From: a virus
IMG/VR virus record: IMGVR_UViG_3300025108_000203
Span: 1 to 33,549 of that record
Reading direction: 5' to 3' (one strand)
Length of the DNA stretch: 33,549 nt
Shown here: positions 1 to 33,549 of the stretch, piece after piece
Numbering within the stretch: the first letter of the stretch is position 1
Layout of the letters: every line of letters starts with the position of its first letter
The notes under the pieces: model-generated
What the model was told of the DNA's origin: nothing
Databases searched by the model: none
The model's input: only the letters and a program-made list of their open reading frames with translations
Position numbers and translations under genes: made by a program

Positions 1-155
1 GCGATGCTGAATACTCCTCATCTAACTACGCTGATACAGACTTTTTGTCTAATGGTTTTAAGTTAAGAGCTACAAACAATGCTGTTAATGGTAGCAATAC
101 CTATGTGTATGCCGCCTTCGCTGAACATCCATTTAAAACGGCACGCGCCCGTTAA
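1..155 (+). CDS. Tail-fibre-like protein, C-terminal end only (5' partial)
   Basis: The gene enters from the left edge, reads in frame from base 3 and stops at TAA 153-155, leaving 50 residues. Its last part (FLSNGFK, then YVYAAFAEHPFKTARAR) closely matches the end of the 1198-residue protein at 2016-5612 (FLSNGFK, then FIYAAFASHPFRSARAR). The two are therefore paralogues, or share an exchangeable C-terminal module. This ending resembles the C-termini of large LamG/SPRY-type appendage proteins of marine cyanophages, so a tail-fibre or receptor-binding role is likely. Most of the gene lies outside the window, so the rest of its architecture cannot be judged. Confidence 0.8.
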   Translation, partial: DAEYSSSNYADTDFLSNGFKLRATNNAVNGSNTYVYAAFAEHPFKTARAR

Positions 156-201
156 ACTCACTTTATCGATCAAGAGTCATGATCTACAAGCTCGGTGACC
201 G

Positions 202-231
202 CACCCTTTCCGTTCAGCGTGGGCTCAATAG
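202..231 (+). pseudogene. Remnant of a third tail-fibre C-terminus
   Basis: Read in the frame starting at 202, this short stretch encodes HPFRSAWAQ and a TAG stop, with an in-frame stop just upstream at 196-198. About 25 bases here differ at only three positions, all transitions, from the end of the 1198-residue tail-fibre gene (5586-5611), which encodes HPFRSARAR. It lies just after the intact paralogous end at 153-155. The simplest reading is a scar left when C-terminal fibre modules were duplicated or swapped. It is too short to be expressed by itself. Confidence 0.5.
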
Positions 232-244
232 CTGCGCCTAAAAA

Positions 245-273
245 TTTAAGACTAGCCTTAAAAGGCTTATACT
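245..273 (+). promoter_or_regulatory. Candidate promoter or hairpin before the 165-residue gene
   Basis: A short inverted repeat (AGCCT/AGGCT, 253-266) is followed by TATACTTAAG with a -10-like TATACT at 268-273. A similar block, GCTATACTTAACTTAAG, lies at 1295-1310 before another plus-strand gene. No convincing -35 box is present, so any promoter would be of extended -10 type or would need a phage factor. Confidence 0.22.
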
Positions 274-297
274 TAAGCTACCGTACCTCTGACTGCT

Positions 298-795
298 GTG
301 TACATTCTCGACGGCAAACCACTATCCCTTGATGTACCGTTTAGTCACGGTGGCACTCTTTATCCTGCTAATTGGCTAAGACTTTCATCTCTGCAAGATC
401 GAAACGCTATTGGTATTACGGAGCAAGCGGGACCACAACCTTACGACCAAAGGTTCTACTGGGGATGGTCGGTTAGTGGAACTTTAATACCTAAAGATCA
501 CACAGGACTAGTCACCTTGTGGACAAGCAACACGAAGAACACTGCAAACACTCTGTTGGCACCTACAGACTGGATGCTTATTCGTGAATACGATAACGGA
601 ACACCTGTAGAAAGTGGGGCACGAGCTTGGCGTCAAGATGTTCGACTTGCTTCTGAAAGTAAAGTTACCTCGTTAGGTCTTACGACAAGTACTTCGGGCT
701 TAGCTGATTACGTAACTTATACGAGCCCCTCTGGCGGATCTCCTTCCGATTACAACTACTGGCCTAAGCAAAATAACGAGGATGCTTCGTTATGA
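298..795 (+). CDS. Hypothetical tail-associated protein (165 aa)
   Basis: This 165-residue protein starts at GTG 298; no Shine-Dalgarno is visible. It opens with a pattern (MYILDGKPLSLD, then LYPANWLRLSSLQDRNAIGI) that I know from small tail-fibre-associated proteins of marine phages. The rest is rich in Thr, Ser, Gly and aromatic residues, typical of beta-structured virion proteins, and has no membrane segment. It sits between two tail-fibre-like genes and overlaps the next gene by four bases (ATGA), so the two are probably translated together. Function is inferred from context: a minor tail or fibre-attachment component. Confidence 0.75.
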   Translation: MYILDGKPLSLDVPFSHGGTLYPANWLRLSSLQDRNAIGITEQAGPQPYDQRFYWGWSVSGTLIPKDHTGLVTLWTSNTKNTANTLLAPTDWMLIREYDNGTPVESGARAWRQDVRLASESKVTSLGLTTSTSGLADYVTYTSPSGGSPSDYNYWPKQNNEDASL

Positions 796-1292
796 CAAAT
801 AGAGCTATTTTTAATCGCAGGTTTACTTCATTTACCGCTGACGGTACTCAAGTTTGGCTTGTAAACGGTTCTTCAGTAACGACTTCTCCAGTAACGACTG
901 TAGATTTTATTGCTGGTCAGAACCTTATTCAAGGAGAAACTGTTTTTGTCAGCGGCACTGTCGTTTTAGCTGCAACAGCTGCTAGTGGAATTGATCCTAC
1001 AAACTACAACGCGATAGGTATTACTTCTGAAGCTGCTTCAGTCTCAGATTCTGTAAGAGTTATTTTGGATGATGTTGCTGTTCTTTCTTCAGCAAATTTA
1101 ATTAATGAGACGGCTTTGACTCCAGGTCAGTACTACTACGTTTCAAATGAAGCGGGTAAGTTGACGGCTGCAGCTGCTCCCTCCGGTATTACTCTTACTG
1201 ATGGATACGCTGCTTTAGCTCCCGTAGGGATAGCTCTTACTTCGTCTGAATTAAGCGTTGAAATTGCACCTGTTACTGTCTTAACTGAATAG
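792..1292 (+). CDS. Hypothetical structural protein, Ala/Ser/Thr-rich (166 aa)
   Basis: A 166-residue protein, low in charge and rich in Ala, Ser, Thr and Val, that reads as beta-strands throughout. Segments such as LTPGQYYYVSNEAGKLT and GYAALAPVGIALTS resemble repeats in phage fibre or decoration proteins that describe a surface beta-structure. Its ATG lies within the stop of the preceding gene (ATGA overlap at 792-795). It belongs to a row of three small genes ahead of the large tail-fibre gene, so a small virion appendage protein is the best guess. No catalytic motif or membrane segment is visible. Confidence 0.75.
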   Translation: MTNRAIFNRRFTSFTADGTQVWLVNGSSVTTSPVTTVDFIAGQNLIQGETVFVSGTVVLAATAASGIDPTNYNAIGITSEAASVSDSVRVILDDVAVLSSANLINETALTPGQYYYVSNEAGKLTAAAAPSGITLTDGYAALAPVGIALTSSELSVEIAPVTVLTE

Positions 1293-1301
1293 GGCTATAC
1301 T
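1273..1301 (+). promoter_or_regulatory. Candidate promoter before the 223-residue gene
   Basis: TATACT at 1296-1301 is preceded 17 bases upstream by TTACTG (1273-1278), a weak -35. The surrounding GCTATACTTAA resembles the block at 266-276. It straddles the stop codon of the preceding gene. Tentative. Confidence 0.22.
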
Positions 1302-1322
1302 TAACTTAAGGGAGATTTTTAA

Positions 1323-1994
1323 ATGGCTGCACGTCGCCCACTTGTTGTTGTTAGCGGACTTTTTTCTGAACTACCTCAAGGTGATTCGATTGTAGGTTCG
1401 TCAGCTGGAAGCTTAGTTGCTGGTAGTGGCCTAGATGGCGGTGGGTCATTAGATGGCTCTACTAGACGTTTTGATGTTGAACTTGCTGCTGCTCCAAGCG
1501 GATTAATTTTTGTAGGTACAGGAGATAGTGCAAAACTAGGTCTTGACGGAGCAGCTTCAGCAGGGGCAACTCAAGCGTTAGCTTCTGGTAATGCTGCTCT
1601 TACTGACTTAAGCTCAAAAGTATCTAAAGGCGGTGATGTTGTTAGTGGAACTCTAGTAGTTGAGTCGCAGTCTTATGGAACTATCAGTACCTTTACAGGA
1701 TCTGGTGTTATAACTTTAGATTTTGGAGCTAGTAATAACCATGTAGTTACTCTTCAAGGTAACTCAACTTTAGGAGCACCTACATCTCCAAGTGGAGGTC
1801 AAGCAGGTGCGGTGACTATCAATCAAGACGGGACAGGCTCACGTACTCTCGCTTACTCAGGTGGGTGGTCTTTTGCGGGAGGAACAGCACCGACGCTAAC
1901 AACTACGGCAAGCGGTTCTGATCTTTTAATTTATTACTGTTCTAGTTCTTCAGTTATTACTGCATCCACAATTTTGGATGTACAAAGCGCTTAA
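1323..1994 (+). CDS. Short tail-fibre-like protein (223 aa)
   Basis: This 223-residue protein starts at ATG 1323 with a good ribosome site (AAGGGAG at 1308-1314). It is Gly/Ser/Thr-rich. The central part, SSKVSKGGDVVSGTLVVES (about residues 100-118), matches the GG-x-V-x-G-x-L-x-V type repeat of phage fibres. The C-terminal half contains strand-rich segments (TISTFTGSGVITLDFGASNNHVVTL) like those in marine phage tail fibres. It lies directly before the giant tail-fibre gene and is probably a partner or adaptor fibre. There is no enzymatic motif. Confidence 0.8.
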   Translation: MAARRPLVVVSGLFSELPQGDSIVGSSAGSLVAGSGLDGGGSLDGSTRRFDVELAAAPSGLIFVGTGDSAKLGLDGAASAGATQALASGNAALTDLSSKVSKGGDVVSGTLVVESQSYGTISTFTGSGVITLDFGASNNHVVTLQGNSTLGAPTSPSGGQAGAVTINQDGTGSRTLAYSGGWSFAGGTAPTLTTTASGSDLLIYYCSSSSVITASTILDVQSA

Positions 1995-2015
1995 TAATTA
2001 AAACAGGAGAGTCAC

Positions 2016-5000
2016 ATGTCAGTACCAGGATCTATCAATCAACTATTAATAGGAGCTGCTGGAGCTGGTGACGGCAACGAAAAAAAGCGTTCCTTAAGGT
2101 TTGCTAGAGGCGACAGCCCTTATTTAAGTCGCCAAGCATCAGATAGCGGCTCTAATGTTTACAAGTGTACCCTTTCTTGGTGGATGAAAGTTGGTGAGCT
2201 GGGAACCGATAGAACAATTTTAAGCTTTGGGACAAATAATGCTATTGATGGATGGTTTAAAGTTAATCTAGAGTCTTCATCTCATAGCGATAAAATTCGT
2301 TTATTCGGCGACACTACAGGAGGATATTTATCAGCTAGAACATCACGGCTTTTCAGAGATCCCAGCGCATTTTATCATTGCGTTATTAGTATAGATACGA
2401 CACAGAGTGCATTTTCGGATCAAATAAAATGGTATGTCAATGGCGAACTTCTTTCACAGTTTGATCAAAACAATCCTTTTCCTCAAAATACTCCATTACT
2501 GATAGGTGAATCTACAATTCATCATGTAGGCGCTGAGCCTAACTCTGTAGGCGACGTACGTAATTATTTTGATGGTTACTTGGCTGACGTGCATGTAATT
2601 GAAGGTCAAGCCCTAGCTGCAACTGATTTTGGAGAATTTGATTCAAATTCTGTATGGCAACCAAAGGCTTTTGAAGGGACATATGGTACTAATGGTTTCA
2701 AACTTAATTTCTCGGATATAAGTTCTGACTCGGCGCTAGGGACTGACAGTAGTGGTAATCAGAATAATTTTACAGTTAATAACTTAACGGCTGGAACGGA
2801 GCAAACACTCCCTGGCGTTAATTTTGATGGTACGAGTAACGCTGCTTATTTAACTATTCCTGATAGTTCAGATTTTACGTTAGGTAGCAACGATTTTACT
2901 GTTGAGGCTTACGTTTATAAAAGAGACACAAGTGAGCAATTTATTGCAGGTTCTGCTGATTCCAGCGGCTCTACAAGCTCTACTTCTTTTGCCTTACAAG
3001 TTGGGGGAGGGTCGCCGTCTTCTAGTATTAGAGCTTATGTTGGAACCACAGGAACGTCTGTGGATTCGGGCGAAAACATAACGCTTAACAAGTGGGTTCA
3101 CGTTGCTTTTGTTAGAGACGGAAATACTTTAAGGCTTTACGTTGACGGAGTACAAAAGAACTCAACTTCGTTTACCGGTTCAGTCAACGATTCGTCTGAT
3201 CTTTTTGGAATTTCTTCGTTAGGTGGTTTTACCAACGGTAAAAATTGGAATGGGGTTATTTCTAATTTACGTTTAGTCAACGGAACTTGCCTATACCCAA
3301 GTGGCACAACGTTTGCGTTACCGTCCACTCCACTAACCAACGTTACAAACACAAAGCTGCTTTGTTGCCAGTCATCTAGCAGCGCAACTGCAACCACTGT
3401 TTCCCCCGGTTCAATTACTGTTGGCAACGCTTCTAACGTAGCTGCTGTCGAGTTAAATGATTCAAGCTCTGCCGATGACGCCCTCCGTGACTCCCCAGCA
3501 CAAATAGCAGAGCAGATAGATACTGGTGTTGGCGGTGAGGTTGTGGGGAACTATGCGACCTGGAACCCTTTATTTGGCGAAAATCAGTCTTTATCTAACG
3601 GCAATCTAAAGGCCGCAAGCAGTACAACGGCCTACTCAATTATTGCGTCAACTTTAGCGATGAAAAGCGGCAAGTGGTATATGGAATATACCTATACGCC
3701 CAACAATGGTCAGCCGTACATCACTTGGGGGATTAGTCAAACTAACAGAGATGGATCACAGGGCAGCGGTGTAACTGATACTCCTGAAGACAAAGGATTC
3801 AAAGCCTGGGATTCTGGGTTTTACTCACAAAGCGATGGCTCAAATATTTATGACTACAGTTCCTCGGTATCTTCTGGTGATATTATTTCTTTAGCATTTG
3901 ATGCTGACGCTGGCAAGCTTTGGGTTGCCAAAAACGGAACATACATGACAAACGCCAGTGGTGCTGGCAACCCTACCGCCGGTACTAATCCTGATTATTC
4001 AGGTTTAGATTATTCAGGCGGTTATTACTTTATGGCCGGTCCATATTACACAAACGGATCAACACTTGAGGCAAACTTTGGCCAACGTAGTTGGGCCTTT
4101 GCTGCACCTACTAATTTTAAAGCGTTATGCACCGCAAACCTACCTGAACCAACGATTGCAGATGGTAGTAAGCATGTTATTGCAAAGTTATTTACGGGCA
4201 ACGCTAGTACGCAAAGCATTACTGGTTTGAATTTTAGCCCTTCATTCGTTTGGACAAAATCAAGGAGCCTAAGTTATTCTCATAGACTTTATGACACTGT
4301 TAGAGGTACAAACAATTGGTTGGCTTCTAACTTGACTGACGAAGCAACAGCTGAATCAGAAACACTGACATCTTTTGATGCAAATGGGTTTACTTTAGGT
4401 CAATACGACAATGGTAACTATTCCAATGGCGATACGGCAGTAGCCTGGACGTGGAACGGAGGGACTTCCAACACAACAGTTGCTGTTGGCGACTTAAATA
4501 CCTCCGTGTATTACATGAGTGAAGTATGGAGCGAAGATCTTTATACCGCTGATGCACCTGCTGACGCACCAACAGTTACAACAAAAAGTTTTCTTTCAGG
4601 TTATCCAGCGACACTACCCTTTAACGGTGATACCAGCAGAGGATCAAACGAAACATATGCAGCAGATTCTTTAAAAACAATTGTTTTTAGACCTGATACC
4701 GCATTAACTGACGTAACTAAACTTGAAATTTATACCAACGGTACTTATACAACAGACGCTGGATATAACAGCGCCACGTCTGTAATTACTGGTAATACGG
4801 CTACTGGTTGGCAAACTCTTTACGAAGGCACTGCTATTACTCTTAATTATGTTTGGGCTTATAAAAATAATGGCCAGGGTGCTTTCAGTGGATTAAAAAT
4901 TAACGGACGTATGCTCACTGACTCTGATGCCACACCGCCAATAAGTTACCCATCCATCGCATCAACAGTACGTGCCAATCCAAGTGCTGGGTTCTCGATT

Positions 5001-5612
5001 GTTAAGTGGACAGGTACTGGGTCAGCAGCAACCGTTGCGCATGGTATTGCTGCACCTAAATTTATTATTACGAAGTCACTAGCTAATACAACAAACTGGG
5101 TAGTAGGTCACGAAGGTATTACATGGAATAATTTTATGTTTTTAGATACGGCTGATGCACAAGGAGCTAGTGCTGCTGTATGGAATAACACAGCTCCTGA
5201 TTCCAATGTATTTTCAGTAGCATCGAGTTCTTATATTAATCCAGCTGGTAGCGATGTAATCGGATACTGCTTCTGCCCCGTGGAAGGATATAGCGTTTTT
5301 GGTAGTTATGAAGGGAACGGTTTGGCAGATGGTCCGTTTATTTATACTGGCTTTAAAATAGAATTTTTAATTATTAAATCTGCAGATACAGCTCAATATT
5401 GGTATCTGGCCGACAGTGCTAGATCTCCATTCAATGATGGTCTTACTGAAGGTTTATGGGCTAATACGGCTGATTCTGAATTTTCATACGATGTAGATTT
5501 TCTTTCTAATGGGTTTAAACACTATAATCAAAGTGCAAATTTAAACACAACGGATACATTTATATATGCCGCTTTTGCTTCGCATCCTTTCCGTTCAGCG
5601 CGGGCTCGATGA
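2016..5612 (+). CDS. Large tail-fibre / receptor-binding protein with LamG and SPRY-like domains (1198 aa)
   Basis: The largest gene in the window, preceded by AGGAGA at 2005-2010. Domains in order: a LamG/concanavalin-type jelly roll at about residues 25-230 (strands LSWWMKVG, WYVNGELL, FDGYLADVHVIEGQAL); a second LamG at about 266-450 (NDFTVEAYVYKR, KWVHVAFVRDGNTLRLYVDG); a SPRY-like sandwich at about 513-690 (GKWYMEYTY, IISLAFDADAGKLWVAKNG); a beta-rich middle; and a C-terminal receptor-tip-like part from about 978 to the end (GFSIVKWTGTG, YCFCPVEGYSVFGSYEGNG, FLSNGFK, YAAFASHPF). This combination of carbohydrate-binding folds and the C-terminal signature is typical of cyanophage host-recognition proteins. 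The last module recurs at 1-155 and, decayed, at 202-231, so it looks recombination-prone. Role: adsorption to the host surface, inferred. Confidence 0.92.
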   Translation: MSVPGSINQLLIGAAGAGDGNEKKRSLRFARGDSPYLSRQASDSGSNVYKCTLSWWMKVGELGTDRTILSFGTNNAIDGWFKVNLESSSHSDKIRLFGDTTGGYLSARTSRLFRDPSAFYHCVISIDTTQSAFSDQIKWYVNGELLSQFDQNNPFPQNTPLLIGESTIHHVGAEPNSVGDVRNYFDGYLADVHVIEGQALAATDFGEFDSNSVWQPKAFEGTYGTNGFKLNFSDISSDSALGTDSSGNQNNFTVNNLTAGTEQTLPGVNFDGTSNAAYLTIPDSSDFTLGSNDFTVEAYVYKRDTSEQFIAGSADSSGSTSSTSFALQVGGGSPSSSIRAYVGTTGTSVDSGENITLNKWVHVAFVRDGNTLRLYVDGVQKNSTSFTGSVNDSSDLFGISSLGGFTNGKNWNGVISNLRLVNGTCLYPSGTTFALPSTPLTNVTNTKLLCCQSSSSATATTVSPGSITVGNASNVAAVELNDSSSADDALRDSPAQIAEQIDTGVGGEVVGNYATWNPLFGENQSLSNGNLKAASSTTAYSIIASTLAMKSGKWYMEYTYTPNNGQPYITWGISQTNRDGSQGSGVTDTPEDKGFKAWDSGFYSQSDGSNIYDYSSSVSSGDIISLAFDADAGKLWVAKNGTYMTNASGAGNPTAGTNPDYSGLDYSGGYYFMAGPYYTNGSTLEANFGQRSWAFAAPTNFKALCTANLPEPTIADGSKHVIAKLFTGNASTQSITGLNFSPSFVWTKSRSLSYSHRLYDTVRGTNNWLASNLTDEATAESETLTSFDANGFTLGQYDNGNYSNGDTAVAWTWNGGTSNTTVAVGDLNTSVYYMSEVWSEDLYTADAPADAPTVTTKSFLSGYPATLPFNGDTSRGSNETYAADSLKTIVFRPDTALTDVTKLEIYTNGTYTTDAGYNSATSVITGNTATGWQTLYEGTAITLNYVWAYKNNGQGAFSGLKINGRMLTDSDATPPISYPSIASTVRANPSAGFSIVKWTGTGSAATVAHGIAAPKFIITKSLANTTNWVVGHEGITWNNFMFLDTADAQGASAAVWNNTAPDSNVFSVASSSYINPAGSDVIGYCFCPVEGYSVFGSYEGNGLADGPFIYTGFKIEFLIIKSADTAQYWYLADSARSPFNDGLTEGLWANTADSEFSYDVDFLSNGFKHYNQSANLNTTDTFIYAAFASHPFRSARAR

Positions 5613-5646
5613 TTACCTGTAAAATATAAATAGGCGAGCATTTTAT

Positions 5647-6027
5647 GTGAGCGAAAACGAGCTGGTTTTTAACCTAAGTTGTCTTCAAAAAAAATCTGCT
5701 CGAAAAAAATTTAGACGAAATATCCTTGACGCTTGGCCTGAATGTGCTTATTGCGGGTCTAGTGACCCTATGACCTTAGATCACGTGATTGCTCGCTCAC
5801 GTGGAGGAAAACACACTCAAAACAACTTGATCGGAGCGTGTGCAGACTGTAACTTTTTAAAAACTGACTTACCTTGGTTTGAGTGGTATCGGGCGCAAGA
5901 GTTTTGGACTCCAGAAAGAGAGCAGAAAATTTTAAATTGGGTTAACGAACCAGCGCATCAACCTTATACACCTTCTTATTACAGCTGGTTAGGCGAAGGA
6001 CAATCTTTTAGGTTAAATACCGCTTAG
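5647..6027 (+). CDS. HNH endonuclease (126 aa)
   Basis: Starts at GTG 5647. It carries a zinc-stabilised HNH nuclease core: CAYCG (Cys33, Cys36), the DH pair in LDHVIARSRGG (Asp45, His46), Asn59/Asn60 in TQNNLIGAC, and a second Cys pair Cys65/Cys68 before Asn69. This is the standard McrA/HNH fold that cuts DNA in a metal-dependent way. Free-standing HNH genes beside tail-fibre genes are common in phages and may act as homing enzymes that drive exchange of the neighbouring fibre modules. That suits the duplicated fibre ends seen here. A packaging-associated nicking role is possible but less likely, as no terminase is near. Confidence 0.9.
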   Translation: MSENELVFNLSCLQKKSARKKFRRNILDAWPECAYCGSSDPMTLDHVIARSRGGKHTQNNLIGACADCNFLKTDLPWFEWYRAQEFWTPEREQKILNWVNEPAHQPYTPSYYSWLGEGQSFRLNTA

Positions 6028-6028
6028 G

Positions 6029-6205
6029 TCAGCGTTGCTTTACGTTTGGGTGAATGATACCAGCGAGTTTCTCTACAATTTTGTAGACCTTGCCATAAAT
6101 TTCGTTATCCTTTGGAGTCGGCGTGGCATTAACAACCGCTAGTGCGAGTATGTGTAGTGCTCCAAGCACAGCAACGATTTCGGACCAGTTGTCAGTGAAC
6201 GACAT
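6029..6205 (-). CDS. Small membrane protein, holin candidate (58 aa)
   Basis: A 58-residue gene runs on the minus strand (ATG 6205-6203, TGA 6031-6029) inside the otherwise plus-strand late arm. The N-terminal half holds one membrane-spanning helix (about residues 9-27, IVAVLGALHILALAVVNATP). It is followed by TPKDNEIYGKVYKIVEKLAG, a pattern I associate with small membrane proteins of cyanophages annotated as putative holins. The endolysin gene is about 2.8 kb away, so a lysis role fits. Its stop is one base past the end of the HNH gene, so the genes converge. No Shine-Dalgarno is visible. Confidence 0.7.
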   Translation of the reverse strand: MSFTDNWSEIVAVLGALHILALAVVNATPTPKDNEIYGKVYKIVEKLAGIIHPNVKQR

Positions 6206-6249
6206 TTGATTGTAAATAAGATAAAATTAGTCTAGCTCGAAAGTTTCAG

Positions 6250-6510
6250 ATGCCGGATATTTTAGACGACGCGGTTAAGTCAATTATGAAAAAAGATCCT
6301 GGTATGTCGAAAGACTCTGCTTATGGTATTGCAGTTTCTACTCTTCAAAAGTCTGGAGATCTTAAGAAGGGGACGTATGAGTCCACAGAGAAAGGCAAGC
6401 GTCGAGCTGAGATGAGTAAGGCTACTCGTGCCAAAACACGTGCAAAAAAATACAAAACAGAACGTAGAATGAATCGTAAAGAAGAAAGAAACACTTCAGG
6501 TGGGAACTAA
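6250..6510 (+). CDS. Small basic phage protein (86 aa)
   Basis: A Lys/Arg-rich protein of 86 residues. Its N-terminus (LDDAVKSIMKKDPGMSKDSA, then YGIAVSTLQKSGDLKKG) follows a pattern seen in small proteins of many marine phages, usually written as MSKSRAYAIATAQLQKSG-like. The C-terminal half is a highly basic helix. It may bind DNA or a virion partner. It begins a tight series of small genes; its TAA overlaps the ATG of the next gene by one base (TAATG), so translation is coupled. Function unknown. Confidence 0.75.
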   Translation: MPDILDDAVKSIMKKDPGMSKDSAYGIAVSTLQKSGDLKKGTYESTEKGKRRAEMSKATRAKTRAKKYKTERRMNRKEERNTSGGN

Positions 6511-6731
6511 TGGCTGAAACAGCTAAAAAAAGAGACCCCGCAAAGTGGGCAAGAGCTAAAGCTAAGGCACGTAAAAAAATGGGAGGGCACAGTGCTCGTG
6601 CAATGCAGTTAGCTACAAAATATTACAAGGATGCGGGGGGTACGTATTCAGGTAAAAAATCCTCAAAAAATAAATTGTCTAAGTGGTCAAAAGAAGACTG
6701 GCAGACAAAGGAGGAATATGAAAAGAAATAA
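6510..6731 (+). CDS. Small Lys-rich protein with KWxKEDWxT motif, DUF5872-like (73 aa)
   Basis: 73 residues, mostly Lys, Ala and Ser, starting at the ATG coupled to the preceding stop and preceded by AGGTGGGA. The C-terminal KNKLSKWSKEDWQTKEE matches the KWTKEKWGT motif of DUF5872-like proteins found in phages and large viruses. The role of that motif is unknown. The strong basic charge suggests nucleic-acid or capsid-interior association. The last 14 bases overlap the next gene. Confidence 0.75.
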   Translation: MAETAKKRDPAKWARAKAKARKKMGGHSARAMQLATKYYKDAGGTYSGKKSSKNKLSKWSKEDWQTKEEYEKK

Positions 6732-7185
6732 AAGTGAGCTTCTGCTTGAGAAAAAAATTACAGAGGTGAATAGTAAGTGCCCTCTGGCGACTGTTGATAT
6801 TGAAGAAAATATTAAAAATAGAGATTGGACTATAGAAAACTACGGGTATGGTCCTTTAAATCCTGCTGTCCCAGATCCTGGTTTTTGGGAAGAAAAAGCA
6901 GAGCTTTGGAACACGAATTTGGAAACAGTAAAAACAGCTAGGTGCGGTAACTGCGCCGCGTTTGATCAATCTGATGTAATCCTCGGTTGTATTGAGAAAG
7001 GGATTAATGAGACAAACGTTGCTGACCCTAGAGAGGTTATGGAGCTTTCCAATTTAGGTTACTGTCAGTTATTTAAATTCAAGTGTGCAGGAGCTAGAAC
7101 CTGCGACGCATGGCTTTTTGGGGGTCCAATTCGTGCCCAACAAAAAGAAGTAACACCTGAAACTGGTGGTGGTTATGGCCGATAA
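6718..7185 (+). CDS. Cys-rich protein with HiPIP-like C-terminus (155 aa)
   Basis: I place the start at ATG 6718 because a strong Shine-Dalgarno (AAAGGAGG, 6707-6714) sits just before it; an in-frame ATG at 6631 lies inside the previous gene and lacks one. The C-terminal half has six cysteines: Cys76 and Cys79 (RCGNCAAFD), Cys91, Cys116, Cys123 and Cys129 (GYCQLFKFKCAGARTCDAWL). The CxxC, then CxLF, then a final C-x-x-W order resembles high-potential iron-sulphur proteins (CxxC, CxLFPGK, GWCxxW). The motif family is widespread in marine phages but, to my knowledge, has no assigned function. It may bind an Fe-S cluster or zinc. It overlaps the next gene by 11 bases. Confidence 0.8.
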   Translation: MKRNKSELLLEKKITEVNSKCPLATVDIEENIKNRDWTIENYGYGPLNPAVPDPGFWEEKAELWNTNLETVKTARCGNCAAFDQSDVILGCIEKGINETNVADPREVMELSNLGYCQLFKFKCAGARTCDAWLFGGPIRAQQKEVTPETGGGYGR

Positions 7186-7390
7186 AGCAAGAGAAAAAGG
7201 TCGCACAGAGCGTTACCTACCAAAATCAGCGTGGGCTTCTATGTCCAAGGAAGAACGTCGTGCTACGGATGAAAAGAAAAAACGAGCTACTAGAGGTAAG
7301 CCTGTGAATACTCATGTGTCTAATACTGAAACCGCAAAGCGAGCTTCTAAAAAAGCTAGATCTTACAAAAAATCTAAGGAGTCCTCATGA
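7175..7390 (+). CDS. Small basic phage protein (71 aa)
   Basis: The ATG at 7175 is preferred to a GTG three codons upstream. The protein is strongly basic, with a conserved-looking core YLPKSAWASMSKEERRATDE followed by a KKKRATRGKPVNTH segment. I recognise this as a small conserved phage protein type seen in cyanophages and other large phages (LPKxAWxxMSxxERRATDxKKR), of unknown function. It overlaps its neighbours on both sides (ATGA with the next gene), so it is part of one translational unit with the other Lys-rich genes. Confidence 0.75.
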   Translation: MADKAREKGRTERYLPKSAWASMSKEERRATDEKKKRATRGKPVNTHVSNTETAKRASKKARSYKKSKESS

Positions 7391-7518
7391 GTTCACAAAA
7401 CTGCTGGCCTGGTTACGAAAAGCAAGGAATGAAACGAGGTAAATCTGGCAAAATGGTGAATAACTGTGTAAAAACTTCAGCTAAAAAGAAAGCACAAGCG
7501 TATAAAAAAACTAAGTAA
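7387..7518 (+). CDS. Micro-protein with CWPGYEKQGMKRGKSGKMV core (43 aa)
   Basis: A 43-residue gene starting at ATG 7387 within the previous stop (ATGA), with a Shine-Dalgarno AAGGAG at 7377-7382. Its core, CWPGYEKQGMKRGKSGKMV followed by NNCVK, is a short Cys-Tyr-Gly-Lys motif that recurs in many phages of aquatic bacteria, often next to similar basic proteins. Two cysteines frame the motif. Function is unknown. It ends two bases before the end of a convergent minus-strand gene. Confidence 0.75.
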   Translation: MSSQNCWPGYEKQGMKRGKSGKMVNNCVKTSAKKKAQAYKKTK

Positions 7519-7520
7519 AT

Positions 7521-7868
7521 CTAAGGTTGTTTAGGAGGCTTGTTGAAAGATTCGTGTTTACCTTCCCACCAAGAGCTTTTAATTCTCATAGGACCACCTA
7601 GTAATTTTTGTGCTTCTGAGCCGTCAGGTTTTTCTTCTAAAAATATAGGTTTATTTCTTTCTCTATCTTCTGCTTCCCATAAAGCTCTTATAGTTTCTAC
7701 GTCCTCATCTACTTCTTTTAAAACTATTTCTGTTCTAAACTCAACCCAATCAGGTTTGCAGTTTTCTAAAATTTTAGCGATTAAAGGTTGAAATTTTATT
7801 TTTGGAGAAAAACGTGACCAAAACATTATTAGCTCATAAACTAACGCGTTGATCTTGTTGTACTTCAT
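7521..7868 (-). CDS. Hypothetical protein (115 aa), minus strand in late arm
   Basis: A 115-residue protein read opposite to the surrounding late genes, starting at ATG 7868. The N-terminus is hydrophobic (NALVYELIMFWSRFSP), the middle acidic and helical, and the C-terminus Trp-containing (IKSSWWEGKHESF). I do not recognise the family. It ends two bases from the convergent 43-residue gene, and the next minus-strand gene starts upstream of it, so the two minus genes probably form one short transcript starting in the 8383-8457 gap. Confidence 0.65.
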   Translation of the reverse strand: MKYNKINALVYELIMFWSRFSPKIKFQPLIAKILENCKPDWVEFRTEIVLKEVDEDVETIRALWEAEDRERNKPIFLEEKPDGSEAQKLLGGPMRIKSSWWEGKHESFNKPPKQP

Positions 7869-7896
7869 TGTGTAAGGTCAGAGTTATCTGTCATCA

Positions 7897-8382
7897 TTAT
7901 CCCCAATAGAGATTACCGCTGCCGTCGTTACGCAGAGCTTGACCAGCAGTTCCTTGACTTTGAGGTAGAACCCAAGTCCATGTGGCAGAAGCACTATGCG
8001 GAGGCGCTTTTAAAGTAACACCATGTGTGTTGACTTCGCAGTTAAGTACGATAGCTGCATCCTTACCTGTAGTACCGTAAAAAGTATATAATCCACTAGC
8101 TGTGTTTTTTAGATTGATACCACCTTGGTATTCAAGTGTTCCATTAAAAGTCGAACCGCTTGCAGAAACTCCTGCTGCCGAAATAATATTATCTTGAATA
8201 GCAGAGTGCATAACCCCGCTGATAGTTAGTTGTTTTGGTTGAGCTTCTGCCTGTATTTCTGTTACATCTACTAAAGGTAAAATTGCGTTAGTGTTTATAT
8301 ACGTGTACTTTTGCAGTTGATGGGTTTTTACTATTTCTCGGCCCCAAGTCCTAGCTGTATCTAAATCTCTTTTACCGGACAT
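7897..8382 (-). CDS. Tail-fibre-like structural protein (161 aa), minus strand
   Basis: The C-terminal end, LPQSQGTAGQALRNDGSGNL followed by YWG, is the classic ending of phage fibre or tail-spike modules (LPxxxGTAGQVLxTDGSGxLxW). The middle is strand-rich (SGSTFNGTLEYQGGINLKNT). The N-terminal 50 residues are more helical and could be an attachment segment. The gene is on the minus strand while the rest of the structural genes are on the plus strand, which is unusual. It shares the upstream gap 8383-8457 with the divergent 131-residue gene. A short appendage or fibre-tip protein is likely. Confidence 0.75.
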   Translation of the reverse strand: MSGKRDLDTARTWGREIVKTHQLQKYTYINTNAILPLVDVTEIQAEAQPKQLTISGVMHSAIQDNIISAAGVSASGSTFNGTLEYQGGINLKNTASGLYTFYGTTGKDAAIVLNCEVNTHGVTLKAPPHSASATWTWVLPQSQGTAGQALRNDGSGNLYWG

Positions 8383-8457
8383 GTTTAGGTAAACAAGGTA
8401 GACCTCTGTATATTAATCTACTTACGCTATTATTAAGGGATAGTTCTAAGAATTGTC
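8383..8457. promoter_or_regulatory. Divergent intergenic region (likely two promoters)
   Basis: This 75-base gap separates two genes that point away from each other, so it must carry start signals in both directions unless both are read through. It contains short inverted repeats (GTTTA-GG-TAAAC near 8383-8394; GTAGA and TCTAC flanking 8399-8422) and an AT-rich GCTATTATTAAGG on the plus side. No consensus -35/-10 pair is convincing. Confidence 0.35.
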
Positions 8458-8853
8458 GTGGCACAAACTACTTTTAATAGAGAGCTTGGAGCTGCTCCAG
8501 CTGGTATTACTAGGTTTGGACAGATCCGTACAGAAGACGGATCCAATGTTACGGTAAATTCTTACCGCACTTTTGCTGGAGACGGAAGTTTTCCACTTTC
8601 TGATGTTTATAAGATTACTTACGGTTCCACAGGGCTTGTAACTTATAACTTAGATGCCGAAGCTTTTGCTGTTAGTGGTATTACCGTTATCGGAGCGGAT
8701 GGAACCGAAAAAGCTGCCCTTACAAACCCTAAGAAAACCAGACGTTTAGCAACAGAAGTTCAATTTTCTGTTTCTTCCGGCGAAGAAGGAACTTTGTACG
8801 TTAACCGTAAAGGTCGTTCTGAAGCAGAATACAGAGTTACAATCACAATTTAA
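8458..8853 (+). CDS. Hypothetical virion protein, beta-rich (131 aa)
   Basis: A 131-residue protein starting at GTG 8458. It has no cysteine and no membrane segment and reads as alternating strands and turns (ITVIGADGTEKAAL, EVQFSVSSGEEGTLYVN). The N-terminus, AQTTFNRELGAAPAGITRFG, looks like a small capsid-decoration or tail protein. It is the first plus-strand gene after the two inverted genes and precedes the endolysin. Its exact role cannot be read from sequence; a minor head or tail component is the best inference. Confidence 0.65.
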   Translation: MAQTTFNRELGAAPAGITRFGQIRTEDGSNVTVNSYRTFAGDGSFPLSDVYKITYGSTGLVTYNLDAEAFAVSGITVIGADGTEKAALTNPKKTRRLATEVQFSVSSGEEGTLYVNRKGRSEAEYRVTITI

Positions 8854-8889
8854 GTTTAATTAAGCCACGGCGAACAAAGATGTGAGTTG

Positions 8890-8912
8890 CTTTCCTGAGA
8901 AGTTCAGGAGAG
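8890..8912 (+). terminator. Hairpin between structural gene and endolysin
   Basis: CTTTCCTGA (8890-8898) and TCAGGAGAG (8904-8912) form a nine-pair stem with one G-U pair and a five-base loop. No T-run follows directly, so it is not a standard intrinsic terminator. It may be an RNA-processing or transcript-stabilising hairpin. Confidence 0.35.
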
Positions 8913-8997
8913 CTGTAGTCACGCAGTTAAATGCAGGTTTTTTGCCTTGTTTTTCCAAGTTTTTTGGGTAAGAATGAGTCAAAATTAAGGGTTACAA

Positions 8998-10227
8998 GTG
9001 AATCTGTCGAATATTGGTCTTGATTTAATCAAGCACTTTGAAGGTTTGAGATTAATTTCTTATAAAGATGTTGCGGGTGTTGAAACAATTGGTTACGGGC
9101 ACACAGGAGAGGACGTGTACCCTGGTTTAAAAATTACAGAAGACAAAGCACAAAGTCTTTTGCTTGGTGACACAGAGAGTGCTCAAAGATGTGTAAATAA
9201 CTCTGTACAAGTTAAGCTAAATCAAAATGAGTTTGATTCGCTTGTTTCGTTTGTTTTTAATGTAGGTGTTACAGCTTTTGCTCAATCCACACTTCTTAAA
9301 AAATTAAACGCGGGTAACAATAAAACTGAAGTTGCTAGTGAATTTTCTCGTTGGGTTAAAGCTGGGTCGGACGAACCAGTTCCTGGTTTAGTGAGAAGGA
9401 GGGCCGAAGAAAAAAAATTATTTTTAACTCAAGTGAAGCATCCACTTTTGTCTAAAAGCATTTTGGCACTACAGGACACGTGGCTTAAACGAAAACCACT
9501 GAACTCAAGTTCCTTAGAACCAGAAGACAAGCTCTTCGTACCAAAGGGATCCGCGTGGGAGTGGTCAGAAGTCCGTATGTATGCAGGAGAGCAACACCAT
9601 CGAATCTTTCTAACAGCTAAAGCTGATCAAGAATGGTGGATCTGGCCTCAGCATTGGAAAATTATTAACGACGTAGAGACTGTTGATGCTTCTGCTAACG
9701 CAGATATCAAACTTAAAACTCCTTATTACTCTCAGCGAGATAATTACAGGGATGCATCACGTACTTGTTTTTCTAGTAGTTGCGCAATGCTCTTAAGCAC
9801 GTTAAAACCATCAGCTATATCTGGTGATGACGAGTACATTAAAGAAGTATTTAAGTATGGAGATACAACAGAGGCTTCCGTACAGATTCAAGCACTTAAG
9901 CACTTTGGTGTTGAATCTACTTTTAGCCAAAACGCTAGTTGGGATACTATTGAAGCTCAACTTGCAAAAGGTATACCTGTACCTCTAGGAATTCTCCATC
10001 ACGGCTCTGTATCAGCTCCTTCTGGCGGAGGGCATTGGATCGTAGCTTATGGCGTCACTTCAGACAGAAGCAAGTTGTGGGTACAAGATCCTTGGGGAGA
10101 ATTGGATCTAATTAGCGGGAACTATGTCAGTCAGAACGGTGCAGGACTTTTGTACTCTAAGAAAAACCTCGGACCAAGATGGCTTGTAGAAGGAAGTAAC
10201 AGTGGATGGTGCATTCTTGCTTCGTGA
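8998..10227 (+). CDS. Bifunctional endolysin: GH24 lysozyme plus C39-like peptidase (409 aa)
   Basis: Residues 1-145 form a GH24 (lambdoid/T4-type) lysozyme that cleaves the glycan strands of peptidoglycan. The catalytic triad has canonical spacing, Glu15, Asp24 and Thr30 in HFEGLRLISYKD and GVETIGYGHT. Residues about 150-225 look like an SH3-type linker or wall-binding region. Residues about 240-409 resemble the C39_2 papain-like cysteine peptidase: Cys257 in RTCFSSSCAML, His346 in GGGHWIVAYGV and Asp364 in WVQDPWG would form the triad. A second activity could cut peptide cross-links or other wall or virion proteins. There is no signal peptide, so release needs a holin. The start is GTG 8998. 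Confidence 0.9.
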   Translation: MNLSNIGLDLIKHFEGLRLISYKDVAGVETIGYGHTGEDVYPGLKITEDKAQSLLLGDTESAQRCVNNSVQVKLNQNEFDSLVSFVFNVGVTAFAQSTLLKKLNAGNNKTEVASEFSRWVKAGSDEPVPGLVRRRAEEKKLFLTQVKHPLLSKSILALQDTWLKRKPLNSSSLEPEDKLFVPKGSAWEWSEVRMYAGEQHHRIFLTAKADQEWWIWPQHWKIINDVETVDASANADIKLKTPYYSQRDNYRDASRTCFSSSCAMLLSTLKPSAISGDDEYIKEVFKYGDTTEASVQIQALKHFGVESTFSQNASWDTIEAQLAKGIPVPLGILHHGSVSAPSGGGHWIVAYGVTSDRSKLWVQDPWGELDLISGNYVSQNGAGLLYSKKNLGPRWLVEGSNSGWCILAS

Positions 10228-10245
10228 TGTAGTCTGTCTTTTTGG

Positions 10246-10488
10246 ATGACCCTCGTGGAAGAGAGAAGCGTACCGACAGATTGGGATGTACAAAAAGAAA
10301 ACCGTAAAGCCAAGTTTATGAATCAACTTTATGAGTTTTACGGATGTGACGACGGCTTGTATACAGGTTTAGCTGCCAGGTTTAAAAATGATATTTTTGA
10401 GTTGATACGTGACGGTGTAGCGGAAGATTTTGCTTCTCTAGAAGAAGTGTTTATGGTTTTTGATAGAATTACTAGAGAAGCAACGTAG
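10246..10488 (+). CDS. Hypothetical acidic protein (80 aa)
   Basis: An 80-residue soluble protein, mainly helical and acidic in its second half (NDIFELIRDGVAEDFASLEE), starting at ATG 10246. I do not recognise it. It lies 18 bases after the endolysin and three bases before the next gene, so it is probably on the same late transcript. Confidence 0.65.
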   Translation: MTLVEERSVPTDWDVQKENRKAKFMNQLYEFYGCDDGLYTGLAARFKNDIFELIRDGVAEDFASLEEVFMVFDRITREAT

Positions 10489-10491
10489 TCC

Positions 10492-10731
10492 TTGACCTAT
10501 AAAAGAGACTACAAACGTGAGTACGAGGTAACTGACGGAACTGCAAAAGTTAAGAAGAAAAGAGCGGCTAGAAATAAAGCTAGACGTTATATGGAGCGTA
10601 AAGGACTGGTACGTAAGGGAGATGGCAAGGATGTGGATCACAAAGATTCAAATCCAAGTAATAACTCGCCTTCAAATCTTCGCGTAAAAAGTGCTTCAAC
10701 TAACCGTAAAGATAACCAAAGAGGGAGTTAG
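10492..10731 (+). CDS. Small HNH-type protein (79 aa)
   Basis: A 79-residue basic protein that appears to start at TTG 10492, three bases after the previous stop. The C-terminal half, KDVDHKDSNPSNNSPSNLRV then TNRKDNQRG, is the DH-x-D-x-N-P-x-N-N-x-x-x-N-L-R signature of a compact HNH domain without zinc cysteines. These mini-HNH proteins are common in phages and are usually taken as homing or nicking nucleases. The first 45 residues are a Lys/Arg-rich helix that could contact DNA. It is the second HNH gene of the late arm. Confidence 0.8.
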   Translation: MTYKRDYKREYEVTDGTAKVKKKRAARNKARRYMERKGLVRKGDGKDVDHKDSNPSNNSPSNLRVKSASTNRKDNQRGS

Positions 10732-10740
10732 ACTAAGCAC

Positions 10741-11256
10741 ATGGATGGTTCTAATTTTCTTCAGCGCCCAGGTGGACTAGGCCCAACATCTAATCGAGTA
10801 AAACCGATTGGATCTTTGGCTCCTTCTATTCCAGCGGCTTATCAGAACTCAAGTGAGACGATTGAAATCAATCGAGCCACGAGCTTGGATGATGTCAACA
10901 GAACAATGGTTCAGTTTCAAAAGGATCGTGGCGAGTATGCTCGTGAACCTGTTGGCCCAACTGATTTCCAAAAAGGAAATATTGTTCCTTCTCAACAGAT
11001 CACAGGTCCAGCCGGATATAACCACCGCGACCAGTTGATCATTCCTGAGAGACCGATGGACATGTCTAAGGGAGAGTACCTCCTTAAGGCTAACAATGAA
11101 ATTAACCCTGAGCTTCGCAATCAACTCAGTGTTTTAACGTTGCTTCCGACTCAAAATTTCTTGAGTACACCTGATACTTCGCAGAATACAATTCCGCAGA
11201 ATTACATGATGCCCGATAGTTTACCTCTCCAACTACCCTCAGGTCCAAAAAAATGA
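10741..11256 (+). CDS. Hypothetical protein, Pro/Gln/Asn-rich (171 aa)
   Basis: A 171-residue protein of low complexity, rich in Pro, Gln, Asn and Ser, with little predicted regular structure at either end (LQRPGGLGPTSNRVKPIG; MMPDSLPLQLPSGPKK). The middle contains one helix-forming stretch. There are no Cys, no membrane segment and no motif I recognise. It may be a flexible virion or scaffold component. Its TGA overlaps the start of the next gene (ATGA at 11253). Confidence 0.65.
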   Translation: MDGSNFLQRPGGLGPTSNRVKPIGSLAPSIPAAYQNSSETIEINRATSLDDVNRTMVQFQKDRGEYAREPVGPTDFQKGNIVPSQQITGPAGYNHRDQLIIPERPMDMSKGEYLLKANNEINPELRNQLSVLTLLPTQNFLSTPDTSQNTIPQNYMMPDSLPLQLPSGPKK

Positions 11257-11396
11257 TGTCTTCTCAATCTGAACAGATGCGTATGGCTGGTATGCGTCTC
11301 GGCGGTGCTGGGCCTGCTGACGTTAAGAGAATGATCTCAAACCCATCTGAAATTACTGCTCGGCTACGCTATCAACAGACTTTCCCCAGAAGCTAG
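11253..11396 (+). CDS. Micro-protein, Met-rich (47 aa)
   Basis: A 47-residue gene starting at ATG 11253 inside the previous stop, or at the second ATG three bases later. It is Met-rich at the start (MMSSQSEQMRMAGMRLGG) with a helical, basic tail. The TAG at 11394 is followed immediately by the TTG start of thyX, so the three genes are coupled. Function unknown. Confidence 0.6.
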   Translation: MMSSQSEQMRMAGMRLGGAGPADVKRMISNPSEITARLRYQQTFPRS

Positions 11397-12092
11397 TTGG
11401 CTGAGATACATACGGCAAAACTTGACTGGATCACTCCAGATGCTCAAAAGGTAGTAGCAAGACACGCAAGAGTGTCTACAGAAGATCCTGAGCGAGACAA
11501 GTATGAGGGACTTTTAAAGTACTGTATACAACACGGTCATTGGAGTGTATTTGAGCAGGCTTCTTGTTCCTTTGAGGTCATTACGACAAGAGCAATTTCT
11601 GCTCAAATTTTGCGACATAGAACTTTTACTTTTCAAGAACTATCTCAACGGTACTGCGACCCAAAGAAAGTATTAGATCTAGAGGAAAAACCATTTCGAT
11701 TTGATCTACGTTTTCAAGCCGAAAAGAATAGGCAGAGCAGTTCTGACAAGATACCCATGAAACTCCAAGAAGAGTTTTGGGATCGACTCGAAATTTTTGA
11801 CGGCATCGTTCACGATCTTTACGAAGATATGATTCGTTCTGGCGTGGCACGCGAATGCGCAAGAAATATGCTTCCTTTATACACGCCCACAAAAATTCAC
11901 ATTGCTGGCACAATTCGTTCGTTTATCCACTACGTAGGTTTGCGAGGACAAGACGAAACGCAGCTTGAACATAGAGATATTGCTCGCTCTATTGGCACAG
12001 TGTTGAGTTGTGAGGTTCCGATAATTATTGCAGCTGTTAAAAACTCAGAAGATAAAAGTCTTAAAGGTTGGGACTTTCTCAGCACTGTTTAA
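11397..12092 (+). CDS. thyX: FAD-dependent thymidylate synthase ThyX (231 aa)
   Basis: ThyX converts dUMP to dTMP using methylene-tetrahydrofolate with NADPH-reduced FAD. The ThyX signature RHRTFTFQELSQRY is at residues 73-86, matching RHRxxSxxxxSxRY with Thr for the first Ser. The C-terminal region carries the usual substrate-binding segment (TIRSFIHYVGLRGQDETQLE). Length is normal for the family. The start is TTG 11397, which directly follows the TAG of the preceding gene; no other in-frame start keeps the conserved N-terminus. It works with dCTP deaminase at 29315-29842 to supply thymidine nucleotides for phage replication. Its stop abuts the stop of the convergent minus-strand gene with no spacer. 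Confidence 0.95.
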   Translation: MAEIHTAKLDWITPDAQKVVARHARVSTEDPERDKYEGLLKYCIQHGHWSVFEQASCSFEVITTRAISAQILRHRTFTFQELSQRYCDPKKVLDLEEKPFRFDLRFQAEKNRQSSSDKIPMKLQEEFWDRLEIFDGIVHDLYEDMIRSGVARECARNMLPLYTPTKIHIAGTIRSFIHYVGLRGQDETQLEHRDIARSIGTVLSCEVPIIIAAVKNSEDKSLKGWDFLSTV

Positions 12093-12665
12093 CTAAGGCT
12101 TGACGTTTTCCCAAGGAGACGGAGGAGCAGGAACTGATGTTGGCATAGCCTGATTATTTTTAGCGGCTTGTTGAAGCTGCAGATACTGCAACGCACGTTT
12201 GTGCTGATCTAGGTCTTGTGCCATCGCCTGTGTTTGACTCTCTGCCCACTTTTTTGCGTTAGTGGTTAATTCGTCCAACGCACTTTGCGCGTGAGGGTAG
12301 ACAAAAACTACACCAGCACCTGTTTTCACAGGTACTTTTTGTCCATCAGCGTTTTCAGCCAACTGAGTCAGAAAATTATGAGCTTGAGATAAAGGAACAT
12401 TCGCCATGAACGAAAGTTGGACTGGATCAACAATCCCTCGATTACTTTCATATAAAGCACTAAAGCAACCAGTGACTCTGTTTGCCATCTGTGTCTCTTG
12501 TAGCTTTTTATATTCTTTATCTTTGCCTAGTGCAGTTCCTCCGAGGAGTCCCCCAGCAAAGACAAAGGCAGCACTCACATATTGAGGAGATACAAACGCC
12601 GTGGTAATCCCAACAGCGGCACTTAGTCCTAGGGAAAGACCGAGGTTAGTTAGAGGCTTTGTCAT
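12093..12665 (-). CDS. Membrane protein with possible winged-helix region (190 aa)
   Basis: The likely start is ATG 12665 (MTKPLTNLGLSL), inside the last 20 bases of the upstream helicase gene; an in-frame start further upstream would add only residues read from the helicase frame. Two hydrophobic helices fill residues 5-48 (LGLSLGLSAAVGITTAFV; YVSAAFVFAGGLLGGTALG), so it should sit in the inner membrane. The next 90 residues (CFSALYESNRGIVDP and onward) could fold as a small winged-helix domain, and the end is Gln/Ala/Pro-rich. It may anchor a replication complex to the membrane, which would suit its position after the primase-helicase, but this is inference. Confidence 0.7.
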   Translation of the reverse strand: MTKPLTNLGLSLGLSAAVGITTAFVSPQYVSAAFVFAGGLLGGTALGKDKEYKKLQETQMANRVTGCFSALYESNRGIVDPVQLSFMANVPLSQAHNFLTQLAENADGQKVPVKTGAGVVFVYPHAQSALDELTTNAKKWAESQTQAMAQDLDQHKRALQYLQLQQAAKNNQAMPTSVPAPPSPWENVKP

Positions 12666-15408
12666 GCTTTTGAAACGCTGTTTCCCAGTTATTTGTGTGT
12701 GGATCTTGCGCAAACTCTACAGGGGTAGGTAGGCGCTCTGAACCGCGTGTTGCTCGATCAGAGTTTACATCGTATGGCTTGAGACGTAGACCTTTTATAG
12801 AAGGAATACCGTCATTTAACACGATTTTAACGGAATTAAGTTTCAGGATGTTCACACAAGCTTCCTTAGTGCGCTCAACGAAACGATGTTTTGCTGCAGG
12901 CTTATAACCACAAGACTTACAGAAGTTTGCGTAGCTAGGATAAAGAGCACCGTATGCATTCGCAACATACATTCCTTTTTCACCCTCGTCAGCATTTGGT
13001 TTACGCGCACCAGCACCAACAGCCGTGATTGTATTAGGTGCATAAAGACAGCAGTCGTTTAGCCAAGCGACAAATTGATTGTTAAAAAGAAGAGCTTCGA
13101 TATTGTTTTTGTTCAAAGAGGGGACATGTTTCGTGGGATTAGCAAGAACGTCCTTCATCGTTGCGTAATCCATGGTAAGAGCCCAACTAACAATCCCACT
13201 CATCTCATTTACAAAAGCGCCTTCAATCCTGTCGTCGTAGACACTAATCAACTCTTTTCGAGAGCTGGGGTCAACTACTTTGTCCATGACGATTGTCAGG
13301 CGGCGACGTTCAAGACCGCTACTTGAGTCGTTTGACGTAATGTGCTCATTACTAGCAATACACACAAGACACTCAGGCTTAAAGCTGATTATCTCTTTAC
13401 CATATTTTCGTTCAGCTCTAAGTGTATCTGATGCTGACGTTAGCTTTTTAAGTACGTCCATGCGCTTGTTGTAGTTCGATTCGTCTGTAAGTAGAAGTAG
13501 TTTCTTACCAATCAAGTTGTATGTTTCAAATTTATTGGTCTCGATAACTTCCAAACTTGATGTATGTGTACCGTGATAACCAGCTAACGCAATCATCAAC
13601 TGCTGCATTGTTGATTTTCCTGTACCGCCAGGGCCAACCAGATGAAGAAATCTCTCACCTCCTGTATAACCAGTCAGTAATGCGCGAGCAAATGCTTGAA
13701 TTAATTTTTCTTGCCCTATGTCTAAAGCTGATTTAATCCAGCGCATGAACTCTGGACAGTGAGAATTTTCGTTATAGGAGTAAGCAAGCTTGTGACGAAG
13801 GTAAAGCTCCTTATTACACCCCGCCTCAAACTCCAGCGTGGACGTATCTAAAATTCCGTTCTGAAAAGGTATACACCCTCTGGATTTAGTCCAGATGCTC
13901 CTCCTTCCGCCATCTGCAGATTTAAGCAGCTTGCACTTTAAAATCGAAAATACGCTACTTATTGTCGCAGCATTATACTTACCAAGAACACCAGCAGAAA
14001 TAAAAGTGTCTAAAGCTTTTACAATTCTTCGTTTGATATGCTGCTCATCTTGGTGATACCAGATATCTAGATCTTCGTCGTAGTGATAAAACTGATCAAG
14101 ATAACTGTCGTACAAGAACTGATCGCCCTGGTTTGAAACAATTATGTCCGCTACGTCGTTTTCAGAAAACTCTCTTCTGGCATTACCTTGCGCAGCTACT
14201 AATTGAGTAGGAGTTTGAGGTGTTGTAGAACTTGTCATGGGTTTTGAAGGTGTTTTTGATTTTTTTGTTTTACTGACTGGATTTAGGTCAAACGAACTCA
14301 TGTCCATAACAGCGCTAACAGCTTCTTGTCGCTTTGCTTCTGCTACCGATTCTTTGATCTCATCAGTCGCGTGGGTGTCATAGATAGAACGACTTACGCG
14401 TCTAATTTTTTTCCAGGTTCCAACCTCTCCTAAGTCTGAAGCAAGAGCTACTGCAGGCTGCAGCTCGTCTGGGTTCTTAATTGAATTAAGAATCCTCCCA
14501 AATTTTCCATCAATCTCATGAGGGTAACCATAGATGTTTTCAAATGCAGTATAGCTCACAGAGAGCGGTGTTGCGCACAGAGCAATACTGTTCTTATTAC
14601 ACCAGTTTGCCCACCCGATCAGCTCTTTAAAAACTGCAGCCATGGTCGAACTTCGGTCGCCTACCTCGTTTCCCTGTAACACAGAACTCACTGTGTTTGA
14701 TACAACTCGTTCGATATCTAGACCATTCTTACGCAGTGTCACTTTATTTAAATACTCTTCTGGATCACCCTCTTGAGTTTGGAGCTGAGTTGGAGCCTCG
14801 TTGTATTCCCTAAAAGCATCGTCTATTTTAGTTTTTGGTATGAAATTGTCAGATACCAGAAACACATCAGCCATATTTTTTGCTCCGTAGAACAAATTGG
14901 GGATGGTAGTTGCTCTTACATCTGAACCAGGGATGAGTGAATAGATTTTCTTACAGAACCAACTGTAAAAATTTGGATCGTATATAGAGTGTTCAAGACC
15001 AAAGACAAGCCTGAAACGAGGCCAAGATTCCGACGTGGAAGGTGAGTAATAACCACAAGTTAAGTATTTTTTGCATATTTCTAAACTTAATGCCTGCTCA
15101 ACTGTAAGCTCTTGTTTTTGTAGTTTTTCTCCGTTCGGTCCTTTTCCATCAGCTTGATTATCTATATCGACAATAATGAGACCAGCTACGATGACTCCTG
15201 TCGATCCCTGAGTTCGTTTGCCTTCCCGGAGATGCCAAGCACATAAACCTGCTTTGGCTCCTACAGAAGATTTTATCTGCTCAGCGTTAGCTTGAACCGA
15301 TCGCCAATTTTGATTAAAAGCTGAGAAGTTTCCGCCCGCTTCAATCTTCCCTGTTTTTTCGTCGAGGTGAGGGACGACAGCCTCATTAACTGAGCAAATA
15401 AAGTGCAT
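12646..15408 (-). CDS. Primase-helicase: PrimPol-like N-terminus with D5 SF3 helicase (920 aa)
   Basis: A 920-residue replication protein. Residues about 1-200 resemble archaeo-eukaryotic primase/PrimPol folds: VDIDN at 80-84 gives two metal-binding Asp, and WPRFRLVFGLE follows at 129-139. The central part carries the D5_N segment, and residues about 590-720 hold an SF3 helicase: Walker A GPGGTGKST (about 592-600), Walker B LLLLTDES, and sensor 1 CIASNEH. The C-terminus has the D5-type winged-helix tail (CGYKPAAKHRFVER). It should synthesise primers and unwind DNA at the replication fork, with PolA at 21833-23728. It starts at ATG 15408. Confidence 0.92.
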   Translation of the reverse strand: MHFICSVNEAVVPHLDEKTGKIEAGGNFSAFNQNWRSVQANAEQIKSSVGAKAGLCAWHLREGKRTQGSTGVIVAGLIIVDIDNQADGKGPNGEKLQKQELTVEQALSLEICKKYLTCGYYSPSTSESWPRFRLVFGLEHSIYDPNFYSWFCKKIYSLIPGSDVRATTIPNLFYGAKNMADVFLVSDNFIPKTKIDDAFREYNEAPTQLQTQEGDPEEYLNKVTLRKNGLDIERVVSNTVSSVLQGNEVGDRSSTMAAVFKELIGWANWCNKNSIALCATPLSVSYTAFENIYGYPHEIDGKFGRILNSIKNPDELQPAVALASDLGEVGTWKKIRRVSRSIYDTHATDEIKESVAEAKRQEAVSAVMDMSSFDLNPVSKTKKSKTPSKPMTSSTTPQTPTQLVAAQGNARREFSENDVADIIVSNQGDQFLYDSYLDQFYHYDEDLDIWYHQDEQHIKRRIVKALDTFISAGVLGKYNAATISSVFSILKCKLLKSADGGRRSIWTKSRGCIPFQNGILDTSTLEFEAGCNKELYLRHKLAYSYNENSHCPEFMRWIKSALDIGQEKLIQAFARALLTGYTGGERFLHLVGPGGTGKSTMQQLMIALAGYHGTHTSSLEVIETNKFETYNLIGKKLLLLTDESNYNKRMDVLKKLTSASDTLRAERKYGKEIISFKPECLVCIASNEHITSNDSSSGLERRRLTIVMDKVVDPSSRKELISVYDDRIEGAFVNEMSGIVSWALTMDYATMKDVLANPTKHVPSLNKNNIEALLFNNQFVAWLNDCCLYAPNTITAVGAGARKPNADEGEKGMYVANAYGALYPSYANFCKSCGYKPAAKHRFVERTKEACVNILKLNSVKIVLNDGIPSIKGLRLKPYDVNSDRATRGSERLPTPVEFAQDPHTNNWETAFQKHDKASN

Positions 15409-15515
15409 GATGTTCTTCTGTGTCCTTTAGTATGCCATGGTTTTTACTGAATCTTATTAAGAAACAATAAAGCGAACGCTCTTACAGCAGCTGCACGAAA
15501 CTGAGTCTAAGCTCT

Positions 15516-16295
15516 TCAAGCTGCTTTTCCAGACTCATAATAATCTGCAACCACCTGAAACCAAGCTTCCTGGTCTTTTTCAACTTCGTTTGGACCGAAT
15601 GTAAATATCTGAGTGTTGTATTCCTTGATAGCTGTTGTAACAATAATCTGAGTTTTTTCAATCTTAATACCTAAACAAGCCTCAGCTGCTGCTTTATATG
15701 CCGCTAATTGTAATCTTGTTTTTTTTGTTTTAAAAACTCCACTAATTAAAGCTTTTTTTGTTTTTTCGTCTAAATTGTTTTTTTTGTTTGGAAATCTTGC
15801 ACTATATGGTCCATTACTTGTTTTAAAATCAGCCAATACTATTTCAGCGTTACTGTTCATATAAATTAAGTCACAGCAACCCGCGTACCCGTACCCAGTG
15901 TTTTCGTCGTAGTAATGAATTCTACCTACTCCGTCGTCTCCTACATAGTCAGACCAGCTTGGTTGGTTAAATGGTTTTTCAGACCACAGAACACGACCAC
16001 CTTCAAGCAAGTCATCTAATAGTTCAGGAACACCGTCCCAGAAAGGAAGATAATTGTCTGGAGGGATGACACGTAACCCACGTAAGTAATTTTCCACGCT
16101 GTTGTGGATCCAGTTTCCTCTTTCAGCTGCAGCGTCTGCAACCCCTGGATTCATCAAATTCCAATGAGCTAGCTTCTGTCTCGTAGCTTCAGTCGCCGTG
16201 GCACTTAGAACAGACGTAACCGAAGGTAGAGGTTTTGGTACTCCTCCACAAATATAGTGTCTTCTTCCATTAATCGTTACGCGAGTATCAGACAC
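15516..16295 (-). CDS. RecB-like PD-(D/E)XK exonuclease (259 aa)
   Basis: All motifs of the RecB/Cas4-like nuclease family are visible: GNWIHNSVENYL (His64, Glu68), GCCDLIYMN (Asp142), LADFKTS (Asp156 and Lys158, the D-x-K core) and QLAAYKAA (Gln196, Tyr200). The length fits single-domain phage exonucleases. The four-Cys Fe-S cluster of Cas4/AddB enzymes is not present. It probably resects DNA ends for recombination or degrades host DNA. A perfect 15-base palindrome covers its start codon. It is 107 bases upstream of the helicase gene in the same direction. Confidence 0.9.
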   Translation of the reverse strand: MSDTRVTINGRRHYICGGVPKPLPSVTSVLSATATEATRQKLAHWNLMNPGVADAAAERGNWIHNSVENYLRGLRVIPPDNYLPFWDGVPELLDDLLEGGRVLWSEKPFNQPSWSDYVGDDGVGRIHYYDENTGYGYAGCCDLIYMNSNAEIVLADFKTSNGPYSARFPNKKNNLDEKTKKALISGVFKTKKTRLQLAAYKAAAEACLGIKIEKTQIIVTTAIKEYNTQIFTFGPNEVEKDQEAWFQVVADYYESGKAA

Positions 16296-16306
16296 AATAA
16301 TTGTGT
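16292..16306. promoter_or_regulatory. Palindromic operator candidate at the RecB-like start
   Basis: ACACAAT-A-ATTGTGT forms a perfect seven-base inverted repeat around one central base and overlaps the start codon of the RecB-like gene. It could be an operator for a homodimeric repressor, or a translation-blocking hairpin. An additional AT-rich inverted repeat (AATTAG/CTAATT, 16313-16330) lies next to it. Confidence 0.4.
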
Positions 16307-16332
16307 AATTTTAATTAGCTTAGTCTAATTTT

Positions 16333-16626
16333 TTAATCTTGCTTGTTTGGGATTTCCTCAAGTTCTTCTAAAAAAAACTCAGACTGCTGATATTGATATT
16401 GCTTATTACGTTGTTCTAATTCATCCATAAGACACAGAGCGGCACTAAATCCTTCTAACACAACCTCTGCGCACTCATCTGCACTTCTAACTTGACCCCC
16501 AGGGTCCACACACTCGGTAAGTAGTTGATTACCAGCAAGCAATCCAGCTAATTTATCTAGTTTTATATTGGTTTGTTCCTGGAGTGTAATTAAGCGCTCA
16601 AGCTTGTCGTTGAAGTTCCCTCTCAT
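16333..16626 (-). CDS. Hypothetical coiled-coil protein (97 aa)
   Basis: The start is ATG 16626, which overlaps the stop of the upstream gene (ATGA); an earlier in-frame start would lie inside that gene. The N-terminal 40 residues form an amphipathic helix or coiled coil (NDKLERLITLQEQTNIKLDKL), and the C-terminus is acidic and Gln-rich. I do not recognise the family. Coupling to the methyltransferase-like gene suggests that the two proteins act together. Confidence 0.7.
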   Translation of the reverse strand: MRGNFNDKLERLITLQEQTNIKLDKLAGLLAGNQLLTECVDPGGQVRSADECAEVVLEGFSAALCLMDELEQRNKQYQYQQSEFFLEELEEIPNKQD

Positions 16627-17159
16627 AGTTTTAGATCCCGCGAGTTCTGCCAGTTTATAGAATAATCTATCGCTGTCCTTACTTTCGCTTCTCCGGCGTC
16701 TGTAAACACAAACCACGCAGAAGTTACTGAGTCTTTTGCTTTTATCTCATCTGCACGAAATGCAGGTCGAGGACTAAGAACCTTAATGTTTGTCAACGCA
16801 AATTTTTCAAGAAAGTTCTCTCGAGTTTTTGTAGGCTCCAAAAATGTCAGCCTATCGAGAATACAGACTCCTCTTCTTGCTACCTGAACACCACAGTCTG
16901 TAACCCACTGCGTGTACTCTTTGTTACCTTGAGTGATAGCAATTACCCAGTCTATCTGGTTTTTGTACTGAGCCCACCAGTCAAGGTCTGTCACATTTTC
17001 TTCTGACTCATTTATAGTTACTTCATCTTTACTAAATTCTTGTACTTGTTTTTTAAGCTCTCCTGTAACGTCTAAAGGGAGTAAGACACTACCTTTAAAC
17101 CATTCGCATTTTCCTATAGGATTAAAAATACCAGAAGGAACTCTGTAAAACTTAGACAT
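16623..17159 (-). CDS. Degenerate adenine-methyltransferase-like protein (178 aa)
   Basis: Start is ATG 17159 (MSKFYRVPSG); the open frame continues upstream but without a better start. Segments align by eye with phage and cyanobacterial N6-adenine methyltransferase-like proteins: DWVIAITQ, where the active family has a DWVITNPPF-like motif IV; then VARRGVCILDRLTFLEPTKT; then VLSPRPAFRAD and DSVTSAWFVF. The catalytic NPP(Y/F) is replaced by TQGN, and no glycine-rich motif I is visible in the N-terminus, so methylation is unlikely. It may be a DNA- or protein-binding derivative of the enzyme. Its ATG shares CATG with the plus-strand gene at 17158. Confidence 0.7.
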   Translation of the reverse strand: MSKFYRVPSGIFNPIGKCEWFKGSVLLPLDVTGELKKQVQEFSKDEVTINESEENVTDLDWWAQYKNQIDWVIAITQGNKEYTQWVTDCGVQVARRGVCILDRLTFLEPTKTRENFLEKFALTNIKVLSPRPAFRADEIKAKDSVTSAWFVFTDAGEAKVRTAIDYSINWQNSRDLKL

Positions 17160-17400
17160 GCTTAGAGATGATCTGGTTGAAAAATTAAGGAGCCATTTGT
17201 CCTTGGAGGAAGACCTAGGACACCGTGTGTTTATGGACGCACTATATGACCTTAACAAGACTGAAGCTCGCGAGGTGCTTGAGGTTATTCATTTATCGTA
17301 TCTTATAAGGGGAAGGCTTTTGGAAAAGATCGTCCTTTACTCTATAACGCATGATCTTCCTCTGCCTAGTTTTGGCGACTTAATAGATTACGAAGATTAA
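17158..17400 (+). CDS. Plus-strand small helical protein inside the early arm (80 aa)
   Basis: An 80-residue open frame runs opposite to all neighbours. Its ATG (17158-17160) overlaps the ATG of the minus-strand gene at 17159. The protein is well-formed: acidic amphipathic helices (DDLVEKLRSHLSLEEDLG, EAREVLEVIHLSYLIRGRLL) and a Pro-rich end (HDLPLPSFGDLIDYED). No minus-strand gene occupies this interval, and a minus-strand terminator lies immediately after its stop, as expected for converging transcription. Similar short acidic proteins occur in cyanophages, but I know no function. It could be a non-coding spacer with chance openness, but the amino-acid make-up argues against that. Confidence 0.6.
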   Translation: MLRDDLVEKLRSHLSLEEDLGHRVFMDALYDLNKTEAREVLEVIHLSYLIRGRLLEKIVLYSITHDLPLPSFGDLIDYED

Positions 17401-17404
17401 ACAC

Positions 17405-17437
17405 AAAAAAAGACTCGAAGCCTGAGAACTCCGAGCC
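17405..17437 (-). terminator. Intrinsic terminator (minus strand)
   Basis: On the minus strand, GGCTCGGAG and CTTCGAGTC form a nine-pair stem (two G-U pairs) with an eight-base loop, followed by seven Ts (plus-strand A-run 17405-17411). It ends transcripts coming from the 272-residue gene at 17463-18281 and shields the opposing small gene. Confidence 0.8.
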
Positions 17438-17462
17438 TATCTCCCCCAAGATAAAGCTTACG

Positions 17463-18281
17463 TCACACAGACAAACCCGCGTCCTTTAGGGCTTTAAGTT
17501 GTGCGTCTGTCAGTTCCTTCTTTTCACCCGCATCTGCTGTGGGAGGGGCAGAAACTTTTTTACCGGGAACACCGGCATCAGCAGGAAGAGCAGCTAAACC
17601 TTGCGGTGTTCCAGCCTCTAACCTTTTGGGGTTTTGATCGATGAACGAGGTTTTGATCTTTTCGTGATCTTCTCCCATAGGAAGCTCGACCAGATTAGAA
17701 CCGGGGATAACAGCTCGTAGTGCAGACGCCACGAGATCTGCTGAAGCTTCGAGCCAAGCTCCAACGTCTTCGATGAGTTTTTTCTCATCATCGTTCTGAG
17801 CCGGACGGTCTTTGAACTCTACGACGTTGTAGTTGATTTTTGCTCCATCAGCTCCTGTCACAGGATCACGCTCATTGAATGATCGCTGTACAAATTTCGT
17901 AGAAGTAATTACTTCTCCTACATTGATCCTGTTGTTGTAGAGCGTTTGAAAATACGAGATAAAGTTTTTTTGAGACGATTTGCCGCTGATGATGCTAGTA
18001 CAAACGCATCGTGGAGGTAGTAAACGATGAGAAGGCGTGACACCAATGTAAGAAATACGAATAAACTCTTCATGCGTCCGCATTCCGAGGTTGCCGAAAT
18101 ACGGTGTGAAACCAAGAAGGATGAACTCAATCGGTATCCCATTGTCGTTCGTGTCGGTGATCGCAGAGTCCGGGTCATTATCGGATTTCCAGCGACGTGC
18201 TTGAAGATCGATGCGTAACGTGTGCGGTGGTAGTTGACAGAGAATTTCTTCTGCATTGAATTTGCCAGCGATAAATACCAT
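17463..18281 (-). CDS. Hypothetical protein linked to the SSB-like gene (272 aa)
   Basis: A 272-residue protein from ATG 18281. The first 190 residues are a mixed alpha/beta domain with a Cys pair (RCVCTSIISG). The last 80 are Pro/Ala/Lys-rich and end in a short helix (DAQLKALKDAGLSV), typical of a flexible tail with a docking tip. It follows the SSB-like gene by 17 bases and both are terminated together, so it may be an accessory replication or recombination factor. I do not recognise the family; a DUF5895-like relation is possible but unproven. Confidence 0.7.
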   Translation of the reverse strand: MVFIAGKFNAEEILCQLPPHTLRIDLQARRWKSDNDPDSAITDTNDNGIPIEFILLGFTPYFGNLGMRTHEEFIRISYIGVTPSHRLLPPRCVCTSIISGKSSQKNFISYFQTLYNNRINVGEVITSTKFVQRSFNERDPVTGADGAKINYNVVEFKDRPAQNDDEKKLIEDVGAWLEASADLVASALRAVIPGSNLVELPMGEDHEKIKTSFIDQNPKRLEAGTPQGLAALPADAGVPGKKVSAPPTADAGEKKELTDAQLKALKDAGLSV

Positions 18282-18298
18282 GAGAAAATTCCGTTAGT

Positions 18299-18943
18299 TT
18301 AGAGAGAAAAATCGAGTGAACCTAGAGCGGCTTTTGAAACGACACCTTTTTCAGGGTCAGCTGCTTTTTTTGGTGCAGGTTTAGACCCTCTAGGAAGGTA
18401 TAAAACTTTAGAGACCCCGTAGTTGATGTATTTTTTGTCTTCTCTTTCAGATGACGTAAAGCTACCAACAGCAATGGTCGGAGTCCCAGGAGGCAGTTCA
18501 GCCATTTCCTTAGAAAGCTTGTTCCAGCCGGATAGTGCGAACCACTGTGTTTCTTTCTTTTCATCCTGCCAAGCAAGAGATCGGTTAGTCACAGTGTTGT
18601 CTCCCAGCTCCTTTTCGGTGGCGATAGGACCAAGACCACCTGTAGCGACAAACAGATTTATCGCAAGTAAATCATCCCAGTTACCTTGCGTCGCCACAAG
18701 AATCGGCTGCATCTGCAAAACTCCATCTGGATTGGCCTTGGTAGGACCAATCGCAAGGATTGTTTCGTTTTCTGTTAAGCCGTTTAAGAGCTTACCAACG
18801 TAGTGGTCGGCTTTCATAGAAAGGACCACCTTGGTTGGAATTTTTTTGTCACTAGGTGGCAAGGAGCTAGTGATGACGTTAGTCACACCATCTTCAGTTG
18901 CCGCTGTGTCAGTGACCCTGAGTCCCAGAAGGAATACGTTCAC
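18299..18943 (-). CDS. SSB-like OB-fold protein (214 aa)
   Basis: A 214-residue protein starting at GTG 18943, overlapping the preceding gene by 35 bases. It looks like one or two OB-folds: strands at 1-50 (MNVFLLGLRVTD) and at about 120-185 (SLAWQDEKKETQWFALSGWN, TIAVGSFTSSEREDKKYINY), the latter like the WF-x-x-x-x-W and K-x-Y-x-x-Y patterns of single-strand-binding proteins. A Lys/Pro-rich linker leads to a short hydrophobic end (LGSLDFSL), where SSBs carry their partner-binding tip; the tip here is less acidic than usual. It probably coats single-stranded DNA at the fork. Identity is inferred from fold pattern and context. Confidence 0.6.
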   Translation of the reverse strand: MNVFLLGLRVTDTAATEDGVTNVITSSLPPSDKKIPTKVVLSMKADHYVGKLLNGLTENETILAIGPTKANPDGVLQMQPILVATQGNWDDLLAINLFVATGGLGPIATEKELGDNTVTNRSLAWQDEKKETQWFALSGWNKLSKEMAELPPGTPTIAVGSFTSSEREDKKYINYGVSKVLYLPRGSKPAPKKAADPEKGVVSKAALGSLDFSL

Positions 18944-19466
18944 GTTTTAGGGTTCGGTAGATCGTTGAGCGGTTTACGTTTAAAGCCTTAGCAATCTCTT
19001 TGACAGGGACGCCTTGGCCAGCAAATACTAGAGCAATATTTCGGTCTGCGTCACCAAGTTTTGAAGCTTTCATAGTTTTGTAGGAGTTGTGGTAAGGATT
19101 GACACACATTTTGTTACCACACGAAGGTTTTACGCACCCTTCCTTATGGATCTGTAAGTAATCTAATAACATAGGCCGTACATAGTACCTTTGTTTTAGT
19201 GTATAAATTATAGGATTTTGGTTACAGAAAGACCCAACCCACAAATCACACTGTTTATGAGAAAAGTCATTATATGCCAATCTTCTAAACAGTTCCGATA
19301 AATATGTCGGCGGACATAGTTCATAACCAAGGTAAAATTTATCTGCTTTCAGTGCTCTTGAGATATCAGCTGCTTGTGCTTGAGCGTGACCTCCGTCATT
19401 AGCAGTTATTAATATCTTTAGTTTAGCCTTATCCTTATCTATCACTAAGGTGTACTTTGTCGTCAC
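18909..19466 (-). CDS. HNH-like zinc-finger protein with invertase-type HTH (185 aa)
   Basis: Two regions are clear. Residues about 110-135 contain GCVKPSCGNKMCVNPYHNSY, the C-x-x-P-x-C-x-x-x-x-CVNPxH zinc motif of HNH homing-type enzymes. The C-terminal 45 residues (IALVFAGQGVPVKEIAKALN, then VNRSTIYRTLKRERIP) are a helix-turn-helix of the Hin-recombinase type. The fusion suggests a sequence-specific homing endonuclease or a transcription regulator derived from one. I prefer GTG 19466, because a TTG at 19502 lies within the T-tract of a terminator. It overlaps the SSB-like gene by 35 bases. Confidence 0.75.
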   Translation of the reverse strand: MTTKYTLVIDKDKAKLKILITANDGGHAQAQAADISRALKADKFYLGYELCPPTYLSELFRRLAYNDFSHKQCDLWVGSFCNQNPIIYTLKQRYYVRPMLLDYLQIHKEGCVKPSCGNKMCVNPYHNSYKTMKASKLGDADRNIALVFAGQGVPVKEIAKALNVNRSTIYRTLKRERIPSGTQGH

Positions 19467-19500
19467 AAAATAACTATACGCTTTAAAAACATGATGACAC

Positions 19501-19531
19501 AAAAAACGAGGTGTGACTAACGCCGCACCTC
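19501..19531 (-). terminator. Intrinsic terminator (minus strand)
   Basis: Minus-strand GAGGTG and CACCTC (plus 19508-19513 and 19526-19531) pair around a 12-base loop that may add three more pairs, followed by G and six Ts (19501-19506). It closes the unit that ends at the repeat protein (19602-20348), and lies about 35 bases before the next start codon. Confidence 0.65.
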
Positions 19532-19601
19532 ATATTTTGTAAGTTTTGCAATTTAACGCATCTGGGATTGGCTCTGCAAACCCGGAAGGAGTTAGTTATG
19601 T

Positions 19602-20348
19602 TTAGAACTGACCCAGTTCGCGGTAGACAGCGTTAGGTAGTGTTTGACCTGCAGCTCTAATTGCCCTGGCGGTTGCGCGTACTTCATCTTGGCTTGCACC
19701 TTGACTTAAGAGTGCTCTGACATCTTGACCACCGAAGATACCTTGAGCACCTACGTCTACAGCACCAGACAAATAATTTTTAGCAGCTGTTTGAGGAGCA
19801 GGGCTACTCGGCGTGGACAGTTCAGCTGCAGTTACACCACCTAAACGTTGATACACAGCTGCGGGTAACTCTTGAACAGTAGATCGTTGTTCAGCAATAT
19901 CTCTAATATCAGAGTCAGACATTCCCTGACCTCTTAGGTAGTCAACATCTTGACCACCAAAGTAATTCTGAGCACCCTGGTCATACTTAGAGAAATTAGC
20001 TAAGTAGTCATCTTTAAGGCTTGGTTTAGTTGGTTCTGGTATCGGAGCTGCTGCCTCTGCTGCCTTTTTACTAGTGCTTGATAGAGAAAAATTGCTTTCT
20101 GAACCCGTTGTTTCAGTTACTTCCCGAGTAGGCTGCGCTGCAGCTTTATAAGTCATTGTTCTAGGACTTTGACCTTTATAGAAAGTCTTAGTTTGTTTAG
20201 TTGGCGCTACAAAGCCATTGAAGTTTACAGACGTTTCTTCGTTATCGTCTTTAAACAAGTCAGCTAGGTTTAAACCAAAAGCACTTCCGGCCAGTCTTCC
20301 AAAGCCTTTGGAACCAGGTTTACCTTTGAAAGTTACGGAGTCAGCCAT
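19602..20348 (-). CDS. Repeat protein with two FGGQDV modules (248 aa)
   Basis: Residues 125-170 and 200-246 are a tandem duplication: GAQNYFGGQDVDYLRGQGMS versus GAQGIFGGQDVRALLSQGAS, then ELPAAVYQRLG versus TLPNAVYRELG. Each repeat looks like a small helical bundle with a conserved FGGQDV turn. The first 110 residues are disordered, basic-then-acidic and Ser/Thr/Pro-rich, with a Gly-rich start (KPGSKGFGRLAGSAFG). I recognise similar F-G-G-x-D repeats in marine phage proteins, but not a function; a structural or scaffold protein is possible even though the gene is in the early arm. It starts at ATG 20348. Confidence 0.75.
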   Translation of the reverse strand: MADSVTFKGKPGSKGFGRLAGSAFGLNLADLFKDDNEETSVNFNGFVAPTKQTKTFYKGQSPRTMTYKAAAQPTREVTETTGSESNFSLSSTSKKAAEAAAPIPEPTKPSLKDDYLANFSKYDQGAQNYFGGQDVDYLRGQGMSDSDIRDIAEQRSTVQELPAAVYQRLGGVTAAELSTPSSPAPQTAAKNYLSGAVDVGAQGIFGGQDVRALLSQGASQDEVRATARAIRAAGQTLPNAVYRELGQF

Positions 20349-20397
20349 ACCTGATAATTAACCTTAGGCTTTAAGTTTAGTGCATTATCGTCAGTTA

Positions 20398-20589
20398 TTA
20401 GTCAAATACCTTGCACATCGGTGCTCCTGGATGAGTATCACATATAGCGTCTAACACCTTATCCCTATGACGGTTTCTAGGGTCGGCAATATTTCCATCA
20501 GTTGTCGGATCGAACTCTTCAGGCTCATGCTTCTCGTTTGTACTGAAAGGCACCTTGAACTTTTCGTACTTATCGGTTATGTCAGACAT
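20398..20589 (-). CDS. Small acidic conserved phage protein (63 aa)
   Basis: A 63-residue acidic protein with the ending VLDAICDTHPGAPMCKVFD, which recalls a short C-terminal motif (two Cys around a Pro-rich turn, then K/E-V-x-D) found in many cyanophage small proteins. Two cysteines nine residues apart could form a disulphide or bind a metal. Function unknown. Confidence 0.7.
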   Translation of the reverse strand: MSDITDKYEKFKVPFSTNEKHEPEEFDPTTDGNIADPRNRHRDKVLDAICDTHPGAPMCKVFD

Positions 20590-20622
20590 AGAAGGCCTTT
20601 GTGCTCGGGTGAAGTCTAATTG

Positions 20623-20883
20623 TCAAAACTGTTTGTAACCAAAAAAGTCAGGAGCTGCTTTCTGGTTTTCGTTTGATGCCTCCAAAGTTTTGAACCCTGT
20701 AAACGGCGATACAGCTTGCCTGCCCCTAAAACTACGAGCACCAGAGTCCACGTCTCCATTTTTTCTTTCTTGTACTTTCCTTAGCTCAGGAAAATAGTCT
20801 AAAAGAGTTGACTTATCGTCACTGACACTACTAGCTGGTTCAAGTGAAACTCCAAAAAAGTCTCCAGCGTAACGAGTAGCCAT
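20623..20883 (-). CDS. Hypothetical protein (86 aa)
   Basis: The likely start is ATG 20883 (MATRYAGDFFGVSLEP); an upstream in-frame TTG adds four residues without support. The protein is polar and probably flexible. Both its start and its end carry similar short motifs, GDFFGVSL near the N-terminus and PDFFGYKQF at the C-terminus, and such DFFG repeats resemble peptide ligands that dock on a partner. It lies in the polA unit. No known family. Confidence 0.65.
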   Translation of the reverse strand: MATRYAGDFFGVSLEPASSVSDDKSTLLDYFPELRKVQERKNGDVDSGARSFRGRQAVSPFTGFKTLEASNENQKAAPDFFGYKQF

Positions 20884-20915
20884 TCTCTTGATCAAACAGT
20901 AACTGATCTATTTTA

Positions 20916-21836
20916 CTAGCTTTTAATAAAGAATCTTTGCAGGTTAAACCCTGGACCTACAGTGTCTTTAAGAACGTTCATGATATTCTTTGCCTCTTCG
21001 TGGCTATAGAAGTACTTAGCTTTATTTTTGTGTGGACTAAGAGTGACTAGTTTTTTTGTTCGACTGTTTAAGCAGTCGCTAACAAAAGAGTTGCCCTGAG
21101 TCACAACCCACACCTCTTTAAATTTCAACAGAGGCATTTCTTTCGTCTCTGCAAACGTGTATAGATCTCTATAACACGATACCTTGTTATTACGTGTTAT
21201 TGGTTTTCGTGTACGTTTGTGTATCTGAGTAGTAACACAAGTATTATCTTTTTCTTTAAGTGTCTCTGTTTTTGACATGACGCTTTCGTACTTAAACAGT
21301 TGTTTTTTCATGTGACGTGCTTTATTTGCTGCTGCTAGCCCTGTGTCACATAAATCTTCAGCTATACAAATCCCATACTCAAAACGAACACAACCGACAT
21401 AAGAGCCGTTAACTTTTGCGGTAAATATTTCTCTATCTTTTACCTCTTCTAAATTACTAATCTCTACTGGTTGTGCTTTTTTCTCTTTTTTACCTACTAC
21501 TACTTTGTTTTTGAGTTTTTCTTTAACAACCTTTATTTCTTGTGCTTCAGGAGCAGCGGCGACTAAGTCAAGCCTTGACTGCTCATGATCGGATAATGCA
21601 CGACTATCGTCCCACCTAATTTTCGCGTGGTGACGACGATGCCCAGCTTTGTTTAATTTAATGTAAACCTCAGCTACTACACCTTGACGAGGATTGTTCT
21701 GTATATACGACGCAGCATTTTTTGCCGCATCAGAAGAAAAGGAACTAACGCAGAAAACACTGTTGGTTTGTTTCAACGCAACTTTGTCACCTGTTTTCAG
21801 TTTGCTTGGCTGCATTCGATTTCGTTTTGTACTCAT
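20916..21836 (-). CDS. Hypothetical basic protein coupled to polA (306 aa)
   Basis: A 306-residue Lys-rich protein whose ATG overlaps the polA stop (ATGA). The N-terminal 75 residues look like an SH3/KOW-type barrel (LKTGDKVALKQT, VVAEVYIKLNKAGHRRHHAK, IRWDD). A charged linker follows, then a mixed domain with six scattered cysteines. Coupling with the polymerase and the basic charge suggest a DNA- or RNA-binding helper of replication, but no catalytic motif is visible. It may be specific to this phage group. Confidence 0.7.
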   Translation of the reverse strand: MSTKRNRMQPSKLKTGDKVALKQTNSVFCVSSFSSDAAKNAASYIQNNPRQGVVAEVYIKLNKAGHRRHHAKIRWDDSRALSDHEQSRLDLVAAAPEAQEIKVVKEKLKNKVVVGKKEKKAQPVEISNLEEVKDREIFTAKVNGSYVGCVRFEYGICIAEDLCDTGLAAANKARHMKKQLFKYESVMSKTETLKEKDNTCVTTQIHKRTRKPITRNNKVSCYRDLYTFAETKEMPLLKFKEVWVVTQGNSFVSDCLNSRTKKLVTLSPHKNKAKYFYSHEEAKNIMNVLKDTVGPGFNLQRFFIKS

Positions 21837-23728
21837 TTTTCTGCCCAGTTTGTACCGTGAGATGCGTCAGCTTTTGAAGGAACCACTTTGAGGATAGACT
21901 CCGCAGCTTCTTTCATACAGCGCTCTAATATCTCTTTGTACTCACTGACCTTGTCTTGAATTACTTCAAGGACAAGTTCATCATGCACACAAGCGACTAG
22001 ACACGCATCATCAGTTAGGTACGGATTTAACTTTGCTAGTGACAGCTTAAGGATATCAGCACCAGCCCCTTGTATCAATGTATTGGCACAAGCAGACATC
22101 GAAGCGTCATCGTAAGAAAGCAAACGCCTTCTCCCTGTTGGGGTTCTTACATAAGTCCAACCATCTTCAACCATCGCAGCTCTTTCTCTATGCCATTGGC
22201 GAAGGCGTGGGTACGCGTTATGAAACGCTTGGTGTGAAATTTTAGCTTCTGACAGGCTTATAAAGTTGCCTGACTGTGCTGCATAGGTCTTGTATTTCCT
22301 AAAACCCATTCCATACAACAAAGCAAAGTTCAAAGTTTTTCCTTCTTGTCTTTGAGATTTTTGTACTTCTTCCAACGGAACTTTGTAGATCAAAGCAGCT
22401 GTGACCGTATGTAGGTCTTGACCTTTCTGAAAAGCATTTATCATTTGAGGTATACCGATTAACTCTGCCCCTAAGCGAAGTTCAATCTGACTAAAGTCAC
22501 AAATGATCAGCTCATACCCCTCTCTTGAGATAAAACACTCTCGAAACTCAGTGTGTCTTGGTATTTGTTGAGCGTTAATTGCAAATTGACTCTTTACTTT
22601 TTTTGCGTTTGTTTTCTTTGCCCCTGAAGAAGTAAACCTTCCCGAGTTGGCTCCGTACTGGTTGTAACCTGAATGAATCCTGTGGGTGATGGGATTTACA
22701 TTAGAAATAAGTTTTTCAGTGTGTTCCAAGCGAGTCTCAACCTTGACTCTTTTTCTGAACAAATTAAGAAGTTCACTTGGGCTTGCGAACTCCGCCAATT
22801 GGATCTGGTTAAGAGTCGGCTTTCCTGTTCCTGGAGCAATCGGTAATTCGATTCCCAAGGATTGGAAGCATCGAATGCACTGTGCTCCAGACCCTGGATT
22901 GAATTCTTTCTTAGGTTTCTTGCCGATAGCGAGTGATCCATCGTCTCTCTTAGGTAGTTTTTCGTCGATAGGTAGATCGGCATCAAGCCGAGTGCAAAAT
23001 TCTAGTGTTATTTCCTCTAACTCACAACGAATAGCCTCTCTTAGTGCTATCAGTTTACTAACATCTACGTTAAATCCTTTATGGCACATTAATGCCACAG
23101 GGCGGACACATTTTGACTCAAGAGTGTACAAATCAAGCAAAGATTCTCCAGCTAATTCAGATAACTGAGCGGATGCGATACTCGGTAAAATGTCTACATC
23201 TTTTGCTGCATATGTAATTTGATTGATGTCTAGTTCTAGTTGACTCCAATCAGAAACTTGTTGATCTTTACTGAGTTCAATGTCTAAACGTCTTTCTACG
23301 ACTGCCTTTAGCGAACAAGACACATCAGCAAAATAAACCTTCTGAGCCTGCGGACTAACCCTCTTTTCCTTAAACCCTGCACGTAAGCATCTTTCAGCTA
23401 AGTATGTATCAAACACCTTATTTTTATAGTCGATACCGAGCGATAGAAGGAACTGAAAATCAAAATTTAAATTGTGACCCACAAGCATCTCGCGAGATTC
23501 AATCAAATTTTTAAGTCCTGTTATGTCAGGAACCTTAAACAGGTCTAACACATAAACAGTCCTATCTTCTTCGTCTTCTTTAGTTGTACATAGCTGTAAA
23601 AGCCTCGGTTTAGCCACATGGGAATCAAGCCCCGTGGTCTCAAAGTCGAGGCAGAGTTTTGGTATATCTTGAAGTTTTTCTAAAGAGGTTTCAAATTGTT
23701 CTTGTGTTGTTGCGTAGAAGATTTTCAT
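21833..23728 (-). CDS. polA: Family A DNA polymerase with 3'-5' exonuclease (631 aa)
   Basis: A replicative PolA lacking the 5'-3' nuclease domain. Exonuclease motifs: LDFETTG (Asp28, Glu30), GHNLNFDF (Asp90) and YAAKD (Tyr173, Asp177). Polymerase motif A is CDFSQIELR (Asp411). Motif B runs from Arg460 through Lys464, Phe468 and Tyr472 (KTLNFALLYG), and motif C is HDE at 582-584. The residue matching E. coli Phe762 is Phe468. It copies phage DNA with the primase-helicase. The gene starts at ATG 23728, only six bases after the T-run of a terminator, with no Shine-Dalgarno, so control at this point is likely. Confidence 0.96.
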   Translation of the reverse strand: MKIFYATTQEQFETSLEKLQDIPKLCLDFETTGLDSHVAKPRLLQLCTTKEDEEDRTVYVLDLFKVPDITGLKNLIESREMLVGHNLNFDFQFLLSLGIDYKNKVFDTYLAERCLRAGFKEKRVSPQAQKVYFADVSCSLKAVVERRLDIELSKDQQVSDWSQLELDINQITYAAKDVDILPSIASAQLSELAGESLLDLYTLESKCVRPVALMCHKGFNVDVSKLIALREAIRCELEEITLEFCTRLDADLPIDEKLPKRDDGSLAIGKKPKKEFNPGSGAQCIRCFQSLGIELPIAPGTGKPTLNQIQLAEFASPSELLNLFRKRVKVETRLEHTEKLISNVNPITHRIHSGYNQYGANSGRFTSSGAKKTNAKKVKSQFAINAQQIPRHTEFRECFISREGYELIICDFSQIELRLGAELIGIPQMINAFQKGQDLHTVTAALIYKVPLEEVQKSQRQEGKTLNFALLYGMGFRKYKTYAAQSGNFISLSEAKISHQAFHNAYPRLRQWHRERAAMVEDGWTYVRTPTGRRRLLSYDDASMSACANTLIQGAGADILKLSLAKLNPYLTDDACLVACVHDELVLEVIQDKVSEYKEILERCMKEAAESILKVVPSKADASHGTNWAEK

Positions 23729-23734
23729 TGGAAG

Positions 23735-23758
23735 AAAAAAGGGGTGCTTTCACACCCC
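23735..23758 (-). terminator. Intrinsic terminator just upstream of polA
   Basis: Minus-strand GGGGTG-TGAAAG-CACCCC forms a six-pair, GC-rich stem with a six-base loop, directly followed by six Ts (plus 23735-23740). It is one of the clearest terminators in the window. It ends the transcript of the 265-residue gene (stop at 23782) and leaves only six bases before the polA ATG. Confidence 0.85.
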
Positions 23759-23781
23759 CGTGTAAGTTGAACGCTTGAAGC

Positions 23782-24579
23782 TCAGTTGCGACGAGTCCAG
23801 CGAATAGCAATAAAGTCAAGGCTATCGTCCCACTTAGACATTACCTTTTTTCCCATTTCGGTAAGACTAATCTTGTAAACAGTGCGACGTAGTTGACTAC
23901 CAGAACTACCATTGTCTTTTTCAATAGTTCCATATTCAATGGTTGGTTCAAGAGAGATTAAACCCCATTGCTTAAGCAGCTTAGCGCCATCCCGCATTGC
24001 TGTATACGTTGGAGACGTGTGGTACAACATGTTACGTGCGAGTGAAGGGTCTTTTGCAAGAGGACGATAAAAACCTTCTTCGTCCTTTTCAAAACCTCGG
24101 AAGCACGCACATTCCGAAGACACATCAGGATGCAAAGCTAGTTTGTTGACGACGCTAGTTGCTAAGCGACGAACAGACCTATTATCAGAGGAACTAAGTC
24201 CGTTCAAGATCATCACAGCACCAACGGCGCGGATTGATTTGATGTCTGAGAGTCTTCCGACAACCTTTCCCGGATCTGTAAAAACTTCTGTTTGATCGAG
24301 ATCTGAGATTCTTGTGCCTTTACGATAAGGGCGCTTACCTGTAGAACTTTTCTTTGCTGGTGCTCCGTCGATAGCGAACCGTGCGGCTAGAGATGCCAAT
24401 ACAGGATTTTTTGATTCAACACTTAGGTTGAATAGCTTTTTAGCATTAAACATTGCTGGGTCTACATGATCAGAGATATCAACCACTAAAGGGGTGGAAG
24501 GACTGGATGTAGTTGAGATGAGAGCCGTGGCCTCACTTTCGTCAAGCTTTGTCTCACCAATTTTAAATGAAAGTTTCAT
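23782..24579 (-). CDS. Hypothetical protein with winged-helix-like C-terminus (265 aa)
   Basis: The start is taken as ATG 24579 (MKLSFKIGETKL). The N-terminal third is acidic and Ser/Thr-rich, followed by a basic stretch (AKKSSTGKRPYRKGTR) and a helical core (VGRLSDIKSIRAVGAVMILN). The last 80 residues (MRDGAKLLKQWGLISLEPTI, RRTVYKISLTEMGKKVMSKW) look like a winged-helix or MarR-type fold. It has a private promoter and terminator, suggesting strong or independently timed expression, as for a regulator or abundant DNA-binding protein. I do not recognise the family. Confidence 0.75.
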   Translation of the reverse strand: MKLSFKIGETKLDESEATALISTTSSPSTPLVVDISDHVDPAMFNAKKLFNLSVESKNPVLASLAARFAIDGAPAKKSSTGKRPYRKGTRISDLDQTEVFTDPGKVVGRLSDIKSIRAVGAVMILNGLSSSDNRSVRRLATSVVNKLALHPDVSSECACFRGFEKDEEGFYRPLAKDPSLARNMLYHTSPTYTAMRDGAKLLKQWGLISLEPTIEYGTIEKDNGSSGSQLRRTVYKISLTEMGKKVMSKWDDSLDFIAIRWTRRN

Positions 24580-24601
24580 TTGTAAAAGTCTGTACCGTAC
24601 C

Positions 24602-24631
24602 AATATATATTAAAGTCAATTATTAAAGCAA
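24602..24631 (-). promoter_or_regulatory. Sigma70-like promoter for the 265-residue gene
   Basis: On the minus strand TTGCTT (plus 24626-24631) is followed after 18 bases by TATATT (plus 24602-24607), with the ATG at 24579 about 20 bases downstream. The upstream gap up to 24718 is AT-rich and holds a direct repeat GCTCAC-TGT-GCTCAC (near 24659-24673), a possible activator or operator site. Confidence 0.55.
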
Positions 24632-24718
24632 CTTAATTTTATAGTTTCTTTATGGTTGGCTCACTGTGCTCACCATGTCACCTCAATACATTATTTAATT
24701 GATATTTGTCATACTTAT

Positions 24719-26248
24719 TTACCTGATTGATTTTTGAAAAAGATTCGCACTATAGGAATCATTTTCTATATCTACTGGATAAACTTGATCACTAAATTCT
24801 TCCAAACTATCCGTAGCATTATCTCCGATACAAAAACTCGTCCATTGAAAACCGTGCTCCTCTTTTTCTCGTAATAATCGTTTAATAAAAGCATGCGGTG
24901 TATCGGACTGACCGTCAGTAATCATCAAAACATCTGCTTTGTTTTTTATTGTTTTCTTTTGTACCGCATGGTCCAGTACACATCCGAATCTTGTACCCCC
25001 TCGCGTTGTCCAAGTAGCTATAAAATCTATAAGCTCCATATTAGTTTGTCTGTCTTTATCTAAGACTATGCTCTGCTGGATCTCTGTGTCAAACAAATGA
25101 ATTTCTATTGCTCTATGCTGTTGCATGCATTCATTAGCTACCACAAGAGAAATAGCTTTTGCCCATGTTTCCCTTTGACCAAGCATCGAACCACTCACGT
25201 CGATATACATAACTACTGAACCTTTCTCTAGTTCTTGTATTTTTGCCTCGTATTCTTTCACGAGTAGAGTTTTTTGTTGAAGTTTTAAAGCGAACAAAGC
25301 CTTACCTCCTCGTGTGGCAGCTAAAGCAAGCTCAACCGGAAAAGCTTTTGTTACTTCGTCAGAAAACTTTGCGCCCACAATTTCGTCATAATTTGTCCCA
25401 TACCTAACAGCTCTTTTCCTAGTACTCCATGCTTTTTTGAGAGCACCAAGTCTATCTATGACAAGCATAAGCCCTTTGTCCTTTGATAGTTTTTTAGCTA
25501 ACTCTTTCTTTTCACTGAGGTCATTACCAAAATAACCAACTCCCGTTTGATCTCCGAAAGAATCAAGCCCTTTCTTTAATTGATCAGCTTGTTGTTTTGC
25601 TTTTTTAACTATTTTTTGTACTGGTTCTGTAATTGTTTTGTTTGCTTTGCTAGCTAATTTTTCTAACCGCTGCCCAAGCTCTTTTCCCCGTTTTTTTATC
25701 TCCGCAGCTTTATGACCATCACCTTTAGCTACTGATTCTTTAAAAGTTTCTCTTGTTATCTCTAAGTCATCTGCAATTTGTTGAATATCTTTTAACTGTT
25801 CTGAACGTTCGTTGATTTCTTCGGCAATATTATTTGTGATATTGATCGCAGTGTTACCTGATAAGATCTGATCTCCTCCGGTCATCACTTTGAGTTCTTC
25901 CCACCAAGGAGATTCAATAATGTTGATAAAAAGCTGAACCCAAAATGAATTTTCTGGTTTATATCCGACAGGTAATTTTGGTTGTTCTTCATCTTCTAAA
26001 GCTATGTGATAACTTTCATATTCACTTACATCAAACAAAGTGTCAACATCCCCACCTTTATAAAGAAAATCAAACAGCTCTTTGCCTAAGCGAGAGATTT
26101 GCTTAATGTTATGTACTTCCTCTATGTATGTGACAAGTGGATTTCTATCTCTAACAAAGTCACTCCATAAAAAATCAGTGAGAGCATTAACTTTCAAGTA
26201 AATTGGTTCGTCGTTCGTCAGTTGAATAAAGTTCTTAGCTTTTGTCAT
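24719..26248 (-). CDS. ViaA-like VWA-domain protein (509 aa)
   Basis: The C-terminal 170 residues form a von Willebrand A domain with a complete metal-binding MIDAS: D350-x-S352-x-S354 in YIDVSGSM, Thr419 in TRGGT and Asp445 in MITDGQ. The segment before it (FPVELALA, then LQQKTLLVKEYEAKIQELEK) resembles the ViaA family linker, and residues 140-230 are a long charged helical region. ViaA-type proteins pair with a RavA/MoxR ATPase encoded beside them, as here (ATGA overlap at 26245). They are thought to present substrates or modulate the ATPase. E. coli ViaA is a little shorter (about 480 residues). Role in the phage is inferred: adaptor of a remodelling complex. Confidence 0.85.
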   Translation of the reverse strand: MTKAKNFIQLTNDEPIYLKVNALTDFLWSDFVRDRNPLVTYIEEVHNIKQISRLGKELFDFLYKGGDVDTLFDVSEYESYHIALEDEEQPKLPVGYKPENSFWVQLFINIIESPWWEELKVMTGGDQILSGNTAINITNNIAEEINERSEQLKDIQQIADDLEITRETFKESVAKGDGHKAAEIKKRGKELGQRLEKLASKANKTITEPVQKIVKKAKQQADQLKKGLDSFGDQTGVGYFGNDLSEKKELAKKLSKDKGLMLVIDRLGALKKAWSTRKRAVRYGTNYDEIVGAKFSDEVTKAFPVELALAATRGGKALFALKLQQKTLLVKEYEAKIQELEKGSVVMYIDVSGSMLGQRETWAKAISLVVANECMQQHRAIEIHLFDTEIQQSIVLDKDRQTNMELIDFIATWTTRGGTRFGCVLDHAVQKKTIKNKADVLMITDGQSDTPHAFIKRLLREKEEHGFQWTSFCIGDNATDSLEEFSDQVYPVDIENDSYSANLFQKSIR

Positions 26249-27429
26249 AATGAAAACTTAGCAATAGATTTTGTAATAGAGCTTTTTAGGTTTACAAGTT
26301 GACGATTTAGTTTTACTGCATTTCCAGCAGTTTCTATGCTTATCTTATACTTCCCCGTTTCTGTGATTACGCTTAGTTTCTCTTCAAGAGTCGAGAGATC
26401 TCTATGAAGCTTTCGTAGCTTTACAACTGTTGTATTAAGAACAGCAAGCGTATCCCCTGCTGTTTCGAGCGCGTGGTATTCCGAATATATACCCGAGTGA
26501 GCTTGTTTGATCCCTAACAACAATTTGTTTGCAGTAGGGATTATTTGATCTAAACAATCTTTAATAACTTCAATGTCTTCTACGTCTCTATAAACAATGT
26601 GGATAAGTGAATTGTGTAAATGCTCAGAGACTAACTCAGTGTCACCCTGAACGATTGCCCAACCCTTCATAAACTTTAAAATCTGCACTCTTCGTCGATC
26701 ACTAACCTGAATGCCTCTTCCAGCCAGTGTTGCCATAACTTGGTGAAAATTATCTAAAAACTCATCATTAATTTCAATAGAACTAATTTCCTCTTGGAGC
26801 GATAGCAGATCTCCGTAACATAGTTTTGATTCGGAAACTGGTCTTGGTTCACCGACACCTAATGCCCAGCGATCCAAAGATCTTTTTGATGTTGGCTTCC
26901 TTAAAAAGTCAACCGTGGGCCTGAACAGAAATCTATCGCAAAATGCTTGAAGAGATTCCTCTGATGGAAAAGAGTTTGTAGCTGCGACAATCGATTGAAT
27001 CGGTGTCTTGATTACTTCTTTTCCGTTATTAAAAGTTCTTTCATTCAAGATGGTGAGTAGTGAGTTTAGAACTGACGAACTACCGCGAAATAATTCATCT
27101 AAAAAAGCAATGTTGGCCGAGGGTAAGTATCCGTCAACGTCTCGGGTGTACTCGTCTTCTAGTAATTTTGAGATAGCTACAGGACCAAAAAGTTCTGATG
27201 GATCTGTCGTAGGAGAGAGGAGATAGCTAAAAAATTTAGAACCATCAAATCCTTTCGATACAGCTTGTACTAACTCAGACTTACCAGTACCTGGAGCACC
27301 AAACAAAAAAGCATTTTGACGGGTAATCAAAGAAGCTAAAAGCCCATCGATAACATCTTCTCTCTCTAAAAATCTGGCATTCAGAGACGCACGAAAATTT
27401 TGTAGATTGGCGAAGGTTGTTTTGTTCAT
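26245..27429 (-). CDS. RavA-like MoxR-family AAA+ ATPase (394 aa)
   Basis: A AAA+ ATPase of the MoxR/RavA branch: Walker A GAPGTGKS (44-51), Walker B IAFLDE (107-112), sensor 1 AATN (Asn152) and an arginine in DRF (Arg166). The core order FGPVAISKLL, GYLPSANIAFLDELF, SLLTILNERTFNNG follows E. coli RavA closely by eye. Full RavA is about 500 residues and ends with a LARA domain that binds LdcI; this protein stops at 394 with only helices after the AAA+ module, so that domain seems lost. Such ATPases act as ring-shaped chaperones with a VWA partner. It starts two bases after the preceding gene. Confidence 0.9.
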   Translation of the reverse strand: MNKTTFANLQNFRASLNARFLEREDVIDGLLASLITRQNAFLFGAPGTGKSELVQAVSKGFDGSKFFSYLLSPTTDPSELFGPVAISKLLEDEYTRDVDGYLPSANIAFLDELFRGSSSVLNSLLTILNERTFNNGKEVIKTPIQSIVAATNSFPSEESLQAFCDRFLFRPTVDFLRKPTSKRSLDRWALGVGEPRPVSESKLCYGDLLSLQEEISSIEINDEFLDNFHQVMATLAGRGIQVSDRRRVQILKFMKGWAIVQGDTELVSEHLHNSLIHIVYRDVEDIEVIKDCLDQIIPTANKLLLGIKQAHSGIYSEYHALETAGDTLAVLNTTVVKLRKLHRDLSTLEEKLSVITETGKYKISIETAGNAVKLNRQLVNLKSSITKSIAKFSL

Positions 27430-27431
27430 GA

Positions 27432-28628
27432 TTAGAAATCCACAGAGTCGTCAGGTGTGCTGTCTGCTATTAAAGAATCGATGTCAGTATTTCGAGCAGA
27501 CAATAGTTCAGTTCTTTTAGTAAAAAGATTTTTTAACTGTCTAGCTCGTTGCACATAAATCGTTTCTTCTAAATTAATTCTTCTTTCTAGCTCCTCTAAC
27601 TGATGAATTTCTTCTGTAGAAGCGATAGCGTTAATTAAATCACCATAAGTGTTAGAGAGACTTAAAGAATTTTGAAGAGCTTCAAGACCTTTGGTGCTCT
27701 TCCTGTTGTCGATGATTGTCTGAGCTTCTTCTTTAATTTGATCTTTCAGATTCATATACTCCACATAAGCATCTTGCCTCTCGTGGATATGAGCTGACTG
27801 TAAGCGTTTACCTACAGTCAAGAGATCCTTTGTGAGGTTAGTTAGTTCTTCAAAACCAACGCAGTGCTTTGAGATTAGTTCTAAATTCTGCGCTGTGATT
27901 TGCCAAGAACCTCTGCGAACCGAGCCGCCAGTCTGACGGTCGCCAACTTTAGTTCCTGATCTAACATCCAAGTCATCAAGTAGTTGTGCTGTAATGTTTA
28001 ATGCTTTATCTGCTGCTCCTTCTTTGGCAGCGTCCAAAACTTCTGTAGTGTTTAAGAAGGCTGCTTCCTGAATCCGAGCCTGCGGATTGCTTGGATCAGT
28101 CACTACACTCATGCTCACGGGATTTGGTCCCACAACATATACCTGAATAGCGTTTTGAATCTCTTCCTTGGTAGGAAATAGTGTCATGTATGCACTATGA
28201 GCTAAACGAGCTTCTGTAGAACCCTCATCAAACATCGTGTTGATCAGAGTATTAACAGTCTCGGACCATTGAGCAAACTCGACTGACCAAGTCTCTTGTA
28301 GTTGATGGTTATACTCTTTAGCTAAGCTACGGATGTCATAGATCATCACCATTGCCTTATCAAAATGATCAGCATGGAGAAAGTGAATATCCCCCTTGTT
28401 AATTGCACACTCGTCATAGAGTGCTCTCTGTTTTGTTCTAAGGTCACATAAAAATTCTTTTAGCGTGTTCGACAAAACCGATCGGATCGGTACAGAGTTT
28501 CGCTCTTTAAGAACGTCTACGACAACCTCAGGCAAATTCAAGTCTTTAAATTTGATTTGAGCGCTCTGCCTAACAGAAGCAGATATGGAGCAATGGATTA
28601 GAAAGAGTTCATTAATCATGGTGTTCAC
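27432..28628 (-). CDS. RavA-ViaA cassette protein, possibly DUF3150-like (398 aa)
   Basis: A 398-residue, almost wholly helical protein with start GTG 28628 overlapping the upstream stop (GTGA); ATG 28619 is possible. The N-terminal half (DLRTKQRALYDECAINKGDI, FAQWSETVNTLINTMFD, AYMTLFPTKEEIQNAIQVYV) resembles the shape of DUF3150 proteins that sit beside CobS/MoxR-type ATPases. The C-terminal half contains coiled coils. I infer a partner or substrate adaptor of the AAA+/VWA pair; the DUF3150 link needs a profile search. There is no membrane segment or enzyme motif. Confidence 0.7.
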   Translation of the reverse strand: MNTMINELFLIHCSISASVRQSAQIKFKDLNLPEVVVDVLKERNSVPIRSVLSNTLKEFLCDLRTKQRALYDECAINKGDIHFLHADHFDKAMVMIYDIRSLAKEYNHQLQETWSVEFAQWSETVNTLINTMFDEGSTEARLAHSAYMTLFPTKEEIQNAIQVYVVGPNPVSMSVVTDPSNPQARIQEAAFLNTTEVLDAAKEGAADKALNITAQLLDDLDVRSGTKVGDRQTGGSVRRGSWQITAQNLELISKHCVGFEELTNLTKDLLTVGKRLQSAHIHERQDAYVEYMNLKDQIKEEAQTIIDNRKSTKGLEALQNSLSLSNTYGDLINAIASTEEIHQLEELERRINLEETIYVQRARQLKNLFTKRTELLSARNTDIDSLIADSTPDDSVDF

Positions 28629-29050
28629 TTAATGCGACGGAAAGATGTGATGACTTTGGCTGTAACTAAATCGATTGCTCCTTTGAGTGAAAGCTTTGTC
28701 ACTAAGTGCTTTCGCTCTTCTTTCGCAAGCTTGAGACTTAACTCAAGTTTCTCAATCTTTTTATCGACTGCTTCAAGACTTTTGTGAGCCGTGGGAAGTT
28801 TATCGATCCGAACGACAATGTTTGTGCGAAGGTCTGCAAACTTAAAAAGCGATTGGTCTCCTTTAAATTGTGAAAGATCAATACCAGTAGAGTCTGCAAG
28901 CTCAAGCATAGAAGTCAATTGATTTCTTGAAGCTTCGTAAGTTTTCCCAAAGCCATCATGTAGCTCGGCTAGTGCTAGGTCGCACTCATCGAATCGTTCA
29001 GCTGCAAGTCTTCCCTGTTTAAGAAGCTTACTGGTTGTTACAGGAGTCAT
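28625..29050 (-). CDS. First protein of the RavA-ViaA cassette, coiled coil (141 aa)
   Basis: I choose ATG 29050 (MTPVTTSKLLKQGRL) because the promoter at 29108-29136 would start RNA near 29101, leaving a 50-base leader; a GTG at 29098 would have almost none. The protein is helical, with a coiled coil toward the C-terminus (LEAVDKKIEKLELSLKLAKE) and a basic end. It overlaps the next gene by four bases. I do not recognise its family. Position one in the cassette suggests an essential partner of the ATPase system or a scaffold that bridges to its target. Confidence 0.7.
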   Translation of the reverse strand: MTPVTTSKLLKQGRLAAERFDECDLALAELHDGFGKTYEASRNQLTSMLELADSTGIDLSQFKGDQSLFKFADLRTNIVVRIDKLPTAHKSLEAVDKKIEKLELSLKLAKEERKHLVTKLSLKGAIDLVTAKVITSFRRIK

Positions 29051-29107
29051 GTTTTGTAATGAGATAGGATGGTGCGCCACGTTATAGGTCGGTGCCACCT
29101 GATGAGA

Positions 29108-29136
29108 ATTGTACGTGATCTAACGCATGGTGTCAA
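29108..29136 (-). promoter_or_regulatory. Strong sigma70-type promoter of the RavA-ViaA cassette
   Basis: On the minus strand TTGACA (plus 29131-29136), a 17-base spacer, and TACAAT (plus 29108-29113) match the consensus at all but one position. Transcription should start near 29101. The DNA further upstream (about 29140-29270) is AT-rich and has no gene. It is the best promoter in the window. Confidence 0.85.
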
Positions 29137-29270
29137 CCCTAGTTACAAGGTATTAAACTACGCGATAGTATGTTTAGATTTTCTAAAAATAATTTCTTTT
29201 TCTACAATGAGATTAGCAACAAATAAATAGTCAGTTTGTTACATCTATCTTTATTAAGACTTTAGAAATT

Positions 29271-29298
29271 AAAAAAAACCAAGAATAATTTCTTGGTT
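29271..29298 (-). terminator. Intrinsic terminator after dcd
   Basis: Minus-strand AACCAAGAA-ATTA-TTCTTGGTT gives a perfect nine-pair stem with a four-base loop, running into a T-run (plus A-run 29271-29278). It ends the transcript that contains dcd and the small genes to its right, and isolates the downstream cassette. Confidence 0.9.
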
Positions 29299-29314
29299 CC
29301 TTACTTGTTTAAAT

Positions 29315-29842
29315 TTATTGATCGCCTTTCGATCGACTTACAGAAGAATCGTTGTTATATCTTCCTGTGACGCTATAGCTTTTTTCAGGAGGACTCGCCA
29401 TCTCCATAAAGATCACTTGACCAATTTTCCTACCTGGCCATAGAGGTAAGTAACCATAATTTCTAGCGTTCTTTAATTCAAGGGTTAAAACAGAATTGTT
29501 AAACCCAGGATCAATCCAACCGGCTAACAAATGCTCAAAACCACTTCGAGCTAACGAAGATTTTAAAGCGAATTGAGCTGCAACACAGTCTGGAATAAAA
29601 AACTTCTCAAGCGTATGAGTCAGTACAAATTCATTTGGTGACAAATAAAAAGGCGCTTGTGCTGTGTAGCTAGAAATATCTACAGCTCGATAATTTTCAT
29701 CTGCTTCTGTCTCGACTAACACTTCATTACCCAGACGAACATCGAGACTCGCTGGATTTAACAGAGCCGGATCAAATGGTTTGACCATTCCCGCTAAACA
29801 TAGTTCTTTTATCTGATGATCTGGGAGAACACTCACGGCCAT
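29315..29842 (-). CDS. dcd: dCTP deaminase (175 aa)
   Basis: Dcd deaminates dCTP to dUTP, which becomes dUMP and then dTMP by ThyX. Motifs match the dCTP-deaminase/dUTPase-fold family: LLNPASLDVRLGN (28-39), SSLARSGF (95-102), AGWIDPGF, and the catalytic Glu122 in LTLELKN, followed by KIGQVIF and the C-terminal YNNDSSVSRSKG that closes over the nucleotide. Length (175) is close to bacterial Dcd. No separate dUTPase is seen in the window, so a host enzyme or a bifunctional Dcd/dUTPase activity must hydrolyse dUTP. It is the last gene before the terminator at 29271. Confidence 0.93.
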   Translation of the reverse strand: MAVSVLPDHQIKELCLAGMVKPFDPALLNPASLDVRLGNEVLVETEADENYRAVDISSYTAQAPFYLSPNEFVLTHTLEKFFIPDCVAAQFALKSSLARSGFEHLLAGWIDPGFNNSVLTLELKNARNYGYLPLWPGRKIGQVIFMEMASPPEKSYSVTGRYNNDSSVSRSKGDQ

Positions 29843-29862
29843 GACAACATACAGCTATCAGT

Positions 29863-30177
29863 TTAACCTTCACAGGTCAAAAGGTCATAGACTTCTTTGC
29901 CCGTCTCCGTCAAGTGGATCACGTTCATATCACTCCTGATCTTGGATGGGCGTCGCTCAAGGAGACACATACCAGGACAATTTTTTTCTGTACGGGAGCA
30001 AAGAATAGATAGTTGACGTGAGATGGTTGATTGCTGCATGCTCAATAACTTGTTTAACTGGTTTTGATGCACCCCAGGGATCCCAGCCTCTGCGACACGT
30101 AAAAAAATACGAAGAGCCGACACAGATAACTTTGGGTTGAAGCTGTAAAAAGGCTCTAGTTGTTTAGAAGTCATCAT
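29863..30177 (-). CDS. MarR-like winged-helix regulator (104 aa)
   Basis: Start ATG 30177 or 30174; an upstream TTG lies inside the preceding gene. The protein is a compact winged helix: helix-turn-helix in VHQNQLNKLLSMQQSTISRQ (residues about 37-56), a wing region with two cysteines, then HLTETGKEVYDLL at the end, the usual MarR-type dimerisation helix. It would bind palindromic DNA as a dimer and could control early phage genes, for example through the inverted repeat at 16292-16306; that link is speculation. It overlaps the upstream gene by 14 bases. Confidence 0.75.
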   Translation of the reverse strand: MMTSKQLEPFYSFNPKLSVSALRIFLRVAEAGIPGVHQNQLNKLLSMQQSTISRQLSILCSRTEKNCPGMCLLERRPSKIRSDMNVIHLTETGKEVYDLLTCEG

Positions 30178-30418
30178 GATCAAAGTTAAATTCAAATTTA
30201 GAAATTACTTGAGGCGTGGGGAAGCATTGATAAACTGTCCCTACAGTCGACCTACTCTCTAACAAGACACGAGGGGCCACAGAAGTAGAACAAAATTGTC
30301 TTTCTTGTCTATTACTAATTTTCTGAAGAGACGCGAGACTTAGGCCGCTAAATCCAAAACCAGCTATAAAGATAAGAAGGTAAGGTGTACAGTTTGATAG
30401 TTTTTTAGTGAAGTTCAT
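30164..30418 (-). CDS. Small membrane or exported protein (84 aa)
   Basis: Start ATG 30418, overlapping the previous stop (ATGA). A basic start (MNFTKKLSN) is followed by a hydrophobic helix of about 20 residues (YLLIFIAGFGFSGLSLASL), which may be a signal anchor. The remainder is soluble with two cysteines. Function unknown; such proteins may alter the host envelope. Confidence 0.7.
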   Translation of the reverse strand: MNFTKKLSNCTPYLLIFIAGFGFSGLSLASLQKISNRQERQFCSTSVAPRVLLESRSTVGTVYQCFPTPQVISKFEFNFDHDDF

Positions 30419-30582
30419 GGTCTAGGTGCTTTGTGTTTACGTGTGTTAGCTTCATAAAAAGCTTTTTCTAGGGCTGTGAGCCCTGAAGGATCATTTTTTG
30501 CGATTGCTTCAAAAGCTTTTGACTTTGCTCGGGCAATCGTTTGGTCTGTGTTGGTTGCCCAAGATTGTGCTCGACGTGCCAT
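30415..30582 (-). CDS. Small basic protein (55 aa)
   Basis: A 55-residue gene with ATG 30582 and a TGA overlapping the ATG of the next gene (ATGA at 30415-30418). It starts two bases after the previous stop. The protein is helical and basic (MARRAQSWATNTDQTIARAK; ALEKAFYEANTRKHKAPRP). The tight packing on both sides supports it as real. Function unknown. Confidence 0.75.
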   Translation of the reverse strand: MARRAQSWATNTDQTIARAKSKAFEAIAKNDPSGLTALEKAFYEANTRKHKAPRP

Positions 30583-30584
30583 GG

Positions 30585-30833
30585 TTAAAAAGGTAACTTT
30601 TCGTTTTTCGCATGAAAGAACTCGCGTTCAAAGGTTTTACTCTTTATGGCTACACAAAGAGTAGTTAGCCCGTTGTAAAGACTTTGTTCTTTCTCTGTCA
30701 AAGACTCTCGTTCGAGAACAACATTTTGTTTGGCTACCGCATCTTGATGAAGTTGATCTAGTTGCTCAACAGAAAGCCCGTTAAGCATAAAATTAATAGC
30801 CTCTACGTAAGAGTCAATGAGATCGGGAATCAT
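30585..30833 (-). CDS. Hypothetical helical protein (82 aa)
   Basis: 82 residues, ATG 30833, fully helical and acidic (LIDSYVEAINFMLNGLSVEQ; ERESLTEKEQSLYNGL). It sits in a convoy of small genes with gaps of two bases on either side. I do not recognise it. Confidence 0.7.
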   Translation of the reverse strand: MIPDLIDSYVEAINFMLNGLSVEQLDQLHQDAVAKQNVVLERESLTEKEQSLYNGLTTLCVAIKSKTFEREFFHAKNEKLPF

Positions 30834-30835
30834 AA

Positions 30836-31042
30836 TTAACTTGGATTAGTGTGCGTGGAATTGAAGAGAGCCGCTTTAACTGCGACCACAGTAGTTTCTT
30901 CTACTTTTAGCCCGTTTACATCCTGTCCGAAGTATGTACCGGATGACGGTATTTCGATGATTGAGGCGTAAGGTTCCCCATCTTTGGAAATTAACTCGAA
31001 GTAGCTTTCAATTGCAGTCGATTGTTTGAATGAGAATGTCAT
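30836..31042 (-). CDS. Hypothetical protein (68 aa)
   Basis: 68 residues, ATG 31042, overlapping the preceding gene by four bases. Strand-rich (YASIIEIPSSGTYFGQDV, then VEETTVVAVKAALFN), with no recognised motif. Part of the same translationally coupled convoy. Confidence 0.68.
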   Translation of the reverse strand: MTFSFKQSTAIESYFELISKDGEPYASIIEIPSSGTYFGQDVNGLKVEETTVVAVKAALFNSTHTNPS

Positions 31043-31227
31043 AGAAATTCGTCAATAGGTTTTGTTTGTGCTTTTTGATGAGCATGGTCAACTACATCAA
31101 GATACTGGTCTTCTAAGATCTTGACGCCTTTTGTGTCAACCTGTGAACACGTGAATCGGTCAAAAGCTCCTGGTTTTCGCTTGTATGTTGTAGGTTTCTT
31201 GGTTTTCTTGCTGTGTTTAGGCATCAA
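31039..31227 (-). CDS. Small basic protein (62 aa)
   Basis: 62 residues starting MMPKHSKKTKKPTTYKRKPG, so the N-terminus is highly basic and may bind nucleic acid. The second half is polar to acidic. It overlaps both neighbours by four bases. Function unknown. Confidence 0.68.
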   Translation of the reverse strand: MMPKHSKKTKKPTTYKRKPGAFDRFTCSQVDTKGVKILEDQYLDVVDHAHQKAQTKPIDEFL

Positions 31228-31406
31228 GCAATCTCTTTACGTGTTAAAAAGCTTTCAAGCACTGGTATCAACCGCCTAAGACGAATTTTCGTCTCCGTGG
31301 GAGTACCCGAAGCAATTGAGAGAGATTTGTACCTTGCAAGGCAATGATACGTTAAATCATGTGTGTCAAGTGCATAAAGATCGTAAGGTATGCGAGTGAA
31401 AGTCAC
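31224..31406 (-). CDS. Small protein, paralogue of the gene at 32978-33202 (60 aa)
   Basis: 60 residues, ATG 31406. IPYDLYALDTHDLTYHCLAR aligns with MPFDIYTLDEHGLAHHSLIK of the 74-residue protein at 32978-33202, and RLIPVLESFL with ELIPALEYID. The two are diverged copies. I do not know the family. A short alpha/beta protein that may act early against the host is conceivable. It overlaps both neighbours by four bases. Confidence 0.7.
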   Translation of the reverse strand: MTFTRIPYDLYALDTHDLTYHCLARYKSLSIASGTPTETKIRLRRLIPVLESFLTRKEIA

Positions 31407-31654
31407 ACGTAAAGCTCAAAGATCGGACGCACACCTTTTCGCCAAAGAGAATCGTAAAACGACTCTTCAAAGTCTTCAGCGTCTAGGTGATAAGCTCCAA
31501 GATGATACAAGCACAAACCGTCACTAGCGGCATCTCTAAGGAAAGATTCACCTTTGGATGTAAGAGCTATAAGTGAAATAAAGCCAGGGCGAGATTGTCT
31601 AAAACTTACGTCTCCACTAGGACAAACGTCAGGTATGACCGTTGAATTTGTCAT
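31403..31654 (-). CDS. Hypothetical protein (83 aa)
   Basis: 83 residues, ATG 31654, overlapping the preceding gene by four bases. It contains ISLIALTSKGESFLRDAASD, which looks like the C-terminal half of a winged helix, and an aromatic, acidic end (DFEESFYDSLWRKGVRPIFE). Unrecognised. Confidence 0.68.
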   Translation of the reverse strand: MTNSTVIPDVCPSGDVSFRQSRPGFISLIALTSKGESFLRDAASDGLCLYHLGAYHLDAEDFEESFYDSLWRKGVRPIFELYV

Positions 31655-31941
31655 GACTTAGTCTCACGAGACTCAATCGCTTCGTTAGCGTTTTCCATCC
31701 AAGCCATACAGTAATCCAGAGCATCGTCAAGCTTAGCTAATATTTCTGCACGTTCAAATTGTGCTTGGTTGAAGTCGTCAGGGTGGTTGCCTTGAAAGTC
31801 ACGCCCATGGAAAGTAGCAGCGGTGATCGATTGCATAGTTTTTCGGACGAAAATAGCCGCCCAGTTGTACTCGTCATAGAGAGTTTCTGGAGAAGTACCG
31901 TTGAGATTGATCTTTGGAAGGGTGATCTTAGTGTTTGTCAT
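31651..31941 (-). CDS. Conserved helical phage protein (96 aa)
   Basis: 96 residues, ATG 31941. The pattern INLNGTSPETLYDEYNWAA, FHGRDFQGNHPDDFNQAQFE, LAKLDDALDYCMAWME recalls a small helical-hairpin protein that is common in tailed phages (GTSxExL ... ARRExxxRxxxLxxVxxxL). Function unknown. Its start overlaps the stop of the membrane protein upstream. Confidence 0.75.
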   Translation of the reverse strand: MTNTKITLPKINLNGTSPETLYDEYNWAAIFVRKTMQSITAATFHGRDFQGNHPDDFNQAQFERAEILAKLDDALDYCMAWMENANEAIESRETKS

Positions 31942-32105
31942 AAGTCAGGGTTACGAATGAAACGTTGAGCGTTAATAGCTGAAGCCGCAGCGAAGATAAC
32001 AACTACAGGTTCGCTTTTCTGCGCACCTAGAACTGTTATCCATACAGAAACAAGCGTGACAAATAAAGCGATGGCTCGCTTGTCTGTAGCAGATTGTTTA
32101 AACAT
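31938..32105 (-). CDS. Two-helix membrane micro-protein (55 aa)
   Basis: A 55-residue gene, ATG 32105, TGA 31940-31938 overlapping the next ATG (ATGA). Two hydrophobic helices, IALFVTLVSVWITVLGAQ and PVVVIFAAASAINAQ, are joined by a short Lys/Glu turn. It should insert in the inner membrane as a hairpin. A holin-like or envelope-altering role is possible, but its place among early genes makes an early membrane function more likely. Confidence 0.75.
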   Translation of the reverse strand: MFKQSATDKRAIALFVTLVSVWITVLGAQKSEPVVVIFAAASAINAQRFIRNPDL

Positions 32106-32820
32106 GCTTGGCACCAGATCCGTGAGCCTCTACATATACGTCAGCTTTAGAACCATTACATAAGGTGCAAGTGCTACAGGTAGCTTGTGATTTGGGAGCC
32201 GTGGCAGGGCACAGTTTGCCGCTATAAGCCACAGAATGCTTGGGGATCACAGCAAACGTTTGCCATCCATGCGCTGACGCGTTGAGATAGTCATCCAATC
32301 CATCACAGGAAGCCATAAAATAGCCTTTGCACCATTGTGCGAATGGTTCTCGCCATTGATGAGTGTAACCTGTATGAGAATCAGCGTGTTCGTTAATAGT
32401 GTGAAACAGTGAGGGAGCAATTAAACTCGGATCCCCATAAGATCCCCACCTAATCTTGTTACCTTTGATCATCTCTGGTGTTAAGTCTGAAAGTTGACCA
32501 TAAACATCACGTTTGTATGCCCTCCAGATAGATAAAGGTGCTTGGCCTGGATTTACATAGCAACTTCTATTTATATACTTATCGAGCGTGGGATCGTATT
32601 GCCCTCGATGAGAACAATTACCACAGATTGAGTAATCTTCTCCATTTGCAATTGCTTCCACTGGATCTATATCTTCTCGCAAAATCCAGACTTGAAACAT
32701 AGGACCAGTCTTGCGATTACTGGTCTTAATTGTCATGATTACAACAAACGGATTACCATCTATCGGTGAGATACCGCGTTGCAGCACAAAACCCTTGAAG
32801 CCATTGAATCTTTTAGCCAT
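32098..32820 (-). CDS. Cys-rich conserved phage protein, DUF7227-like (240 aa)
   Basis: 240 residues, ATG 32820. It contains the signatures TSNRKTGPMFQVWILREDI, CGNCSHRG, RSCYVNPGQAPLSIWRAY and CSTCTLC, which I associate with a widespread uncharacterised phage protein (DUF7227-like). The CxxC at about residue 66, later single cysteines and a CxxCxxC near the end could bind zinc or an Fe-S cluster. The conserved N-R-K-T-G and R-x-C-Y-V-N blocks look like an active site or a DNA-binding surface, but no function is established to my knowledge. Confidence 0.82.
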   Translation of the reverse strand: MAKRFNGFKGFVLQRGISPIDGNPFVVIMTIKTSNRKTGPMFQVWILREDIDPVEAIANGEDYSICGNCSHRGQYDPTLDKYINRSCYVNPGQAPLSIWRAYKRDVYGQLSDLTPEMIKGNKIRWGSYGDPSLIAPSLFHTINEHADSHTGYTHQWREPFAQWCKGYFMASCDGLDDYLNASAHGWQTFAVIPKHSVAYSGKLCPATAPKSQATCSTCTLCNGSKADVYVEAHGSGAKHV

Positions 32821-32822
32821 GA

Positions 32823-32978
32823 TTAAACCTCTTGGATGTAATAAAGGAGAGCGTGTGGATGGTTGTTAATAAAGACATTAATTGCGTCACGTAAGTTTTC
32901 CGCTTTGATGCGAATCTCTCTACGTGTCACTATATCTTTCTGGGTGTAATCTCTGTAACTAGCTGTAAAGTTTGCCAT
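32823..32978 (-). CDS. Small hypothetical protein (51 aa)
   Basis: A 51-residue gene, ATG 32978, whose start overlaps the stop of the preceding gene by one base (TGATG on the minus strand). It starts MANFTASYRDYTQKDIVTRR and ends HPHALLYYIQEV, ending two bases before the next gene. Helical and polar. Function unknown; coupling supports it. Confidence 0.72.
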   Translation of the reverse strand: MANFTASYRDYTQKDIVTRREIRIKAENLRDAINVFINNHPHALLYYIQEV

Positions 32979-33202
32979 CACTTGCATCCATCGTGATAAG
33001 GAATGCCACAGGAATTGTTTTCAATTAAGTCAGCATCAGAGGGTTCCCAATTGTCTATGTACTCCAAAGCAGGGATTAACTCATCTTCAATCTTCTCTAA
33101 AATATCACCTGGTATGTAATTGTTTCTGACTAGCATCTTAAACTTAATCAGTGAGTGATGAGCAAGACCATGTTCATCAAGAGTGTAGATGTCAAAAGGC
33201 AT
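32978..33202 (-). CDS. Small protein, paralogue of the gene at 31224-31406 (74 aa)
   Basis: 74 residues, ATG 33202. The first 50 residues match the shorter protein at 31224-31406 (MPFDIYTLDEHGLAHHSLIK versus IPYDLYALDTHDLTYHCLAR). It has an additional C-terminal tail (WEPSDADLIENNSCGIPYHD, then GCK) with two cysteines. Family unknown. Confidence 0.72.
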   Translation of the reverse strand: MPFDIYTLDEHGLAHHSLIKFKMLVRNNYIPGDILEKIEDELIPALEYIDNWEPSDADLIENNSCGIPYHDGCK

Positions 33203-33204
33203 GA

Positions 33205-33549
33205 TTAGTTGAGCGAAGGGTTACGATCTTTAGCAGTTAGAGAGGGGTCAGGATCACTGCCCTGAGGCAGATAATAGTCTCCATTCTTTAGTGGCAGGTA
33301 CTGTGACCACCATTTCAGAATGTTTTGTGACACATACTCCTCACATTCTTCAATGGTGTCATACTCACGCCATTGAAACTCATCAGATACAGGTACCCAC
33401 TCCCATTGAATAGAATACTTTGTACGATGTTGTGAGTGATAGATACAACCTACCTTCTCATCACCCTCACCTAAAGGATCGTTAAGGTAGATAAAACTTT
33501 CTACGCTATATTGTAAAGATGGATGAGGCCTGACATAGTCAATGTCAAA
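33205..33549 (-). CDS. Hypothetical protein, C-terminal 114 residues (5' end outside window)
   Basis: The frame is open from the right edge to TAA 33207-33205, giving 114 residues of an acidic, Trp/Tyr-rich protein (IQWEWVPVSDEFQWREYDTI; YVSQNILKWWSQYLPLKNGD; QGSDPDPSLTAKDRNPSLN). It leaves two bases before the next start. The start codon is beyond the window. I do not recognise the family. Confidence 0.8.
   Translation of the reverse strand, partial: FDIDYVRPHPSLQYSVESFIYLNDPLGEGDEKVGCIYHSQHRTKYSIQWEWVPVSDEFQWREYDTIEECEEYVSQNILKWWSQYLPLKNGDYYLPQGSDPDPSLTAKDRNPSLN

Follow-up and report, generated by a model that had tools for sequence, protein, structure and literature searches.

The stretch of DNA considered here (the window; 33,549 nucleotides of an IMG/VR virus contig with endolysin and virion-protein genes) raises the question of what a phage does with a MoxR-family ATPase and a VWA protein whose genes are preceded by two further genes. 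A first-pass annotation had described four coupled genes, and all four are present as described, on the minus strand (Table 1). They encode a coiled-coil protein (CC), a helical protein (HEL), the ATPase, to which we refer as the motor, and the VWA protein. The HEL and motor genes are 2 nt apart, and the motor and VWA genes overlap by 4 nt. The start codons listed are the most likely ones, as predicted from alignments and the promoter, and for CC they agree with the position first given; the alternatives are a longer GTG frame for CC from 29098, immediately behind the promoter, and a GTG at 28628 for HEL. Elsewhere the window encodes ThyX, a primase, an exonuclease, a PolA-like protein (631 aa) and a dCTP deaminase.

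Table 1. Positions of the genes and predicted signals of the operon in the window
Feature	Position	Strand	Description
CC	28625..29050	-	Coiled-coil protein, 141 aa; operon gene 1; ATG start at 29050 (most likely)
HEL	27432..28619	-	Helical protein, ~395 aa; DUF3150-type by fold; ATG start at 28619 (most likely)
Motor	26245..27429	-	MoxR-family AAA+ ATPase, 394 aa; RavA/bpMoxR half, without LARA
VWA	24719..26248	-	VWA protein, 509 aa; N-terminal helical/coiled region, C-terminal VWA domain with complete MIDAS
Promoter	29108..29136	-	Sigma70-type, TTGACA-17-TACAAT, 11/12; before CC
Leader element	29070..29102	-	AGGT-GGCACCG-ACCT-(AT)AACGTGGCGC; covarying short hairpin, expected transcript 5' end
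Terminator-like hairpin	29273..29302	-	Hairpin and T run between the dCTP deaminase gene and the operon; consensus match only

A four-gene unit in uncultured phages

A scan with the motor only gave 22 viral loci; the HEL alignment matched 111 stretches and the VWA alignment 172, and the best 80 of each were kept. With profiles for all four proteins, we found at least 164 loci in which the CC, HEL, MoxR and VWA genes follow one another in that order on one strand. These IMG/VR loci comprise at least 88 distinct complete quartets, the window's included, and order and strand are identical in 88 of the 88 recovered. Because there are this many distinct quartets and the complete ones all share the same arrangement, the quartet is a real unit and not a product of chance, and the two extra genes belong to the same unit as the pair that they precede. 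The first-pass annotation had taken a four-gene neighbourhood conserved in many phages as the sign of a system, and this is what we observe. The neighbours of the quartet vary and the quartet stays constant; for example, the dCTP deaminase gene moves.

Incomplete quartets lie mostly at contig ends. One locus (L075) is missing CC, and a 45.8-kb fragment (L136) has the MoxR and VWA genes with neither HEL nor CC. Among bacterial relatives of the motor, a VWA gene is mostly next, but HEL and CC are not found. L136 and these bacterial pairs, which manage without the two proteins, count against the reading favoured below.

In 13 of 87 quartets, two additional genes (~72 and ~230 aa) lie between HEL and MoxR, e.g., in L005:7055-7925, L008, L015, L089, L101 and L171. 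Their products had no Pfam match where tested, and they are possibly optional subunits. Small ORFs with an 'ITPPPEL' motif also occur beside the MoxR gene (L100:7325-7645, L103:8569-8913 and L136:1776-4741), and among phages they match Synechococcus phage S-H1 most closely.

The carriers of the quartet are a large uncultured phage group, distant kin of a Synechococcus phage. Of 50,697 phage records, only Synechococcus phage S-EIV1 matched the portal protein of an 84-kb record collinear with the window (G002), with 42.6% identity, and several other window proteins match S-EIV1 as well. A picocyanobacterial host is therefore likely. S-EIV1 itself does not have the quartet.

Relationships of the four proteins

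The motor has Walker A (GAPGTGKS, residues 44-51), Walker B (FLDE, 109-112), sensor 1 (ATN, 150-152), DRF (165-167) and SDRR (243-246) motifs, which are invariant or nearly so across 47 relatives, in agreement with its initial description as an AAA+ ATPase with all catalytic motifs. It was also described as RavA-like, and this holds for the side of the family on which it falls. Trees of the AAA+ core place it in the RavA/bpMoxR half with 100% support, the same branch that splits it from CobS, MRP-type MoxR proteins and the motors accompanying bacterial DUF3150, and its PDB matches are RavA chains only. However, it is not RavA proper; with the RavA model, it scores 130.3 bits (1e-37), missing the equivalog cut-off of 681 bits, and in a quick tree it lies outside the clade of E. 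coli RavA (support 100). It groups there with the MoxR protein of Aphanizomenon phage CL131, itself a long branch. The RavA model match stops at position 304 of 498 and no LARA domain was found, so the region after the AAA+ module is indeed missing. Matches labelled as Campylobacter phage A11a and as Salmonella or Escherichia phages resemble bacterial ravA, and we did not count them as phage relatives. The A11a record (MG065691.1; L194) contains part of a bacterial chromosome, with E. coli-like genes around a ravA-viaA-type pair, and contamination is the probable cause.

The motor passes the gathering score of PF20030, bpMoxR (2.5e-55; 187.2 bits against a threshold of 27). This family takes its name from the MoxR-vWA ternary conflict systems that Kaur et al. 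reportedly described in 2020, and the match raises the idea that the quartet is such a system, used by the phage against competitors. We regard this idea as quite improbable. No effector, VMAP, iSTAND, FtsH or beta-propeller gene was found among the four, and gene content is uniform, with no effector turnover.

Given a MoxR motor with a VWA protein, a cobaltochelatase-like CobS/CobT pair that boosts cobalamin synthesis must also be considered, as phage CobST pairs are commonly interpreted as cobalamin-related (PMC8651126). The first-pass annotation had named this identity as the one that would overturn its own reading. However, neither CobS nor CobT models occur among the NCBIfam and Pfam matches of the motor and VWA protein, down to E 1, the motor matches phrog_249 at 3e-5 only, and CobS is on the far side of the 100% branch. 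Profiles and tree thus rule out this identity for the pair, and the chance that the operon serves cobalamin synthesis appears negligible.

The VWA protein is ViaA-like and its MIDAS is intact, as first reported: 58 sequences show no variation at D350-x-S-x-S, T419 or D445. Its match to ViaA (2.3e-11; 43.6 bits) misses the equivalog cut-off of 500 bits, and its gene lies downstream of the motor, as with ViaA. For the N-terminus, where ViaA has a VAN-fold domain, model confidence is modest and no PDB match was seen. In CbbQO, it is through its MIDAS that the VWA protein binds to a carboxylate on the rubisco surface (PMC4660213), and ViaA is an adaptor of RavA (PMC10585395). By analogy with these two systems, a motor with a VWA adaptor would be the expected working arrangement.

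The first-pass annotation considered the remaining two proteins unfamiliar. This still applies to CC, for which no family scored above chance in Pfam, PHROG, NCBIfam or PADLOC. Its homologues within quartets are 32-58% identical. Its PDB matches, including the designed propeller Tako8, are short or of low complexity, and we discounted them.

HEL, on the other hand, resembles DUF3150, a family to which the annotation had itself pointed. In a Foldseek search of BFVD with the AlphaFold model of HEL (pLDDT 87.8), a phage protein with the name DUF3150 ranks first (E 6e-5). Eight matches have a probability of 1.00, with E up to 5.5e-3, and are followed by a gap to 0.2. TM-scores to the DUF3150 models are 0.4-0.5. 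Foldseek found no solved fold below E 0.15 in the PDB, a value that serves as the background for a helical model. The HEL-DUF3150 profile-profile score is 33.5, compared with 16.8 +/- 2.6 (maximum 25.7) for 100 block-shuffles. Because the reversed control reaches 28.5 and the hhalign probability is 17%, sequence alone would not prove the link. None of the 49 HEL members scanned reached the gathering score of the Pfam DUF3150 model (PF11348), and we therefore do not claim membership of that family by sequence.

A second resemblance concerns the C-terminus. The final residue of HEL is F in 90 of 90 distinct sequences, and the preceding one is D in 88 of them; the tail before this -D-F is poorly conserved. 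Bacterial chromosomal DUF3150 proteins likewise end in Phe or Trp behind a long variable linker (approximately 14 of 15 distinct sequences). One of four plasmid examples, from Xanthomonas, has no terminal aromatic residue. As a background, F or W is the last residue in about 7% of local ORFs.

The third resemblance is in gene company. Every bacterial DUF3150 locus that we opened has an adjacent VWA gene, and nearly always a CobS-like motor too. In nine gammaproteobacterial loci, the VWA gene is beside DUF3150 in all nine (in L243, the assignment rests on a start resembling the other VWA starts), with a same-strand CobS-like motor in eight; in three that we checked, the VWA protein is CobT-type by Pfam. 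DUF3150 matches also occur in 1,167 plasmid records. In the four annotated plasmids (IncC, a Xanthomonas plasmid, a Klebsiella plasmid and R997), ssb and a lambda-type or PD-(D/E)XK exonuclease gene lie beside the set, and bet/recT is annotated in three. The stretches shown around these genes are not cobalamin operons. Plasmid sets adjoining ssb-bet/recT-exo were seen in L268-L271. One gene of a plasmid set (H83) is annotated 'cobalamin biosynthesis protein', which is doubtful because of its gene company.

Fold, tail and gene company together make a good case that HEL is a distant DUF3150-type protein. In the literature searched, neither DUF3150 itself nor a RavA-side pair with such a partner was the subject of any paper. 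A point against the reading favoured below is that, elsewhere, DUF3150 is partnered with CobS-side motors, not RavA-side ones.

Promoter, leader and genomic position

The promoter in front of CC ends 57 bases before the ATG. At least nine of 12 positions match in 60 of 82 distinct upstream regions, and the regions before HEL, MoxR and VWA have promoter scores no better than shuffles. The pattern TTGAC[AT]-17-TANNNT has a single site in the window and two in G002, this one among them. Because about 1.2 such sites are expected by chance, the argument for the promoter is carried by its position and conservation.

The leader element between promoter and CC is aligned in 35 distinct leaders, in which a short hairpin around an invariant GGCAC is followed by AACGYGGYGC. 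Its stem covaries (C-G/T-A/G-C and G-C/A-T/C-G), with 135 stem pairs compared with 108 +/- 4.3 (maximum 124) when the arms are shuffled. When viral contigs were scanned for the loop pattern, a stem of 4-6 pairs was present in 44 of 44 matches with CC or HEL downstream. Of the 35 other matches, 33 have 0-2 pairs, and the two with five are both in quartet contigs (L338 is on the same contig as L159). Among the viral contigs scanned, the hairpin thus occurs only in front of the quartet operon; besides the window, carriers include L027, L041, L106, L123 and others. No Rfam family matches the element, so it is not identified with a known riboswitch, and it is a candidate new cis-regulatory RNA, perhaps a small riboswitch or a site of autoregulation. 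We claim only the hairpin; a pseudoknot between GGCAC and GGYGC was rejected, as in 11 of 32 sequences the facing A would have to pair with C. One subgroup of quartets (L010, L011, L014, L019, L022, L023, L139 and L172) has another leader but keeps the promoter. Some of these leaders have GTGAT/ATCAC repeats upstream of CC.

The quartet is on the replication strand, between the dCTP deaminase and PolA genes, with the exonuclease and primase genes further along. Replication genes dominate one strand anyway, and operon position is weak evidence of function. In the same module, a 272-aa protein (17463-18281, minus strand) is among the best conserved unknown genes; it is 76-88% identical in relatives and has no PHROG match.

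These observations bear on the proposal that the pair is a chaperone that folds or assembles tail or capsid proteins. There are precedents for this: the MoxR-VWA pair p618/p892 of ATV is associated with tail development (Scheele 2011, as cited in PMC7911831), and an assembly role has been proposed for MoxR-VWA proteins of jumbo phages (PMC7824862). Archaeal virus motors are also detectably related to the quartet's. However, the operon is part of the replication module, its promoter is of the housekeeping type, and the terminase (TerL), portal and tail-fibre genes seen in G002 are on the opposite strand. Moreover, DUF3150-type relatives occur in conjugative plasmids, which build no virions. Overall, we consider virion assembly improbable.

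Proposed role and relation to known systems

The reading that we favour, with a little more confidence than doubt, is that a MoxR-VWA machine produced early, and fitted with a DUF3150-type adaptor, remodels a phage replication/recombination nucleoprotein complex. Two parts of this reading are well supported: the genes make up a single operon, and the machine encoded is an ATP-driven protein remodeller of the MoxR-VWA class. Host RNA polymerase would transcribe this operon early. The RavA-side MoxR protein would be the motor, expected to be hexameric, and the VWA protein would couple it to the target, with an acidic ligand held at the MIDAS metal site. HEL would be a third core subunit, most likely the substrate adaptor. 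Its variable tail, which ends in -Asp-Phe-COOH, could be recognised as a peptide by either the MIDAS site or the motor. CC would be a phage-specific coiled-coil accessory. ATP hydrolysis would then remodel the adaptor-bound target, and a phage replication/recombination complex would probably be remodelled or unloaded. We give this particular target roughly even chances. The operon's position, its promoter and the company of DUF3150 in plasmids favour it over virion assembly and over host respiratory enzymes.

A host-directed machine would instead act on a respiratory or metabolic enzyme, RNA polymerase or a defence factor. RavA-ViaA acts on fumarate reductase, and the quartet has a RavA-side motor with a ViaA-like VWA protein; an early-type promoter would also fit host takeover. 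Yet the LARA domain, which in RavA binds LdcI, is absent, and no defence-system model matched convincingly. In addition, no relative of HEL was detected in 84,980 bacterial and archaeal genomes with a search that needs conserved short peptides and misses remote relatives. We think a host target unlikely.

If the preferred reading, a machine for replication or recombination complexes, is compared with known systems, MoxR-VWA pairs in phages are already known, and 'CobST' pairs are widely annotated. The novelty, as far as the literature searched shows, lies in joining a DUF3150-type protein to a RavA-side motor and its VWA protein. In ATV, a viral MoxR motor (p618/p892) also works with a VWA protein, but this is an archaeal spindle virus, the process is tail development and the sequences are remote. 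Moorella phage MTATph1 and Aphanizomenon phage CL131 are tailed phages with adjacent MoxR and VWA genes, and the CL131 motor groups with that of the quartet; however, both lack HEL and CC homologues, and their motors are ~31-33% identical. The bpMoxR (PF20030) MoxR-vWA systems of Kaur et al. 2020 share the motor domain family, but the quartet has no beta-propeller (none is fused to VWA) or other named third component. RavA-ViaA of E. coli, which provides the motor's best PDB and NCBIfam matches, has the same MoxR motor and downstream VWA protein with a MIDAS. The quartet differs in being phage-borne, in lacking LARA, in having a motor outside the RavA clade and in its two extra partner genes.

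The triad of CobS-like, DUF3150 and CobT-like proteins, in IncC plasmids, R997 and chromosomes, shares with the quartet a motor, a DUF3150-type helical protein with a C-terminal aromatic residue, a VWA protein and adjacent DNA-metabolism genes. Its motor and VWA protein are of the CobS/CobT side, no CC gene was found, and the likeness of HEL is at fold level only. We tentatively suggest, without considering it the likelier outcome, that a MoxR motor, a DUF3150-type adaptor and a VWA protein might be a general mobile-element machine that remodels replication/recombination complexes, with the motor swapped between CobS and RavA lineages. If so, the machine would span plasmids, integrative elements and phages, and would include many of their genes, in phages and plasmids, that now carry the label 'CobS/CobT, cobalamin synthesis'. 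The findings also call into question the routine vitamin B12 reading of phage and plasmid 'CobST' genes. The near-invariant C-terminal Asp-Phe of HEL offers a concrete handle with respect to the MIDAS site. Through this comparison, a MoxR-VWA operon that had lacked an explanation in a large group of uncultured phages gains a candidate third core subunit, and is linked to a module that is common in conjugative plasmids but unstudied.
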